The notes below the pieces were generated by a model. It saw only the letters and a list, made by a program, of their open reading frames with translations. It had not been told where the DNA came from and ran no database searches. Source: Chloropicon primus (taxonomy: Eukaryota; Chlorophyta; Chloropicophyceae; Chloropicales; Chloropicaceae). Taken from it: a DNA stretch of 64,000 nt. The stretch covers positions 1,240,001 through 1,304,000 of the forward strand of contig CP060757.1 of assembly GCA_023205875.1 (NCBI GenBank), written 5' to 3'. Shown piece by piece: positions 1 through 64,000 of the stretch. Each line of letters starts with the position of its first letter. Position 1 is the stretch's first letter. Made by a program: the position numbers and the translations under genes.

Positions 1-623
1 GTCCGAGGTCACGCGAATGCACCCGATCAGCTTCTCGCTCTCCACGTCGCCGCCGTCCTCGCCCAGAGCCTGCTTGTAGAGCGCCGTGACCATGAAGCTG
101 TTCTCCAGCGCCAGCTTCACCTTGTGGGGGTTCCTCTTGGGCCAACCCACCTGTGCGAGGGACGAGGGGGAGGAGAGGGGCCAATGCGATGGTCAGGAGA
201 GAGGAGAGGTGGTCGTCGCAGGAACCTTGGCGTTACCTTTTCTGTCAGAGCTTCCACCTCGTGCACGTTAATGAAACCGCCGATTCTGAACACTATGCGG
301 GAGTCTTCTGCCTCCACGATGACGGACTCCTCCACCTCGCTCAGCTGCGGAGCCACGAGGTCCTCCTCGGCGCCCGCCCCGACCGCCCCGAGCCTCTCTC
401 CCCTCCCTCCTCTACCTCTGCCGGTGCCAGTCGCGGCGACGACGAGTGGCGAGAGACTCCTGCTGTGACGCCTTGAGTTCGTGGCGCCCCTGCGCACCCG
501 CTCCGCGTCCCGCGCCAGGGGGCAGGGCGTGTGCAGGTGAGGACTGTGCCTCGGTGCCGCGCACACGCTCCCCGACCTCTTGCTCGTCGCCCCCGGCCTC
601 TTGCTCGTCGCCCCCGGTCTCAT
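1..623 (-). CDS. Plastid GNAT-family N-acetyltransferase, NSI/GNAT-like (5' part; runs off the window)
   Basis: Two exons on the minus strand: exon 1 at 623-237, an 86-bp intron at 236-151 (GTAACG...CACAG), exon 2 from 150 to the window edge; the phase is 0 and the frame stays open. The first ~75 residues are rich in Arg, Ser and Ala with few acids, like a plastid transit peptide, and contain a short duplication (GATSKRP). The joined product reads INVHEVEALTEK then VGWPKRNPHKVKLAL and LIGCIRVTSD, which matches the N-terminal half of plant NSI-type plastid acetyltransferases (xGWPxRxPxKxxxALxNSxxVxxL ... LIGxxRxTSD). The acetyl-CoA-binding motif (Q/RxxGxG/A) should lie beyond the edge, so catalytic competence cannot be judged. 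Such enzymes acetylate Lys or N-termini of plastid proteins. Confidence 0.75.
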
Positions 624-698
624 CCTCTCTGTATTTCTAATATATGAGATAACGTTTAATAATGTATCCTTTATGATAATATGAACGAGTAGTCTTGA

Positions 699-2309
699 TC
701 ACTTGTGTTTCTTCTTCGAGCCGCCCACCTCGCTCTTGTCCGTGAAGTTGTGCCAACGAACCACGTGGCCGTCCCAGCCCACGGAGGCCAGCATGGGCCG
801 ATGGGGGTGCCAGTCGCAATCCCTGAGGACGGACTTGTGGTGCTCGAGGACGCCCGCAGTGCCGCCGGTCAGGGTGTCGAAAACGAACAAGCCCCCGCAC
901 TGGGAGCCGCTGATGACGTACCTCTGGCCCGTCGTCTCCGCGGGGGACCACCTGCACCGGATCAGGGTCTGCACGACCTTGTGGCCCGTGAAGGTCATCA
1001 CGGACCTGTCGCCGGGGTGCTTGACGGTCTCCACGTCGCCGGGGTAGTCCTGCCACCGGTAGTCCCACTCGAACTTGGAGACCCTCCCCTTGCTCCCCTT
1101 GGAATCGGGGCTTCCCATCAGCCTGAGGTCCCACACCTTGAGCTTCTGGTCCTTGGCGTTGGATACGAAGTACCTGCCGTCCTTCCTCGGGGAGATGTAG
1201 GTCACGCCCTCGGTGTGGCCCTGGAGCACCCCCTGAGGCCTGCTGAGCCCGGGGCCGCCCGGGGCCCCGCACCGCTTGTCCCAGCACTTGATCATGGCGT
1301 CGTCGCTGCCCGAGAGGAACACCTGGTCGTCCTGGCCCGCGAAGCACACCGTGTTCACGTCGTCGAGGTGCGACGTGGCTCCGAAAACCAGCTCCTGGGC
1401 CTCGACGTCGTACAGGTACGTCATGCAGTCGCTGCTTCCGGCGAGGAGGTGCTTGCCGTCGCTGCTGAACTCCAGCGCCCAGATGCCGAACGCGGCCTCC
1501 GTGTTGCTCCCCCCGAAATTCAGGGCGGCGTGGGCGTCCGGGCTCGCCCCCGAGTTCTCGGCCCCCGAGTCCTCGCCCCACTCGTACTTGACCGCGTGGA
1601 CCACCGGGGAGATGGTGGAGTACGCCAGGATCGGCTCCTGGGGGCTCAAGACCGTGTCCGTGACCGTCCAGTTGATGTCCCTGGGCACGACCTCCTTCCT
1701 CAGCTTCCAGGGCTGCTGGTGCGCCCGGTCCGCCACCTCGTACAGCCTTATCGCCTCGTTCTGGAACCCCGCCACGAAGACGCTCCCGTCGTCCGAGAAG
1801 TGCCCGCTGTACGCCCTCGAGATCCCCACGTCCATCAGCTCCGGCTCGCCCTGAGGCAGGACCTCCGACAGGATCCTCGCCCGCTTCAATCGAGACAGCT
1901 GACCCTTTGCCTCCCTCGCCCTGATCAGGCTGGCGACGTCCCGCGGAGACGCGCTCGGGGACTGCACCAGCCCCCTCAGGTGACTCAGGGACTCCGAAAG
2001 GGACACTTTCAGCTCGCCGTCGTCGTCGACGCCCAATTCCCCCCCCTCGCCTCCCCAATCCGCCCCGTCGGGCGATGACCCGTTGGGCGAAGAGCTCTTG
2101 GTCTTCGCCCTGGAGTCGCTCCCCGACGAGCCCTTGCCCCTGCCCCCGGAGCAGGACCGCTCCGACCACTCCTCAAGCATGTCCCTGTCCACCTCCACGA
2201 GGGCTTCCAGGAACACGTCGCACTCGACGCTGTCCTCGGACGCGCATTCGGACGCGTCCGAGAGGCCCGCGCCCACATCGACCTCGTCGGTTTCGGCGTC
2301 CTCCTCCAT
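699..2309 (-). CDS. WD40 protein, DCAF11/WDR23 (LEC14B-like) substrate receptor
   Basis: 536 residues from the ATG at 2309; a longer reading to 2333 would need a GTG. The first ~110 residues are acidic and Ser-rich. A helical segment (LSESLSHLRGLVQSPSASPR) precedes about seven WD repeats at residues ~145-530. The order of landmarks is that of DCAF11/WDR23 and plant LEC14B: AYSGHFSDDGSVFVAGFQN, RDINWTVTDTVLSP, FGIWALEFSSDGKHLLAGSSD, VNTVCFAGQDDQVFLSGSDD, GHTEGVTYISPRKDGRYFVS, then FEWDYRWQDYPG and CDWHPHRPMLASVGWDG. The family recruits substrates to CUL4-DDB1 ubiquitin ligases; WDR23 targets the stress regulators SKN-1 and NRF2 in animals. The algal substrate is unknown. The C-terminus is Lys-rich. 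There is no intron. Confidence 0.9.
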   Translation of the reverse strand: MEEDAETDEVDVGAGLSDASECASEDSVECDVFLEALVEVDRDMLEEWSERSCSGGRGKGSSGSDSRAKTKSSSPNGSSPDGADWGGEGGELGVDDDGELKVSLSESLSHLRGLVQSPSASPRDVASLIRAREAKGQLSRLKRARILSEVLPQGEPELMDVGISRAYSGHFSDDGSVFVAGFQNEAIRLYEVADRAHQQPWKLRKEVVPRDINWTVTDTVLSPQEPILAYSTISPVVHAVKYEWGEDSGAENSGASPDAHAALNFGGSNTEAAFGIWALEFSSDGKHLLAGSSDCMTYLYDVEAQELVFGATSHLDDVNTVCFAGQDDQVFLSGSDDAMIKCWDKRCGAPGGPGLSRPQGVLQGHTEGVTYISPRKDGRYFVSNAKDQKLKVWDLRLMGSPDSKGSKGRVSKFEWDYRWQDYPGDVETVKHPGDRSVMTFTGHKVVQTLIRCRWSPAETTGQRYVISGSQCGGLFVFDTLTGGTAGVLEHHKSVLRDCDWHPHRPMLASVGWDGHVVRWHNFTDKSEVGGSKKKHK

Positions 2310-2488
2310 CCGAAGAACAATCGCCTTCCCCACAGTGCGTGGGTGCTCGACTCCAGTGAGCGCTCCTGGCCCTGTCTGCTTGGCATCAGAAAGTGCGGCA
2401 CGTGTCCGATCGGACGTAAAATCTCAGCCACGATTTCCGGGGAAAAGAGGGGGAAGGGAAAGACGTTTTTTCGTATCGTTCGTCTTCC

Positions 2489-3121
2489 ATGGGGGTGTAC
2501 TTTGGCAAGCTTCGCGTCGGGGTGGAGTTGCCGAGGTACGACGTGGTGTCCAAGTCCTCTTGCTACGAGGTTCGGAGGTACCACGCGTGCGTCGCGGCCG
2601 AGGTTCGGGTGGAGACGGGGAGCCAGTTCAAGGGGAGCGATGGGTTTCGCGCTTTGGCAAAGTACATCGGGGCGTTCGGGACTCCAGAAAACGAGAGGAG
2701 GGAGGCGATCAAGATGACCGCGCCGGTTCTGACGCAGGCGAGGGGGGAGAGGATCGCGATGACGGCTCCGGTGGTCTCCGGCGCGGCGGGGGGGGGCTCC
2801 GAGGGCTACTGGATGCAGTTCATCATGCCCTCGAAGTGGACCATGGAGACTCTCCCGGCCCCGAGCGACGAGCGGGTGAGGCTGAAGCCGATCGGGCCTA
2901 GGTACGTCGCGGCGCTCTACTTCAGCGGGAGGGCCAACGGCGACGAGGTGGTGAAGGGGATGGAGGCCAAGCTGCTCGAGGGTTTGAGGGCGGACGGCCT
3001 GACGGTGCGAGAGGGCGCCCAGCCGCAGCTGGCGAGGTACTACGACCCGTTCACCCCAGGGTTCCTGAGGACCAACGAGGTCTGGGTCGTGATCAACCCG
3101 CCCGACGGGAAGGGGGGCTGA
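2489..3121 (+). CDS. SOUL family heme-binding protein
   Basis: 210 residues, no intron. The N-terminal strand reads VELPRYDVVSKSSCYEVRRY, followed by repeated KMTAPV / AMTAPV motifs, then YWMQFIMPSKW, the PSDERVRLKPIGPRYVAALYFSG segment (in two strands), and LARYYDPFTPGFLRTNEVWV near the end. These are the diagnostic blocks of SOUL/HBP proteins, which bind heme or other tetrapyrroles in the cytosol or plastid and are involved in tetrapyrrole trafficking in algae and plants. No transit peptide is obvious, so a cytosolic form is more likely. It is divergent from the WD40 gene, with 180 bp between the two start codons. Confidence 0.93.
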   Translation: MGVYFGKLRVGVELPRYDVVSKSSCYEVRRYHACVAAEVRVETGSQFKGSDGFRALAKYIGAFGTPENERREAIKMTAPVLTQARGERIAMTAPVVSGAAGGGSEGYWMQFIMPSKWTMETLPAPSDERVRLKPIGPRYVAALYFSGRANGDEVVKGMEAKLLEGLRADGLTVREGAQPQLARYYDPFTPGFLRTNEVWVVINPPDGKGG

Positions 3122-3240
3122 GGCTCGCGTCGTCGTCCTCGTCTACACATAGACATGTCCTATACCATACAATTAAACCAAAACACCAAGCAGAGAATTC
3201 ATGTATCCCACAAACACTCGCACTCGCACTCCCTTCTGCC

Positions 3241-4077
3241 TCAGACGTTCGCCCACGTCCGAACGATCCTGTCGTAGACGGAGACCGGGTACATCCTCGC
3301 GAGGTACGTGGTCCGGATGGTCCCCGGAAGGATGACGAGGGCCTGCCTCCTCGCGACGGCCCCCATGATCCTGCGCACGACGTACTCCTCGTCCATCAGG
3401 GGGAAGAGGGCCGAGCACTTGACCTCGGCCTCCTTGCCCATGCCGTTGTCGACGTACGAGGGGCACACTATCGTGGTGCCCACGGCCGAGTTGATCTTGC
3501 TGAGCTCGAACCTCAGGGACTCGGTCAGGCCAAAGGCCCCGAACTTGCTCGCGCAGTAGTCCGAGAGCCCGGCCACCCCCATGATCCCCGCCACCGAAGA
3601 CACCGTCACGACGTGGCCCGAGTCGCGCTTGATCATCGAGGGAAGGAAGGCTCTGACCGTCCAGAAGTGGGCGAGGAGGTTCACGTCCACGCAGCGGTTG
3701 ATCTCCTCGTCCGAGAGGTCCGTGATCCACTTGCCTCCCGAGGTGACGCCCGCGTTATTCACCAGAATGTCCACCGCGCCCTCGAAGGCCGCCAGCACCT
3801 CGGCGGCGCGCTCCTGGATCTCCTCCCGGCTGCTCACGTCGCACCTCATCATCCGGAGGCTCCAGCCCTTCTCGGAAGCCTCCCTATGGACGTCCTCCAT
3901 CGCGTCCTCGTTCCTCCCCCACCCCACGACCTCCGCCCCGCTCGCCGCGAGCCTCTTCGCCAGACGGAGCCCGATCCCCGAGGTCGCCCCCGTGATGACC
4001 ACGCGCTTCCCCGAGAACCGCTCGTCCAGCGCCGGGCCGATGGCGTTCGACTGGCAGCAGCTGTACCCGACCCCCAT
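3241..4077 (-). CDS. Short-chain dehydrogenase/reductase (classical SDR, SDR16C-like)
   Basis: 278 residues from the ATG at 4077. Cofactor motif TGATSGIG at ~29-36, NNAG at ~107-110, catalytic Ser in VTVSSVAG at ~160, YCASK with Tyr ~174 and Lys ~178. The downstream block (LRFEL, TTIVCPSYVDNGM, ILPGTIRTTYLARMYPVSVYD) resembles the membrane-associated retinol/sterol-type SDR16C and 17-beta-HSD11/13 group. NAD(P)(H)-dependent oxidoreduction of a lipophilic alcohol or ketone is therefore likely, but the substrate is not predictable. The frame stays open for 37 codons upstream without an ATG (a TTG at 4188), so an N-terminal extension from a non-AUG codon or an upstream exon cannot be excluded. 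Confidence 0.88.
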   Translation of the reverse strand: MGVGYSCCQSNAIGPALDERFSGKRVVITGATSGIGLRLAKRLAASGAEVVGWGRNEDAMEDVHREASEKGWSLRMMRCDVSSREEIQERAAEVLAAFEGAVDILVNNAGVTSGGKWITDLSDEEINRCVDVNLLAHFWTVRAFLPSMIKRDSGHVVTVSSVAGIMGVAGLSDYCASKFGAFGLTESLRFELSKINSAVGTTIVCPSYVDNGMGKEAEVKCSALFPLMDEEYVVRRIMGAVARRQALVILPGTIRTTYLARMYPVSVYDRIVRTWANV

Positions 4078-4676
4078 GGCGACGACGGTGGATGTCCTCG
4101 AAAGGCGAAGCCGATGGCGCGTTCTCTTTGCCTCTCTCTCTCTTCTCTTTGCCTCTCTCTGGTCCACGACCGTTATCTTCGTCGACAAAATCTAAGCAGA
4201 TCTTGATGAAAGGGCGGGCGGGAGGAGAGGGGGGAGTGCTTTTGTTTTTTGACAGAGTGATGCACATGCATTGTTTTACATATCGATAGGATGGTACACA
4301 TTTTTACATATACACGCAAGAGAGAAAGAGAGACACTTGTGCGTTCTTGCTCCTCTCTTCGTTTGGTTGTGCGCCCGAGCCCAGAGCAACCCGCGACGAC
4401 ACCGGGAGGGCCCGCGAAGAGGAAAAGAACTAAGAAAGAACCAAGCAAGCAAGAACATCAGAGATCGCCCTCCCAAGAACAAAAAAGAGAGGGGACGGGG
4501 CAGTGTAGATCCCCCCCCTTCACTTTGGGGTGGGTGGGTTGTTCTCAGACTCGAAAGATGGTGTTTTGGAAGAAAATTTTCATGGAAGAATTCTCAAAAC
4601 CTTTTGTCATCACCGAACACCGCGCGTTTCTTCTTCTTTCCATTCCCACCACTACTCACCTCGCATTCCCTCCGTT
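4078..4676. other. Intergenic: SDR 5' leader and SepSecS 3' flank
   Basis: About 600 bp without a convincing gene. The SDR-proximal part is CT-rich (4130-4160). 4230-4300 is AT-richer with a T run. The part next to SepSecS holds short purine tracts. Reading frames across it are low complexity and show no recognisable family. Confidence 0.6.
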
Positions 4677-6101
4677 TCACTCGCAAGCGCCTTCGGCCTT
4701 CCCTCGCACCTTCTCCCAGCACGCTTCGAGCTTGCCAAGAAAATGGTCGACGTCCCTCTCCGTCATCCCGATGGCGGCGGCCGCGTTCAGGTAGCTGTGC
4801 GGGTAGGCCGAAGAGTGCGCGCCGTAGTTTACAAATTCGTGCCCGCAGACGGCCTGGCTCTTCCCCGGGGAGTAGACCCTCGCGCCCGAGATGCATCTCT
4901 GGAACAGCATGGAACCCAAGAACCTCGTCCTCTCGTCGGAGCCCCCGCAAGCGCTCTCGCGGAACCCGTCGAGGGTCATTGCGAAAGAGATGGGGTTCCC
5001 TGGGGTCTCCAAGACGCGCTCCCCCTTCGCTGACGCGAAGCTCCTGAGCCTCTGCCCGAGGTAAAGGTACAAGCTTTCCCTCTCCTTCAGGAGATCGGCC
5101 CAGCCCTTGGCCCCGAGGGAGAGCAGGGTGATGGTGACGTCCAGGAGGGGGGACATGGAGGCCCTGCCCGGGTAGGACTTGTCCACCATCTGGGGCACGT
5201 CCGAGAACCCCTTCTTCCCCACTATCACGGCCCCGCCCACGGGCACCATGAAGTTCTTGTCCGTGGACTGCACCACCGCGTCGACCCTTCCCTTCCTCCA
5301 GGAGGACGTGATCTCCTTGCATATCTCCGAGGACTGCACGCCGTAGGCGTTGTTGATGATGTGGGCCACGCCCTGGCGCTTGCACAGCTTCGCGACGTCC
5401 ACGATCTTGTCCGAGGCGCGGGGAGCGAAGCAGCTCGTGGTGGTGAGCACGCACAAGATCTCTCCCCCCTTGGACTCCACCTCGGCCTCCAGCTTGCCCA
5501 CGTCCGTGACCAGCTGGTCGCCCTCGAGCACGTTCTCCACCACCAGCGCTTGCAAATTGGCTGCGTAGATGCACTTGAGGCACGTCTTCTGATCGATCCG
5601 GGGCCACAGCACGTACTTTCCGCTTGGGTTGTGCCGCTTCAGGGCCTGGAGCACCAACGAGAGCGCCATCCCGGTCGCCACCGGCACGGTCGTCACGTAG
5701 CCCACCTCCCCCAACCCCGCGACCTCAAAGGCGTCCTTGACGAGAAAGTTGCAGACCTTGCACAGGAGGGAAGACCCCGCCGCCTTGGGCTGCACGGCGG
5801 ATATGTCCCCCGACCGACCAATGCCGTGGGCGAGGCCGTAGTGCCTGTCGTACACGAGGCGACTGTGGATCCTCCCCTCTCTCTCCCCCACGCCAGCGTT
5901 CTGCAGAAAGTTGTTGCTGTCCATGAGCGCCAGCTCTTTCAAGAAAAGGCGCACCGAGTCCTCGTCCCAGGCCTCGTCCGGCAGCCTCCTATTCGAAAGG
6001 AGCTTCTTGAAAAGCTTCCGCCTCGACGCCAACGCTTGCGCCCCCTGGTTCAGGTACGTCCCGGGCACCATCCCCTCGCAAGGAGACAACCAATCCTCCA
6101 T
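4677..6101 (-). CDS. SEPSECS: O-phosphoseryl-tRNA(Sec) selenium transferase (SepSecS)
   Basis: 474 residues, start ATG at 6101, no intron. SepSecS is a PLP enzyme that converts phosphoseryl-tRNA(Sec) and selenophosphate to selenocysteinyl-tRNA(Sec), the last step of selenocysteine synthesis in eukaryotes and archaea. Recognisable blocks: LPDEAWDEDSVRLFL, GVGEREGRIHS, HGIGRSGDI at ~92-100 (phosphate/PLP loop), QPKAAGSSLL, WPRIDQKTCLKCI, HIINNAYGVQSS, and QSTDKNFMVPVGGA with the probable Schiff-base Lys282. YPGRASMSP follows. The length equals that of animal and algal SepSecS (~450-500). Its presence shows that this organism makes selenoproteins; land plants lack the pathway. It is divergent from the Fanzor gene across a 280-bp spacer. 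Confidence 0.96.
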   Translation of the reverse strand: MEDWLSPCEGMVPGTYLNQGAQALASRRKLFKKLLSNRRLPDEAWDEDSVRLFLKELALMDSNNFLQNAGVGEREGRIHSRLVYDRHYGLAHGIGRSGDISAVQPKAAGSSLLCKVCNFLVKDAFEVAGLGEVGYVTTVPVATGMALSLVLQALKRHNPSGKYVLWPRIDQKTCLKCIYAANLQALVVENVLEGDQLVTDVGKLEAEVESKGGEILCVLTTTSCFAPRASDKIVDVAKLCKRQGVAHIINNAYGVQSSEICKEITSSWRKGRVDAVVQSTDKNFMVPVGGAVIVGKKGFSDVPQMVDKSYPGRASMSPLLDVTITLLSLGAKGWADLLKERESLYLYLGQRLRSFASAKGERVLETPGNPISFAMTLDGFRESACGGSDERTRFLGSMLFQRCISGARVYSPGKSQAVCGHEFVNYGAHSSAYPHSYLNAAAAIGMTERDVDHFLGKLEACWEKVRGKAEGACE

Positions 6102-6381
6102 CCCTCCCTCCCCCCTCTCGTCCTACGCCATCCTCCCTCCAACTCAACAACAACAACAACAACGTCCTCGCCCTCGGCCGACGACGACGACGGCGCTCGC
6201 GGCGGCCTCTCTGTTGGAGGTTTTCCCCTGTTGGTGGGATTCCAGTGTATACCAGTTTGGTCACACCCAAAGGACAACCCACAAAACGTTTTCTCGTTCT
6301 CACTTGCTGGACAAGGCACTGGTAAAAAATCTAGCCTCGCGAGAGGAAGGGAGGAGGACGCCGGGTGAAACCCTAACAGTC
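6102..6381. promoter_or_regulatory. Divergent spacer between SepSecS and the Fanzor gene
   Basis: 280 bp. It contains a (CAA)n run at about 6145-6163 and a following (GAC)-rich stretch. 6240-6310 is AT-richer and could hold the start of the inserted element; an 8-bp palindrome (CTCGCGAG) lies near 6336-6343. No terminal inverted repeat matching the Fanzor 3' flank was found by eye, so the left boundary of the element is undefined. The spacer must serve as promoter for SepSecS and presumably for the Fanzor gene. Confidence 0.4.
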
Positions 6382-8553
6382 ATGGCGCGATCAGGGAAGC
6401 GCCGTAAGAAAAAGGAGAAGCAGGGGAGTGGCTCGACGAGTTCCACAAGGAGGTCGCACTCTGGCGAGAGTCATGCTCAGGGCGCTTCGAAGTCGGGGCA
6501 GGAGTCTCCGACGACGGAGCGGCCGTTACTTCGGTTCTGGAATCAGGGTTTAGCCTGGCTCTACGCGTTGTGCCTGCTTCCTATTGCGGACGACCCCGCC
6601 TCTGCGGGTGAGGGTTCGAGCACGCCTCGCAAGAAGCGGGGGGGGAAGCGGAAGGAGACGCCGCTGGACGACCCCGCCTCTGCTTTCGAGGAGGGTTCGA
6701 GCACGCCTCGCAAGAAGCGGGGGGGGAAGCGGAAGGGGCGTCCGCCGGAGGCGGACGCCTCTGCGGGTGAGAGTTCGAGCTCGTCAGGCAAGCCTCGCAA
6801 GAAGCCTCGCAAGAAGGGCAAGAAGAAGAACAAGAAGAAGGGTAAGAAGAAGAAGAACAAGAGGGGGAAGAAAGCAGGGAAGCAGCCGGGTGGCTTGGCG
6901 GACGACAGCGTGAAGAAGACCTGGTTCTCATCGATCAAGAGAGAACTTGAAGAGGTAAAGTGTCCGAAGACGGGATGGAGGTCGTGCTTGAACCTTCCAG
7001 AAGATTCTGTGGTATCCGTCGAGACATTGCAGTCGCCCGCCAAAAGGAAGAGGGGGCAGAAACTGAAGACCTCCAAGCTATTGTCGGAGCGAACGGTGAT
7101 ACGGACGAGGAAGCTGAGGATGCGCTTGAACCCTGAGCAGGCGAAGTGCCTTTGCAACTGGATGGGAGCTGCGCGTTTCACATACAACAAGTGTTTGGAG
7201 GCGGTCAAGAAGGAGGGTTTTCCGCTGGTTTGGACCGTCCTGCTGGACAGATTTGTGACGGCCAAACCGCGACGCCCTGAGGTCTTTGAGGGCCTGGAGA
7301 AAGAGCTGAAAGAAATCCAATGCTCTCCACGGCCATGGACAAAACAGGAGGCAGAGCTTTTCGCGGCCAGAGAGAAGAGACTCGAGAGCCAAATTGGAGG
7401 CAGAGCTTTTCGCATCCAAGTCGCCAAGGACCGGGACTACGTTAGCGGGGCCTTTGTAAATCAGGAGCATCCTTGGCTGAAGGATACCCCCTGTGCCATC
7501 AGACAAGCTGCCGTGCGAAGTCTCATCAAGGCATGGGATTCGAACACCGCGAAGCAGGAAGCGATGAAGGAGCGCGGCGAGGAGAAGGGGCACCGCTTCG
7601 TTCTCAAGTATCGTCAACGTCAGCAACCGAGCTCTTGGACCATTGAAATTGATGCAAGAGAGTTAAAGAACGTGGAGACGATCGAAAGGCCAAACACGAG
7701 GCACAAGGATGACACCAAGCACAACAAACGACGCAAGTGGACCAAGCTGGAGGTGTTCAAGAAGAAGATGGCCGGCGGGCCCCTGTACTTGACGGAGGAG
7801 ATCCCCGGGGGCAAGATCGAGGGTGCCGTGAAGATCACAAGAAATCGCCTTGGGCAGTTCCACATGCACATTCCCATCGCGACGCCATGGGATCGCCTGC
7901 CACCCCTGAAGCCTGAGAACAAGCGGAAGGTTGTCGCCCTGGATCCGGGAGTCAGGACCTTTCAGACGTCGTACTCGCCGCAAGAAGGCGTCGGGGAGTA
8001 TGCCAAGGGCGAGCGAGGCTTCGCGAGGCTGTTCAACCTCTGCTGGAGGATTGATGAGATCATTTCCGAGCGCAAAGACCCAAAGGTGAAGCTCCCTTAC
8101 CTCGACCGCCGCGACTTGAAGAGACAGCAATACGCCTGCATGGAGAAACTTCGAGGTCTGACGAACGAGCTTCACAAAAAGGTAGCCAACGATCTATGCA
8201 GGAGGTTCGACACAATCCTCCTCCCGGAGTTCAAGTCCCAAGACATGGTGAAGAAGAACAACAACGGGAGACGCCGAGTGATCAGGAAGAAGACGGCTCG
8301 CACGCTCTTGACGTTGAGGCACTATGCGTTCAGAACGTTCTTGGCTTCCAAGGTGCTCTTGCACGGCAGTGAGCTGGCGATCGTGACGGAGGAGTACACC
8401 TCCAAGACCTGTGGCAGGTGCGGACACATCAAGAAGAACCTGGGTGGAGCAGAGGTGTACAAGTGCCAGAAGTGTGGCTTCAAGTGCGGTCGGGATGTGA
8501 ACGGGGCACGCAACGTCCTCCTGAAGCACTTGCGTCAACCAAAAAGTGTGTAA
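6382..8553 (+). CDS. Fanzor: eukaryotic TnpB-like RNA-guided DNA endonuclease
   Basis: 723 residues from the ATG at 6382, intronless and uninterrupted. Residues 1-235 are low complexity: Ser-rich, then a tandem repeat with STPRKKRGGKRK twice, then a Lys block (~146-178), all resembling nuclear localisation or RNA-binding tails. The catalytic core starts near residue 238 (TVIRTRKLRMRLNPEQ), followed by the N-terminal helix GAARFTYNKCLEAV. It continues with the helical lobe (HPWLKDTPCAIRQAAVRSL), RuvC-I in KVVALDPGVRTF (Asp521), RuvC-II in ILLPEFKSQDM (Glu616), VTEEYTSKTCGRCG, a zinc ribbon with Cys677/680/695/698, and RuvC-III in GRDVNGARNVLL (Asp705). This is the full TnpB/Fanzor order. The PEF and EEYTSKTC wording is closest to IS607-type TnpB, hence Fanzor2-like. 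Fanzors cut DNA guided by an RNA encoded at the element's 3' end. No transposase or recombinase gene accompanies it here. An 18-bp direct repeat (7347-7364 and 7396-7413) is read in two different frames. Confidence 0.95.
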   Translation: MARSGKRRKKKEKQGSGSTSSTRRSHSGESHAQGASKSGQESPTTERPLLRFWNQGLAWLYALCLLPIADDPASAGEGSSTPRKKRGGKRKETPLDDPASAFEEGSSTPRKKRGGKRKGRPPEADASAGESSSSSGKPRKKPRKKGKKKNKKKGKKKKNKRGKKAGKQPGGLADDSVKKTWFSSIKRELEEVKCPKTGWRSCLNLPEDSVVSVETLQSPAKRKRGQKLKTSKLLSERTVIRTRKLRMRLNPEQAKCLCNWMGAARFTYNKCLEAVKKEGFPLVWTVLLDRFVTAKPRRPEVFEGLEKELKEIQCSPRPWTKQEAELFAAREKRLESQIGGRAFRIQVAKDRDYVSGAFVNQEHPWLKDTPCAIRQAAVRSLIKAWDSNTAKQEAMKERGEEKGHRFVLKYRQRQQPSSWTIEIDARELKNVETIERPNTRHKDDTKHNKRRKWTKLEVFKKKMAGGPLYLTEEIPGGKIEGAVKITRNRLGQFHMHIPIATPWDRLPPLKPENKRKVVALDPGVRTFQTSYSPQEGVGEYAKGERGFARLFNLCWRIDEIISERKDPKVKLPYLDRRDLKRQQYACMEKLRGLTNELHKKVANDLCRRFDTILLPEFKSQDMVKKNNNGRRRVIRKKTARTLLTLRHYAFRTFLASKVLLHGSELAIVTEEYTSKTCGRCGHIKKNLGGAEVYKCQKCGFKCGRDVNGARNVLLKHLRQPKSV
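6589..6747. repeat. 78-bp tandem repeat inside the Fanzor N-terminal tail
   Basis: The unit starting at 6589 is repeated at 6667. Both encode DDPASA, then GSSTPRKKRGGKRK. A degenerate third start (DASAGESSS) follows near 6752. The copies differ by only a few bases and one in-frame insertion, so the duplication is recent, and it doubles a strongly basic patch. Confidence 0.85.
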
Positions 8554-8690
8554 CTCCTCAGGGTTGCACATACGTTTGTTAGTACGGGCTGCCGTGCGTG
8601 GGCGGAAGTATTCGTTCATGTACGGTGGAATGGTCGTGGTAGGGCCGAATTACCCTGCCGAGAAACTTACAAACTCGGTGAAACGACCTT
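8554..8690 (+). ncRNA. Candidate Fanzor guide-RNA scaffold / element right end
   Basis: The stretch directly after the Fanzor stop codon is not coding but has potential structure. A 4-bp stem, ACGG (8584-8587) with CCGT (8592-8595), closes a GCTG loop. A 7-bp stem, 8638-8644 with 8653-8659 (GGTAGGG/CCCTGCC, one G-U pair), closes an 8-base loop. CCGAG at 8658-8662 could alternatively pair with CTCGG at 8674-8678, competing with the first stem. In TnpB and Fanzor elements the scaffold RNA lies just 3' of, or overlapping, the nuclease gene and ends at the element boundary, where the flanking DNA becomes the guide. Position and structure fit; transcription and the exact end are unproven. Confidence 0.4.
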
Positions 8691-9155
8691 TGCAGAAAAC
8701 TAACAGGTAAGTAGTGGCCGGCCTTCCTCCGTGTTTCTCTCTTTCAGTGGAAAGGAGAACTTGCCTTTGTGCTTCCAGTATTGACTGTGATTTCCCTACC
8801 GTCCTTTCGTGACTTTTCTGTGTGCTGTTTTTGATCTGATGTCTGAACACCATAACACTCTCCCTCCCTCTCAGTTTTCCTGAAAACTCACGGTCAGGGA
8901 ACTCCAGGCCCTCCCAGAAGGCAGGGAGAACTCCAAGGCAGTGACCTTGGCGTCGAGGAAGGGAGGGGAAGGACAGGTTTGCAGAGGAGGCAGGAGGCAG
9001 GGAGGCGGGGCGATGGGTGCTTGGTAGCCCTGGCCGCGGTTGGCGATTCGTGAGACCAAGCGTCCGAGAAATTTCGAGGGAGGGGGCGGGACGTCTTCCA
9101 CATGGTCTCGCGGGAGGGGAAATAGACCACTACTTGGCACACGAGAGTCCTTGGG
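8691..9155. other. Flank between the Fanzor tail and SCD1 (SCD1 5' leader)
   Basis: About 465 bp without a supported gene. It opens with a splice-like pair, GTAAGT at 8707 and a pyrimidine tract ending CTTTCAG at 8747, which would bound a 41-bp intron. The rest is GC-rich and purine-rich and leads to the SCD1 start codon. Reading frames on the minus strand here look like chance. Confidence 0.4.
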
Positions 9156-12100
9156 ATGGGAAAGTGGATAGAAGCGCTCGTCGTTCTGGGGAGGGCGGAC
9201 GCGTCCCCGGAGGCCAGCGCGCGGACTTCGAGAGCGGCGAGCTCTGAGTTCGACAACCGGGCGTCCATATTGAGGTGCATTCCCGGGGAGGCGAGGGAGC
9301 ACCTCCCACCGCAGCTCAGTGTCTGCTGCCTTCCCACGGGAATCCAGAGAAAGCCTTTCCACCACAGGTCGCTGAGCAAGTACTACGACAAGTACAATGT
9401 CGTCCTCACGGACTCAACGGGCAACAAGACCTACGGCTACTGCTGCACCTTCTTCGACGTTTGCTCCGACAGGGTTCCGCGGGAGGGGGAGAGCCAGGAA
9501 GACGAGTTTGCTTACACAAAGTGTCTCTGCCTGATATCCAAAGACCCTCTCTACTCGACCTTCGAGACCTTGGTGCAGACGATGTACTCCACTTGCTTCT
9601 ACCAGCGGTCGGTGCTGAGCTACAACTACGACCTCCTCGCCGAAATTGTGACGAGAGTGAACCTCTTGCCAAGAGAGCTGGGCAGTCCCATGCACCTCAT
9701 TCTTCCGATCGACAGCAGGACCATTCACCTGGAGTTCGAGTGCCTCCCGGAGGGTTCGCCCTCCGAGATTCAGATCGACGACGTGGTCGGGATCAAGCCA
9801 AAGGCCTTGCTGTGCCTCTTCGAGGCGGTGCTGCTGGAGAGGAAGGTGATTCTGAGGTCAGAGAGCAAAGCCAAATTGAGCGGCGTGGCAGAGGCTCTGT
9901 GCGAGCTCTTGTACCCCATGACCTGGCAGCACATCTACATCCCGATCGTTCCCCAGGGGCTGACAGAGTATTTGGAGGCGCCCACGCCATACTTGATGGG
10001 CGTTCTCTCCAGCATCTCGACTCACAGCTTGAACTACGATCAGTCGATCGAGATCAACATCGACGACTCCACCTGCCACTTTGGGGAAGACTTCTCCCTG
10101 CCCTTCTGTGACGACTTCGTGCTGCTCAGGAAGCGGCTGGAGCAGCTGCCACGGGAGGGCGGCCACTTGGATCGCAACAGGTACTTGAAGCACAGGGAGA
10201 GGGATATCAGGTCCTTGTTCTTGGAGTTCGTGACCAACTTGTTGGCAGAGGCCCGCAAGCACTTTCAGCAAAACAAAAGAGACTTCGGGGAGGTCAGCGG
10301 CCAGGACCCTGACTTTCTGCAATCGTTCATGGAGACGCAGATGTTCCAGAATTTCTTTCACAATTCTCCGGGAATGCTCGACGCCCAAGAATTCGATGCG
10401 ATGAGGTCCCGCTTGACGGAGAGGTTTTCCCTCGTGTCCGAGGCGCAGGCAGTCGGCAAGCAAGTCGAGATCGTGAGCTTCCAATCCATGCTGCCGTCGG
10501 CTGATATAGCCAGCGACCTGGAAGGAGCAAAGAAAAACTCCCTGGCCAATCTGAGCGGTGCGGAGGGGTGGAGGAGCAAGGCGGAGGACAAAATGTACTC
10601 GAAGCTTCAAATGGAGGCAATAAAGAGCGAGAGGATTGTAGACTTGCACGAGTCTGGCCTGCAAGTCACTCCTGATGGTGGTGGAAACAGCAGCGATTTC
10701 TCGTACAACGAGAAGATCGAGGAGCTCTTCGATTGCGTGTACTTATATTTTCAGACGAAATACGGGAACCTTCTGTTCGACACGAGTTCCTCGATTGTCA
10801 GGCAGTGCATCGATAGCGTGGGCAGCATGGAGCATCTGACGGCAATGGTGGACGTCTTCAAGTACACTATTATGGAATCAAAGAGCAAAACGATAGAGTT
10901 CCACAGCCTGGACACCATGCAGAAGTTGATTCCCGTGTTCGAGGACATTGTCATGAAAGCAATCCACTCGGGCGACCACATCTTGGCGTTTGGGGTGCTG
11001 GCCATGAGCCTGTTCATCGAGTACAAGCCCGTGCCTGATGGGGGCGAGGGCATCACGGCTTTTGCGCACGTCGTAAACGATTTCCCGAAGAACAAATCCT
11101 TCTGGGTGGAGTTGGTGTCTTCGATCGTCGGGGGCGCTCAAAATTTGGAAGCAGAGGAGTCGGCGGCCGGCTACGAGTTTGTCGCAGATCTCCTGCTCCT
11201 CTGCTCGGTGATATTTGGTGATGACACCTGGTATGAAGCTTCAGTTCACGATCTCGCCGAGAAGATCACGATGAGCGAGCTCGAAGCAAAGGACATCAAA
11301 GTCATGTGCCTCCTGAGCAAGTCCAAATTTAGTCCAAGGGCAGTCTCCATGTGCCCAGATTCTAACTGGAACTTGCTAGGGAAGTTCCAAGCCGCGGAGT
11401 TGAGAGAAATGGAGGTGCGCCTACCTTCAGGAGAGTTGAAGGCAGCCCCGAATTCTCCCGTGAAGTCTATGGACTCGTTTTCGAACGTGATCATCGCTGC
11501 CACGTGCGATGCCCAGGTCCGCTTGTATAGTAAACCTTCAGGGGGGTCCAAGATACTGAGGGCTCCCGCATCGGTGCTGAGGCAGAGATCACGCCTCAAT
11601 CTCGTGAAGTTTAGTCGGGAAGGGTCCAACTTCTTCATTGTATCAAACAGAATCGGAGTCTGGGACACGAGATCCTTGAAAAGCATTCGTCACATGGAGG
11701 TGGAAGACACTCACTCGTGTTTTCGCGTCAGAAAGAACAATTCGGGGAAGGACTCCATTCTGGCTGGGACTGCAAAGGGAAGTTGCAAGCTGTGGGACCA
11801 CCTGTCCTCGGCCTCAGCTGCCTGCCTATCCTTTGAAGGCCATTCCAAGCAGGTGACAAAGATAACGTGCCTGGAGGGAGACAATAATCTGTTTGTATCC
11901 TCTTCCCGGGACGGTAGAGCTCTGCTGTGGGACGTGAGAAAGAACGGGGAGCCGGTGCACACGATGGTTGGGCACGAGTCTTGGATCACGGACCACCGAA
12001 TTTTCTACTGTGGCGACGACCCCTATCTCGTGTGCGGCAGCGACGATTGGACGAGCACGGTTTGGAACCTCAGCAACGGAAGCCTCTGCTGCACCTACTA

Positions 12101-12521
12101 TGGCCATACCAGTCCCGTTTGTTCGCTTGCGGTGTGCTCCAGCGATCCCGAAGAAGGTCCTGTGATTGCTTCTGGCGATTGCACAGGGTCGATCCAGCTC
12201 TGGAGAGCTACTCTGGGCGATGTGTACACTTCTGGCGCTACCCTCGAGTCTCTGTCTCTGAGAACGAGAGGCGATCCGGTACTCAAAGTGGAGTGCCAGG
12301 GGTCGAAGCCCTTGATCGCCTGCCACTCAAGCAACACTGTGGCATCGTGGGAGCTCTGCGGCAGCGAGGGTGACCTTAGCGCAAACTGCAAGGCTTACCT
12401 CGACCTGAGTCTGCACTTCACCGCATGCAAAGTGGACTACGCCACGAATTTCGTATACAGTGGTTGCGCAAACGGCAACGTTGTGGCGTGGAGCCTCGCC
12501 GAGGGGATGTGCTCCTTGTGA
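9156..12521 (+). CDS. SCD1: DENN domain plus WD40 protein, SCD1-like
   Basis: 1121 residues, no intron. A tripartite DENN region covers about residues 1-400: VVLTDSTGNKTYGYCCTFFD (uDENN), then KALLCLFEAVLLERKVILRS, LCELLYPMTWQHIYIPIVP and YLEAPTPYLMGVLSS (cDENN), then DFVLLRKRLEQLP (dDENN). The middle ~350 residues are helical. From ~745 to the end there are about seven WD repeats (DAQVRLYSKPSGG, GHSKQVTKITCLEGDNNLFV, SSRDGRALLWDVRK, GSDDWTSTVWNLSNG, ASGDCTGSIQLWR). This order is that of Arabidopsis SCD1, a Rab GDP-GTP exchange factor that works with exocyst and clathrin at the plasma membrane and cell plate; the same role is plausible. The start matches the family's short hydrophobic N-terminus (WIEALVVLG). 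Confidence 0.93.
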   Translation: MGKWIEALVVLGRADASPEASARTSRAASSEFDNRASILRCIPGEAREHLPPQLSVCCLPTGIQRKPFHHRSLSKYYDKYNVVLTDSTGNKTYGYCCTFFDVCSDRVPREGESQEDEFAYTKCLCLISKDPLYSTFETLVQTMYSTCFYQRSVLSYNYDLLAEIVTRVNLLPRELGSPMHLILPIDSRTIHLEFECLPEGSPSEIQIDDVVGIKPKALLCLFEAVLLERKVILRSESKAKLSGVAEALCELLYPMTWQHIYIPIVPQGLTEYLEAPTPYLMGVLSSISTHSLNYDQSIEINIDDSTCHFGEDFSLPFCDDFVLLRKRLEQLPREGGHLDRNRYLKHRERDIRSLFLEFVTNLLAEARKHFQQNKRDFGEVSGQDPDFLQSFMETQMFQNFFHNSPGMLDAQEFDAMRSRLTERFSLVSEAQAVGKQVEIVSFQSMLPSADIASDLEGAKKNSLANLSGAEGWRSKAEDKMYSKLQMEAIKSERIVDLHESGLQVTPDGGGNSSDFSYNEKIEELFDCVYLYFQTKYGNLLFDTSSSIVRQCIDSVGSMEHLTAMVDVFKYTIMESKSKTIEFHSLDTMQKLIPVFEDIVMKAIHSGDHILAFGVLAMSLFIEYKPVPDGGEGITAFAHVVNDFPKNKSFWVELVSSIVGGAQNLEAEESAAGYEFVADLLLLCSVIFGDDTWYEASVHDLAEKITMSELEAKDIKVMCLLSKSKFSPRAVSMCPDSNWNLLGKFQAAELREMEVRLPSGELKAAPNSPVKSMDSFSNVIIAATCDAQVRLYSKPSGGSKILRAPASVLRQRSRLNLVKFSREGSNFFIVSNRIGVWDTRSLKSIRHMEVEDTHSCFRVRKNNSGKDSILAGTAKGSCKLWDHLSSASAACLSFEGHSKQVTKITCLEGDNNLFVSSSRDGRALLWDVRKNGEPVHTMVGHESWITDHRIFYCGDDPYLVCGSDDWTSTVWNLSNGSLCCTYYGHTSPVCSLAVCSSDPEEGPVIASGDCTGSIQLWRATLGDVYTSGATLESLSLRTRGDPVLKVECQGSKPLIACHSSNTVASWELCGSEGDLSANCKAYLDLSLHFTACKVDYATNFVYSGCANGNVVAWSLAEGMCSL

Positions 12522-12624
12522 CGTTTTGTGAATTGTGTGTTATATAATTGCTGACACTTTACAACTTTTCATTTTTGTGACGAAGAAAACGTCATATTAA
12601 GTTTACGGGCCCTCCTCACTCGCT

Positions 12625-13689
12625 TTAGAGAGGAGCAAAATCCTTGAACAGCTCCTTCGCCTTCTCTGGGTCGACCTTCGCAGAGTTTGGATCATCGATC
12701 GAATCTGGATACTTGTCGAAGTTCTGCGTGTCACCCTCACCCTTCACACTTGGAACAATTGGCGGTTGCTGCTCTTCCGAATTGAGAGCCGCCCAGTTGT
12801 ATCCCTTGAACCACTTGTGCTTCTTGATGTCCTCAGCCCCATTCTTGAGACAGCCAAGTCTCTTTGTCCTATCCGACTGAAGAAGCTTCTTGACCAGGTC
12901 CTTTGCGTGAACATCGAAGTGTCGAGGGAACTCTAATTTGTTTGCAAGAATCTTCTGGTAGATTCCAAAAGGGTTCTCGTCGTAGAATGGTGGATACCCC
13001 GCTAGCATCTCGTAGATCAGGATTCCCAGGGCCCACCAGTCGGCGCTCTTTCCATGGCCCTTGCTCTGAATGATTTCTGGTGCCAGGTACTCGGGCGTGC
13101 CACACAATGTCCACGTTCTATCCGTGACCACCTTGGCAAAACCGAAGTCAGTGACTTTCAAGAACCCTCTATAATCCAACAAAAGGTTCTCTGGCTTCAA
13201 ATCTCTATAAATAATGTCCTTGGTGTGAAGGTACTGAATGGCAGATATAATCGATGCGGCATAAAACCTGCTTGTGTCGGTGCTGAATCTACCCCTTTCA
13301 CGCAAGTGAGAAAAGATCTCACCTCCTGCAACGTACTCCATGAGCATGTACAAGCTTGTTTCGTCCACAAAGGTGGCAAAAAGGTGGACAATGAAGGAAT
13401 GGTCGATTCTCGACAGAATATCCTTCTCACTCCTTATGTGCTCGACCTGCTTGAGTCTAATCACCTCGCTCTTCTTCAGAGCCTTCAAAGCATAATATTT
13501 TCCTGTCGCCTTGTGCTTTACTAGCCTAACTCGACCAAAAGTTCCCGTTCCTAACGTTTCGAGGATATCGAACTCGTCTAAGCTTTTGAATTCCTGACCC
13601 CTTCTTGGCTCCAAGCTCGAGCTCACCTGAGGAGCCGGCTCCTTGTCCTTTTTCTTGCTCTTGGAACCGAGCCCAAGCGCCTTCTTCAT
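12625..13689 (-). CDS. cAMP-dependent protein kinase (PKA) catalytic subunit-like AGC kinase
   Basis: 354 residues, no intron. After a Lys-rich N-terminus the kinase domain begins near residue 40 (FDILETLGTGTFGRVRLVKH). Visible residues are Lys69, HRD-type YRDLKPEN with Asp163, DFGFAK at 181-186, and the activation loop TWTLCGTPEYLAPE with Thr194 in the PKA position. ADWWALGILIYEMLAGYPPF follows. The AGC tail ends with the hydrophobic motif FKDFAP, six residues from the C-terminus, as in PKA-C (F-x-x-F). This closeness to PKA rather than PKG or S6K suggests cAMP signalling; no regulatory subunit lies in the window. It converges on SCD1 with 103 bp between the stops. Confidence 0.93.
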   Translation of the reverse strand: MKKALGLGSKSKKKDKEPAPQVSSSLEPRRGQEFKSLDEFDILETLGTGTFGRVRLVKHKATGKYYALKALKKSEVIRLKQVEHIRSEKDILSRIDHSFIVHLFATFVDETSLYMLMEYVAGGEIFSHLRERGRFSTDTSRFYAASIISAIQYLHTKDIIYRDLKPENLLLDYRGFLKVTDFGFAKVVTDRTWTLCGTPEYLAPEIIQSKGHGKSADWWALGILIYEMLAGYPPFYDENPFGIYQKILANKLEFPRHFDVHAKDLVKKLLQSDRTKRLGCLKNGAEDIKKHKWFKGYNWAALNSEEQQPPIVPSVKGEGDTQNFDKYPDSIDDPNSAKVDPEKAKELFKDFAPL

Positions 13690-14824
13690 TGTGTCTCTCC
13701 TTTGTCCTGAACCGTCCTTCCTCTACAATCAATGTCGAGTCTCCTCTGCTCGCCGAAATGCACGTCTCCACCACCGCTCAGCGACTTGCTTTCAGCCCCA
13801 AAGTTCAGGAAACAAAGGAAGACGAGAAAAGGACACAATCCTTCCAAGTCTCTCTCTAAGGTTACGCCTTCCCTCCGACCGAGGGCAGCCCACTGACGCG
13901 GTTCCCAAATCCCCCTCCCTGGGTCTGCTCAGTCCTTTTCTTAGGGTAGAGTTCCTTACGTCTCCTCCTTTCCTCTTCGGTCCCGTCAGTCCGGTTCCTC
14001 GTCCCCGTGGCCAGTGCCGTCTCAAGCCAAGGTAAGGTAGTCCTCCCTTCCCTTGAGTCTTGTCCTCTACGCCGCAAACCACCTACGAAACCACCTCTTT
14101 TGCCAAGCCCAAGGTCCTCGAGGAAAAATGAAGAGTTCGTATTGTGCTAAATGCAACTTACTGGACAAGGGAGCGAGAACAACGGGGAGGGAAACACTCC
14201 CACAAAACAGAACAGAACAGAACAGAACAGAACAGAACAGAACAGAACAGAAGAACAAAGAGGAAGAGGAAGAGGACGAGGAAGAGGAAGAGGAAGAGCC
14301 AGCTTTGCTTAAGAAGGGGAATGGAAGGAGCGAAAGAGAAACAGGGTTGTCTTTGTGTAGAATTGTCATACTGTACCTCGCAGCGATTGGGGAAACGCAT
14401 ACATGTTTGGGATGAGGACGGAGGGGAAACTCAGACTCAAGAGGAAAAGTTTCAGTTTTAGAGTAGTATTCACGAGGTAGGACAAGAAGAGGAGGACGAG
14501 AGGGCAGCACGGGATTATAACTATGAGGGAAGACCCTCTTCTTGTACACGAGGACAAGCGAAGTCAATCCCCGGGACCCCGGGCCGCCTTTCCTTTCAAT
14601 GAAAGAAAAGTTCAAATATGAATTTGTCAGACAGCAGAAGACTTCTTTCTTTCTTTGTTTGCTTGGGACGTTCGTACGTTCGCGTGGTGGATCATCATCA
14701 TCATAGTATCCATTTCTTTTTTCTGTTTCTGTTTCCGTTCTACTTTACATTAGATTGCTTACTCGATGGGCAGACAGAGCCCAGCGGTGATCCCTGAGGT
14801 GCGACGACCTCCCCGACCTCTCAG
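13690..14824. other. Large intergenic region between PKA and SSRP1
   Basis: 1.1 kb with no supported gene. The PKA-proximal part is CT-rich and should be its promoter and leader. The middle contains an (AACAG)n array, followed by GA-rich low-complexity DNA (14255-14300). 14640-14760 is AT-rich and flanks the SSRP1 stop. Frames of 80-180 codons here are translations of repeats. Scans by eye found no tRNA, snRNA or rRNA. Confidence 0.55.
14207..14252. repeat. (AACAG)n pentanucleotide microsatellite
   Basis: About nine perfect AACAG units followed by GA-rich sequence. It lies in the intergenic region and is not coding. Confidence 0.9.
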
Positions 14825-16441
14825 CTACTTCTTCGGCTTCTTCTTCTTCGGCTTCTCGTTGCTGTCACTGTCGTCGTCGTCATCCGAATCCTCGTCGTCG
14901 TCAGAGTCATCGTCGTCGTCTTCACTGGCACTGCTGTCGTCGTCCTCGCTCTCGTCCTCGCTCTCCTTGAAGTCCTCGTCCTCCTCGCTGTCCTCGTCTT
15001 CGCCGCTCTCGCCCAAGTCATCGAGCCCGGCAACGGGGGCGCTCGCCGACCTCCCGCCGGCGTTCATGGACTGCTGCACTTGCTTCAGGTTCTCTATCCT
15101 CAAGTTCCTCTCCTGGATGAAAGAGAAGAGGTTCTGCCACTCCTGCTTCTGGATGCTCCTGAACAAGAACTCGGTGTCCGACTTTGTCTTCACGAGCAAG
15201 TCAAAAGTCTTGGCAGCCGCAGAGTACTGGGACATGGACTGCCTCTGGAACTCCACAGACTCTATGTCGTCGAAAAGGATGAGGATCGGCGGCTTCTGCA
15301 CGTAGAAGAAGGCCTTCTCGAGCGGGAACAGGTACCCGTCGTCGCTCTTGTAGCTGCACCTCACGCAGTGGCCGTCGCCGGAGGAGTTCTTGAACTTCAC
15401 CGGCCGGCTGATCTTCGCGCCCGCCAGACCCCTCACGACCTTGGCAAACACGTCGCTCGAGGGCCCGTTGAAGTTCCTGTCTGGAATTCCGTTCCCGTTC
15501 ACCTCGTTCTTCTTCTGCAGCTGCTCGTCCGACAGGTTCAAGTGGACCTCCTCCATGTCGTCGTTATGGAACTGAAACAGGACGTGCGGGTAGAAGGTCT
15601 GGCCCTTCCTGATGGGAGGATCCAGGGAGAGCACGACGAGGGTCTGGGGCTGGTGGACCTTCGGCAGAACGAAGACCCTCATGATGCTCGTGTACCTGAT
15701 CTTGAAGTCCTGGCTCTGGCCCACGAGCTTCAAGAAGTTCATGTGGAGCTGCACCTCGTACCTGCCCCTCGGCACCACCACGGCGACCTCAGGCATGGAC
15801 AGAATGATGTCGTCGCTGCTGGTGACCAGGTCGGCCTTGGTCAGAACCTGGTCCAGGAACACCTTGGCCGAGGTCTTGTCCTCCTCGGCGAAGTAGGTCG
15901 ACGAGTCGGGGGGAACGTAGAACGACATCTCGACCAGGGCGTCCTCCTTGGTCGCCGTCCCCGTGTCGTCGGTCTGGAACTCTATGGCGACCTCGTTCTT
16001 CCCCTGGAGGGACGCCTGCGAGATGTCCTTCATCGTCACCTCGAAGGCCTTCTTCCCGTCCACGTCGAAGCTCAGCTGCGAGTCCACGATGTTCAGTTCC
16101 CCCCAGTTCCTGCCGTTGGAGCTCAACTCGCGATCTTGGACCACGCCCTGCTCGAACCTCGCCCTGAGCTCCTCGATGTCCCTCTCCCGGAAGCCAACGA
16201 AAGCGAGCTGGCTCCCATCCCTCTTCTTCACCGTCAGCACGAACTCCCTCCCGCTCCTCGCCCAGTACGCCTCCTTGACCTCCTCCGAGCTCACCGTGAT
16301 CGTCTTCCCACCGCCCTGCTTGCGCCACGTAAAGCCTTTGCCTTCCAGCTTGAACGTCCCTTGAGGCGCCGCACCCGTCGACGCGAGGTAGATGCTCCCG
16401 AACTGGTGCACCCCCCCTCCGCTCGCCACCTCCGCTGCCAT
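14825..16441 (-). CDS. SSRP1: FACT complex subunit SSRP1/Pob3
   Basis: 538 residues from the ATG at 16441; the open frame continues upstream only through the translated CA repeat. The N-terminal PH domain includes GSIYLASTG, GFTWRKQGGGKTITV and WARSGREFVLTVKKRDGS. The SSRP1 middle domain follows: ELNIVDSQLSFDVDGKKAFE, YVPPDSSTY, FLKLVGQSQDFKIRYTSIMR, VVLSLDPPIRKGQTFYPHVL, then KSDDGYLFPLEKAFFYVQKP. The protein ends in an acidic Asp/Ser/Glu tract (~465-528) and a short Lys/Pro tail. No HMG box follows, unlike plant and animal SSRP1; the architecture is Pob3-like. FACT, with SPT16, chaperones H2A-H2B during transcription and replication. It is divergent from NDUFS6 (241 bp). Confidence 0.95.
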   Translation of the reverse strand: MAAEVASGGGVHQFGSIYLASTGAAPQGTFKLEGKGFTWRKQGGGKTITVSSEEVKEAYWARSGREFVLTVKKRDGSQLAFVGFRERDIEELRARFEQGVVQDRELSSNGRNWGELNIVDSQLSFDVDGKKAFEVTMKDISQASLQGKNEVAIEFQTDDTGTATKEDALVEMSFYVPPDSSTYFAEEDKTSAKVFLDQVLTKADLVTSSDDIILSMPEVAVVVPRGRYEVQLHMNFLKLVGQSQDFKIRYTSIMRVFVLPKVHQPQTLVVLSLDPPIRKGQTFYPHVLFQFHNDDMEEVHLNLSDEQLQKKNEVNGNGIPDRNFNGPSSDVFAKVVRGLAGAKISRPVKFKNSSGDGHCVRCSYKSDDGYLFPLEKAFFYVQKPPILILFDDIESVEFQRQSMSQYSAAAKTFDLLVKTKSDTEFLFRSIQKQEWQNLFSFIQERNLRIENLKQVQQSMNAGGRSASAPVAGLDDLGESGEDEDSEEDEDFKESEDESEDDDSSASEDDDDDSDDDEDSDDDDDSDSNEKPKKKKPKK

Positions 16442-16464
16442 CTCCTCCAACCCTCTTCCAAAGT

Positions 16465-16490
16465 CACACACACACACACACACACACACA
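16465..16490. repeat. (CA)13 microsatellite in the SSRP1/NDUFS6 divergent promoter
   Basis: A perfect CA run 24 bp upstream of the SSRP1 start codon, within the 241-bp spacer shared with NDUFS6. Confidence 0.9.
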
Positions 16491-16682
16491 ACACAACCTT
16501 GTGCAGCCGCTCCGCTCCCCCGCGCTCAATCTCTTCGATTGTCTTCGTTTTCCCGCCATGGGACCGACCCTCTTGGAAATTTCCATTTCCGTCGAGGAGC
16601 GAAGCGAGGGCAAAGCGGAAAGAGCGGAGAGCGGAGAGAGTTTTCAAGGGCGGTTTGAGGTGAAGAAGGAGTTGAAGGTTCG

Positions 16683-17294
16683 ATGATGCAGAGGTGGGCG
16701 AAGGCGTTGGGGCCAGTGAGTCGGCTGGCGTGGCAGACGGAGAGCATGGTGGAGAGCGCGCTCAAGGCGCTGGGAGGATATGGGCCCTCGAGGGTCTTTA
16801 GTTCTGCGGTGACTGCGCCTGCGACGATACCCACGACGAACAGTCAGGGGGCTGCTTTCCCGGACGACTTGAGGAGCACCTCCGGCCTGGGAAAGGGGGA
16901 CAGCCTCGGCACGCACACGTCCAAGTGGCTCTCGGTAAGTTCCCAAGGAATTCGAGTTCCAAGTGGCCCTTCCTTCCTCTCTCTCCCGGGCCTGGGTTCG
17001 TCTCCCGTGCCGGAGGGCGCATTTTCTGACCTCTTTTTCTTTTCCTCGTGCGACTCTTTTTCTCGCCTCCCGCCCGTGCGTCTTGCTCCAACCGCGAAGG
17101 AGGGAGAGGGTCCGATGGAGATGATCGCGAGGGTCCCGCCAATTGCCGTGAAGGAGAAGGTCGTCGCCTGCAGAGGAGGCCAGTTCTCTTTGGGGCACCC
17201 TGTCGAATTCATCAAGGTCTACGGCACCACAGAGGCCGATCCCGCCGTGTGCAAGTACTGCGGCCTGCGGTACCACTACGACGGCGACCACTAG
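16683..17294 (+). CDS. NDUFS6: Mitochondrial complex I 13-kDa subunit (NDUFS6)
   Basis: Two exons, 16683-16934 and 17100-17294, give 148 residues. The intron (16935-17099, 165 bp, GTAAGT...GAAG) is a multiple of three and has no in-frame stop, so unspliced mRNA would add 55 residues. Splicing restores the family match: KWLS, then EGEGPMEMIARVPPI as in plant NDUFS6 (KSPMELINEVPPI). The zinc site reads ACRGG, LGHPVEFI and CKYCGLRYHYDGDH (Cys, His, Cys-x2-Cys), the hallmark of the zf-CHCC domain that closes the peripheral arm of complex I. The N-terminal ~40 residues, with Arg and no acids before Glu20, look like a mitochondrial presequence. Confidence 0.93.
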   Translation: MMQRWAKALGPVSRLAWQTESMVESALKALGGYGPSRVFSSAVTAPATIPTTNSQGAAFPDDLRSTSGLGKGDSLGTHTSKWLSVSSQGIRVPSGPSFLSLPGLGSSPVPEGAFSDLFFFSSCDSFSRLPPVRLAPTAKEGEGPMEMIARVPPIAVKEKVVACRGGQFSLGHPVEFIKVYGTTEADPAVCKYCGLRYHYDGDH

Positions 17295-18015
17295 CTCCGG
17301 GCCAGTGTCCATGATTCGTTTTGCGAGCGCCTAGGAGACGGAAACAAACGGGCGAAAAACTCTCTATATTTGTAAACAGGACTCGTTTTTTATCTCTCTC
17401 TCTCTCTCTCTCAGTCTGGCTTTTGAGCAAAGTCTGTTCTGTCTTACACCCAGGTCGGCCGCTTCTTCCGATTCCCTTCGAAACCGAGGCGCTGAACCGG
17501 CCACCTTTCCTCTTCTCCTTCTCTTCTGCATGGAGACAGAGGGGCTTGACGCGCGCGCTCTCTCATCCTGCCGTGGACTGTCAGAAGGAGCACTCGGAAG
17601 ACGGTTGCAGCAAAAGGACACAGGGACCAGAGAGAGCTTTGGACGGACGGACCAAAGGCTTTGGTCCAAAGCGCTGTTGGACACACTTGTTCCTGCGTTT
17701 GCGGGTTGCTCAAACTTGCTCCAAGGTCGAGCCAGGCCATCCCACCACCACTCGTGGCTGCTGCAGGACCCACCCACCCCAAGTCTCCAATCCATCCTCT
17801 CCATCCTCTCCTCGGTTCTGGACATCCACATCCTCGATCGAGGGGATCGAAGCCATTCCTCCCCCTCCCTCTCTCTCTCCAGGCCTTTGGAAAATTCGTG
17901 GCGGCAATGGGATTTCCTCTAGTGCGAAACGCTTCTTGCGGCCGCAGATCACCCCAACCAAGCTGGAGCTGGACCAGGAAGAGCAGAGCGGCGAGAGGAC
18001 AGAGCGGCCGTTGTC

Positions 18016-18055
<40 letters not shown>

Positions 18056-18168
18056 AGGGCGGAGCGACCGACCGAGGGGACGGGGCGGGGGACGAGGGAG
18101 AGGGGGACACGGGTGAGGGAGGAACTTGGAGGGAAGAGGGGAACGAGTCGAGTTCTTCTTCGCGCGAG
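17295..18168. other. Intergenic: NDUFS6 3' flank and ADCK2 promoter/leader
   Basis: 874 bp. A CT dinucleotide tract lies at about 17391-17413, and a GAC/GAGGAC-rich low-complexity segment at 18015-18065. A long plus-strand frame (17321-18175) overlaps the ADCK2 start in another phase, but it is made of low-complexity Arg, Ser and Pro and resembles no family, so it is treated as non-coding. Confidence 0.55.
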
Positions 18169-20097
18169 ATGCTGAGGCAGAGGGGGTGCGGCCTCGTTCG
18201 GAGGGTCGCGAAGGCGCTGCCGTTGGAGTTGAGCGAGGCGTGCTCGACCTCCGCGCACGTGGGTGCTGCCTGCACGAGGGCGACGGGAGCGAATTTTCGC
18301 GGGTACGCCGCGGGCTCGGGCCCGGGGGGCGTGGTCTGGCCGGAGCTTCCGCCGGCGCTGACTGCCATCATCGGGACGAGGGAGAAGCTGGGGACGAGGG
18401 GGACGGCCGCCTTCAACAACCTCGTGAGGGCGTCTCGTCGCCTGTACGAGAACAACCACTTGGTTGCGGAGGAGGCACAACGGATAAAGCAAGCCGTGTC
18501 GAGCAGGGCGTACATAAACATCCTGAGCTCGTTCAGCTGCGCGCCCAAGGCCCAGAAGGTCATCATGGGGCTGCCGCTGCTGGCGGCCTCCCTGAGAGCC
18601 GGGAGGGAGGCGAGCTGCTACACGGTGAAAGAGTTCGGCAGGAAGACCAAGTCCTACCCGAGCACCGGGCTCGTCCAAAAGTCGGTGAAGATCGCGGTGG
18701 TGGCGTTCTACCACAGGGTGGCCCTGATCGTTCGGGGAATGTTCCTGACCACCCTCTTCATGCCGATTTTGGTCGGGGCGCCATTCGCCCTGAACTTTGG
18801 CATCGGGAGGGAGACCTGGAACAAGATGGTGAGGAGGGCGCTGGAGATCGCTGGCCCTGCCTTCGTGAAGTGGGGCCAGTGGGCCTCCACCAGGAGGGAC
18901 ATGTTCCCTGGCGACCTCTGCGAGGAGCTCGCGCAGCTTTACACGTGCGTGCCGAGCCACAAGTACGCTCACACCAAAAGCCTGGTGGAGAACGCCTTTG
19001 GGCAGAAGATGGAGGACTTGTTCGAGTGGTTCGAGGAGGAGCCTTGCGCCAGCGGGAGCATCGCTCAGGTCCACAAGGCCAAGCTGTCCGTGGAGGGCGC
19101 GAAGAGAATCAGCGACAAGGGGGAGATGGGCGAAGGCCGGGTCGTTGCCGTGAAGGTGAGGCACCCCAACGTCGAGACAAAGCTGCTCAGGGATTTTGAG
19201 CTCATGCTCATTCTTGCGGACTGGGCCGACGAGCTCGGGGACGCGCACGTCATCGGGGAGAGCGTGAGGCAGTTCAGGGGCCCTCTCATCGAGCAGATTG
19301 ACCTGGAGCACGAGGCGGAGGCGCTGTTCAGGTTCAACAAGAACTTCAAGAAGACCCGGGACGTGAACTTCCCGCTGCCTTTGTACCCCTACGTCACCAA
19401 CGACGTGCTGGTGGAGACGTTTGAGGACGGCATCGTGTTCAACGAGATCTTCAAGGAGGACATCATGGAGAAGCCTTGGAACCGCACGCTCGCGCAGATG
19501 GGCCTCAACACGCTGTTCAAGATGCTCTTGGAGGACAACTTTGTTCACGCGGACTTGCACCCGGGGAACATCCTGATAAGGTTCAAGGAGCCAAGCTTTT
19601 GGTCCAAGGTTCACGCCATGTTCTTCGGCTACAAGGACGCGGTTCCCAGGCCCCACATCACGATCTTGGACACGGGAATGTCGACCAGCCTCAGCAAGGG
19701 GGACAGGAAGGCCCTGTACGAGTTCTTCGAGAGCCTCGGGGCTCTGGACGGGCACATGGTCTCCGAGTCCACCCTAAAGATGACGACGGTCGGGGACAAC
19801 TTTCCTTCGAAGCCCCAGTTCGTCGAGGAGATTGTGGAGCTCTTTGAGGGTTTTCGGGCCTACATGTCTCAGCACGACGACCTGCCTCCCGCCGCGGAAT
19901 GCATGTGCAACCTGCTGGACATCTTCAGGAAGCACAAGGTGGGGATGAAGGCCGAGCTCTCCGTGGTCATTGCCACGGTCTTCATGATGGAGGGCTGGGC
20001 CACGCAGCTGGACCCGGACCTGAAGGTCATGAAGACGATCAGAAAATTTGCGAACTACAACTTTGAGACCTCGTTCAAGACACTGTGCACGAGCTAA
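18169..20097 (+). CDS. ABC1/ADCK (UbiB-like) atypical kinase, ADCK2 type
   Basis: 642 residues, no intron. The N-terminal ~60 residues are Arg/Ala-rich without a clear acidic stretch and look like a mitochondrial presequence. A hydrophobic region near 190-215 precedes the signature: AGPAFVKWGQWASTRRDMFP (KxGQ-type motif), EEEPCASGSIAQVHKA (Ala-rich loop), VVAVKVRHP (VAVK), EQIDLEHEAEALFRFNKNF, DNFVHADLHPGNILIRF (catalytic loop) and ITILDTGM in the DFG position. The insert around the catalytic loop and the ending are those of ADCK2 rather than COQ8. ADCK/UbiB proteins support mitochondrial lipid and coenzyme Q metabolism; the precise substrate of ADCK2 is unsettled. Confidence 0.92.
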   Translation: MLRQRGCGLVRRVAKALPLELSEACSTSAHVGAACTRATGANFRGYAAGSGPGGVVWPELPPALTAIIGTREKLGTRGTAAFNNLVRASRRLYENNHLVAEEAQRIKQAVSSRAYINILSSFSCAPKAQKVIMGLPLLAASLRAGREASCYTVKEFGRKTKSYPSTGLVQKSVKIAVVAFYHRVALIVRGMFLTTLFMPILVGAPFALNFGIGRETWNKMVRRALEIAGPAFVKWGQWASTRRDMFPGDLCEELAQLYTCVPSHKYAHTKSLVENAFGQKMEDLFEWFEEEPCASGSIAQVHKAKLSVEGAKRISDKGEMGEGRVVAVKVRHPNVETKLLRDFELMLILADWADELGDAHVIGESVRQFRGPLIEQIDLEHEAEALFRFNKNFKKTRDVNFPLPLYPYVTNDVLVETFEDGIVFNEIFKEDIMEKPWNRTLAQMGLNTLFKMLLEDNFVHADLHPGNILIRFKEPSFWSKVHAMFFGYKDAVPRPHITILDTGMSTSLSKGDRKALYEFFESLGALDGHMVSESTLKMTTVGDNFPSKPQFVEEIVELFEGFRAYMSQHDDLPPAAECMCNLLDIFRKHKVGMKAELSVVIATVFMMEGWATQLDPDLKVMKTIRKFANYNFETSFKTLCTS

Positions 20098-20217
20098 TTG
20101 GGGGTCTCTGCATTCTTTTTCTTCGTAGTATACGTTCTTTTGCCTCATTCCTCGACGAGTCTCGTCAAAACCGTTGATAACACCACGGGTGCACGGCAAG
20201 CGCTCTTATTTTTTTTA

Positions 20218-20925
20218 TCATGGTGGCGAGCCAAACTTCTCCGCCCTCGCCTTCTTCTTCTGCTCGAACTCGCTCAGGGGCCTTCCCAGGCTGTCCCCGA
20301 ACCTCTTCTTCCGATCCTCGAACTTCTTTGCGACCTCGGCCTTCCTCGCGGCAGCCTCGGCCTTCTTCGCCATCTTCTCCTTCTGGTCGAACCGGGGGAG
20401 GGGCGTCAGGGCAGCCGCCCCAAACCGCTCCATCCTGGCCTTCTTCTTCGCCTCAAAGTCGTCGCTCTGGACGGACGCGACGCCGAACCGCGCCTCCCTC
20501 TGCTTCTTCTTCTCCGCCAAGTCCTTGGCCTTCTCCTCCTTGGTCAGCTCGAGCGGAACGCCGAACTTCTTCGCCCTCGCGGCCTTCTTATCGAGGAAGG
20601 AAAGGTTTTCGTCCTCCTTGGCCGCGGCATCGGTGTTCGCCGGCCCGGCGCCAGCGTCCCCCTTCCCCTCGTCCTTGACCTCCTTCTCCTTCTCGGCCGC
20701 CTCCTTCTCCGACTTGGCCGGCGCGGCCTCCTTCTCGGCCCCCTTCTCGGGCTCCTCCAGGGGTTCCAGCTCCTTGCTCAGGGTCTCCGCCTCCAAGGCT
20801 TTCTCCAACCGCTCCTGCAGCGCCGCCTTCAGCCCCGCCGTGTCCAGTGACCTCTTCCCGAGCTCCTCCCGAAGCTCCGCCACCTTCATCGTCTTCACGT
20901 CCGCCACCGTTATATCCCCTCCCAT
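20218..20925 (-). CDS. SAP-domain protein, SARNP/Tho1/CIP29-like
   Basis: 235 residues from the ATG at 20925; the frame extends upstream only through low-complexity leader sequence. The SAP motif is at ~12-45 (MKVAELREELGKRSLDTAGLKAAL). A Glu/Lys/Ala-rich linker follows. Then come several repeats of a basic motif ending in RFG or KFG: RAKKFGVPLE, REARFGVA, RMERFGAA, RKKRFGDS, RAEKFGSP. This combination of SAP plus repeated R/K-x-x-R/K-FG is characteristic of SARNP/Tho1, where the repeats clamp the DEAD-box helicase UAP56/Sub2 during mRNP packaging and export. Five repeats are visible. It sits head-to-head with bL32m. Confidence 0.88.
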   Translation of the reverse strand: MGGDITVADVKTMKVAELREELGKRSLDTAGLKAALQERLEKALEAETLSKELEPLEEPEKGAEKEAAPAKSEKEAAEKEKEVKDEGKGDAGAGPANTDAAAKEDENLSFLDKKAARAKKFGVPLELTKEEKAKDLAEKKKQREARFGVASVQSDDFEAKKKARMERFGAAALTPLPRFDQKEKMAKKAEAAARKAEVAKKFEDRKKRFGDSLGRPLSEFEQKKKARAEKFGSPP

Positions 20926-21145
20926 CTTGAGAACAACCCCACGACTCGACCAACACAACACAACCTCCTTCTCTCCCCCACTAACTCCTCCACTTTGCGC
21001 GCGCTTTCTCCCGATCGATCGTCGATCGATGAGAGACGAGAGGGAGAGCGAGAAAGCCAAGAAGGCGGCCAAGAGGAGAGAGAGGAGAGGAGAGAAGACG
21101 ACTTCGACTTAAGCATCTTCTTCTTTCTTCTTGTGTAGGTAGAGG

Positions 21146-21508
21146 ATGCAGAGCGGGTGTCGCGCGGGTACGTTGGTCAGACGTGTGGCGGGAGGGCGCC
21201 TGTGGAGCCTGGCGGCGTCGAGAGCGGTGGTGCTGCCAGCGAGCGAGACCACGGAGGGGTGTTGCTCCTCCGCCTTGGGGAAGACCCCGACGACGTGGGT
21301 GGTGACCAGGGGGTTCGCCGTGCCGAAGAGGAAGGTGAGCCGAAGCAAGAAGAGGATGAAGGAGAACCACCCGACCAAGAGGCTGAGAACGAAGAAGACG
21401 TACTCGTACTGCGAGAAGTGCGACGAGGTCCTGGGGCCCCACCAAATTTGCACGGGGATTTTGAAAGGCAAGTGCTCCATCGACGATCTGGTCAAGAAGG
21501 GGGTGTGA
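21146..21508 (+). CDS. Mitochondrial ribosomal protein bL32m
   Basis: 120 residues, no intron. The N-terminal ~60 residues are Arg-rich and lack acidic residues until the linker, consistent with an organellar presequence. The bL32 core follows: FAVPKRKVSRSKKRMKENH (VPKxKxSxSRxxxR), KKTYSYCEKCDEVLGPHQIC with a CxxC pair, and GILKGKCSIDDLV. The CxxC...C arrangement is a partial zinc ribbon. A plastid L32 is usually plastid-encoded, which favours mitochondria. The stop is 49 bp before the start of the HemW-like gene on the same strand. Confidence 0.9.
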   Translation: MQSGCRAGTLVRRVAGGRLWSLAASRAVVLPASETTEGCCSSALGKTPTTWVVTRGFAVPKRKVSRSKKRMKENHPTKRLRTKKTYSYCEKCDEVLGPHQICTGILKGKCSIDDLVKKGV

Positions 21509-21557
21509 GGCGAACGGGTCGAGACCTTGAGAGGGGGAGCGCGCAGACGAAGCGGGC

Positions 21558-22958
21558 ATGATCGCCGCGAGGCGCGCGCTCCGCCGAAGGGGCCTCCTCA
21601 GAGGAAGCCCCCGGGCCGAAACGCCCGGTCTTCGGAGAGGTGCGCCCTGCCTCCTCCACGCGCGTGGGGCGACTGAAAGCGAGGGAAGGGGGGAGAACGG
21701 GGGGAGGTTCGGGGGGAAGGACCCCGGGGCGAGGTCCGCGTACGTCCACCTCCCGTTCTGCAAGCGAAAGTGCTTTTACTGCGACTTTCCCGTGGTCGCG
21801 CTGGGCAGCGAGGCCACGGGGACGGAGGCGGAGCCGCCCATCTTCGAGAGCTACGTCAACCTGCTCGAGAGAGAGGTGGGGCGCTACGCTTCCGACGCGG
21901 CAAGGGGGTCTTCGGGTGGCAAGAAGCTGGACACTGTGTTCTTCGGGGGCGGGACCCCTTCCCTGATCCCGCCCCGCCAACTCGAGAGAGTTCTGCGGCG
22001 GCTGGACGACACCTTTGGCATCGAGTGGGAGGGGGCTGAAATCTCTATGGAGTGCGACCCGGGAACCTTCGACAGGCGGAGACTCCGCGACTACATCGAC
22101 TTGGGAGTGAACAGAATAAGCATGGGGGTCCAGTCCTTTGATGACAGGCTCCTCGAGCTGTGCGGTCGGTCCCACACGCTGCGAGAGGTGTACCAGGCCA
22201 TAGACGACCTCCACGCGGCGTCTCCTGCCTCCTGGAGCATCGACCTCATGTTCGGTCTGCCCCACCAGTCGCTTCGGGCGTGGGAGAAAACGCTGGACGA
22301 GGCCGTGGCTGCGGAGCCGAGCCACGTGTCGTGCTACGACCTCCAGGTGGAGGAAGCAACCCCGTTCGCTCGCTGGTACGAGGTCGGAATGGCGCCGCTG
22401 CCGGACGAGGACACGAGCGCGGAGTTCTTCAAAATGGCTTCGAGGCGCTTGGGGTCCGAGGGGTACTCGCACTACGAGATAAGCAACTATGCGAGAGAGG
22501 GCCACGAGTGCCGCCACAACATGGCATATTGGCGCAACAGCCCCTTTTACGCCTTTGGCCTCGGGTCCACCAGCAACTTGCATGGCAGGAGGGTTCAGAG
22601 GCCCAGGAAGTACAAGGATTACGAGGCTTGGGTGGAGGACCACGACCGCCGTTACTTGGAGCTAGAGCAGCGGGGGAGCGGGGGGGAGGCGGAGGAGCAG
22701 GTGGTGCTGGACCGACTCCTGGACGAGGTCATGCTGAGCCTCAGGCTCAAGGACGGCCTGCGAGTGGCAGGCTTGGACGAAACGTTTGGCGGCTGTGGCA
22801 TCGCGGACGTCGAGGCCAGAATCATGGATGCCGTGACCGTGCACATCGAGAAGAAGCTCGTCCTCCTGAGTGAGGACGGGAAGAGTATCCGACTGTCGGA
22901 TCCAGAGGGTCAGCTGGTGTCGAACAGCATCATCTCTGACATCTTCTGTAAGTTCTAA
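21558..22958 (+). CDS. HemW/RSAD1-like radical SAM protein
   Basis: 466 residues, no intron. An Arg-rich ~55-residue leader suggests organelle import. The radical SAM cluster motif is CxxxCxxC at Cys68, Cys72 and Cys75 (HLPFCKRKCFYCDF). Other landmarks are DTVFFGGGTPSLIPP, ISMECDPGTFD, GVNRISMGVQSFDD, WSIDLMFGLPHQSL, SHVSCYDLQVEEATPF and EGYSHYEISNYA, followed by RHNMAYWRNSPFYAFGLGS. The cysteine following Y-C in the HemN coproporphyrinogen oxidase motif is absent (CDF here), as in HemW, which acts as a heme chaperone for respiratory enzymes rather than an oxidase. The C-terminal HemN_C region (LDEVMLSLRLKDGL) is present. Confidence 0.92.
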   Translation: MIAARRALRRRGLLRGSPRAETPGLRRGAPCLLHARGATESEGRGENGGRFGGKDPGARSAYVHLPFCKRKCFYCDFPVVALGSEATGTEAEPPIFESYVNLLEREVGRYASDAARGSSGGKKLDTVFFGGGTPSLIPPRQLERVLRRLDDTFGIEWEGAEISMECDPGTFDRRRLRDYIDLGVNRISMGVQSFDDRLLELCGRSHTLREVYQAIDDLHAASPASWSIDLMFGLPHQSLRAWEKTLDEAVAAEPSHVSCYDLQVEEATPFARWYEVGMAPLPDEDTSAEFFKMASRRLGSEGYSHYEISNYAREGHECRHNMAYWRNSPFYAFGLGSTSNLHGRRVQRPRKYKDYEAWVEDHDRRYLELEQRGSGGEAEEQVVLDRLLDEVMLSLRLKDGLRVAGLDETFGGCGIADVEARIMDAVTVHIEKKLVLLSEDGKSIRLSDPEGQLVSNSIISDIFCKF

Positions 22959-23001
22959 AGCTCTGCACGCAAACAAAATTGTATTCTAGTCTAGTCTAAA
23001 T

Positions 23002-23772
23002 CTACGTCTTTTGGTACACGAAGCAGTCGAGGCTCCACTTGCTGTCAAAGCTCTGGCGGACGCAGAGGTAACCGTCGTTCGCTCCGTACGGTCGGAACTT
23101 GTTGGACTGCACTTGCTTGCTCACCAGCACCAGCCGGCTTCCCGGCTTCATCTCTGCTCCGAGCTTGGACTCCAAGGCGGCCATGAACGCAGGTTGAAAG
23201 CAGGTCGCGAAGACGAAGACGACAGTCGCGTCATCGACCTTGGCCCTCATCATATCCCCCAGCTCGAGGGTGCAGCTGGGCAAGCCCTCCCTCCCCAGCG
23301 CCGCCTGGAGCTTCTCCAGCGCGACCAGCGCTTTCTCGTGGAGCTCCGGAAGTATTTCGCATCCTCGGCATTCGCCCCAGGCCACGTCTTGAAGCGCGGT
23401 GGACAGCACCATCTTCCCCAACCCGCTGCCAAGGTCAACGAAGACGTCCCCTTCCTCGGGTCTCACGGCCTTGACGATCTCGGTGACTGACCTGTGGTCC
23501 AACTCCCCGTAAAAATACCCCATGCCGTCGACCCTCGGCCTCTCCTTGTGGCTCAGCTCGGCGATCTCGAGCCCCGCATCGCGGTCCAGGCCCTCGAAGG
23601 CCATCTCGTAGGCGGTCATCGGCTCGCGCCCATCTCGAACCCTCCCGTTAATCCGGTGCCCTCGCCCCCTCCCGCCAGCGCTGGGCCAAGTGGGAGACAA
23701 CGTGAAGCCTAGCCCAAGGACCCTGTCTAGGCAAGGGGCACACGCCCCCACTCCACCCACCAGCGCCACCAT
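23002..23772 (-). CDS. DOT1-like class I SAM methyltransferase
   Basis: 256 residues from the ATG at 23772; the frame continues upstream to a GTG, but that part is low complexity and overlaps the divergent gene. The methyltransferase core reads YGELDHRSVTEIVKAVRPEE, DVFVDLGSGLGKMVL (motif I), GCEILPELHEKA, LELGDMMRAKVDDATVVFVF, then MKPGSRLVLVSKQV and WSLDCFVYQK. The DLGSGxGK loop and the D/E spacing resemble DOT1-type methyltransferases, but the NxxF element typical of histone H3K79 methylation is not evident (FATCF occupies that place). The substrate is unknown. A hydrophobic N-terminal stretch (VALVGGVGACAPCL) might target an organelle. It is divergent from the DUF3422 gene (166 bp). Confidence 0.78.
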   Translation of the reverse strand: MVALVGGVGACAPCLDRVLGLGFTLSPTWPSAGGRGRGHRINGRVRDGREPMTAYEMAFEGLDRDAGLEIAELSHKERPRVDGMGYFYGELDHRSVTEIVKAVRPEEGDVFVDLGSGLGKMVLSTALQDVAWGECRGCEILPELHEKALVALEKLQAALGREGLPSCTLELGDMMRAKVDDATVVFVFATCFQPAFMAALESKLGAEMKPGSRLVLVSKQVQSNKFRPYGANDGYLCVRQSFDSKWSLDCFVYQKT

Positions 23773-23938
23773 AAGAGGGCGGGAGACCGAGGCCGCGCAC
23801 AGGCCTGTCGCCTGACCCCTTCGCCCTTCGCTCGACCCCTCGGGTCGACCGCGGGATGGACGGAATGGGAGCAAGCGCGCGCGACCGAGGCCTGGAACGT
23901 TATCAAAAGCAAAAAGAGAAAGGAGAGAGATCTCGCCG

Positions 23939-25573
23939 ATGAGGTTGAGGGGGACGGAGTGGAGGGGGAAGGGGTTGTGGAGGGGGAAGGGGTTGAGGAG
24001 GGGGAAGGGGTTGAGGACGCGGTCTGCCAAGTCCACGGAGTCCTACGCCAGGAGCTCAGGGGACGCCACGACGAGCTCGAACAATTTGCGACGAATTCTC
24101 GCGAAGGAGACACTCGCACGGAGGTACTACGAGCTGAACTTGCCGGGTGTTTGCGTTCACGTGGCCTACCTTCGCAAGCCGCTGCAGTACCTGAACACCT
24201 CGGACAACAGCATAGACAGCGATCCCGAGGGCGACAAGGTGCTGATTGGGGGTTCCAAGAGCAAGGACGATAGAACGGATGACTTTTTGCACTTTGAGCT
24301 TCTGTGCTCGGAGCTGGTGGGGGGCGGGCTGGCGTACCCGATAGCCAGGGGGGACTCCAGGGTGGAGGACGATCTCCAGGTCACCGTCGAAGTGAATCGC
24401 GACAAGCTCGTGCCGAGGGGGGGCGAGGGGGACGGCGAGGGGGACGGCGAGGGGGAACGGAGGAAGCGAAGTGCCGGAGGCACGCTGTGGACGAGCAAAG
24501 CCGACCCCGAGGGCGAGGGTGCGGGGGGGGAGGAGGCGAACGAGGACAGGGAGAAGCAGAAGAAGCTCTACATGTCGAACGTTCCGGTCAGAATTCGTTA
24601 CCAGCAGTTCACGGAGTTCACGTCCTACACGTTCGAGATCCCTGCCCTGGAGGACTCCAACACACTGAAAGCCGGTTTCAAGCAGGGCGAGGCCCTGATC
24701 GAGTACTTGAAGGCCATCGACAACTGGTGGAATGAGATCCCGGGCGAGCTCTTCTTGGTCGGGATCGTGAACTCCAAAGCGGTGGAGGCGAAGGGGAAGA
24801 ACGTCTTGTACGACCCCCTCGAGCTCCAGGACGACCTTTACTCCATAAGGAGCGACTCCTCTTATCCCGGAGATTCTCCCACGGGCTGCTTCGTGGGGCA
24901 GCAAGAAAAGCCCATGGGAATCTTCGTGAACTACGCCCTGCAGCCCTTCACGGACTACCTCTACGTCGCAGTGTTGTACGACAGGGACGCGACTTTTGTG
25001 GAGAAGCAGCAGTACAGCAGGCAAATCCAAAGATTTCTGGAGCTGGAGGAGTACAGGCTGCTGTGCTTGTCGGCCTCCGCCATCGCAAAGTACCTCTTCA
25101 TAGCGATCGAGTCCATCAACGAGGAGATTTTGGAGGTCCTCAACTGCTTCAAGAGGAGCGACCTCAAGTTCGCCGAGAGGAAGGAGGCCTTGGAGAGGAT
25201 CATCGATTTACAGAATAGGAGTGAGACGTTGGGCATTGGGGTGAGGGACAGGTTCGGGGCTTCCGAGGCTTACGGCAACGTGGTGTTCAGGAGGCTGGAC
25301 CGAATGTACTGCACGCCCGCCCCGGGAACCCAAAATTTCCAAGGGTTTGTGCGCAAGAGGCTGGAGCCTGCCCTGAGGACGTACCAGTCGGCGGGGGAGC
25401 GCCTGGACGAGACCACGGACGCCGTCGCCCGCGCCTCCAACCTCCTTCGCTGCCAGATCGACTTGGACGTTCAGCAGCAGAACGACAACCTGCTGATCAT
25501 CGGAACCGTCCTGAGTTTGTCGTCCTTCTCGCTCGCGATCATTCAATTTCTCGAGAAGGTCGATGTCCTGTAG
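23939..25573 (+). CDS. DUF3422 family protein
   Basis: 544 residues, no intron. The basic Gly/Arg/Lys repeats at the N-terminus (RGKGL) could be part of a targeting peptide. A low-complexity acidic insert with GEGDGEGDGEGE sits near 160. The C-terminal half matches DUF3422: RQIQRFLELEEYRLLCLSAS, RFGASEAYGNVVFRRLDRMY, GTQNFQGFVRKRLEPALRTY, ASNLLRCQIDLDVQQQNDNLL, then a hydrophobic end (IIGTVLSLSSFSLAIIQFLE) where bacterial members have one or two membrane helices. The family is widespread in proteobacteria and algae, and its biochemical role is not established. The final membrane helix suggests a tail-anchored or inner-membrane location. Confidence 0.82.
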   Translation: MRLRGTEWRGKGLWRGKGLRRGKGLRTRSAKSTESYARSSGDATTSSNNLRRILAKETLARRYYELNLPGVCVHVAYLRKPLQYLNTSDNSIDSDPEGDKVLIGGSKSKDDRTDDFLHFELLCSELVGGGLAYPIARGDSRVEDDLQVTVEVNRDKLVPRGGEGDGEGDGEGERRKRSAGGTLWTSKADPEGEGAGGEEANEDREKQKKLYMSNVPVRIRYQQFTEFTSYTFEIPALEDSNTLKAGFKQGEALIEYLKAIDNWWNEIPGELFLVGIVNSKAVEAKGKNVLYDPLELQDDLYSIRSDSSYPGDSPTGCFVGQQEKPMGIFVNYALQPFTDYLYVAVLYDRDATFVEKQQYSRQIQRFLELEEYRLLCLSASAIAKYLFIAIESINEEILEVLNCFKRSDLKFAERKEALERIIDLQNRSETLGIGVRDRFGASEAYGNVVFRRLDRMYCTPAPGTQNFQGFVRKRLEPALRTYQSAGERLDETTDAVARASNLLRCQIDLDVQQQNDNLLIIGTVLSLSSFSLAIIQFLEKVDVL

Positions 25574-25722
25574 CTGGAGAGAGAGAGGAAGAGGAAGAGG
25601 AAGAGAGGTGACTTTTCTTCTTGTTGTTTTTTGTACGAACAGGCCAAGGCCCAACCCCCAAAGTAGTTTACATCACCATTGTTTTTTAGCCTAGATGGAT
25701 GACGAAGTCCCGCTACTTCTTT

Positions 25723-26916
25723 TCAACCGTCCATCGACTTCCAGTCCAAGGAGGACAAGTTCACGAAAAGGTCGTCCACGGCCGATCCAGATTTCGCGAG
25801 GCACTCGTCCGCCTCCAGGTGGCGCTTCAGCCACGTAGTGTAAGCCGGAAGCAGAGCTGCCGTGGCCTCGTCCCTGAAGCCCTCCTCGGGGTCCTCCACG
25901 TAGCCTCGGATCCCCCAAGAATCCTTCTCCTCACTGCCGTCCTTCGGGAGGACCTCCCCGCCGCTGAGGACGCCGACTTGGACGAACTTTGGCCGGCCGA
26001 CCGACGGACCCTCCTCCCCCTCCCCCGGGGCTGCGTCGAGGGAATTCAAGCGCAGGGATCGGGGCTCCCCCCCATCGTCGCCCCTGTAGGCCTCCACCAC
26101 GTCGTGGGCGGGCCCCGGTAGCTCGACGAAGATCGGCCCGCCTGAGTCGCCGTTACAGGAGGCGACGTTCGTGGTGGACATGCAAAGCGACCTGGAGGCG
26201 TCGCAGTTTTCCTCGCCCTTGTTGCACCACCGGAGCTCGTCGCAGCTCGTCACGTCGTAGCCCATCCTCTGGATCGGGTCGTGGTAGTCCGTGGCGTGGT
26301 ACGGCGAGACGCAGAAGTCCTCCGAGTCCCCCCAACCCAAAATCGATACCCGCGAGGGGAGCTTGGTCTGGTCGATCCAGTCGCCGCCGCCCTCGCCCTC
26401 CAGCATCTTCACCGGCTCGATGTCCTCCTGGCAGGTGTCGAGGAACAGGAGGGCGATGTCCCAAGCGCTGCTCCCCGTCTCGAACGCGAAGGGTTCGCCC
26501 ACTATGATCTTCCGCACGCCCACGGAATCCCTCGTGGCGTGCGGGCCACTCTTCTCGACCCCGAAGACCACCCTGTAGGAGCTCGTGATCTTCCTCTCGT
26601 ACTGCTTCAGCTCCTTGCTGTGAAAGTTGTTGTCGATCTCGTACAGCGGCATGTAGTCGTTCAAGCAGTGGGCGGCAGTCATTACCACCCCCGGCGAGAC
26701 CAGGGAGCCCGTGCAGATGGCGTCGCACGTCTCCTCCCCTCCGTAAATTGTCGTGCAGATCACCGCCCCGAACGGGAAGGACGCGCTGTCCACGACCTCC
26801 CCGCCGTATATCAGCGGGCTCCTCGTGGCGCCCGCCCCACCCAACAAGAGAAAGGTGGCGACGGCCGCCCCATACATCACCCCGCCGACCCGCGCCAGCG
26901 CCCCCTTCGCGATCAT
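25723..26916 (-). CDS. Secreted trypsin-like (S1) serine protease
   Basis: 397 residues from the ATG at 26916. A signal peptide is clear (GVMYGAAVATFLLLGGAGA, cleavage near residue 30). The mature N-terminus IYGGEVVDSASFPF resembles the activation site of trypsins (IxGG). The catalytic triad is visible as TAAHC, SSAWDIALLFL and NGDSGGP. Several cysteines outside these motifs suggest disulfides. A ~60-residue insert rich in Gly and Glu lies after the Ser motif, and the C-terminus is unrelated to known add-ons. The likely role is extracellular or vacuolar proteolysis; substrates are unknown. No intron. Confidence 0.9.
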   Translation of the reverse strand: MIAKGALARVGGVMYGAAVATFLLLGGAGATRSPLIYGGEVVDSASFPFGAVICTTIYGGEETCDAICTGSLVSPGVVMTAAHCLNDYMPLYEIDNNFHSKELKQYERKITSSYRVVFGVEKSGPHATRDSVGVRKIIVGEPFAFETGSSAWDIALLFLDTCQEDIEPVKMLEGEGGGDWIDQTKLPSRVSILGWGDSEDFCVSPYHATDYHDPIQRMGYDVTSCDELRWCNKGEENCDASRSLCMSTTNVASCNGDSGGPIFVELPGPAHDVVEAYRGDDGGEPRSLRLNSLDAAPGEGEEGPSVGRPKFVQVGVLSGGEVLPKDGSEEKDSWGIRGYVEDPEEGFRDEATAALLPAYTTWLKRHLEADECLAKSGSAVDDLFVNLSSLDWKSMDG

Positions 26917-27340
26917 CGTCGAGGACGTTCGCGTTGGCGATTCCAAAACCCCTCGAACCTCTCGTGCGCCTCGTGTGCCCCGCCGCTCGCGCTCGTAACG
27001 TCCGTAACGCGCGCGCCTTTGCAAGGAGAACTACTGGTTCGCGCGGTTTTTCGCGGACGAAACCTCTTCATTTTTTCTCATCTCGCCATCAAATGCTCGT
27101 GATTGCCGCCATTCATGAGAATTGAAGAGGACATCTTTTGGATATGGATTGGCTTTTGCAACCCGCGCGTCGCCACGTCGGCAATTGGATTGCGAGTCGG
27201 GAGTCGGGAGTCTCGGGCAGTCACAATTCCGTTGCGGGGCTCGATGACTACGGTCAGGAAGAACGTGTTCGCCTTCAGGGGCTTGTTTGCGGTCTTCAGG
27301 TTTCTGATTGCCAATTAGACAAGAGAGAGAGAGGGGGGGG
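26917..27340. other. Intergenic leader of the protease and of the small membrane protein
   Basis: About 420 bp, GC-rich near the protease start and AT-richer at 27060-27150. A purine run lies immediately before the next start codon (27322-27340). No gene is recognisable. Confidence 0.5.
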
Positions 27341-27520
27341 ATGCTGGACTACCCCGTGGAGGACTTGATCGGGAGGGCGACCGCGGCCACCGTCAGGGTC
27401 GTGGCCCTGCCCCACCTCCAGGGGATCCTGGTGGTCGTGGGAATTCTGTGGGCCTTCGCGGTGCGCATGGAGCGCAAGACGCCAAAGCTTCAAAGCGTCC
27501 AGGGAGACAAGAGCGAGTGA
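27341..27520 (+). CDS. Small single-pass membrane protein (hypothetical)
   Basis: 59 residues. One hydrophobic segment (LPHLQGILVVVGILWAFAV, ~23-41) is followed by a basic tail (RMERKTPKL). The start ATG follows a GA/G tract. No family is recognised; size and topology would suit a small organelle or ER subunit. Codon use (mostly G/C third positions) resembles that of neighbouring genes, which favours a real gene over chance. Confidence 0.45.
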   Translation: MLDYPVEDLIGRATAATVRVVALPHLQGILVVVGILWAFAVRMERKTPKLQSVQGDKSE

Positions 27521-27658
27521 TCGACGACGACGGCGACTGACTCTTGGCGCGCCTCGTCGGTTCGCGTTACAAAAAGCATGTCGTAATCTTTTTCTTCTTC
27601 TTCTTCGCTGCGGCGGTGTGCCTCGGGTTGTAGTAAAGTAGCAGAAGCAGCAAAAGGT

Positions 27659-28588
27659 TTAGCCTTCTTCCCCGCCCCCCTCCTTCCCCTGCTTCCTCCT
27701 CCTCCTCTTCCCCCTGTCCTCCTCGGACTTCTTCCCGGGCAGGAACAGCAGGGGGAGCATCCCCAGGAGGCAGCCCACCGTGACGCCGACCGTGGCCCCC
27801 ATGGCCCTCGTCATCCGTATGGCGGGCAGCCTCAGCTGCGCCTTGGCCAGCCTGGGCTCCTTGACCCCGAGCTTGCTGGCCTGGGACTCGATCGTGTCAG
27901 CCAGGCCCAGGCCGAGGACGTCCGAGATCAGGTTCCCGAGCCCCGCGGCGGCCAGGGTCGTGATCCCGAGGGCGACCCCGAGGGTCTTCTCGATCTCGCT
28001 CCCCGCGGTGAGCATGATGGCGTTGTCCACGAAGCCGAAGCCCACGAAGGGGATCCCGCTCGCGAGGGCGACCTTGGCCAGCTGCCCGCTCGTGGGGGCG
28101 ACCGGACTGGCCTCGGCGGCGGAGGTCCTCCGCGCCTGCTCGCGCCTGGCCACGGCCCAGTACCTCTCGAACTCGGCCCTGGAGAGCTTGCCGTCCATGT
28201 CGGCGTCCGCCTCGAGGAACGCCTTCTCGAGGCCGTCGAGGCCCTCCGCGCTGTTCTGCCTCCTCAGGGCGCTCACCACGGCGCCCCTCTCCATCGGGGT
28301 GAGGCACTCCGCGAGCTGCGTCGCGGTGCCCACGGGGTTCCTCCTCAGCCTCTCCACGAGCACCCCGGTCACCTCCTTCAAGGACGGGCTCCTCCGGAAG
28401 GGGGTCGCGGCGGGCCGGCGGTACGAGCCCCCGTCGTCGCCGTGGTCGTTGTGGTCGCGGTGGCGGGGCTCCTCGGGGGGCGCAGTCGTCGTCGCCGTCG
28501 TCGTCGTCCCGGCGCGGCGCAGGGGGAGGAGCAGGAGGGAGGGCGACGACTTGCGCGCGAGGAGGACCCCCCCCGTCAGAGCGGCCAT
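27659..28588 (-). CDS. TMEM65-like inner-membrane protein with an EF-hand segment
   Basis: 309 residues from the ATG at 28588. The N-terminus is basic and Leu-rich, like an organellar presequence. An EF-hand-like loop (DADMDGKLSRAEFE) lies at ~128-141. The TMEM65 domain follows with SGIPFVGFGFVDNAIMLTAG, then GSEIEKTLG, LAAAGLGNLISDVLGLGLAD, and further hydrophobic helices GATVGVTVGCLLGMLPLLFL. Its C-terminal tail is Lys/Arg/Glu-rich. TMEM65 is a mitochondrial inner-membrane protein implicated in sodium/calcium exchange in animals. The appended calcium-binding-type loop would suit calcium-responsive transport here, which is inference. Confidence 0.85.
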   Translation of the reverse strand: MAALTGGVLLARKSSPSLLLLPLRRAGTTTTATTTAPPEEPRHRDHNDHGDDGGSYRRPAATPFRRSPSLKEVTGVLVERLRRNPVGTATQLAECLTPMERGAVVSALRRQNSAEGLDGLEKAFLEADADMDGKLSRAEFERYWAVARREQARRTSAAEASPVAPTSGQLAKVALASGIPFVGFGFVDNAIMLTAGSEIEKTLGVALGITTLAAAGLGNLISDVLGLGLADTIESQASKLGVKEPRLAKAQLRLPAIRMTRAMGATVGVTVGCLLGMLPLLFLPGKKSEEDRGKRRRRKQGKEGGGEEG

Positions 28589-29273
28589 CCTTCCTTCGGC
28601 ACGATCAGCGACCGGCACCGCTACTCCTCATGCGGACGCGACGACGACCACCAAGGAACCGAACGGATAATCCTAGCTCGCAGGAAGGAGGTGTAATAAT
28701 CCCGGAACGGTGGTGCTGATGTTGATGTTTGTGTGGAGGGAGGCGCGAGAGCGAGCGAGTTTTTTCCACGAACCCCGCAGCCACTTCTCCACCAAGTAGT
28801 AGAGCACCTTCACCAAAGGAAGGAAAGGAAAGGAAGGTCACTTCAGGCTCACTTCAGTTCGCGCGCGCGTCGTCGTCGTCGACTCCTTCCCCCAAAGCCT
28901 CGTCGAGGTCTCCTCTCCTTACGGATCAGGCATCAGGAGATTGATTTTATCGTGATGAACGTCGCTCGACGAACAGCAGATTTTTCGACAACGCGGGGCA
29001 CGCACGTGCCCATCGCGGGCAGTGCAAATCCTGTGTTGGGATTTGCGATTTTCCGTCGGCTCCTTTGATTCTCGTCGTTCGGGGGAGAGCAGAGCGTGGA
29101 CTGGAGGCGACGAGGGAGGGAGTTGACGAGGGACGACGACGACGAGGGTGGTTGTGGGGGACTGCGCGCGAGCGTGTCGTTGTGACGAGGGGTTTTCTTC
29201 TTCTTCTTCTTCCTTCCTTCCTTCTTCGACGAGTGGGGGTGGGGGTTTCTGTTCGTTCTTGCGTGCGTGCGTC
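28589..29273. other. Intergenic: TMEM65-like promoter and leader of the next small gene
   Basis: 685 bp. It contains an 'aaggaaaggaaaggaagg' purine stretch (28815-28838), several GTC/GAC-rich segments and a CTT-rich run (29196-29225). No supported gene on either strand. Confidence 0.5.
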
Positions 29274-29543
29274 ATGTCGGACAGGAAGGGGCTGCTTTCG
29301 GAACAGTTGTCGGGGTCGGTGGCGCAGCTGAGGAGGGTGTCCTTCGGGCGCGAGAAGAACCACGCGGAGATAAAGCAGATATTCTCGCAAGGGAGCCCGA
29401 CGATGGGGAGGAGCACCATCTTCGGGTGCTCGCCACCTGTGAGGGCGAGCAACCCGGTGCCGAGCGACAGCAAGTTCCTCAACAACTCCTCCTTCAACAC
29501 CATTTCCAGCCCGAGTCTGGAGTCCACCATGAAGTCGACGTGA
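29274..29543 (+). CDS. Small Ser/Asn-rich protein (hypothetical)
   Basis: 89 residues starting MSDRKGLLSEQLSGSVAQL. The N-terminal half is a predicted amphipathic helix with basic residues (RRVSFGREKNHAEIKQIFS; RRVS is a PKA/AGC-type phosphosite pattern). The C-terminal half is Ser/Asn/Pro-rich (FLNNSSFNTISSPSLESTM) and probably disordered. No domain recognised. The coherent composition and G/C-biased third positions support coding, but the frame is short. Confidence 0.4.
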   Translation: MSDRKGLLSEQLSGSVAQLRRVSFGREKNHAEIKQIFSQGSPTMGRSTIFGCSPPVRASNPVPSDSKFLNNSSFNTISSPSLESTMKST

Positions 29544-29741
29544 AGCCGTCGAGGGCGGGCGGGCGCGGTCGCGAGAGAGGAGCGTCTTTTTTAAGTAGAG
29601 AACGTCTTTTTTTTTTGTATTAATACCATAAAAACCATTCTGCTGTAGAAGCTTGCCCCTCCTTTCCCACAAGAGACCAGGACCTCGGCTCGCGTCGTCG
29701 AAGCTGCTTCCGGCGAGTGACTTTAGACTGGAGCGTGCGTC

Positions 29742-30620
29742 ATGAGGATGAGGGCGGCAACTGCTTGTGCTTGTGCGACGACGGGGAGGCCTTCGTCGCA
29801 CGCCCCCGGCCGGAGGGGAGCCAGGGGACACGCCGTCGTCTCGGCTTCCTCTTCGTCGTCGCCCGATCTCCCTCCTCTTTGTCGTCGTCGTGGTCATCAT
29901 CAACATCATCATCATCATCATCATCGTCGTCGCGGGCACCCTCGTTCCTTGGGCAACGATGCGGCCTACTCTGCGGCCTACTCTGCGGCCTCGCTCCACC
30001 GTCGCGCGCGCCCACCAGGCAGCTGCCGCGCGACCACCAACGGCGCGGGGGGGAGGAAGGAGGACTCGGCCAAGGAGAACCTGGGCAAGGTCGGGGCCCT
30101 GCTGAAGAAGTGCGGCTGGTTCGGGTTCTGGGGCCAGTTCGCGCTCATCACGGTCTCCGCGGTGATGACGGTCTTCTCGGTGATATTCACCAAGCCCTCC
30201 TCGGTGGCCGCCAAGCTCTCCCTCTACCTCGTGCTCATCGGCGTCCTCGCGGGGTTCTTCAGCACGTACTGGACCTTCGGGTACGTCCAGCTGTCGAGGA
30301 AGATCAGGAGGAGCGTCAAGGACGTGAGGAGCGCGCCGAAGAAGGCGGGGGTGCTGAGGAACCTCTCGGTCGGGATATCTGGAAACATCTTGGGGATGGG
30401 AACGACCCTGCTGGGAATGCAGGCCGTGGTCGGGTTCCTCGTGGCGAAGACGCTGGCAAACGCCACCGCGAACCCCTTCCTCTCCGGCGGTGCCGGGTCC
30501 TGGAACCCGGTCCTCGCCCTCGACGTCTTCCTGGTCCAGGCGGCCACCAACTGCCTGCTGAGCCACTTCATGTCCCTCTGCATGAACATGTGGCTGCAGA
30601 ACACGGTCAAGGCCGTGTGA
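29742..30620 (+). CDS. DUF3611 protein, TIC21/PIC1-like plastid inner-envelope protein
   Basis: 292 residues, no intron. The N-terminal ~95 residues (Ala, Arg, His run, Ser) are a transit peptide. The DUF3611 region follows with four hydrophobic helices: FGFWGQFALITVSAVMTVFS, KLSLYLVLIGVLAGFFSTYW, NILGMGTTLLGMQAVVGFLV and LALDVFLVQAATNCLLSHFM. The linker SRKIRRSVKDVRSAPKKAGV and the ending are characteristic of TIC21/PIC1, described both as a component of plastid protein import and as an iron permease of the inner envelope; which function holds here is open. It confirms a plastid-bearing host. Confidence 0.88.
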   Translation: MRMRAATACACATTGRPSSHAPGRRGARGHAVVSASSSSSPDLPPLCRRRGHHQHHHHHHHRRRGHPRSLGNDAAYSAAYSAASLHRRARPPGSCRATTNGAGGRKEDSAKENLGKVGALLKKCGWFGFWGQFALITVSAVMTVFSVIFTKPSSVAAKLSLYLVLIGVLAGFFSTYWTFGYVQLSRKIRRSVKDVRSAPKKAGVLRNLSVGISGNILGMGTTLLGMQAVVGFLVAKTLANATANPFLSGGAGSWNPVLALDVFLVQAATNCLLSHFMSLCMNMWLQNTVKAV

Positions 30621-30683
30621 CGATCTCGGACGGTTTTCCTCGTTCCGGTACGGCACAAGAACGAAATGTAATGGATTCTCTCT

Positions 30684-32675
30684 CTACCAATCGTTTACAG
30701 CGGCGTTCCTCCTGTTGACCTCCGCGATGTTCGCCAGCAAAGCCTTCATGACCTTGTTCCGCTTGCGGTCGTTGAGCGTCGCCTCGATCCTCTTCCTGCG
30801 GAGAGTGGGCTCCTCCTCCTCCTTCTTCTTCTTCCTCCTCCCCTTGCCCTCGGTCCTCCGCTTCTCCCTCAGCTCGTACTTCTTCCCCCCCGAGAGCTCC
30901 CTCAGGATGCTGTGGTTGGCCTCCTTGTCGAGCTCGCGCTGGGTCCTCGAGGAAGGGGGGGGCGCCGAGCCCCTCCTCTTGCCCCCCGCCTTCTGACGTG
31001 TCGCTCCCCCCCCGAGAGGCCTCCCCTCCGCGTCCCTCGGGACGACGGGACCATGGAACGGGCAGATCTTCTTGTCCCTCCTCTGGCAGAGGCCGCCGCC
31101 CGGCAGCCTCGCGCCGCAGATCGATATCTCGCCCGAGCTGGGGGCCTGGTAGAAGGACACCCTCCTGTTGAAGATGGCAGCCTTGTCGCTTGGCACCACC
31201 GCCGAGGCGTCCGTGGGCCCCCAGTGACCCTCGATCTCGAGCCCCCTGTCGTTGGCGAACACCTCGAGCTCCTCCCCCAAGGCGAGATTTTCCGGGTCCC
31301 TCACGAAAGGCGCGTCCTTCAGCAGCTTGGTCTTCGTCCCGGCGTCCAGAGTCAGGCGGCGCCCCCCTGCCTCTCGACTGCCGCTTGTCGCGTGGTCGGG
31401 CCTGTTTCCCGCTTCCCTCCTCTCTGGCTTCAAGGCGGGATCCCTCGGGAAGGCTGAGCTCTTTCCTGCGAGCCGCTTGCTGTCGGGCTTCCCCGCTCCC
31501 GCCGGATCTCTCGAGCCCAAACCCCCTTCCTCCCCCCCCGGGGCGACCGCGTCCTCGAACTCGACCCCGTCCTCGAGCTCCTCCTGGCTCACCCCCTCCT
31601 CCTCCCGTCCCGCGGCGTCCGTCGACTCGCCCCCCTCGAAGTCCGGAAACGCCGACCCCGTGAACACCACGTCCCAAAGAAGCCTGCTTCTCGCTTGGAC
31701 GTCCTGAATCTTTTGCCGCAGGCTCACCGTGTCCTGCAGCAGGATCTGGTGCGACCTCCTCATGTCCGACCAGCTGGGGTCGGACTCTCTCAGCACCTCG
31801 TGCCACGACTGAAGCTTGCAGTAGAACCTTTTGCGGAGCTGGTTCAGCAGGCCCCGAAAGGTCTCCACGAAGCTCTTCTCGAGCGAGGAGGATGCCTTGC
31901 CGCCCTTCGCGCCAGAGGAGGACTCGCCCTCCCACTCCCCCACGGCGTAAAGGGAGAGGCCCTCGCAGTGCTGGTCGCAATCCCCTTCGCCGCTGCTCGA
32001 GTCGCCGCCGCCGTCGTCGTCGTCCTCAGCAGCCGCCACGCTCTCCTCCAGCAGCGACAGCAGCGTCTCCGTTTCCGCGACCACGGCCAGACACTCCGCC
32101 TTGAGGTCCGGAAGCTCCTGAAGGATTTGGAGCACCCTGTCGTGCAACTCCCTCTGGTGGCTCTCGCTTCTTCTCGTGCGGGTGCTGCCGCTGCCCCCCT
32201 GGCGCTCCGCAGTCCCCGCAAGGAAGCTCGACACGTACCTCTGCGCGTGCCCGAGAGGCCTGTAGAAGGCTCCGAACCTCGTGGTCCACTCCGCGAGCAC
32301 CTCCCGAGTCCTCTGCCTCAGCCTCTCCGCGCTCCCCCGGGGCGGGGGCAAGGCCGCTTTCGCCTTTATTCCCACCGCGAGGTCCAGGATCTCGTTCAGG
32401 CTCTCCACCATGTGGTCCCGGAACACCTTGGATCGTACGAAGAGCTCGTGCGCGACCTCCAGGGCGAGGAGCCGAGTCGCCGAGCTGTCAGCGGACATCC
32501 TCTCCATCAGCACGTCGTACGCTCTGCACACGAGGGACTCGGACTTCTTGACGAGCCGCTTGACGTCGCCCACCACAGCGGCACCAGGCCTTCCCCCCTC
32601 GTTGTCCTCGCTCTCGGCATCCGTCGCCGCATTCAGGAGCTCCTCCAGCTTGTACGCCGCGTTCAAGTCCAGCAT
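30684..32675 (-). CDS. UVSSA: UV-stimulated scaffold protein A homolog (UVSSA)
   Basis: 663 residues, no intron. The N-terminal ~155 residues form an ENTH/VHS-like helical domain (LVKKSESLVCRAYDVLMERM, RLLALEVAHELFVRSKVFRD, LAEWTTRFGAFYRPL). A long Ser/Glu-rich linker includes acidic stretches that in UVSSA bind TFIIH p62. The DUF2043 zinc element is at ~540-565: CGARLPGGGLCQRR and KKICPFHGPVVPRD, i.e. C-x9-C-x7-C-x2-H. UVSSA works with CSA and CSB in transcription-coupled repair at stalled RNA polymerase II. A basic C-terminal region (REKRRTEGKGRRKKKKEEEE) may be nuclear-targeting. Confidence 0.9.
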   Translation of the reverse strand: MLDLNAAYKLEELLNAATDAESEDNEGGRPGAAVVGDVKRLVKKSESLVCRAYDVLMERMSADSSATRLLALEVAHELFVRSKVFRDHMVESLNEILDLAVGIKAKAALPPPRGSAERLRQRTREVLAEWTTRFGAFYRPLGHAQRYVSSFLAGTAERQGGSGSTRTRRSESHQRELHDRVLQILQELPDLKAECLAVVAETETLLSLLEESVAAAEDDDDGGGDSSSGEGDCDQHCEGLSLYAVGEWEGESSSGAKGGKASSSLEKSFVETFRGLLNQLRKRFYCKLQSWHEVLRESDPSWSDMRRSHQILLQDTVSLRQKIQDVQARSRLLWDVVFTGSAFPDFEGGESTDAAGREEEGVSQEELEDGVEFEDAVAPGGEEGGLGSRDPAGAGKPDSKRLAGKSSAFPRDPALKPERREAGNRPDHATSGSREAGGRRLTLDAGTKTKLLKDAPFVRDPENLALGEELEVFANDRGLEIEGHWGPTDASAVVPSDKAAIFNRRVSFYQAPSSGEISICGARLPGGGLCQRRDKKICPFHGPVVPRDAEGRPLGGGATRQKAGGKRRGSAPPPSSRTQRELDKEANHSILRELSGGKKYELREKRRTEGKGRRKKKKEEEEPTLRRKRIEATLNDRKRNKVMKALLANIAEVNRRNAAVNDW

Positions 32676-32917
32676 CTCACACGACGACCTTTAACGATTT
32701 TTTTTGTGGTACTCTCTCATACTAACATACTATCTCTATCTCTCCTCCCCCGAGTTGGCGCCAGCCAGACCCAAAGCTTTCGCGTCCCGCCCGCAAAGCT
32801 CCCCCACCCCCCCGCACCCCCTCCCCTCCCCCTTGCACCTCGCCCCACCTCCGCCCCGATCAATCGAAGCTCTCGAGGACATCGTCATCGTCCCCCTCCC
32901 CCAAAAGCCGTGCGGTT

Positions 32918-32963
<46 letters not shown>

Positions 32964-33146
32964 CCGGCTTTTGTCCTCTCTCCTTTTCTGCTCGGCTGGG
33001 CTCGACTCGGCTTCCTGGTGTGTGTGTGTGTGTGTGTGAGGTGACAGTGGAGGGAGCGCGCAAAGTGCGTGGGTCGGCGTAACTCGCGGGACGTGTGGTT
33101 TTTGTCACCACCAAACTGAACTGAACTGAACTGAACTGAACTGACC
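32676..33146. promoter_or_regulatory. Divergent spacer between UVSSA and the ACT-repeat gene, with microsatellites
   Basis: 471 bp holding three simple arrays: (AG)20 at 32921-32961, (GT)10 at about 33018-33038 and (AACTG)6 at 33114-33144, the last ending 3 bp before the ATG of the ACT gene. It must contain both promoters; no gene is present. Confidence 0.75.
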
Positions 33147-34127
33147 ATGAAGGGAGAGGCGTGGGCGAAGAGGGGAGGGGCGGGGAGTGCGGGGGAGAGT
33201 TGCGGCAAGGCTGGGAGGGGGGTGGTGTCCGTGGCGAGGGGTTTGGGCGCCGCGCGAAGCAGCAGCGCGAGGGGTGGAGGGGAAGGTGCGGGAGGGGGGC
33301 AGACGGCGGGAGGTGCCTCCGTCGCGAGGAGGAGAGGGGGGGGCGCGAGGGGGGAGAGGCGCTGCATCATCGGATGCTCGGCGCTCACGTCCAAGGGGGT
33401 CTACGCCTCGTCCTCCGCGAGGAAGGAGTACGGGAGCCCCCCGAAGTTGAACTCGATGGTGGCGCCCACCAGGAGGAGCGCGGAGGCCTCCGTCGAGAAC
33501 GGGGAGTGCTTCCCCGCAATGGTCTCGGTGTCTAACGACGCGGACCCTCGCGCGACGAGGATCAACGTCTCCGTCGTGGACTTCCCCGGCTTGCTTCGGG
33601 TGGTTTCCTGGGTGCTGACGGGCCTGGAGCTCACGGTAGAGCGCGCGAAGCTGTCGACGACGGACGGGATGGCGAGCCAGGAGTTCTTCGTGACGGACGT
33701 CCGGGGAAGGAAGGTCCAGGACACGAGGGCCCTCGGGGAGAGGATCGCGCAGTTCGTGCAGCACTGCGCCCCGGACGAGGAGGCCATGCACGCGAAGAAG
33801 TTCCGGGAGGGGCGCATCGTGATCGACAACGAGGAGGACGAGAATTTCACCGTCATCTCCATCGACAGCGGGGAAAAGGACGCCCCCGGCCTGCTGCTTT
33901 CCATAGCCTCCACCGTCTCCGCCCTCGGGATCACGATCGACAGCGCGAGCATCTGCACCGAGTGCGAGCACTTTTCGGGCGGGCGCTACTTTCGGTTCCT
34001 GGTCCACAAGATCGGCGGAAGCAAGCTCGACTACGTCGAGGCCTCGGGCGCCCTCTTCACCCTGAGCCTGGTCATGGAGAGCGCGACCGTCGGGTCCCAC
34101 CCCATTCACGCGTCCAGGCTCCACTGA
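33147..34127 (+). CDS. ACT-domain repeat protein, probably plastid (ACR11/12-like)
   Basis: 326 residues. Residues 1-75 are Gly/Ala/Arg/Ser-rich with few acids, consistent with a transit peptide. Two ACT folds follow: NVSVVDFPGLLRVVSWVLTG with ERAKLSTTDGMASQEFFVTD (~128-200), then TVISIDSGEKDAPGLLLSIA with TIDSASICTECEHFSGGRYF (~240-310). Both have the DxPGLL turn that binds amino acids in ACT domains. Plastid ACR11/ACR12-type proteins are regulators of nitrogen metabolism, ACR11 by stimulating Fd-GOGAT/GS; this is the nearest assignment. No catalytic domain accompanies the ACT pair. Confidence 0.82.
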   Translation: MKGEAWAKRGGAGSAGESCGKAGRGVVSVARGLGAARSSSARGGGEGAGGGQTAGGASVARRRGGGARGERRCIIGCSALTSKGVYASSSARKEYGSPPKLNSMVAPTRRSAEASVENGECFPAMVSVSNDADPRATRINVSVVDFPGLLRVVSWVLTGLELTVERAKLSTTDGMASQEFFVTDVRGRKVQDTRALGERIAQFVQHCAPDEEAMHAKKFREGRIVIDNEEDENFTVISIDSGEKDAPGLLLSIASTVSALGITIDSASICTECEHFSGGRYFRFLVHKIGGSKLDYVEASGALFTLSLVMESATVGSHPIHASRLH

Positions 34128-34255
34128 CCAGGACGGGGGGTCAAACCCAAACCAAAAACTTTTGTAATTCATTCACTTTTCTCTCTTGGATTTTCCCGCG
34201 CGACCTCTGGGGGGAAGAGCAGAGAGCTCTGGTCGATCGAGCGATCGGGGCGATC

Positions 34256-36010
34256 ATGGAGTGGGTGACGGTGACAACGAGCGCGTCGGTGGAGAAGCCA
34301 GAGGAAGTGGTGGCCCTCTTCCACCTGACGAGGGACTTCGCGGCCAAGCATCTCCCGCTGCAGGCGATAAAATGCCTCGAGGCCGTGGTGGGGGCGCAAC
34401 CCCCTTTCCTGCCCCAAATCGAAGCGGAAGCGAGGGCGAACCTGGCGATCTTTCTCCTGAGGTACACGCACAACGCCAGGGAGGCGAAGGTCCACCTGGA
34501 GCAGGCCCTTAGGACCGCGGAGGACCTCCCGGTGTCCCTCACTTTCGTGTGCAAGGTCATCTCCTTGCTGATCGCGTGCCTGGGCAAGCTGCAATCGCCG
34601 GTCCAGCAGAAGCAGGTCTTGGCCAAAGGACTGGACCTGGTGAGGGCGGATCAGCTCCAGTTCGAGGGCGCGACCGAGGGGGAGAAGACCCGGTGGTACC
34701 TGGTGTTCCAGGCCCACCTGGCGCAGATATTGGTGGACGAGGGCGACAAGCAGGCAGCACTCGAGATGGCCCGGGAGTCCAAGAAGGAGATCAAGGGGAG
34801 GTGCGCACCCCTGGTGCAGATTCAGACGGAGCTGACGGTCTTGCAGCTCACGCTCGTGGCTCAGGACTATCACAGGGCGGCGGAGCAGTTGGATATCTGC
34901 GAGGAGGCGCTCAAGATGTGCGACACGCAGGACGCGCTCGAGAGCTGGGCTTACTTCCACCTCCTGCACTCCCTGTACAACCTGAGGGTAGGCAAGCACG
35001 TGGACTTGAAGAAGTCTTTGGGCTGTGCCCAGAAGAAGATCTACGCGCTGAGGCAGAGCCAGGTCGTGGCCAAGCTCATTCCCCCAGACTTTCTTGAGGT
35101 GCTTCACTGTCTGCTGGTTTCGATATATTTCAGGCTCTCTGGGGACTTCAGGGACGAGAAGAGCAAGGTGCTCGAGGCTCACTCCATGATAAAGAAGCGG
35201 TCCGTCCTGATGAGCTCGAACTACAATGACGCGGTGTCCAAGCCCTTTTACATCACCCTCACGTTTCTCGTGGTGGAGTCTGAGATCATCTCCAGCTTGA
35301 CTCGGGGCAACATCAAGGAGGCGATGAGCAACATCATGAGGATCGCCAACATGGTACACAGGTACCCGGAGACCCTGGTGGGCTTGGAATCGTCTGTGTA
35401 CTTGCTGATGGGCTCCGTGAACATTCTTTGCGGAAACCATGGGAGCGCGGAGAAGCACATGAAGCTGGCTCTGGACTCTTCCTCCGATGACTACCAAAGC
35501 AATCTCGCGAAGCTTCAGATGTGCCTCATCTGTCTTGAGAACGACATGCTGTCGACCTCCGAGGCGGCCGATCGGATCCAGGAGCTCTCCGTGTCGTTCA
35601 AGGAAGAGGAGAGGGGGTACCCGGCCTTCCTCCTCTGCGAGGTCGCCCTGGCTTTGGCGCAGGAGGACGTCGGCGGTGCGAAAAAGATAGTGCAGGACCT
35701 CATCGCCAGGGCGAATCACAAGGGAGACCGGCAGCTGCTTGCCTTGGGCCTCGTAGAGTACGCCAAAGTTCTGGTTCTGGAGGGGGACACTACCCTATCG
35801 AAGCAGGTCGTCGACAGTGCAAAGGGTTTGGCGACTCACCTTCAACACCTCCCCACGCTGCTCCACGTCCTGACATTCTCGAATCAGAACATGAGGCAGG
35901 AGGAGGTGCTGCCCATTGTGCTGCAAAAGTGGAAAAAAACCGTGGCAACGGGCATCACCAACATAGCGGAGACAAAGTGCGATGAAATCATGCAGGGGCT
36001 GGTCAAGTAA
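34256..36010 (+). CDS. MAU2: MAU2/SCC4 cohesin-loader subunit
   Basis: 584 residues from the ATG at 34256; the frame is open further upstream through the 3' end of the ACT gene, which is not used. The protein is a TPR-like helical solenoid. Family landmarks: LPLQAIKCLEAVVGAQPPFL followed by EAEARANLAIFLLRYTHNAR and HLEQALRTAEDLP, then LLHSLYNLRVGKHVDLKKSL, SNIMRIANMVHRYPETLVGL and HMKLALDSSSDDYQSNLAKL. MAU2/SCC4 binds the N-terminus of SCC2/NIPBL to form the loader that places cohesin on chromosomes. SCC2 is not in the window. No intron. Confidence 0.87.
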   Translation: MEWVTVTTSASVEKPEEVVALFHLTRDFAAKHLPLQAIKCLEAVVGAQPPFLPQIEAEARANLAIFLLRYTHNAREAKVHLEQALRTAEDLPVSLTFVCKVISLLIACLGKLQSPVQQKQVLAKGLDLVRADQLQFEGATEGEKTRWYLVFQAHLAQILVDEGDKQAALEMARESKKEIKGRCAPLVQIQTELTVLQLTLVAQDYHRAAEQLDICEEALKMCDTQDALESWAYFHLLHSLYNLRVGKHVDLKKSLGCAQKKIYALRQSQVVAKLIPPDFLEVLHCLLVSIYFRLSGDFRDEKSKVLEAHSMIKKRSVLMSSNYNDAVSKPFYITLTFLVVESEIISSLTRGNIKEAMSNIMRIANMVHRYPETLVGLESSVYLLMGSVNILCGNHGSAEKHMKLALDSSSDDYQSNLAKLQMCLICLENDMLSTSEAADRIQELSVSFKEEERGYPAFLLCEVALALAQEDVGGAKKIVQDLIARANHKGDRQLLALGLVEYAKVLVLEGDTTLSKQVVDSAKGLATHLQHLPTLLHVLTFSNQNMRQEEVLPIVLQKWKKTVATGITNIAETKCDEIMQGLVK

Positions 36011-36057
36011 TTTCAATTTCTCGTTATATATACACTCAAACATTATGAAATACTGTT

Positions 36058-38856
36058 TCATAACTTTGGCGCAACAGCTTGCCTCGCGCTCGCCTCCTCC
36101 CCGACAACGTTGCAGTACCTCTCGAGCCACACTTCCATTTCGTGCAGGCAGTGCAAGACAGACTCCTTCGCCCGGTATCCATGGCTTTCGTGAGGCAACA
36201 GAACGAGCTTGCTTGGGACCCCGTGGCCCTTCAAGGCCGAGAAGAAGCGCTCGCTCTGTATCTTTGAAGTCCCAGTGTTGTTGTCCTCATCCCCGTGAAT
36301 GAGAAGGATTGGCTTTGTGATCTCGTCGGCGTACAGGTAGGGTGACATCTTCATGTAGGTTTCCTTGGCCTGCCAAATCGTCCTTTCCTCTGCCTGAAAT
36401 CCAAAGGGGGTCAAGGTCCTGTTGTACGCGCCACTTCTGGCTATGCCACAGCAAAACAAGTCTGGGGCGTGTGCGAGCAAGTTAGCGGTCATGAAGGCTC
36501 CATACGAGTGGCCGCCAACGGCAACGGCGTTTCTGTCCGCAACACCCAGCTCCACCACCTTGTCGATGGCGGCCTCTGCGCTAGTCACAAGCTGCTTCAC
36601 AAAGGTATCGTTGGGCTCTTCGTCGTCCTCCCCGATGATGGGAAAGGTGGGCCCATCCAAAATCGCGTACTTCTGCGCCAAGAACAAGAGTGGAGACGTG
36701 CCACCAATGTACGAGAAAGTGAAGGAGGACTTTCTGATTTGCCCGGCAGCTTCCTTGGACTTGAATTCTCGAGGATACGCCCACAAAAGACAGGGGATCG
36801 GGCCATCCCTCTGTGCGTCATAGCCCGGCGGAGTGTAAAGCGTCGCAGTGAGATCCGTGCCGTCCTCGCGCTTGTACCTGAGAACCTTCTTTTGCAAGTC
36901 TTTCAGGTCCGGGTGGGGGTGGGGAAAGTCCGAGAGCAACTTCTCGGACGGCTCGCTGTCGAACCCATTCGGCCAAGAGATTGTCGAGTACTGCGAGGGC
37001 TCGTTTGGGTTCTCTCTCGACAGGAGGAAGGACACGTCATCCAGAGCGAAATCCTCTCCGTCTCCGTCGCACATGAAGCTCCCGACGCTCTCGTAATTAG
37101 GATCCTTGCTTTCCCATATTCTCTTGCTGGTGCGCGTTTGCAGGTCAAACAGGTCCAAGAACGGGTGGTTCCCTTTGGGAGAGTACCCCTCGCCCTCCAG
37201 CAGGATGTACCTGTCGTCCTCGAAAGTGGCGAGAACCGACCGCCTCATCTTGTTCTTCCTCGTAACTGGGACGCCAGGGTCTGAATACGCGTCCTCGTAG
37301 TTTCTGTCGAAAAGAATCTCCTTGGGCTTCTCCGGGGAGCCAGGCGAGAATTGGTACCAAACGGAGCGCCTCGTCTTCCACCAGGAAGCCCACCCAAACG
37401 CAAGGTCGTCGTTGCACCAAAGGATCCCACTGAACCTCAAGTCGGTGTGAAAGAAAGGCTCGGGGGTTTTGCCGCTCACGAAATCGCTTGCGCTCACCTT
37501 GTAGACAACATCCCTCTCCCCGCCCTCCTCGACCTCGACCTTGGGGTCTCCCTCATCCGCTGCGATAGTGTACACGAGCTCCGCTGGCTTGTCATCCCTC
37601 CACTGGATGTCCCTCGGGCCCCTCCTGCAGGAGTTGAAGGAGATCGGTATGTCCTCCGCAAGCGGGAGGTAGGCGATCTCCCTCAGCATCTCGCCCTCGC
37701 GCGACCACAGCTCCACCCTCTTCGGGAACCTCCCGCAAGGCACCGCATACGAGAAGGGCCTCTCGATGTAGGAGATGATGACGTACTTCTTGTCCGGAGA
37801 GGGGCTCATTCTGGTGTAGATCCTGGACTCGTCGCTGAAAGGCTTGACCTCCCCCGTGGAGATCTTCACGGCGACCAAGTCAGACGTCGTGTAGTGCTCG
37901 AAAGAGGCGCAGTCGTACTCGTCCCTCAGCAAGTCCGGGTAAGTCCTGGACTGCTTGGAGGTGGTGCTCTCGTTCACCTGGACCAGCGGGCCGCCAGGAA
38001 CGACGGGCTTGGTCGGCGGCGCGCCGTGGTCCAACCCGCTCGGAACCACGGACACGAGAATTTCGTCAGGACTCAGCCAAGAGTAAGTCCCGAACACAGC
38101 GGACATGTAGTACTTTGGGGTCTCCAGGAGCTGCCTCGCCTCCCCCGTCTCCGTGCTCGCGACCCACAGGGAGAAGGGCTCGTCCTCCGTCTCGCCATCC
38201 GTGCTGCGCAGGAAGAAAGCAATGTGCTTCCCGTCCGGAGACCAGGACGCGTAGTTAATGCCGGTCTTCTCCGGAATTCCCGTGATCGGCATGTCCTTGC
38301 CAGGCTTTGGGGGAAGCAGCTCCGTCAGAGGCACGAGGGACATCCCCAAGTAGGACGTCATCTTGCTAGGAGCGCGCAGGTTCGGGTCGAGCCTGGCGCC
38401 CGCCAGCTTGAGCTCCTTTCGAACGAAGTCCGCCAGCGGGGGATTGGAGGGCGGCCTCAGCAGCTGAAGGACCCTCGTCTTGCACGGGCTGAAGGACAGC
38501 ATCGGAGTGGGAGGAGCAGTCACGATCTTCTTGATCGTCTCGCTTGGCTCGCAGTACGTGCTCGCGTCCGCGCCGTTCTGGCTCGCGCCGGCCGCCTGCG
38601 TCCTCACCCAACCGATCCCATCCCCACGTCGGGAACCCATCCCCACGCCCCCCGACCTCGACAACGCCCCTCGGCCTACCACACCCCGACCCTCAGCATC
38701 CCTCGCCCCACGGCCCACCAGCCTCTCTCCCCCTCCCTTCCGTTCCCTCTCCCACCCCGTCGCCCTCGCCAGGTGCCTCCCGCGGCTCTGCGCTACGACC
38801 CGTCCCCTCGTTAACCTCCCGGCCAACCACTCCCTCCCTCTATATATCCTAGCCAT
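36058..38856 (-). CDS. CGEP: Plastid glutamyl endopeptidase (CGEP), prolyl oligopeptidase family S9
   Basis: 932 residues from the ATG at 38856. The N-terminal ~85 residues are Arg/Gly-rich, like a transit peptide. A beta-propeller follows with landmarks PITGIPEKTGINYASWSPDG, FGTYSWLSPDEILV, SPSPDKKYVIISYIERPFSY and RDIQWRDDKPAELVYT. The alpha/beta-hydrolase domain has the triad Ser784 in GGHSYGAFM, Asp856 in IHGDEDNN and His892 in PHESHGYR. In plants CGEP cleaves after Glu in the stroma and works downstream of Clp-type proteolysis. A TATATA string lies only ~10 bp upstream of this ATG (38838-38847); if that is the core promoter, translation would start later, for example at Met73 (38640). 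Confidence 0.92.
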   Translation of the reverse strand: MARIYRGREWLAGRLTRGRVVAQSRGRHLARATGWERERKGGGERLVGRGARDAEGRGVVGRGALSRSGGVGMGSRRGDGIGWVRTQAAGASQNGADASTYCEPSETIKKIVTAPPTPMLSFSPCKTRVLQLLRPPSNPPLADFVRKELKLAGARLDPNLRAPSKMTSYLGMSLVPLTELLPPKPGKDMPITGIPEKTGINYASWSPDGKHIAFFLRSTDGETEDEPFSLWVASTETGEARQLLETPKYYMSAVFGTYSWLSPDEILVSVVPSGLDHGAPPTKPVVPGGPLVQVNESTTSKQSRTYPDLLRDEYDCASFEHYTTSDLVAVKISTGEVKPFSDESRIYTRMSPSPDKKYVIISYIERPFSYAVPCGRFPKRVELWSREGEMLREIAYLPLAEDIPISFNSCRRGPRDIQWRDDKPAELVYTIAADEGDPKVEVEEGGERDVVYKVSASDFVSGKTPEPFFHTDLRFSGILWCNDDLAFGWASWWKTRRSVWYQFSPGSPEKPKEILFDRNYEDAYSDPGVPVTRKNKMRRSVLATFEDDRYILLEGEGYSPKGNHPFLDLFDLQTRTSKRIWESKDPNYESVGSFMCDGDGEDFALDDVSFLLSRENPNEPSQYSTISWPNGFDSEPSEKLLSDFPHPHPDLKDLQKKVLRYKREDGTDLTATLYTPPGYDAQRDGPIPCLLWAYPREFKSKEAAGQIRKSSFTFSYIGGTSPLLFLAQKYAILDGPTFPIIGEDDEEPNDTFVKQLVTSAEAAIDKVVELGVADRNAVAVGGHSYGAFMTANLLAHAPDLFCCGIARSGAYNRTLTPFGFQAEERTIWQAKETYMKMSPYLYADEITKPILLIHGDEDNNTGTSKIQSERFFSALKGHGVPSKLVLLPHESHGYRAKESVLHCLHEMEVWLERYCNVVGEEASARQAVAPKL

Positions 38857-39148
38857 CGCGCCTACCCACCGCTATAACCCCCCCCCGGGTTCGATCACCT
38901 CCAATCCTCTGATGAAAAGACCTTGGAGCCTCGAGCGCGAGGAGAGAGAGAGAGAGATAGGAGAGGAGAGGAGAGGAGATTTGATGATTGCCAAGCACGT
39001 GCCCTTTTTGTCTGTTCTTTTTTTGCCTTTCCAAGAGGAAGGAGGCCATCCCTCTCTCTCTCTCTCCCTGTTGGTCTTAGACTCTTGTTGGTCCACAAGA
39101 GGGGCATTAATATGTTGTTATAGGGAACGTAGATTGTTTTCTTTTCTC

Positions 39149-39202
<54 letters not shown>

Positions 39203-39528
39203 GGGGATCGAACATCAAGCAAGGAGGGGAGTTCAGTTTGAGCGATCGAGGGAGGAGAATGAGTGGGAGGGAATAGGGTGTCCGCCTACGTATCAAAGGG
39301 CTTGGAGTCAGCGAGGCGCACTGTTGTTTGGCGACCCAAACGCAGAGGAGACTGGGTCAAAGGTGAAATCTTGGCTTTCGTCTTTGGGTCGGGAAGAGAC
39401 TATCGTTTCGTGAAAGTCCCTCAGGTTTCTCTCTCTTCGCCCGTTTTATGTTTTAGTCAGAGTATCGACTTCTTTGGGAGACGGACGCGGGCGAGGGCAG
39501 CAACCTCGTGGCACTGTATTTGGTTTGG
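38857..39528. promoter_or_regulatory. Divergent spacer upstream of CGEP and the small membrane protein, GA-rich
   Basis: 672 bp with several GA/CT tracts: about 38942-38956, 39053-39068 and a long (GA)25 at 39150-39200. It also contains a C-run at 38879-38887. No gene is recognised in it; frames across it are dipeptide repeats. Confidence 0.65.
39150..39200. repeat. (GA)25 microsatellite
   Basis: A perfect GA run of about 50 bp in the CGEP upstream spacer. Confidence 0.95.
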
Positions 39529-39993
39529 ATGGACTTCAGTTCCTTGAACATATTCGTCGTACCCGCCATGCAGATATTGCTTTGCGTCGTTATCGCTTCC
39601 CTGTTTAAGCTTGCCATGCAAGGGCAAACGGAGAAGAAGGCCGAGCCAGAGGAGCATCTGGGGAACGGGCTAGGTGACACCGCCGAGGAGGTTCAGGGAA
39701 CGCACCTCGGTTCGGGGGAGGAGAAGGTCCCGCGAGAGGAGGAAGACCAGGACGACAAAGCTGCGTCGTCGCTGGACAAGCAGGTGTCCCTGGACAAGAA
39801 GCTGCGAGAGGGTGTGCAGGAAAAGAAGCACAGGACAGCGTCTTTAGACGCACAGCTCAATGAGCAGAGGCAGGTGGAGCTGGCAGTGGAGCACTTCAAC
39901 AAGAAAGCCGAGGCCAAGAAGGAGAAGGAGAAGGAGAAGGAGAAGGTTGCTCCCAAAACGGGACTCTTCTGCGGTTGCTTTGGTGCGCACTGA
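39529..39993 (+). CDS. Small membrane-anchored Lys/Glu-rich protein (hypothetical)
   Basis: 154 residues from the ATG at 39529. One N-terminal hydrophobic helix (LNIFVVPAMQILLCVVIASL) is followed by a charged, probably coiled-coil region (SLDKQVSLDKKLREGVQEKK, then AVEHFNKKAEAKKEKEKEKE). It ends GLFCGCFGAH, a Cys-rich tail that could be lipidated or bind metal. The topology is that of a signal-anchored protein with a cytosolic or lumenal charged domain. No family recognised. It converges on the TPR protein (70 bp). Confidence 0.6.
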   Translation: MDFSSLNIFVVPAMQILLCVVIASLFKLAMQGQTEKKAEPEEHLGNGLGDTAEEVQGTHLGSGEEKVPREEEDQDDKAASSLDKQVSLDKKLREGVQEKKHRTASLDAQLNEQRQVELAVEHFNKKAEAKKEKEKEKEKVAPKTGLFCGCFGAH

Positions 39994-40063
39994 TCGGAAC
40001 TTTGGATTGACAGAAGAGGGCTATTAGATTCGATTATATTCTTCTTGTAATTACAACACCTGT

Positions 40064-42745
40064 TTAAGGGGAAAAGACGCACACACTGCAACCCGGAACG
40101 GTTGGTTCCGCGAACATGGTGAAGCCAGACTTCTTGGCCCAGTGCTTGGCGTCCTCGAGGCACTCCTTGTCCCTCTCCATGAGGACGACCTTCCCGTCCA
40201 CTCTCAACTTGCTCCTTATCGACTGGAACAGCTGCGGGGGGTCCTCCAGGGACTGCCAGACACCAGCAATGAGGGTGAGGTTGGCAGAAACTGGGAGCTG
40301 GTCCACCGTCTCATAGTCGCACAGGACCGTATAGACGTTCTCCCTGCTCGTTTGGGACGCGACCTGGTCAACGAGGCTCTTCACCCAGTCAACCGCGTAG
40401 ATCGAGGACCTCTGCATTTTCTGGGCAATCTGGGCACAAAGGTGCCTGCTCCCCAACATCCGCCCCGACGCGGCGCAGAGCTCCACAACGATGTTCTCCT
40501 CGTCGCCTGGCCTCACCAAAGTTCCGAGGTAGACGCAGAGCTTTTCGATGTCCAGCTGGTCGACCAGCCTCGACTTCTCCATGACGATCATGTCATTCTC
40601 GACAGGAGGGGAGAACAGGCTGGCTCCCCCCGTCTCGTACGCCTCGGCCATGACCTTGTGCTTTGCGAGGTCTTCCACCAAAGCCACCACCTGTCCTTCA
40701 CTCGCACTCTCCGTGAGAAGCTTAGAGGCCTTCTCCTCACTCAAGAGGAGCTGCAAGAGCTGGAGCACGTAAAACTTGGCGGTTGCCTTCCTCCCGTACC
40801 ACAATTCCACCAGAATTCTGAGCAAATCGATGTCGCTGCAAAGCTTGTCGCGAAACTCCTCGTCATTTTTGGAGACGCACAGGAGTATCCTGCACAGTGC
40901 CACCACCGCGAGGTCTGAAGTCTGGCCCTGGACGATCTTGAGCAGGTTCCCAAGGGGGCACCTCGTCGAAATGAAGTGGTGGAATTCCGGGACGTTGCTC
41001 AGAATGTTAGCGACGTAACTCACTTCCTCCTGACGCTTTGGGTCAGCAGAGTTGGTGAAAATGTCGAAGAAAGTCTGAAACGCATCCTTGTCCTTCGCCA
41101 CGGAGAAGGAGAGCTCTGGCATGCACTTGCAAGCCGACACGAAGAGGGTGATCGCCGCCCCTTTGAGCTTGTGGGAATGAGACTCTATCATCATGACAAC
41201 AATGGCCCAGACCCCCTTGTCGCTCAACTCGGTCACAAACTCCTTGGAGACGCTCTGCCCGCTTGGGGACCTCCTCGGGATGCACAAGGAGGTGCAGATG
41301 TCCAGAATATCCCCCAACTGCTCGAGCTGCTCCGTGTTGTACGCCGCGGAGACGAACATCTGCTCCCCTTGAGACTGGCTCGAGACGGCCTCTTGAAGAA
41401 TGTTTGAGATTCCCAAGCCCAGATCCCTTCCCGACAACATGGCCAGTATCGCCTTGGAGTGCTGAACCTTTTGCAAGATCGCCAGGGCAATCGCTTTGGG
41501 CCACCCCTCGCTGGACATGCAGCACCTGACCAGACCCCTGGTGAAGTGTTGGTAGTGCTGCACAGCAAAGTTCACAAACTTTTTCATATGGGCAATTCTC
41601 ATGATCACCGCCCCGCATTTCTCGGAGAGACTCTCTGAAGCCTTCGCGAACATAGCCAGGGTCGTCGGCAGCATCACGTCCGCAACGCTGCCTTCCAGGA
41701 AGTGCTCCCTGAACTCCCTCCTCTCCATCATCACGTGCAAGATGTCGAGCGCGGTCCCGACCAAAGTGACCCTTCTCTTCAGAACGCACTCCATGACGAT
41801 TTTCAGGTGCGCGATCGAGGTCTCGTTCAGGAACATGATCCTGTGCGCCCGCTTCGCAGTTTCGCTGCTCAGGGTCTCGGCGTGCGACCCCGCCCCGGAT
41901 ATCTGGCTGACAATCCTCAGCACCATCAAGTTGTCGAAAGCGAACGCGTCAAACACTTTGGACACGCCGCTTCGAGAGAAGAAGTAGTCCACGCACTTCT
42001 CCTCGCCCCCCAGCAGCACCTCCAGCTGCTTGAGGTTCTGGCGCACCCTCTTCGCACCCGAGGCAGCCTCTGCCTCCGTTGCCCTCTCGCTCGACGGCGC
42101 GGTGCCGACAGCGTCCAGAGCGCACAGAGCTTCCTCCAAGAGGTGCATCGAGTCCTCGGCGCCCTCGCTGGCCCTGGGGGGCGAGGCGGGTGCCTGCTTG
42201 GCCGCAGCCCCCTCGTCGCTGAGGCCCTCGACCCTCGCGAGGCAGAGCCTCACGTCCTCCAGCATCTTCAGAGCGAAACCATCCGAAGCCGTTCCCAGGG
42301 AGCACGCCTTCTCCAGGTCCTCCGCGGCCTCCTTCAGCTTCCCGAGCTTCTGCAGGGCCGCGGCCCTCCTCACGTACGCCTTCACGTTGCTCGGCTGCAG
42401 CTTCATAGCGAGCGAGGCGTCGACGAAGGCGTCGTGCAGGTTTCCCCTCCTCAGGCTCGCGATGGACCGGTTGCAGAACAGCTTGCTCGTGGGCTGGTGC
42501 CGAATCCCCTTGGTGTAGAACTCGTACGCCACGTCGTACTTCCTCTTCTTGAAGGCCCGGTTCCCCTTCTCCCGGTAGAACGTCGAGTTGATCGACAGCT
42601 GGTGCAAGTGGTCCTCCCTCGCGCGGCCCTTCCTCTCCTCGAGGGGAGCGACCTCCCTCATCGTCTCCGCCCCCACCTTGTCCAACGACGTCGCGGTCCT
42701 CAACCCCCCCGACCCGGGCACCACCTCCCCCACCCTCGACCCCAT
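40064..42745 (-). CDS. TPR plus armadillo-like protein with a C-terminal methyltransferase-like domain
   Basis: 893 residues from the ATG at 42745 (a TTG lies 33 bp upstream). Residues ~50-165 hold three TPRs of the HSP90-cochaperone type (FYREKGNRAFKKRKYDVAYE, KLFCNRSIASLRRGNLHDAF, VKAYVRRAAALQKLGKLKEA). A helical, armadillo-like region with UNC-45 flavour runs from ~240 to ~720. The last ~150 residues read ENIVVELCAASGRMLGSRHL, SSIYAVDWVKSLVDQ, TVLCDYETVDQLPVSANLTL, then LEDPPQLFQSIRSKLRVDGK and VVLMERD. Order and hydrophobicity match motifs I, II, IV and V-VI of a class I SAM methyltransferase, but the Gly-rich loop is degenerate (ELCAASGRM in place of DxGxGxG), so activity is uncertain. 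No single known family has this architecture to my knowledge. Confidence 0.7.
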   Translation of the reverse strand: MGSRVGEVVPGSGGLRTATSLDKVGAETMREVAPLEERKGRAREDHLHQLSINSTFYREKGNRAFKKRKYDVAYEFYTKGIRHQPTSKLFCNRSIASLRRGNLHDAFVDASLAMKLQPSNVKAYVRRAAALQKLGKLKEAAEDLEKACSLGTASDGFALKMLEDVRLCLARVEGLSDEGAAAKQAPASPPRASEGAEDSMHLLEEALCALDAVGTAPSSERATEAEAASGAKRVRQNLKQLEVLLGGEEKCVDYFFSRSGVSKVFDAFAFDNLMVLRIVSQISGAGSHAETLSSETAKRAHRIMFLNETSIAHLKIVMECVLKRRVTLVGTALDILHVMMERREFREHFLEGSVADVMLPTTLAMFAKASESLSEKCGAVIMRIAHMKKFVNFAVQHYQHFTRGLVRCCMSSEGWPKAIALAILQKVQHSKAILAMLSGRDLGLGISNILQEAVSSQSQGEQMFVSAAYNTEQLEQLGDILDICTSLCIPRRSPSGQSVSKEFVTELSDKGVWAIVVMMIESHSHKLKGAAITLFVSACKCMPELSFSVAKDKDAFQTFFDIFTNSADPKRQEEVSYVANILSNVPEFHHFISTRCPLGNLLKIVQGQTSDLAVVALCRILLCVSKNDEEFRDKLCSDIDLLRILVELWYGRKATAKFYVLQLLQLLLSEEKASKLLTESASEGQVVALVEDLAKHKVMAEAYETGGASLFSPPVENDMIVMEKSRLVDQLDIEKLCVYLGTLVRPGDEENIVVELCAASGRMLGSRHLCAQIAQKMQRSSIYAVDWVKSLVDQVASQTSRENVYTVLCDYETVDQLPVSANLTLIAGVWQSLEDPPQLFQSIRSKLRVDGKVVLMERDKECLEDAKHWAKKSGFTMFAEPTVPGCSVCVFSP

Positions 42746-43108
42746 GGACGACGCGCGCGAACGCGAACGCGAACCCAACCTCTCTCTCGTCCGGTCGTCC
42801 GTCTAAACCGATCGACCACCGAGAAGATTATTATAGATTATTTCCGACCTCTCGGATTCCTCCTCCACGTGCTTCCTGTCTTTCGTGCTTCGTCTCCCGA
42901 AGCGATACACCGGTCCCGCGCGAAGCACCTTCCCGAGCGTTCCCTCGCTAAACACCTTCCCCTCCCCCTCGCACCACACGACTCAACAGAACCGATCGGC
43001 GCCCTTCCCTCTTCTCTCTGATACTGAGACTGAGAAGACCTTCAGCTAGATCCCCCCCCCCGTGAGGAAGGAATATCTGGCTTTGGTGAGAAGGCGGGAA
43101 ATCTGGCT

Positions 43109-43143
43109 CTCTGGCTCTGGCTCTGGCTCTGGCTCTGGCTCTG
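43109..43143. repeat. (CTCTGG)n hexanucleotide array
   Basis: About five to six tandem CTCTGG units in the spacer upstream of DPCD. Confidence 0.9.
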
Positions 43144-43232
43144 TGTGTCTTCTGGACGGCTGTTAGGGTTGGACAGAGGGAGGGTGCTCCTCCTCCACGA
43201 CACACCTCTCGGTCGACTCTCCGGATTTGGTT

Positions 43233-43270
43233 TGGATTGGATTGGATTGGATTGGATTGAATTGGATTGG
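43233..43270. repeat. (GGATT)n pentanucleotide array
   Basis: About seven GGATT-like units, one imperfect, about 100 bp upstream of the DPCD start codon. Confidence 0.9.
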
Positions 43271-43370
43271 GATTCGATTTGGACTGGGCGGCTTGGAGGT
43301 GGTGGTGGTGGTGGTGTGTTTAGTTGGTTTCTCTCTCGTTCTCTTTCGTTCTCTCTCTCGATCTCTCTCG

Positions 43371-44259
<889 letters not shown>

Positions 44260-44510
44260 ACATAGACATAGACTGCTCGGCACGGTGCGTGTCCGTGAGA
44301 AGCAAGGGGAGAGGGGGAGGAAGGAACCTCATTAAACGCGACTCTGTTATTTATCTGCCTTGGCATTTCTCTGAAATCTTCGGAAATCTTTGCTTCCTTA
44401 TTTTTTTTTAAACCTCTCTCTCTCTCTCTTGCGAAAGGGAGAGGAGAGGCGAGAGAAAGGGGGTGACGGTGACGGGAAGCCTGGCGGGGAAGAGGGTACG
44501 AGGACGAGGT

Positions 44511-46159
44511 ATGGCGCCCACGACGGAGGATACGATGGCCGAGGCACAGCCTCAGGAGCCGAACGTGACCAAGGAGAAGAAGAAGAAGGCGGGGATGAAG
44601 AAGAAGGAGAGCGACATAGACTATGAGGCGTTGGAGAAGCAGATCGCTTCGATCAAGACAAACGCAGTGGGGTCGAGCGCGGAGAAGCTGCTGTCGCAGA
44701 CCTTGGAGGAGCTCCTCGCGCTCGAGAAAACATACAGGCTTCAGGCCGACCTCAAGGCGACTTCCATGTGCGGCGTCGCCGTCGTCCAGGTACGTGTCTC
44801 CCTCCCGGAACGATCGACCGATCACGAGATATGTGGAGAGAGGGCCCCGCGAGACCCGGTGGTGTCTTTCCTTTCTTTTCTCACGCCGCCGTTCTTTTTG
44901 CTTCGTCTGCTCTCCTCCAGGCTTGCTTCGAAGCGAGGCAGTGGAAGCTCCTGAACGAGCACGTCATCCTCATCTCGAAGAGACGTGCCCAGCTGAAGCA
45001 GGCCGTGGCTGCCACCGTGAAGGAGGCGATCGGCTACATAGACTCCACCCCGGACGAGGACACGAAGATCGAGCTCATCAAGACCTTGACGAGCGTGACG
45101 GAGGGCAAGATCTACCTCGAGCTCGAGAGGGCGAGACTGACCAGGAAGTTGGCTGCGATATTGGAAGCCAGGGGGAAGATCGACGAGGCTGCCGAGGCCC
45201 TTCAGGAGGTCGCCGTGGAGACCTTCGGCGCGATGGCGAAGACCGAGAAGATCGCGTTCATCCTGGAGCAGGTCCGCCTTTGCTTGAAGAAGAAGGACTT
45301 CATCAGGGCGTTCATTCTTGTGAAGAAGGTCACCCCGAGGGCCTTCTCGGAGAAGAGGCTGGTTTCCGACGGGAAGCAGGACGGGGAGAAGAAGGAGATG
45401 GCCATGGACGGCACGACCGCGGCCCCTCCGGACGAGGGAATTCCATCGCTGGAGGAGCTCAAGCTGGTGTACTACGAGCACCTCATCGCGTACTACACGC
45501 ACACCAACGATGCCTTGGAGATATGCCGGTGCTACCAGAATATTTATGACACGCCTTCCATCAAGGGTGACACAAGCAAGTGGACGGAGGTGTTGAAGAA
45601 GGTGTGCTGGTACGTCGTGCTCGCCCCCTCTGGACCAATGCAGAGCAGCATCCTTCACATGGTGCACGGGGACGAGAACTTGGCCAAGCTGCCGCTGTAC
45701 GAGAGGCTCTTGAGGATATTCGTGAAGAACGACATTGTCCAGTGGACTGACGTCCAGGATCAGTTTGGGGTTGAGATGATGGAGCAGGACTCCATCTTCT
45801 TGGGCAAGGTGGCAGAGAACAGGGACACGTTCAAGCTCCGAGTTGTGGACCACAACATCCTGGTGATTAGCAACTACTACAGCCAGATAACGCTCCCAAG
45901 GCTCGCGGACATCTTGAAAATTGATGTGGAAGAGGCCGAGAAGTACTTGTCGGACCTGGTGCTGAAGAAGACGGTAAAGGCGAAGATCAATCGCCCTCAG
46001 GGTATCATCAACTTTGGAGCCAAGCCAAAGCCGGAGGAGGTGCTCTCCCAATGGTCTGGGAACATTGGAAAGCTGCTGGAGTTGCTCGAGAAATCTTGTC
46101 ACAAGATCCACAAGGAAGCCCAGCAGCACAAAGTTCTCGTCCCTTCCATGAGACAGTGA
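44511..46159 (+). CDS. RPN5: 26S proteasome lid subunit Rpn5/PSMD12
   Basis: Two exons, 44511-44789 and 44921-46159 (intron 131 bp, GTACGT...CTCCAG, phase 0), 505 residues. The N-terminus is Lys-rich. Rpn5 blocks: LLALEKTYRLQADLKATSMC, then after the intron ACFEARQWKLLNEHVILISK RRAQLKQAV (in two parts), ILEARGKIDEAAEALQEVAV ETFGAM, LVYYEHLIAYYTHTNDALEI and CWYVVLAPSGPMQSSILHMV. A PCI domain occupies ~370-470 (NILVISNYYSQITLPRLADI, then LDILK-type winged helix). Rpn5 scaffolds the lid of the proteasome regulatory particle. The alternative start at 44463 would need a GTG. Confidence 0.95.
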
Positions 46160-46614
46160 GTCTCCTTAACCTTGTAATGTAATGGCTTCTTTTCTTTGAG
46201 AAAGTATATTGAAGTCCAGTTGGACCCCTTGCAAAAAAATCGCGATTTGCCCCAGCGGTCCCGGGCTTTCCCCGCGTCGTGAGCAAAGGTGAGCGGGAGA
46301 GTCGCCTTCACGGGTCGCGGCTCGACCCTCCGTCGCCTCAAGGGAAGCCAGTGTCTTCTTCTAACGCCCGCCTTTCAAATTTCCAACCAAGTTGCTCGTT
46401 GGTTGAGGGGCCTCCACCAATATAGAATTCAAATTGCGGGGACAGACTGGGGCCAACACGGAGAGAGGGAGAGGGAGGGAGGGCGAAGAAAGAGTTGTGG
46501 GAAGGCCGTGCGTGAGGGCACGAGAGGTGCACGGTAAGCGCCGGAGAGAGACCCTCCAGCCCTGGGCAAGAGCAAGATTCGAATCTTTTCGAAACTCTGC
46601 ACAAGAGACACAAG
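46160..46614. other. Intergenic between Rpn5 and the nephrocystin-1-like gene
   Basis: 455 bp. A short inverted repeat, CCAAC...GTTGG (around 46382-46402), precedes an AT-rich element near 46418-46428 that could be a core promoter. A G/A-rich tract follows (46460-46490). No gene recognised. Confidence 0.45.
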
Positions 46615-48156
46615 ATGACCTCGATACACGCCATAAGCGAGGACCTCAGGCCTGCACCGAATGAGTCCCTGCAGAAGAACCCAAACACTCTTGCGGTGCT
46701 GAAACCCTTGTCGAGGGATCTCCCTCCGATACAAGAGACGAGGAGGAGGACGGAGGCGGAGACGACACGAGTCGAGGTCAAAGCACAGCCCGAAAGCTCG
46801 GGGGGTGCCAGCCACACGGCGGGCGTTGCCGCAGACGAGGAGAGCGTGAGGGCGTCGGTCACGACGTTGGAGGCTCCTGTGCACATCCAGGCGCGGGCAA
46901 AGATTCGGCGAAGGATCTTGAACTCGATGGAGAAAGACCATTTCTTGTACCTGAAGCAAGCGTACCAATTCTCCGCCGCTATATCGCCCTCGAGGTTGAA
47001 CCTGGTGGAGAAGAAGGGGAAACAGAAGACGTCCAAGCTCTTCGTCCCCAAGTTGCTGGCGAACGGCCTTGGGGTTCAAAGCAAGCTGGCTGGGGACGTC
47101 ACCCCGAAGCACTTTTTGATCACGCCAATGAGGGCAAACAATATTCCTGGCCCTGGAAGGGGCATCACCAAGTTCGTGCGAGTGGCGAGATTTATGCTTC
47201 TGCACGGCAACAAGTTCATAGGAAATCAGGAGAAGGTGGAGACCTACCCTGCGCGGTTGGAGAACAGAAGGTGGAAGTTCTACGAGGAAACACTCGTCTT
47301 GAGGTACAACCCAGAGCTCGAGAACCTCAAGCTCTATGTGGAGTTCAACTTTGAGCACCAGCTCAGCAGCAACGACAAGCTTGGCCTTGGCCTCAACGAC
47401 AGAAAGGCGACTTGCCAAGTTACTGAAGGCACGGTAGCATGGTGCGTGATCCCGGTGTCGATATGCGGCCAGATCACTGAGGAGACCATCGTTCCTGTGA
47501 AGCTGATGACCGGCCCCTTGAACCAGCCCAGGAAACTGGATGACTTGAGGAACGAGCGAGCCAACCAGAGCGGCATCCGAAGGAAGATCCAAGAAAGTTG
47601 CGGGGTGACGTTGGCCGCCCAGACCACGTGCTACCCTTCCAAGCAGTCCCTCTTCACCATCAAGATCGGCCCCATGAAATTCAGCAGCGATGACTTCAGG
47701 TACCTGCCGGCCAACTACATTTCCAGCGTGAAGCTGGCGACGGTAATCACCCTGCACCAGATGATACTGCGAGACTGCCTCAAGGACATGCCATCTTTTC
47801 TGGACCAGATTCTCGATCCGGTCCTAGCGGTGTTTCCACACATTTTGGACGATCAAGCGATGAGAACGAGCTTTTTGAGCATATGGGACGTCGAGTCTGG
47901 GAAGATCGAGCAGACGAGGGAGAAGCTTTACGCTTGCTTCAGGGAGTGCGTCATGCGCTTCTGGCCACTGGTGAACACGAACGACTTGAAGGAGACCTTC
48001 AGCAACGACTTTGCCACGAGGACGCTGAGGAACGAACGAATCAAACAGTTTGTGGCAAAGAAGTCAGAGAGCACTCTCACGGTGGGGGCCCATGCTTGGT
48101 CCAACAAGCCTTTTCAGATCGGAGAGATGCGCTACTCGATTGGGGATTTCATGTAA
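46615..48156 (+). CDS. Nephrocystin-1 (NPHP1)-like protein
   Basis: 513 residues, no intron. The first ~100 residues are polar. The rest matches the C-terminal nephrocystin homology region: YPARLENRRWKFYEETLVLR, LKLYVEFNFEHQLS, AWCVIPVSICG, SLFTIKIGPMKFSSDDFRYL, ITLHQMILRDCLKD, DPVLAVFPHILDDQAMRTSF, LSIWDVESGKIEQTREKLYA and the end motif NKPFQIGEMRYSIGDFM (compare EPFDLSEQTYDFLGEM in animal NPHP1). The N-terminal coiled coil and SH3 domain of animal NPHP1 are missing (513 versus ~730 residues). NPHP1 works at the ciliary transition zone with NPHP4. Assignment rests on motif recall and should be confirmed by profile search. Confidence 0.72.
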   Translation: MTSIHAISEDLRPAPNESLQKNPNTLAVLKPLSRDLPPIQETRRRTEAETTRVEVKAQPESSGGASHTAGVAADEESVRASVTTLEAPVHIQARAKIRRRILNSMEKDHFLYLKQAYQFSAAISPSRLNLVEKKGKQKTSKLFVPKLLANGLGVQSKLAGDVTPKHFLITPMRANNIPGPGRGITKFVRVARFMLLHGNKFIGNQEKVETYPARLENRRWKFYEETLVLRYNPELENLKLYVEFNFEHQLSSNDKLGLGLNDRKATCQVTEGTVAWCVIPVSICGQITEETIVPVKLMTGPLNQPRKLDDLRNERANQSGIRRKIQESCGVTLAAQTTCYPSKQSLFTIKIGPMKFSSDDFRYLPANYISSVKLATVITLHQMILRDCLKDMPSFLDQILDPVLAVFPHILDDQAMRTSFLSIWDVESGKIEQTREKLYACFRECVMRFWPLVNTNDLKETFSNDFATRTLRNERIKQFVAKKSESTLTVGAHAWSNKPFQIGEMRYSIGDFM

Positions 48157-48223
48157 TTTGGTAATGCATGCGCGTGTATACGATTTTTTTACGTTTTCTA
48201 AGTTGCTGTACGGCCCTCCCTCA

Positions 48224-50488
48224 TCATCCTCTGCCCGAGGTTAGCCGCTTCAAGGCCAGCCTGTTCGAGCTGATTTCCTTGTTAAGCTTATTCAGCCTTT
48301 CTTCGATCTCCCTCTTCTGCTTTCGCTGTGCCAAAGTCCTTCCGGATGACGCGGGCATTTTCGCGTACTGGGACTCCAAGAACTGCTTCTCCATGTTCAT
48401 TTTCAGCAGCTGCCTTTCTATTTTCTGCTCGCTGTTGAAGGTCGACGATTTGTCCCCCTCGACCGCGTATGGACACGCGTGGCTTGGCCGTCGGGCGCTC
48501 TCGGCATTCGCGGCCTTGGCCTCTTGCTTGTTGATGGCGATGTCGGCTTGCTTGCGGATGATGTTTTCCTTCGCTTCATTTCTTCTTTCCAGCGCTGAGG
48601 GAGTGGGAGCGGCCTCCTCCGAGACCCTCTCGGGCCCCCTTTGCCGTGATGCGAGGCTCTCTTCTTTACTCGCTTGCAGGGGCTCTCTCTCCTCGGCCAT
48701 CGCCACGTTGAGATCTTCCTCCCCGTGATACTGCCGGTGCCCCCTGCGAATGTGGTCGTAAATATTTTCTATTGTGTCTCTGTTGGACATGCTCTTGGGG
48801 GTCAGAACCTCCCTCGGTGGCTCCTCGATGCGCGCTGCTACGGGAACCTGCACGCTTGCCGCAGGAGCTCTGTGCGCCTGGACCTCGAAATCGAAATCGC
48901 CGAGGCTGGGCCTCACGTGGGCATCATACGAGGGAATTATGCCGAGGTTGTCCCGTGGCCGGCTCACCTCCACCATCTTTTGTGGGGAGAGCAGGAGCTT
49001 TTGCTTGCTTGCCTCCAAGACCTTGACCTCTCTTGACAGCCTCGAGAGCTCTTCGTCCTGGTTCGTGAGGTCCAGCTTGAGATTGACGATGGTCGCCTGG
49101 AGGAGCTTGTTCTCTCGGACGAGATCGTCCATTTGGATCCTCTGGTTGTAGTTGGCAGTGTTGCACTCCACGATGTACGACTTCAAGCTGTCGACATCGC
49201 TCTCGGCCTTTTCGAACTTGGACTTGTACTCGACGCACGCCGCACTCGCCTCGTGCTGCACCTGGGCGTACTCCCTGACCTCCCTCATGAGCGTCTCGCA
49301 CCTGTGCCTCTCGTCCCCAATGGCCTCCTGGAGGTGGATGTTGTCGTTCCTGAGGGCCTCGAACGCGCTTTCCAGCTTGTTGTAGTCCCTTCTCTCGCCC
49401 AGCAAGTACTCAATCCTGTCCACGAGCTCATTCTTTTCTGATTTTGCCTCCTTGAGTCTCGCCTCGTATTCGTTCACAATGTTTGAAACTTCCTCGAGGG
49501 ACGACTGCTCCCTGGCCGACATCGCCGCGTTCACCTCCTTCTCGTCCATCATGTCCCTCAGCCTCAAGTACAGCTCCTCCTTGTCCTTGACGAGCCCGGC
49601 GATCGCCTCGTCCTTCTGGGCTATCACCATCTGCTGGTCCTTGATCAGGGAGAGCTCCTTCTCCCTCACGACGGGGTCGCTCTCCTTGCGTTTCAGGGAC
49701 ACCACCACCTCCTCGATGTGCTGGAGCCTGTCGTCGATCGCCTCGACCTTCGCCATCGCGGCCAGGGGGGGCGCTTCGGGCTCGGGGGCCCTCTCCAAGC
49801 CCCGCCTCGGCCAGTAGTCCTGCTCCTCCGCGACGCTCGCCTCGCGCTCGGGCTCTTGCTCGACGGGTCGGAACGCGTCTGCCTCCTCGTGGACCTCCTC
49901 GACCGCCACCAGGTGGTGGTCGTGGACGTCGTGGTCGGACTCTGGGGACCAGTCGCCGAGGCCTCGTTCCTCGGGGAGCTCCGGAGCTCCGGACCCCGCC
50001 TCCGCTTGCCTTCTCTGGAGCTGGTCCAAGGTCGCCTTCGCGACCGCATCCGGGAGCTTGGAGATCAGCTGGAGCTCGTCGCTGTCCAGGTTGTACTGCT
50101 TGAAGTTGGAAAGGATCTCTTCCTTCTCCGTGGTTATCGGGACGAGGTTCGACTCGGGACTGGGCACGAAAAGCGGGCTTCCAGACGTCACGTGGAACTC
50201 CTCGTCGTCGGGTATTGTGCTCCTGAAGTTGTCCTCCAGCACGCTTGCCTGCAGCCGCTCCTGCAGCCTCGAGTCCACCAGAAAGTTCTCCGGGGAAACG
50301 AAAGGGTTCGAGCTCCTCCTCCTGGAGAACTTTGCGGCGTCGGGCTCCTCTCGCTCTGTCTGCTGGTTGTCGTCCGCCACTAGCAAGGCCGTCGTTGTTG
50401 TCGTCGTTCTCATGTCCAGGAAGTTGTCCCCGTCTACCTCGAAGCTCTCGTCCGCGAACGGGTTCCCGAACTCGCACGGAACCTCCAT
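48224..50488 (-). CDS. Long coiled-coil protein (unknown, possibly centriolar/ciliary)
   Basis: 754 residues from the ATG at 50488. The N-terminal ~230 residues are polar and acidic with NPF-type motifs (FGNPFADESF, SSNPFVSPENF), which in other proteins bind EH domains. A continuous coiled coil covers ~245-500 (MAKVEAIDDRLQHIEEVVVS onward, with Leu heptads). A disordered linker follows. A short conserved-looking C-terminal helix reads KIERQLLKMNMEKQFLESQY, AKMPASSGRTLAQRKQKREI, EERLNKLNKEISSNRLALKR. I have an impression of similar tails in coiled-coil proteins of flagellate protists but cannot name the family. It converges on the nephrocystin-1-like gene (67 bp). Confidence 0.75.
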   Translation of the reverse strand: MEVPCEFGNPFADESFEVDGDNFLDMRTTTTTTALLVADDNQQTEREEPDAAKFSRRRSSNPFVSPENFLVDSRLQERLQASVLEDNFRSTIPDDEEFHVTSGSPLFVPSPESNLVPITTEKEEILSNFKQYNLDSDELQLISKLPDAVAKATLDQLQRRQAEAGSGAPELPEERGLGDWSPESDHDVHDHHLVAVEEVHEEADAFRPVEQEPEREASVAEEQDYWPRRGLERAPEPEAPPLAAMAKVEAIDDRLQHIEEVVVSLKRKESDPVVREKELSLIKDQQMVIAQKDEAIAGLVKDKEELYLRLRDMMDEKEVNAAMSAREQSSLEEVSNIVNEYEARLKEAKSEKNELVDRIEYLLGERRDYNKLESAFEALRNDNIHLQEAIGDERHRCETLMREVREYAQVQHEASAACVEYKSKFEKAESDVDSLKSYIVECNTANYNQRIQMDDLVRENKLLQATIVNLKLDLTNQDEELSRLSREVKVLEASKQKLLLSPQKMVEVSRPRDNLGIIPSYDAHVRPSLGDFDFEVQAHRAPAASVQVPVAARIEEPPREVLTPKSMSNRDTIENIYDHIRRGHRQYHGEEDLNVAMAEEREPLQASKEESLASRQRGPERVSEEAAPTPSALERRNEAKENIIRKQADIAINKQEAKAANAESARRPSHACPYAVEGDKSSTFNSEQKIERQLLKMNMEKQFLESQYAKMPASSGRTLAQRKQKREIEERLNKLNKEISSNRLALKRLTSGRG

Positions 50489-50986
50489 CCTGAGCAAGGC
50501 TCCACGACGAACTGGTTCTCGACCTCTTCCCCCTCCCCCTCTCCCTCGTGTCAATCTTTCGGGTGGGGTCCAAGGCTGGGGGTTCCCTCCCTCCACAATG
50601 GGCGTGGACGCACAACAACGAAGGCAACCGAGAAGACCACCGGGTTCCCTGGTCGTTCCTCGATCTTGGACTGGTTCTGACTCCAGAACTCACCTAAGAC
50701 TCGCAGGGGAGACGATCAAGATCTGTCCCCGCCTTGGTTTAAATGTCCTTGGCTTGGGAAATTTCACAAAGGAGAGAGAGAGAGAGGAGAGAGGGAGAGA
50801 GGAGAGGGAGAGGGGGACGAGGAAGCGTTTGCGTTTGGGTTTGGACGAGGACGAAAGGGGTCGGGTGGGCGGAGGTGTGTGTGTGGGGGGGAACTCTGTG
50901 GCGTCACTTTCGTGGAGAGCTGGGAGTGCTTGGAGTTCGGGTTCGGGTTCGGGAGGAGGAGGAACAGGACGGGGTCCGTGAGAAGA
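50489..50986. promoter_or_regulatory. Divergent spacer between the coiled-coil gene and the ferredoxin-like gene
   Basis: 498 bp with a long GA-rich tract at about 50773-50820 and G-rich runs near 50870-50890. No supported gene; the frame that continues into the next gene begins at a GTG in low-complexity sequence. Confidence 0.55.
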
Positions 50987-51522
50987 ATGAGGGATATGGG
51001 GAGGACGACGGAAAGCGTGAGGAGGGGGGGGGCGAGGGCGTCCGGGCCTCCTCGAGACAGGTCGAGGGTGGGGACGAAGGCGAAGAGGTGCGGGGAGTTC
51101 GGCGTGACCCTGGCGAGCAGCGGCGTCTTGAGGAAGAGGAGGAAGCCGAGCGGGGGAGGGGCCGCGAGCTCGGCGGGTCCGTCTTCGTCTTCGTCGTGGT
51201 GCCGGGAGACCGCGGAGTACTACGGGGACCCGGGCCGGGGGGGGAGCCCGTCGGTCGCGCGGGCGGCCTTTGCGGAGGAGGTGAAGGTGAGTGAAGGAGC
51301 GGACTGAAGAGAGAGAGAGAGAAGAAATCTTGGAGTCTTGCGCGTGGCTTGGCTGGCGCTGACAAACCGTGTATTCTTGCACACCGCGTCTCTGTCTCTC
51401 TCCCGTCGGCGAAACCGCGAACCGGCGCAGGAGACGTGGAGCTCATCCTCGGAGGACGACTTGGTTTCGGTCACCAAGGTGTTCACCAGGGCGGCAAAGA
51501 TAAAGGGGTCCTCGTCGTCCTC

Positions 51523-51553
<31 letters not shown>

Positions 51554-51961
51554 TCGTCCTCCTGCTCGGGCGGGAAGAAGGGCAAGAAGGGCAAGAAGCG
51601 GAGGAAGAAGGTCGAGGCGCTCCAGGCTCAGCTCCAGAGGAAGGCGAAGAAGCTGGCCACGACGACGGCGAGGGGGACGACGACCGGCACCGGCGTGGGC
51701 GTGGAGGTCTGCTACGGCCCCAAGTGCAGGAAGAAGGGCGCCGAGGAGATCTCCAGGAAGCTGGAGCAGCTCGGGAAGCTCGACCCGGACTTCGTGGTCC
51801 AGAGGTGCAGTTGCATGGGCAAGTGCGGCAAGGCCCCGAACGTGAGGGCGTATCCGGGGCTGAGCACCGGGGATGAGACCAGCCTGCTCGAGGAGAAGAC
51901 CAAGACCAAGACCAAGACCAAGACCAAGACCAAGGCGAAGAAGAAGGGTCAAGTGGTGTAG
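50987..51961 (+). CDS. Thioredoxin-like [2Fe-2S] ferredoxin-domain protein
   Basis: Two exons, 50987-51286 and 51431-51961 (intron 144 bp, GTGAGT...GCGCAG, phase 0), 276 residues. Exon 1 is Arg/Gly/Ser-rich and looks like an organellar transit peptide. Exon 2 has a pure Ser run from an (AGC)n array, a Lys/Gly block, then the domain VEVCYGPKCRKKGAEEISRK, LEQLGKLDPDFVVQRCSCMG, KCGKAPNVRAYPG. The four cysteines (C-x4-C ... C-x3-C with C before MGKCG) are the cluster ligands of thioredoxin-like [2Fe-2S] ferredoxins such as those in the NuoE/HydB-type fold. A (KT)n tail ends the protein. Role unknown, probably plastid or mitochondrial electron transfer. Confidence 0.78.
51520..51552. repeat. (AGC)n poly-Ser array within the ferredoxin-like gene
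   Basis: About ten AGC units in frame as serine, flanked by TCC/TCG serine codons, so it is a length-variable Ser tract. Confidence 0.9.
51897..51932. repeat. (ACCAAG)n array encoding a Thr-Lys tail
   Basis: Six tandem ACCAAG units in frame as (TK)n just before the stop codon of the ferredoxin-like gene. Confidence 0.9.
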
Positions 51962-52351
51962 AGGTGTACAGGGGAAGGAGGATTGACAATTGACAGTAAT
52001 ATTAAACCAACCCCCCTCCTTGCGTTGAGTTCAGTCTCTCCTCTCGTCTCCGTCTCCCTCTCCTTGACCTTTGCGCAAACACCCATTCCGCTCCTTTTGT
52101 GCGCGCGAAAAAAAAAAATCTTAATTCGCGTTTTCTATTCTCGGCCCCGTCTGGTCTTATCCATCGCAGGTCTAACGCTCCTTTTTTGTGAACGAGAGGG
52201 GGAACAACTCACAACTCAGGACCCCCCGTGCGTGTGGGAGGACGGAGGGAAAAAAGAACGGACGTCACGGCCACACAGCGACGATCGATTGATCGCCGTT
52301 GACGAGGGCGAGGGGGGCGACGATCGCATCGCGCGGCGCCGCGGTGGGAGG
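51962..52351. other. Intergenic: upstream region and leader of the AP2/ERF gene
   Basis: 390 bp; includes an A9 run at 52110-52118 and AT-richer DNA at 52110-52150, then a GC-rich leader. The AP2 frame is open through all of it, but the first ATG pair is at 52352 and 52355. Confidence 0.5.
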
Positions 52352-53632
52352 ATGATGAGCGGTTCTTCGACGCCGGAGGGGGGGAGCGGGGAAGCGGGGG
52401 CTGGAGCGGGGGAGAAGGAGGACCGACCCGTGCTGCAGCAGGGTGACCGCCAGCACGAGGCGTCCTCGGCGAGCGGCGAGCCGGCGGCGAGCGGTGCCCC
52501 GGCCCCCGCCCCGGAGGCCGAGAAGAAGAAGAAGTCTTCGCCCTCGTCCCCGTCGTCGACGACGTCGTCGGCGCCCACGAGCTACCGCGGGGTCCGCCAG
52601 CGGCCCTGGGGCAAGTGGGCCGCGGAGATCAGGGACCCGAACGCGGGGGTGAGGCGGTGGCTGGGGACCTTCGAGTCCGCGGAGGAGGCCGCGAGGGCCT
52701 ACGACGTCGCGGCGGTGGGCATCCGCGGGTCGAACGCGAAGACGAACTTCCCCAAGGAGAACTACCTCAAGGGCGGGCAGCCGGTGGGCGCCAAGGGGTT
52801 CCCCCCAGCCCCCCCGAGGAGGTCCCCCCTGACCGGGCCGTCCAAGAGGGACCAGGCCTCGCCCAAGGGGTCCAGGAAGAGGGGCGGCAAGGAGGGCGGG
52901 TCCAAGTCCGGGTCCAAGACCAAGTTCCTCGGCAAGACGAGCAGCCTGCTCGGGCGCCAGATCCAGAAGATGGGGGGCCACAAGTTGGCCGCCACGCACT
53001 ACTTGGGGGGGCTCCACGGCGTGGGTAACCCCTACGGCTTCGCCGCGGCGGGGCAGCAGGGCTACCAGGGCTGGGGCCTCCCGCACAACTCGGTGGCGGG
53101 GCTGGCGCAGCAGCAGCAGTACGCCGCGTTGGGGGCTCGCGGCGGCAACCCGGGCGGCGGACTGGGCCTCGGCAGCCCCCTGGCCGCCCAGCGAGCGGGA
53201 GAGCAAGGGCTCTCGGAGGAGGACCTGGAGATCGAGGTGGAGACCGAGATCTGGGGGGAGCCCCACCACATCGAGGAGATCTGCAGGTCCGCCGCGGTGA
53301 ACGTGTCCGTCCTCGGGACCTCGGCGGACATCGTCGAGGAGTGCAGCAAGCACCTCGAGAAGATGAGCTGGGTGGAGACGATGGACGTCATCGAGTCCAC
53401 GAACCCCCCCATCCTGTTCCAGCTGGACACGGAGGACGCCAAGGCCTCCGCGATCGACATCGTGAGGAGCAAGGAGGACGCCAACAGGAACAGCGTTGAC
53501 ATGCCGTTCGCCTTCAGCCCCTCCGGGTTGAGCCTGGGCATGAGCCCCCCTCAGCTGGTGCACTCCATGTCCCCTATCACGGCCGGCGTGTGGAAGAGCT
53601 TTCTCAACGACGTCAAGACCGTGGAGAGATAA
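52352..53632 (+). CDS. AP2/ERF transcription factor (single AP2 domain)
   Basis: 426 residues. After a Gly/Ala/Ser/Pro-rich N-terminus, one AP2 domain lies at ~78-135: [57 protein letters not shown]. The [12 protein letters not shown] and AAEIRD elements and the WLGTF strand are those of ERF-type DNA-binding domains that recognise GCC-like boxes. A basic linker ([15 protein letters not shown]-type) could be the nuclear signal, and a Gly/Gln-rich region follows. The C-terminal ~140 residues contain an ordered part ([60 protein letters not shown]) that I cannot place. No intron. Confidence 0.92.
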
Positions 53633-54158
53633 GGGGCGGGCGCCGCGACGGGAGGGAGAGAACGCCGAGCGGAGCGAGGTCCTCCCCGTCCAACACGTCC
53701 TTTCAAGTGTGTAAAATTCCTGTAATTTTCTTTGTGTAACACATTTCTTTAGCGCTTTTGCAGATCAGATCACCGCGGAGCTCAATGCTCGGTGCCGAGC
53801 ACGCGAGGAACTCATTCGGACCCCCAAAACCAAACTATCCCCCCGGATCTCAGGATCATCCTGGTCTCTCGTGAGAATTCTGAGCTTTCCGTGGGTGGGC
53901 TGGCTGGCCTCCTCCTGCTGCTGCTTTTCTTCGGGCACCTGCACCCCTCCCCGAGCGACCGTCCCGCCCTCGTCGTGCAATCCTTCCCCCCCCAAGGTTG
54001 AAGGCGATCGACCAGCACTCTCATCATCCACTTTTGCTGTGCTGCTTGGTCTGCTAGGTCTTGCAGGACGTGGGCGGCAAAAGAGGGAAAGGGGCGGGTT
54101 TCGGGGGGAGACGAGACGAGAGCGAGAGGAGAGCGCGAGAGGGGAGAGGGGAGAGATC
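53633..54158. other. Intergenic between AP2/ERF and TPS
   Basis: 526 bp. A perfect 7-bp inverted repeat with a 2-base spacer (53786-53792 and 53795-53801) stands alone near 53790. Purine tracts precede the TPS start codon (54095-54155). No gene recognised. Confidence 0.5.
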
Positions 54159-56642
54159 ATGGCGGGTCTCAGGGGGTCTTTTAGCAACCTTCAGGCCCTG
54201 CTGGACGGGGCCCAGCACCACTCGCCACAACTGCGTACGAAACTCCAGTCGCAACTGAGTCTCGGGAGCTCGGAGAGCCTGCAAAGCAAGGACAAGCGAA
54301 AGCCGAGGGTGATAGTCGTGTCCATGAAGCTTCCCTTGTCCATGTCGGCGAAGGAGGGGGACGGGGAGGCGGGCTGGGACTTCAAGGTGGACGAGAACGC
54401 CCTCCTCGTGCAAGCTTGCACGAGCAGTGTCCTGGACAAGGACTTCGAGGTGATACACGTGGGGTGCCTGCCGAAGGAGGTGGCTCCCGAGGAGCAGGAC
54501 GACATCTCGTCGGAGCTGATGGAGAAGTTCAACTACATGCCGGTCTTCCTCGGGGACGACTTGAAGGAGAAGTACTACAACAGCTTCTGCAAGCAGACTC
54601 TGTGGCCCCTCCTGCACTACCTGCTCCCCCTGTCGACGGCGTCCTCCGGGAGGTTCAAGCAGGACGAGTGGACGGCGTACATGAAAGCGAACAGAATATT
54701 CGTGGACAAGCTTCTCCAGTTCTTGCGCCCGGAGGAGGACTACATTTGGATCCACGACTACCACTTGCTCGTCCTTCCCGCCCTGCTGCGAAAGAGGAGC
54801 TACAAGGTGAAGGTCGGACTGTTTTTGCACTCGCCGTTCCCCTCCTCGGAGGTCTTCCGCGCCTTCCCCAAGAGGGAGGAGCTCCTGCGGTCCTTCCTGA
54901 CCGCGGACCTGGTCGGGTTCCAAAGCTTCGATTACGCCCGTCACTTTTTGTCGTGCTGCGCGAGGCAGCTCGGGGTGGAGCACGAGATGGACAGAGGAAG
55001 CATCGCCCTCAAGTACTTTGGAAGGAAGGTTTACGTGACGATCTCGCCCACGGGAGTGCAGCCGGACAAGCTCTTGGAGTGCTGCTGCTGGAACGACACG
55101 GTCTGGAGGAAGGGGGAGCTCATGAACGAGTACAAGGACAAGACCATCCTGTTGGGAATGGATGACTTGGACCCTTTCAAGGGCATCGAACTTAAGCTTC
55201 ACGCTTACGAGCACATTCTCGACATGCACCCTTACCTCCGCCAGAGCCTGGTCCTCATCCAGGTGGTGAACCCTCCGAGGTCCCACAGCAAGGAGATGGA
55301 GGCCCTCCAGCTCGAGCTGCGGGAGTGCGTGGAGAGGATCAACAACAAGTACGGATCGGACAAGCACACGCCCTTGGTTTGGCTGGACAGGTCTGTTCCG
55401 CACTACGAGAGGATCGCGCTTTACTCTATTGCGGACTGCACGATCGTGACCGCGACGCGCGACGGAATGAATCTGATGCCCTATGAGTACATCGTGTGCA
55501 GGCAGGGACCTGACGCTTCTCCGGGGGTGAGGAGATCGACTCTTGTGGTTTCAGAATTCGTGGGGTGCAGTCCTTCCCTCAGCGGAGCGCTGCGTGTGAA
55601 TCCTTGGAGCGTGGAGAGCGTGTCCGACGCCATGCTCCAGTGCATCTCCATGTCGCCGCAAGAGAGCATGCTTCGGCATGACAAGCACTGGAAGTACATC
55701 ACGAGGCACACGGCCTCTCACTGGGCGTCATCTTACCTGAATAACCTGAAGAAGGCGTGCGCCAACCACTCTTCCATGAAGTTCTATGGTCTCGGACTCG
55801 GGCTGGATTCCTTCAGGATGGTGGCCCTGGACGTCAACTTCAGGCGCCTCGACGAAGTCTCCGTCAACGAGGCGTTTAGGAATTCCCAGAGCTGCGTTTT
55901 CCTTTTGGATTACGATCAGACTCTGATGACAACGACGAGTTTTTCCAACCAGCCGAGCGAAGAGGTGCTGATGGTCCTTGGAGACTTGTGCGCCAGCACT
56001 TCGAATACCGTTGTCATCGTTTCGGGAAGGCGGGCACAGGACTTGGAGGCTTGGTTCGGTGGAGTGAAGAACTTGGGACTGATAGCAGAGCATGGCTACA
56101 AGTTCTGGCCACCGGGAGGTGACAGGTGGGAGACTCATCTTCAAGTCGAGCCCAAGTGGCACGACGTGGTTCTGCCGATTCTGGAGCATTACGTGGAGTG
56201 CACGGATGGAAGTTATCTGGAAAGGAAGGAGAGCGCTCTGGTATGGCACTACCAGGACACCGATCCTGACTATGGTAGCTGGCAAGCCAAGGAGCTGCTC
56301 GACCACTTGGACAGCGTTTTGGCAAACCTGCCAGTGGAGCCCTCCAAGGGGAATGGAATCATCGAGGTCTCCCCTCAAGGGGCAACCAAGGGGCAAGCGA
56401 TCGAAGTCGTCTTGTCCTGGACCAGGAAGGTGAGGGACGACGTGGATTTCGTGTTCTGCGTGGGCGACGACAGGAGCGACGAGGAGATGTTCAAGGCGGT
56501 TGAGCATGTTACCTACTCGCCTCATATGCCGGCAGAGGTGTTTGCTTGCACCGTCGGGGCGAAACCGAGCCAGGCTCCCTATTATTTGGATGATCCGAAC
56601 GATGTCTTGGATATCCTGCGGCAACTCTCCAAGAAGAAGTAG
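54159..56642 (+). CDS. Class II trehalose-6-phosphate synthase/phosphatase (TPS)
   Basis: 827 residues from the ATG at 54159, no intron. The GT20 glucosyltransferase domain (~45-530) has IVVSMKLPLSMS, AGWDFKVDENALLVQ, YIWIHDYHLLVLPALLRKR, FLHSPFPSSEVFRAFPKREE, TADLVGFQSFDYARHFLSCC, then ATRDGMNLMPYEYIVCRQ. The HAD phosphatase domain (~575-820) has FLLDYDQTLM (DxDxT) and VGDDRSDEEMF. The AGWxFxxDENxLLxQ wording and VSMKLP in place of VSNRLP place it with plant class II TPS proteins (TPS5-11 type), many of which have low or no synthase activity but interact with SnRK1. The phosphatase signature is intact here. Confidence 0.94.
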   Translation: MAGLRGSFSNLQALLDGAQHHSPQLRTKLQSQLSLGSSESLQSKDKRKPRVIVVSMKLPLSMSAKEGDGEAGWDFKVDENALLVQACTSSVLDKDFEVIHVGCLPKEVAPEEQDDISSELMEKFNYMPVFLGDDLKEKYYNSFCKQTLWPLLHYLLPLSTASSGRFKQDEWTAYMKANRIFVDKLLQFLRPEEDYIWIHDYHLLVLPALLRKRSYKVKVGLFLHSPFPSSEVFRAFPKREELLRSFLTADLVGFQSFDYARHFLSCCARQLGVEHEMDRGSIALKYFGRKVYVTISPTGVQPDKLLECCCWNDTVWRKGELMNEYKDKTILLGMDDLDPFKGIELKLHAYEHILDMHPYLRQSLVLIQVVNPPRSHSKEMEALQLELRECVERINNKYGSDKHTPLVWLDRSVPHYERIALYSIADCTIVTATRDGMNLMPYEYIVCRQGPDASPGVRRSTLVVSEFVGCSPSLSGALRVNPWSVESVSDAMLQCISMSPQESMLRHDKHWKYITRHTASHWASSYLNNLKKACANHSSMKFYGLGLGLDSFRMVALDVNFRRLDEVSVNEAFRNSQSCVFLLDYDQTLMTTTSFSNQPSEEVLMVLGDLCASTSNTVVIVSGRRAQDLEAWFGGVKNLGLIAEHGYKFWPPGGDRWETHLQVEPKWHDVVLPILEHYVECTDGSYLERKESALVWHYQDTDPDYGSWQAKELLDHLDSVLANLPVEPSKGNGIIEVSPQGATKGQAIEVVLSWTRKVRDDVDFVFCVGDDRSDEEMFKAVEHVTYSPHMPAEVFACTVGAKPSQAPYYLDDPNDVLDILRQLSKKK

Positions 56643-56765
56643 TAGCGAACGCTGGCTAATGTGGCGAGAGCGCGTGCGCGCGCTTGCCCTGCTTGAGAAT
56701 AAAAGAACTAATTTACTGCTGACTCAAGGCAGTCTCGGTTTTTAAATAAATTAGAAATCTCCGTC

Positions 56766-58016
56766 TTAGTTCCTGAAGAGAGCGTTCATCCTACAGATCG
56801 ACGGACCGTACTCCTCGTAGTCGGCCTTTGTGTGCACGGACTTGACAAAGTTGTTGGTAGACGCCAAAACGCTTCCTCCAAACCAGACGGCGAACCTCTG
56901 CATGTGGTGAGACTCCACGTTCACCTCGATCTCCTGGCTCTCTGTCTGCCTCACCTGCTTGCTCATTCTCTCCTTCACCCTGTTCTTGAGGTCCCTCCCG
57001 ATCCTCCTTCCAAAGTCCTTGAACAGCGTCGTTCCCCCGGACAGAACGATGTTCTTGTACAAAGCTCTCCTCGTGTCTATGGGGCTCGTTGTGATGGCGT
57101 CGTCGATCACCTCAGGAAGCGGCGTGGACCAATCCGACGTGTAGATGTCAGGGTTAAAGAACATCTCCGGAGCGAGGAACCGCTCGTAACCCAGGTCGAT
57201 GGAGAAGTCCTTCCCTCTCGAGGTCTTCCCGTTCAGGTGCTGGCAGTACTTTTCCGGCTGCAGGTGGTGCTTGTTGAACTCCTTCGCGATGTCGCTGCAA
57301 GTGTAGCAGTGCTTCTCCTTCACCACTCGAGCGACCTCGTGGGCCTCGTAGGGCAAAGGCTCCCCCCTCTCCTTCAAGAGGTTGAGGATGAACTGAGAGA
57401 CGTCCTTCCCAGCGAAGGGGAGGGTCTTCACGCTCGACCCGATGACGTACCCGTCCACCACGGGAATGACGTGCGTGGACCCCTCGCCGGAGTCCACCAC
57501 CGTCCCCGTGAGAAAGTCCGTCCCTTGGCCCGTCATAGGATTCGCAGCCGCGAGGGCCAAGACCGAGTTCACCGCGATGTACAGCCCCGCCACGTTGAAC
57601 GTCTCGAACATGATCTCGGCGGTGTACTCCCTGTTCTCCGGGGAGTTCAGAGGCGGCTCCGTCAGCAGGAAGTAGTGGTCCTCTGGGTCGCACCTCAAGT
57701 ACTTGAAAACGCAGTGCTGCCAGTACTTGTCCATGAGATCCCAGTTGTTCACCTGCCCGTCCGTGATGGGGTGGTGGATCGAATACTTCTTCGTGTTCGC
57801 GAGGGCCTCATCTCCTATGAGGTAATCCAGGTCCTTGAGGGAGGGCGTCGAAGACCGCGCGCTCGTCGTCTTGGCGAGGTTGTGGGTGTCCAAGCCCACC
57901 ACCGTGGGCATAATGTAGTTCGGCTCCACGTTCCCAGAGAAGCCGAACTTCGTGGAGCTCGTTCCGGCGTCTATGACAACTGCCGGCCGATTCGCGGCCT
58001 CGTTACTCGTCGTCAT
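56766..58016 (-). CDS. ARP3: Actin-related protein 3 (Arp3)
   Basis: 416 residues from the ATG at 58016. Actin-fold landmarks are [20 protein letters not shown] (phosphate loop 1), [60 protein letters not shown] (phosphate loop 2), [40 protein letters not shown] (adenosine motif) and [19 protein letters not shown], then [10 protein letters not shown]. The wording and length are Arp3. Arp3 with Arp2 nucleates branched actin filaments; many small algae lack the complex, so its presence points to dynamic actin. No intron. Confidence 0.95.
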
Positions 58017-58310
58017 CGCACCGCAGCCCACCCACAGTCGTCCACCTCTCTCTCTCTCTCTCTGCGTGCGTGTGTGTGTGCCCTCCCGCCACCCCACACC
58101 CAACACCCTAGGATGATGATGCCGGTTTCGATTAGGGCGACGAGAGAGAGAGAGAGGAAAACCAAGGACGGACGAGAGGAGGGGAGACGAGGAGAAATTG
58201 CGTTTGTGCGGGAGGCTCTGCGAGTGAAAGGCGGACGGAAGGAGCGTCGTCTTGTGCTCTTTCGAAAGAGCTCTCAAGCGAAAGGAACGACACGGTGGTG
58301 AGGATCTCAG
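58017..58310. other. Arp3 upstream region with CT/GT microsatellite
   Basis: A (CT)n(GT)n compound tract lies at about 58040-58080 just upstream of the Arp3 start. GA-rich DNA follows (58138-58160, 58309-58320). No gene is seen on the plus strand before the ankyrin remnant. Confidence 0.55.
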
Positions 58311-58317
58311 AGAGAGA

Positions 58318-58557
58318 GAGAAACGTCGAAGTTCGAGTTGTGCTTTTGCAGCTCGAGGAGGCCACCTTCATGTTTTGCAGTGGCTTCGAAGCCAGGATCC
58401 GCCTTGTGATTGGAACGAGAAGACTTGTGACGGGGCAGCTCAATATGGTCACCTTGATGTTCTGAAGTGGCTTCGAAGCCAGGATCCGCCTTGCCCTTGG
58501 GACGAGGATTCGCCCTGGATCAGCGAATACTACGAAGATGATTACTGGACACAGTAA
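58318..58557 (+). pseudogene. Ankyrin-repeat gene remnant or short fragment
   Basis: An open frame ending at 58557 encodes two near-identical 29-residue repeats: [20 protein letters not shown] with PPCDWNEKT, then CDGAAQYGHLDVLKWLRSQD with PPCPWDEDS. The pattern xxAAxxGHLxVLxWLRSQDPPCxWxExT is typical of large ankyrin-like families in picoalgae, amoebae and large DNA viruses. At DNA level the two copies share a ~25-base identical core with an 87-bp period. There is no in-frame ATG upstream (the frame opens at a TTG near 58252), so this is probably a truncated copy or an exon whose start is missing, rather than a complete gene. The tail SPWISEYYEDDYWTQ looks like a genuine C-terminus. Confidence 0.6.
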
Positions 58558-59071
58558 TACGTTGGAGGACAACATTCTTCTTCCTCTTCTTTTAAGTCCT
58601 GATCCACCTTCAATCGAGCCAACCTTACCTTTGTCCTAAGCTTCGCTTGCTTTGTCCTTCTCATAATATGGAAGTAGTGGAGCATGGAGAATTCATAACA
58701 AGAGATCCTCAACCAAGGCCCTGATGGATCATTATTGTTGTTGTTGTTGTTTTGTGATGTATCCTCCTTCTCCGTCCTTCTCTTCGCTCTCTCTCTCTCT
58801 CCCTGTTCTCTCTCTCTGTTTTTTCTCTTCTGGTGGGTTTCTCCCTTCCGCTGAGGAGTCATAACGGGCGAGGAATTTTCAGCCAAAATTTTGACGAGAT
58901 GGATTGGGCGCGTGACTGCGGGTAGCGATCGGAGACGAGCAAAGATGACGGCGGGGGGTATGGGAGCTCGCGGAGCGGGAGGGATGGCATTTATCGAAGC
59001 GGTACAGGCGCACGATACCGACGAACACTGCGACGATTGTTAAGAAGAACAGGAACAGGAACAGTGACAAC
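58558..59071. other. Intergenic between the ankyrin remnant and SURNod19
   Basis: 514 bp, AT-richer than average at 58560-58740, with a (TTG)n run at about 58732-58751 and CT tracts at 58788-58820. It must hold the SURNod19 promoter. No gene recognised. Confidence 0.55.
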
Positions 59072-60520
59072 ATGGCAACTGCGATTGCAACTGCAGCGAT
59101 GCTTGGCTTCGGGATGCTTGCGGGTGGCGTCTCAGCCGCGAAGCCCGGGGAGAAGACGGTCGAAATTCTCTCCCAGCCCATCAACCTGAGGTACGGCGAG
59201 GTCAACAACCACTTCCAGCCCAACCAGGATCTCCCCGAGGAGATCAGAGAGGCGTTCAGGAACAAAACGATGGCCATTGTGGACTTTGAAGTGGACATCG
59301 TGGACGCCCAGGGCAACCAGGTTCCCTTGTACGAGATGTACAACCACCACTACGCCGCGCTTCTGGGTACCGAGGAGTACGCGAACGCCATCTACCAGCT
59401 GTTCAAGGACGCCCCGTTCGGCATCCCGAGCCCCAGCAACTTGACGGAGCTCGTGATCCCGGAGAACCTGAGGAAGAACGCCACGGGTGGGGACGGGTCC
59501 TCGACCTCGTTCAGGGCGTCGGACGTCAACAACAGGAAGCTCCTGATGATGGAGATGATGCAGAACATCGGAGGGTTCAGGTCCATCCAGCAGGACAACA
59601 ACAGGGGCGGTTTTGGCGGCGGTGCCGGCGCCGAGATGAGACACATCAACAACCGCGCCCCTCCGGGATATGCTTATTTTGTCGACAACCCCGAGCAGTG
59701 GACGCCGCTCTTCCACTTCATCAATCAAAAGGTTCCCGAGGGCGTCGACGCGTCGGACAACGCTCTTTTCGAGTGCCCATGCACCCCGCAGAGGGTCATC
59801 GACGTGGAGAATGGGACGATCGATGGCACGAAGAGTTTCGCCAACCCCTTCGGAACTTGCAACGAAGCGTTCGAGGAATCGAACCCCTCCTGCGAGCTGA
59901 GCACCTACGTCGGCGGCTGGAGGTGCTGCGAGGATGGAGTCTTCGTGCTGGACACGGACAAGTATGACGTCGATGCTCTGCCCACGGACGAGGTCTACGG
60001 GGTCTTCAGGATCACGTACCTCGACGGGGTTGACGCGAGGGACACTGATCTCAAGCCGCTTGAGAGCTTGGGCGGCGATATCACTGGCTCCGTTTACACG
60101 AAAGGTAATGTTGAGTTCGACGTTCCCCTTTGTGAAGAAGGAACGGCCCCGGAGGATTGCATCTATGAAATGGAAACAGTCCACTACATCAGCGGCGGGA
60201 TAAACGCCACGGACGATACTCTCTGGGAGATCCCCTACCTTGTCGGTCATCTCCACAAGGGTGGTATCGATCTGTCGATGTACAACATGACCACCGGCGA
60301 CCTCATCTGCCGATCTACGCCAATCTATGGCAACGGCACTGAGGCGGGCAACGAGGACGGCTACTTGGTTGGCATGAACCCCTGCTACTTCGAGGGCGAC
60401 GATCTCATTGTGGCGCCCGCGAATGAGAAGGTGAGGTCCGTTGTGCGCTACAACTCCACCGAGCCCCACACCGGAGTGATGGCCTTGTGGTTCCCAAGGG
60501 GCGCGGAGGTTTCCGCCTAA
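59072..60520 (+). CDS. SURNod19-family secreted protein
   Basis: 482 residues with an N-terminal signal peptide (IATAAMLGFGMLAGGVSA, cleavage near 22). Stress up-regulated Nod19 domain landmarks: KTVEILSQPINLRYGEVNNH, VDFEVDIVDAQGNQVPLYEM then YNHHY, ALFECPCTPQRV, GWRCCEDGVFVL, YLVGHLHKGGIDLSMYNM, then RSTPIYGNGTEAGNEDGYLV and STEPHTGVMALWFP. At least six N-x-S/T sequons and paired cysteines fit an extracellular or endomembrane protein. The His pairs (NHH, GHLH, PHTGV) look like a copper-type site as in related monooxygenase folds, but no enzymatic activity is established. Its stop is 19 bp from the STN1 stop (convergent). Confidence 0.85.
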   Translation: MATAIATAAMLGFGMLAGGVSAAKPGEKTVEILSQPINLRYGEVNNHFQPNQDLPEEIREAFRNKTMAIVDFEVDIVDAQGNQVPLYEMYNHHYAALLGTEEYANAIYQLFKDAPFGIPSPSNLTELVIPENLRKNATGGDGSSTSFRASDVNNRKLLMMEMMQNIGGFRSIQQDNNRGGFGGGAGAEMRHINNRAPPGYAYFVDNPEQWTPLFHFINQKVPEGVDASDNALFECPCTPQRVIDVENGTIDGTKSFANPFGTCNEAFEESNPSCELSTYVGGWRCCEDGVFVLDTDKYDVDALPTDEVYGVFRITYLDGVDARDTDLKPLESLGGDITGSVYTKGNVEFDVPLCEEGTAPEDCIYEMETVHYISGGINATDDTLWEIPYLVGHLHKGGIDLSMYNMTTGDLICRSTPIYGNGTEAGNEDGYLVGMNPCYFEGDDLIVAPANEKVRSVVRYNSTEPHTGVMALWFPRGAEVSA

Positions 60521-60539
60521 GCAAAAACATTTCTCTCTT

Positions 60540-60989
60540 TTACAAGTTTTTATATACAAGCCGAAACAGCCTCTCTGTGTCCAGCCTGTGCTCGGTCTCT
60601 GCGTTTGGCTCCGTCAAGGGGCAGAGGCTCGCCACCTTGATCTGCCTCTGCCCCTTGTACTCGTGAACCTGCCCCCGCACCTTCACCTGGCAACCAAGCG
60701 CGAGACCTTCCCTCTCGCTCTCGTAAGCCTCCTCCTGGACCTCCATCCAAACAGTTCTCTCCGCGCTCACTCCTCCGCCTGTGCTCCCGTTCCTGGCGGG
60801 TCTCCAAAGAATGCACTGAACCACAGCTGTCGCGTCATCGATGGCGAACATGGTGTACTTCGTGGCCTTGTACACCTCCACGACCACGCCGCAGCACTCG
60901 ACGTCCTGGTACTGCTTCCAAGTTCCACTCGCCACTTGAAAGGCGAAGAGTTTCAAGGTGTGGGTCTGGCCATCTCGCAGGAACGGCAT
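60540..60989 (-). CDS. STN1: STN1-like OB-fold protein (CST telomere complex)
   Basis: 149 residues from the ATG at 60989 (a GTG lies 21 bp upstream). A single OB fold: KLFAFQVASGTWKQYQDVEC, CGVVVEVYKATKYTMFAIDD, ATAVVQCILWRP, GCQVKVRGQVHEYKGQRQIK, then VASLCPLTEPNAETEHRLDT ERL. The order, the short length and the ending (DPNxExxxxLxxxxL) match plant STN1 (~160 residues). STN1 works with CTC1 and TEN1 in telomere end protection and lagging-strand fill-in. Other OB-fold proteins (RPA2-like) are possible but usually longer. Confidence 0.82.
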   Translation of the reverse strand: MPFLRDGQTHTLKLFAFQVASGTWKQYQDVECCGVVVEVYKATKYTMFAIDDATAVVQCILWRPARNGSTGGGVSAERTVWMEVQEEAYESEREGLALGCQVKVRGQVHEYKGQRQIKVASLCPLTEPNAETEHRLDTERLFRLVYKNL

Positions 60990-61246
60990 CAAGGAGAGGC
61001 GGCGAACCACCGCGTCCCGCAGTGCAGGCCGAAATCACAGCGAGCGCGCCCCCCTCGCGGTCGTTGCTTCACTCCTCCTCCTCCCCTCTCTCTCTCTTTC
61101 CGAGGGTCGAAGCGCGGGAAACTGTCGACCTCAACTCAAAATCGTTCGGTGGGCGCAATAGGGGACGCGAGAGTTTTGTCCTCAGCGCGTGAGAGACCTG
61201 ACAAAAAAATACAATGACGTACGTGTACAAGGAATGGCTGGCAATA

Positions 61247-62323
61247 TTAAGCGTCCAGCTCCGAAGCTTTCGTATCCGAGCTAGGCTTCAGACTGCGGTG
61301 ACTCAGCCCGAGAGTGGAGTCCTCGAGGCGGTCCACCAGGATGTCCCATATCTTCAAGAAGGAGATGACTGTCATTTTGAGCCCCACGTCTGCGTTCTTT
61401 GGCGCGGTCTTCACCCTGTGCAGCACCCTTTCCTCCTCGCCGACCCCTGCGGACTCCCGCTGGTCCCTCAAAATGTTTCGCAGCGAGAAGGTGAAGGAAA
61501 GGAGCAGGGAGAAGAGGACCATCTGAATCACTGAGATCGTCCCGAGAAGCCTCTCGCTCCACTTGGAGTCGCTGTACCCGTACATCGCGTCGTCTGGGAA
61601 CGCCCCTATCGTCTCCAGCGCGTTGGTCAGAAGAGGCTGCAGCAGCGCCAAGACCACGAGTATCTTTATGCACAAGAACTTCCTCTCCGCCTGGAAGTCC
61701 TCCAGCTGCCCCCGCAGCGCCACGTAAGTCTCAAGGATGCAGTGCATCGCCAGCGACACGGACATCAGCGAGAAGAAGTGCAGGAGCCTCATCCCGTACC
61801 CCTTGAAGGCCAGCAGGACGAGGACGCCCTTCAAGACTTTCACGATGATCAGCTGCCTCATCGAGAAGCGCCAGAACTTGAACCTCGCCATGGGTGTGGA
61901 GAACGTGTAGAGCGGGCAGGAGCAGCCCCTCGCACGGACGCCGAGCAAGGGGCACAGGGAGCACCGGTGGCTTTCCCTGCTCTGCTCCTCGAGCAGCTCT
62001 ATCGTTCTCTTCTGGCCCCCGACCCAGAGGATCAACATGACCCAATAACAGTAGATGGAATACGCTTCCGCGAACTCTTGCAAGGTCTTCCACAGCGGGA
62101 AGAGCGGGGTCAGGAGCAGCTTGGCCCACTGGATGAACCCGTACACCGGAGCTATCGCCACGACCCTGAAGCAGCATATCTGCAGTGCTGGAAGGCTGCC
62201 TATGGAAAGGTGCTCCTGAAAGGTTCTAAAACAAATGTAGGACGAGATGAGGCACAGAAACAGCACGGAGGACTGAAACACGACGTCCAGCGCCAACTCG
62301 GAAACCAGCGCCGACACCTTCAT
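61247..62323 (-). CDS. TMEM184/OST-alpha-like seven-helix membrane protein
   Basis: 358 residues from the ATG at 62323. The hydrophobic helices are arranged as in the solute-carrier organic-transporter alpha (Solute_trans_a) family: FQSSVLFLCLISSYICFRTF, ICCFRVVAIAPVYGFIQWAK, FAEAYSIYCYWVMLILWVGG, then a Cys-rich loop (HRCSLCPLLGVRARGCSCPL), MRQLIIVKVLKGVLVLLAFK, and three further helices ending FSLLLSFTFSLRNIL. The motif FAEAYSIYCY ... GG corresponds to EAxxLYSFxxL in TMEM184. The family is linked to organic solute transport or trafficking; function here unknown. No intron. Confidence 0.85.
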   Translation of the reverse strand: MKVSALVSELALDVVFQSSVLFLCLISSYICFRTFQEHLSIGSLPALQICCFRVVAIAPVYGFIQWAKLLLTPLFPLWKTLQEFAEAYSIYCYWVMLILWVGGQKRTIELLEEQSRESHRCSLCPLLGVRARGCSCPLYTFSTPMARFKFWRFSMRQLIIVKVLKGVLVLLAFKGYGMRLLHFFSLMSVSLAMHCILETYVALRGQLEDFQAERKFLCIKILVVLALLQPLLTNALETIGAFPDDAMYGYSDSKWSERLLGTISVIQMVLFSLLLSFTFSLRNILRDQRESAGVGEEERVLHRVKTAPKNADVGLKMTVISFLKIWDILVDRLEDSTLGLSHRSLKPSSDTKASELDA

Positions 62324-62864
62324 CCCCTGGAACCGCGAGTGGAAAGCAGGGAAAGGGGACGACAACAAGGGTCAGACGAACCCAGAAGCAAGTTCAAGTT
62401 CGATGATGCTCGAGACGATTCACTTCCTCTCGAGCGAGGGGCGACGGCGACAGAAGCACGCGCGGCGGTGTGGATGCACCGAGACAAACAGTCGAGCGTG
62501 CGCTCCCTTCCCCACCCTTCGCGAACGTGAGAGAGTCGTCATCGTCATTTGGCACTTACCTCGCCCTCGCCAAGGCGTCCTCCTCCCTCGATCAGCCCAC
62601 GACGGAGATGATCGCCCCACGATCGATCAGCTGCACCTTTTTTTTTTGGATTGGATAATAATAACGGGCGAGCCTCGAGCCTCGGCGCAGGAGGAGGGGA
62701 CTTGAGAGAGAGAGAACGAGACCAAGGGGAGGGGACGAGGACGGACGTTGGGGGGAGGAGGGAGATAACGGACGAACGATCCTTGGGTCTCGGCGGCGGC
62801 GAAGGAGGAGGAGGAGGGGCTTGAGAGAGAGAGAGAGAGAACGAGACCAAGGGGGAGGGGCAGA
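62324..62864. promoter_or_regulatory. Divergent spacer upstream of TMEM184-like and SPX-MFS genes
   Basis: 541 bp. It contains a direct duplication: the segment ending GAACGAGACCAAGG near 62733 recurs near 62850, each copy preceded by a GAGGA-rich run and CTTGAGAGA repeats. A T10 run lies at about 62639-62648. No gene is recognised. Confidence 0.6.
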
Positions 62865-64000
62865 ATGGTGGGGTTCGGGCAGCAGATAAAGCGGGAGGCC
62901 CCGGACGGCTGGGGGGACATGATGCTCGACTACGAAGCCCTGAAGCACAGGATCAAGCTAGCAAAAGGCGCAGGGACGGACCTCCTGGTGAGGAAGGCTT
63001 TGGAGAATTCTTTTCAGCACCTCTTGGACAGCGAATTGGAGAAGGTGCTGGCCTTCTACAAGACGATCTCGCCGGGTCTCGTGAGGAGCATCGGCGCCTT
63101 GAAGGCCGAGACGGGGCGCGTCGCGAGAGCGCTTCACAAGAGCGAGGACGTGGAGAGGCTTGCGAGCCAGTGGGTCGCGGAGGCGCAGAATTTGCATAAG
63201 CTTCTGTTGTACCTGTCTCTCAACCTTGAGGCGCTCAGGAAAATCCTCAAGAAGGCCAACAAGTCTAGCTGCCTCTCCGTCGAGCCCAGGCCAGGTCTCG
63301 TGAAGCTCCGGTTGCAGCTGGGGGACTGGAACGTGGAGCAAGGCTCGTTCCTTCCGGCGGACATTGTCGAGGAGATAAACGTCATGAAGGACCATCCAGA
63401 ATTGGAGGAGGCCGCCGTGACAGTCAAGGTCGCCCTGCAGGAGCTGGACGTGATGAGAAAGCAGCACGCGAAGGGAGGGAGGCTGTCTCTCCATGCCTTC
63501 AGCAGGGAAGGAAGGAGCAGCCACCGCGTGAACAAGTCCTTGAAGGTTCTGCACTCTCAGGTGGAGAAGGTCAGGCTGGCGCAGATTCAGATTGCTCTGG
63601 ACGACGTGGGGAACCGAGCCAAGGCCGCGGCGAGCATAATCGAGGCGACCCCGTATCTCCACCTTGTCGCGAAGGCGGGAATTTTCACGCCGGCGCCCCC
63701 CGAGAACAGGGCGCATGCCACGGTCCAGGGTCTCCTCATCAACCTCGCGGGGGCGTTTCTTTACATGACCAATTACAACCTCGTTCTGCCGACGAACGAG
63801 GCGTACCTGAATCACCTCGACTCCTCTTCCAGTTACGCCGGAGCAGTGGTGGGTTTCTCGGATCTGACAGCAGTCGCCGTATCCTTCGTATACGGGTGGT
63901 GGAGCAACCACACCTTCAAGCAGCCCTTGGTCGCCAGCTCCCTGCTGTCCCTTTTGGGAAACTTGCTGTACGTCGCGGCCTGGGATTCGAGCCCAGGCGG
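62865..64000 (+). CDS. SPX-MFS phosphate transporter (PHT5/VPT-like), partial
   Basis: 378 codons to the window edge, no stop and no intron. The N-terminal SPX domain (~1-145) begins MVGFGQQIKREAPDGWGDMM and has LDYEALKHRIK, then SELEKVLAFY and LLYLSLNLEALRKILKKANK (the inositol-pyrophosphate-binding KxxKK-type helix). A charged linker follows. The first transmembrane helices of a major facilitator domain appear near 290 (LINLAGAFLYMTNYNLVLPT), 325 (SYAGAVVGFSDLTAVAVSFV) and 355 (PLVASSLLSLLGNLLYVAAW). SPX-MFS proteins move phosphate into vacuoles and are controlled by inositol pyrophosphates, so this is likely a phosphate storage transporter. The C-terminal part lies beyond the edge. Confidence 0.93.
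   Translation, partial: MVGFGQQIKREAPDGWGDMMLDYEALKHRIKLAKGAGTDLLVRKALENSFQHLLDSELEKVLAFYKTISPGLVRSIGALKAETGRVARALHKSEDVERLASQWVAEAQNLHKLLLYLSLNLEALRKILKKANKSSCLSVEPRPGLVKLRLQLGDWNVEQGSFLPADIVEEINVMKDHPELEEAAVTVKVALQELDVMRKQHAKGGRLSLHAFSREGRSSHRVNKSLKVLHSQVEKVRLAQIQIALDDVGNRAKAAASIIEATPYLHLVAKAGIFTPAPPENRAHATVQGLLINLAGAFLYMTNYNLVLPTNEAYLNHLDSSSSYAGAVVGFSDLTAVAVSFVYGWWSNHTFKQPLVASSLLSLLGNLLYVAAWDSSPG

Follow-up and report, generated by a model that had tools for sequence, protein, structure and literature searches.

An intact Fanzor2 gene of Chloropicon primus nested in a TGTT...AACA transposon, with a candidate internal guide-RNA end and a hypervariable island

The DNA analysed here, a stretch of 64,000 nucleotides (the window) of the Chloropicon primus nuclear genome, contains an intact Fanzor2 gene carried by a transposon. 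From the sequence evidence, we favour with a probability of about 0.6 the explanation that a Fanzor2 of IS607 descent, together with its complete guide-RNA scaffold, is nested in a TGTT...AACA transposon that would be mobilised in trans, and that its guide would be internal to the element. Two features were observed beyond the text of Yoon et al. 2023 (PMC10711439): an end of the scaffold that lies inside the transposon, and a hypervariable island after the scaffold. The transposon, the guide-RNA region and the island were all absent from the earlier note on this DNA and were found in the follow-up.

The Fanzor2 gene and its homologues

The gene and the two sites of its nuclease core discussed below are as follows.

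6382-8553, + strand: Fanzor2 gene, 723 codons, coding part without intron
7942-7950, + strand: RuvC-I motif D521-P522-G523, invariant in 121/121 aligned proteins
8389-8391, + strand: codon of Glu670, the alternative RuvC-II glutamate, invariant in 121/121

The earlier note had recognised that a green-algal nuclear genome carries an intact Fanzor, and the gene is indeed an intact Fanzor2: its open frame encodes a TnpB-like fold with RuvC and zinc ribbon, the profile search with TnpB and Fanzor models that the note had proposed gave matches, and the best Foldseek match is mimivirus Fanzor2. The mimivirus protein (PDB 9b0l, L79) is only 18–21% identical and has 520 residues versus 723 in the C. 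primus protein. By family membership, the product is classed as an RNA-guided DNA nuclease of known type.

Residue conservation was scored on 121 aligned proteins, the query and the 120 listed among 710 matches. The TnpB-type core was confirmed, since D705 and the zinc cysteines C677, C680, C695 and C698 are as invariant as the RuvC-I motif containing D521. The assignment of the RuvC-II residue to Glu616 did not hold, this position being E in only 47 of the 121 proteins. A DPG motif with a displaced (alternative) glutamate has been described as a mark of Fanzors and their cyanobacterial relatives, in a rule given as common to Fanzor2, Fanzor1 and pro-Fanzors (Yoon et al., PMC10711439). Because E670 is invariant, E616 is not, and the published pair fits, E670 rather than E616 is likely to be the catalytic glutamate.

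Constraint on the frame is modest. Among 16 full-length copies of the gene in the same genome, pN/pS over the whole frame was 0.64, with values of 0.49 in residues 226–723 and 1.0 in the N-terminal extension. For residues 515–723 pS was only 0.004 and pN/pS 1.56, the RuvC part being too uniform among the copies to give a selection estimate, so that purifying selection is not measurable there. In a midpoint-rooted tree of 53 rows, which contained no named Fanzor1, the C. primus proteins were placed with weak support (85/53) beside a metagenomic protein, P0006, to which the C. primus Fanzor2 is 60% identical; Lipomyces proteins were separated from them by a supported branch (99/95).

Among the homologues, two metagenomic proteins, P0031 and P0058, consist of a Fanzor2-like protein fused in one frame behind an Exonuclease-1 domain. 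Residues 1–340 of P0031 match PDB 3qea (E 1e-54), and both proteins have XPG_N and XPG_I, although P0058 lacks about the first 28 residues. Both carry the Fanzor motifs, with an apparently intact Fanzor2 core, and the short exonuclease motifs, which we take to be catalytic. XPG domains were found only in these two among the matches listed (120 of 182). The fusion looks old and stable because the two proteins align almost end to end at 51% identity. In a literature search for an Exonuclease-1–Fanzor fusion, the word Fanzor was absent among the matches listed. Exonuclease 1 resects broken ends for recombination; through the fusion, RNA-guided cutting could be coupled to end resection, an arrangement that would fit a nuclease copying its element through repair. 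In a third protein, P0203 of Naegleria lovaniensis (1006 aa), a Fanzor/TnpB part is annotated together with helicase domains (PF00270, PF00271); this protein may be a fusion or a merger of gene models.

The composite transposon and its copies

The gene lies within an element of the following parts.

6212-8857, + strand: composite transposon, 2646 bp, ends TGTTGG...ATAACA; 20 copies aligned with flanks
6207-6211, no strand: left copy of the target-site duplication CTCTC, 5 bp
8858-8862, no strand: right copy of the target-site duplication CTCTC
6212-6318, + strand: transposon left end, common to four short Fanzor-free elements (91–99% identical over 73–111 bases)
8728-8857, + strand: transposon right end, common in whole or in part to short Fanzor-free elements

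The insertion is flanked by divergent SepSecS and DENN/WD40 genes. The C. primus RCC138 genome gave 62 matches to the Fanzor2 protein, at least 16 of them full length and many broken; the 16 full-length copies are 97–100% identical and without stops. In the earlier note, the intact state of the gene and its place between two housekeeping genes had been taken to suggest either recent activity or selection for function. Since this copy was inserted as a transposon, with a target duplication, and has many near-identical sisters, recent spread explains its intactness well; selection for function is not borne out by the position between the two genes. That the alga keeps a single domesticated Fanzor gene for a cellular function, as the open frame and the core pN/pS of 0.49 might suggest, is extremely improbable in view of the multiple full-length and broken copies and of the transposon ends and duplication of this very copy; as a single-copy gene, it is refuted by the multicopy state.

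Ends and duplications were surveyed in 32 rows, made up of 28 Fanzor copies, three short elements and one solo right end; the Fanzor copies C20:218k and C6:691k were excluded because neither end was visible. Both ends were recognisable in 22 of the 32 rows, the two ends of L026 coming from different elements, and 18 of these 22 (17 Fanzor copies and one short element) had a target duplication. The duplication measured 5 bp in 17 of the 18 (16 Fanzor copies, one short element), and the remaining Fanzor copy showed a longer repeat match. Terminal inverted repeats TGTT...AACA and mostly 5-bp target duplications are thus present, as in the published Fanzor2*.

Four short elements of about 350–640 bp, at C1:1611466, C4:428925, C2:1220500 and C5:348419, carry the left 73–116 bases and, in whole or in part, the right 130 around an unrelated middle, with none of the Fanzor part; one has its own target duplication, AGTGG. 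Since these Fanzor-free elements have the same ends and unrelated middles, the TGTT...AACA ends are assigned, by sequence comparison, to a separate non-autonomous transposon family.

TG...CA ends with a 5-bp duplication are features of LTR retrotransposons and Ginger transposons. The rve integrase (PF00665) had no match in the C. primus genome, while control genomes were positive in 6 of 14; a reading of the short elements as solo LTRs was dropped, no integrase match being found in the genome. Searches with one Pfam model per superfamily gave no genome match for the MULE and DDE_Tnp_4 (PIF/Harbinger) transposases, and none for hAT, for which the control likewise gave no match anywhere. A serine-recombinase TnpA, as expected for a canonical Fanzor2 in an IS607 element, is not present in the composite element, and the only four resolvase matches of the genome lie elsewhere, in another repeat. 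These four have equal scores and frames of 375–1006 codons, the C2 and C16 copies being 98% identical over 2.6 kb. This repeat was rejected as autonomous partner, having no TGTTGG...AACA ends in the stretches read (for C3 and C9, right ends only); the best match between its locus L064 and the composite element is of 23 bases (E 0.011).

Several further observations were made on these loci. The resolvase repeat occupies L064:1414-4374 (the C2 copy), C3:1404945, C9:638220 and C16:68745; in the C2 copy, a frame of 986 codons encodes a serine-resolvase domain (PF00239, E 4e-10, in two stretches) and a cysteine-rich tail, and L064 adjoins a tRNA-like sequence (by eye). The 5' leader of the composite element (6319–6381) and its equivalents in sister copies fall by eye into at least three unlike types, and the 7–21 bases before the Fanzor2 ATG into about five allele families. 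In the search for viral relatives, no locus was confirmed.

The Fanzor2 gene and its transposon are already known in print. According to the text of Yoon et al. (PMC10711439), a C. primus Fanzor2, named Fanzor2*, rides on a transposon of the cut-and-paste type that has terminal repeats and makes target duplications; species, gene family and non-IS607 type of DNA transposon are the same as here. That text does not describe the internal IS607-type scaffold end, relatives ending there, the hypervariable island or short Fanzor-free elements with the same ends, all of which its figures or supplements may contain. The 2019 genome paper, in the part consulted, lists 25 IS605-transposase-like genes (PMC6731263).

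The scaffold end and the hypervariable island

The region 3' of the gene was divided as follows.

8551-8707, + strand: candidate scaffold of the guide RNA (reRNA), beginning with the stop codon and ending ...AACTAACAGG, conserved in nine relatives ending there
8578-8583, + strand: predicted pseudoknot 5' arm GTTAGT, paired in 9/9 aligned sequences
8699-8704, + strand: predicted pseudoknot 3' arm ACTAAC, adjoining the scaffold end, paired in 9/9
8708-8721, + strand: guide-position sequence TAAGTAGTGGCCGG (in the family, TAAGTWGKGGCCGG), 5 alleles in 30 copies
8722-8740, + strand: hypervariable island, a per-copy junction into a (CCGTGTTTCTCT)n array

Ten diverged relatives were fetched from the same genome (L054–L062 and L033), of which nine are distinct, L057 duplicating L056. 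They retain about the last 55–105 codons and the region 3' of the stop, L033 this region only. In the nine, a structured region of 89–159 nt ends in AACTAAC(A)GG (in one, AACTAGCGG); the end itself reads AAACTAAC (AAACTAGC in L055) followed by GG in seven and by AGG in two, and beyond it the relatives have no sequence in common in register and run into unrelated DNA. In the composite element the equivalent end is internal, at 8707, 150 bp before the transposon end. The relatives' GG ends resemble the right end of an IS607-type element, and it is from this feature only that we infer IS607 descent; neither a TnpA gene nor a left end was seen in the stretches fetched.

Three helices of the scaffold were paired in 94.4% of cells versus 87.3% in shuffles, and the covariation score was 0.193 versus 0.116, in both cases with 0 of 500 shuffles as high, for a structure that was drawn from the very sequences scored. 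Four pairs were changed on both sides, a number equalled or exceeded by 45 of 500 shuffles, and nine further pair types were found, as high in 416 of 500. The 5' arm of the pseudoknot is lost in one relative, L054, which was excluded from the structure alignment. Rfam gave no match at gathering score in the window and nothing relevant in 6000–9200. We infer that the 3'UTR transcript would fold into a scaffold that the GTTAGT/ACTAAC pseudoknot closes and that the protein binds.

Other scaffold-like sequences were noticed in the genome. L033:768-918 (C3:455267-455417, minus strand) is reRNA-like: both arms of the pseudoknot are present, and it has a AACTAACAGG end and downstream DNA of its own; no Fanzor frame was seen before it, and it is possibly a stand-alone guide RNA. 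On C16, L065:976-1373 and 5463-5860 are two copies 4.5 kb apart, each a Fanzor C-terminal fragment with scaffold, apparently a tandem duplication. Fanzor-like fragments also occur at C14:513915 (L063) and C9:68664.

Variation behind the scaffold was measured in 30 copies, namely all genome matches beginning with the stop codon and extending over at least 247 bases. TAAGTWGKGGCCGG is exact in 28 of them, L010 and L037 carrying one extra base. Its 28 exact matches in the whole genome are all at copies of the composite-element family, and stand-alone targets with the exact sequence were found nowhere else; with up to two mismatches there are 73 + 72 matches, fewer than for the reversed pattern (135 + 125; for places, the matches listed). 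Per 14 bases, the last 140 bases of the scaffold have 1–2 alleles, guide positions 1–14 have 5 and positions 15–28 have 27. The right end directly after the island returns to 1–3 (29 copies); farther right the alleles climb again to 4–9 and then to 16 at the extreme end, a rise due in part to copies whose end is lost. Junctions differ in 29 of the 30 copies (27 distinct among the 28 parsed by script, plus L023 and L049).

The island is sharply confined. Among the 16 full-length copies, at least 12 alleles were reached in only 14 adjacent 14-base windows (starts 8713–8726) of 2614, the median being 1 and the runner-up a T-run in the left end at 6281 with 11. The copies differ by 1.6% on average in the coding part, yet none of the 120 pairs shares a junction. 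The constant GGCCGG ends 14 bases past the scaffold in 27 copies and 15 in two; in L025 it is also 14. This position, just past the first 14 guide-position bases, coincides with the distance at which Fanzors are reported to cut: after 14–17 bases for GtFz1, 16–17 and 20–21 for SpuFz1, 19 for NlovFz2, and 17–18 and 9–14 for MmeFz2 (consulted in part, PMC10432273). A solo right end with three array units was seen at L032:6930-7064 (C1:71433-71563), directly after a gene with a frame that by eye resembles the large subunit of replication protein A.

Possible sources of the guide and of the island

The course of events that we consider most likely, by sequence comparison, is that an IS607-type Fanzor2 jumped into a non-autonomous TGTT...AACA transposon and now rides there with its guide fixed. 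The gene and its own complete scaffold would descend from the IS607-type element, and a putative transposase acting in trans would move the composite element, leaving 5-bp target duplications. The guide would be the internal sequence from 8708 (family sequence TAAGTWGKGGCCGG) with a copy-specific tail, not the genomic flank; homology with the relatives' end and with ISXfa1 makes this rather probable. In ISXfa1, an IS607 TnpB element, the reRNA of about 150 nt has a needed pseudoknot, and one fixed flanking nucleotide separates the element end from the start of the guide (text of PMC10711439). ISXfa1 and the pro-Fanzors resemble the C. primus locus in having the reRNA just 3' of the gene and a pseudoknot, with a GG right end in the C. 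primus relatives. They differ in that their guide is flank outside the element, whereas in C. primus the equivalent position is inside a second transposon and the element has no TnpA gene. The only possible targets of an internal guide would be members of the element family or a lost parent element that the IS607-type copy had entered.

According to Yoon et al., the scaffold of Fanzor1s is predicted to include the terminal repeats and target duplications, and that of Fanzor2*s apparently does so too (text of PMC10711439). In that arrangement, the scaffold would span the right terminal repeat and target duplication, the guide would be the genomic DNA to the right, and the nuclease would cut the empty site and so help the element to be copied back. 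A flank guide, predicted for Fanzor1, 'appeared to be true' for Fanzor2* (same text), and an intact right end is found in 20 of the 28 surveyed Fanzor copies. However, this right end is also about 97% conserved in the short elements, which have neither scaffold nor gene, so that transposition explains its conservation; the relatives end at the internal site; and the duplication, which should hold a target-adjacent motif, has a single enriched base (5-bp duplication sites, n=18: A at the first base in 11 of 18, the sole column passing correction for 40). A flank guide and the copying-back that it entails both appear unlikely to us. The 'ghost' elements of SpuFz1 in Spizellomyces are likewise short (about 550 nt), Fanzor-free and share ends with a Fanzor element (Saito et al. 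2023, PMC10432273); according to the part consulted, they carry a 3' region of 75 nt resembling that which bears the scaffold in the Fanzor loci, whereas the C. primus short elements have transposon ends only.

The edges of the island might be conserved for another reason. G8707 and the guide-position bases make a 5'-splice-site-like GTAAGT, and 8707–8747 could be a short 3'UTR spliceosomal intron, joining ...AACTAACAG to TGGAAAGG..., whose relaxed interior would be the island. GTAAGT and AG are kept in 30 of 30 copies over lengths of 20–72 (median 45), and by eye GTAAGT precedes the same CTTTCAG in two of the four short elements (L029 and L030). The average RCC138 intron, however, is 152 bp (Table 1, PMC12301720, consulted in part), against which 20–28 nt would be exceptional; synonymous sites of the same copies differ by about 2%, far below the island; and the AG is merely part of the shared CTTTCAG in 27 of 30 copies. 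An intron here is also rather unlikely in our estimation, if a fair competitor. At about even odds, the island would reflect nothing but the usual instability of a tandem array rich in C and T, located at an old capture junction, with the nuclease uninvolved. It abuts the array, many of its fillers resemble array pieces, and all changes lie right of the 14–15 guide-position bases, whereas a cut followed by end-joining should erode the left side too. This reading sits less well with joins in 10 of 12 phases rather than in whole units (26 copies keeping the array), with a maximum of 7 alleles in 16 copies in those of 249 purine- or pyrimidine-rich windows that lie outside the island, and with an array end identical in the three short elements that retain it (a small sample, one unit each).

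Within the preferred reading of a nested Fanzor2 with an internal guide, the island could also have arisen by self-cutting. The locus would then be self-editing: Fanzor2 would cut members of the element family, or the lost parent, about 14–20 bases past the scaffold, and error-prone repair would write a different scar into nearly every copy. Its place, its sharpness and the lack of any other exact target in the genome speak for this. Against it, the scaffold's own AACAGG would have to serve as target-adjacent motif; self-cutting would be possible if ACAGG is accepted as adjacent motif before TAAGTAGTGGCCGGCCTTCC, and is excluded otherwise. The one-sided variation also counts against it, as end-joining should lose bases leftwards too; so do the C/T-rich nature of the array and the many fillers resembling its pieces, and a locus that cuts itself should be costly. 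Homogenised DNA around the island was discarded as support, since fourfold diversity is 0.000 in codons 601–720 and 0.033 in codons 241–360, but again 0.000 in codons 1–120. A natural self-editing guide locus is, on this balance, a doubtful proposition. Engineered self-targeting (homing) guide RNAs, Cas9-based, serve as DNA barcodes, and in both cases indels would accumulate at the cut distance in a guide locus that its own product cuts; those are engineered, whereas natural self-targeting is only hypothesised for the C. primus element. Internal guide, intron, flank guide and instability are not all mutually exclusive.

An internal guide would bear on what Fanzors do for their carrier transposons: if the guide is internal, the usual model of cutting the empty site cannot work for this element. 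If self-cutting is true, a living alga would keep, in a hypervariable island at the cut distance, a natural record of what its Fanzor does, and RNA-guided nucleases would have a new use, in a transposon whose hard-wired guide is directed at its own kind. Even with the island as repeat instability, the nested IS607-type end would show the passage of a Fanzor2 from an IS607 element to a eukaryotic transposon.
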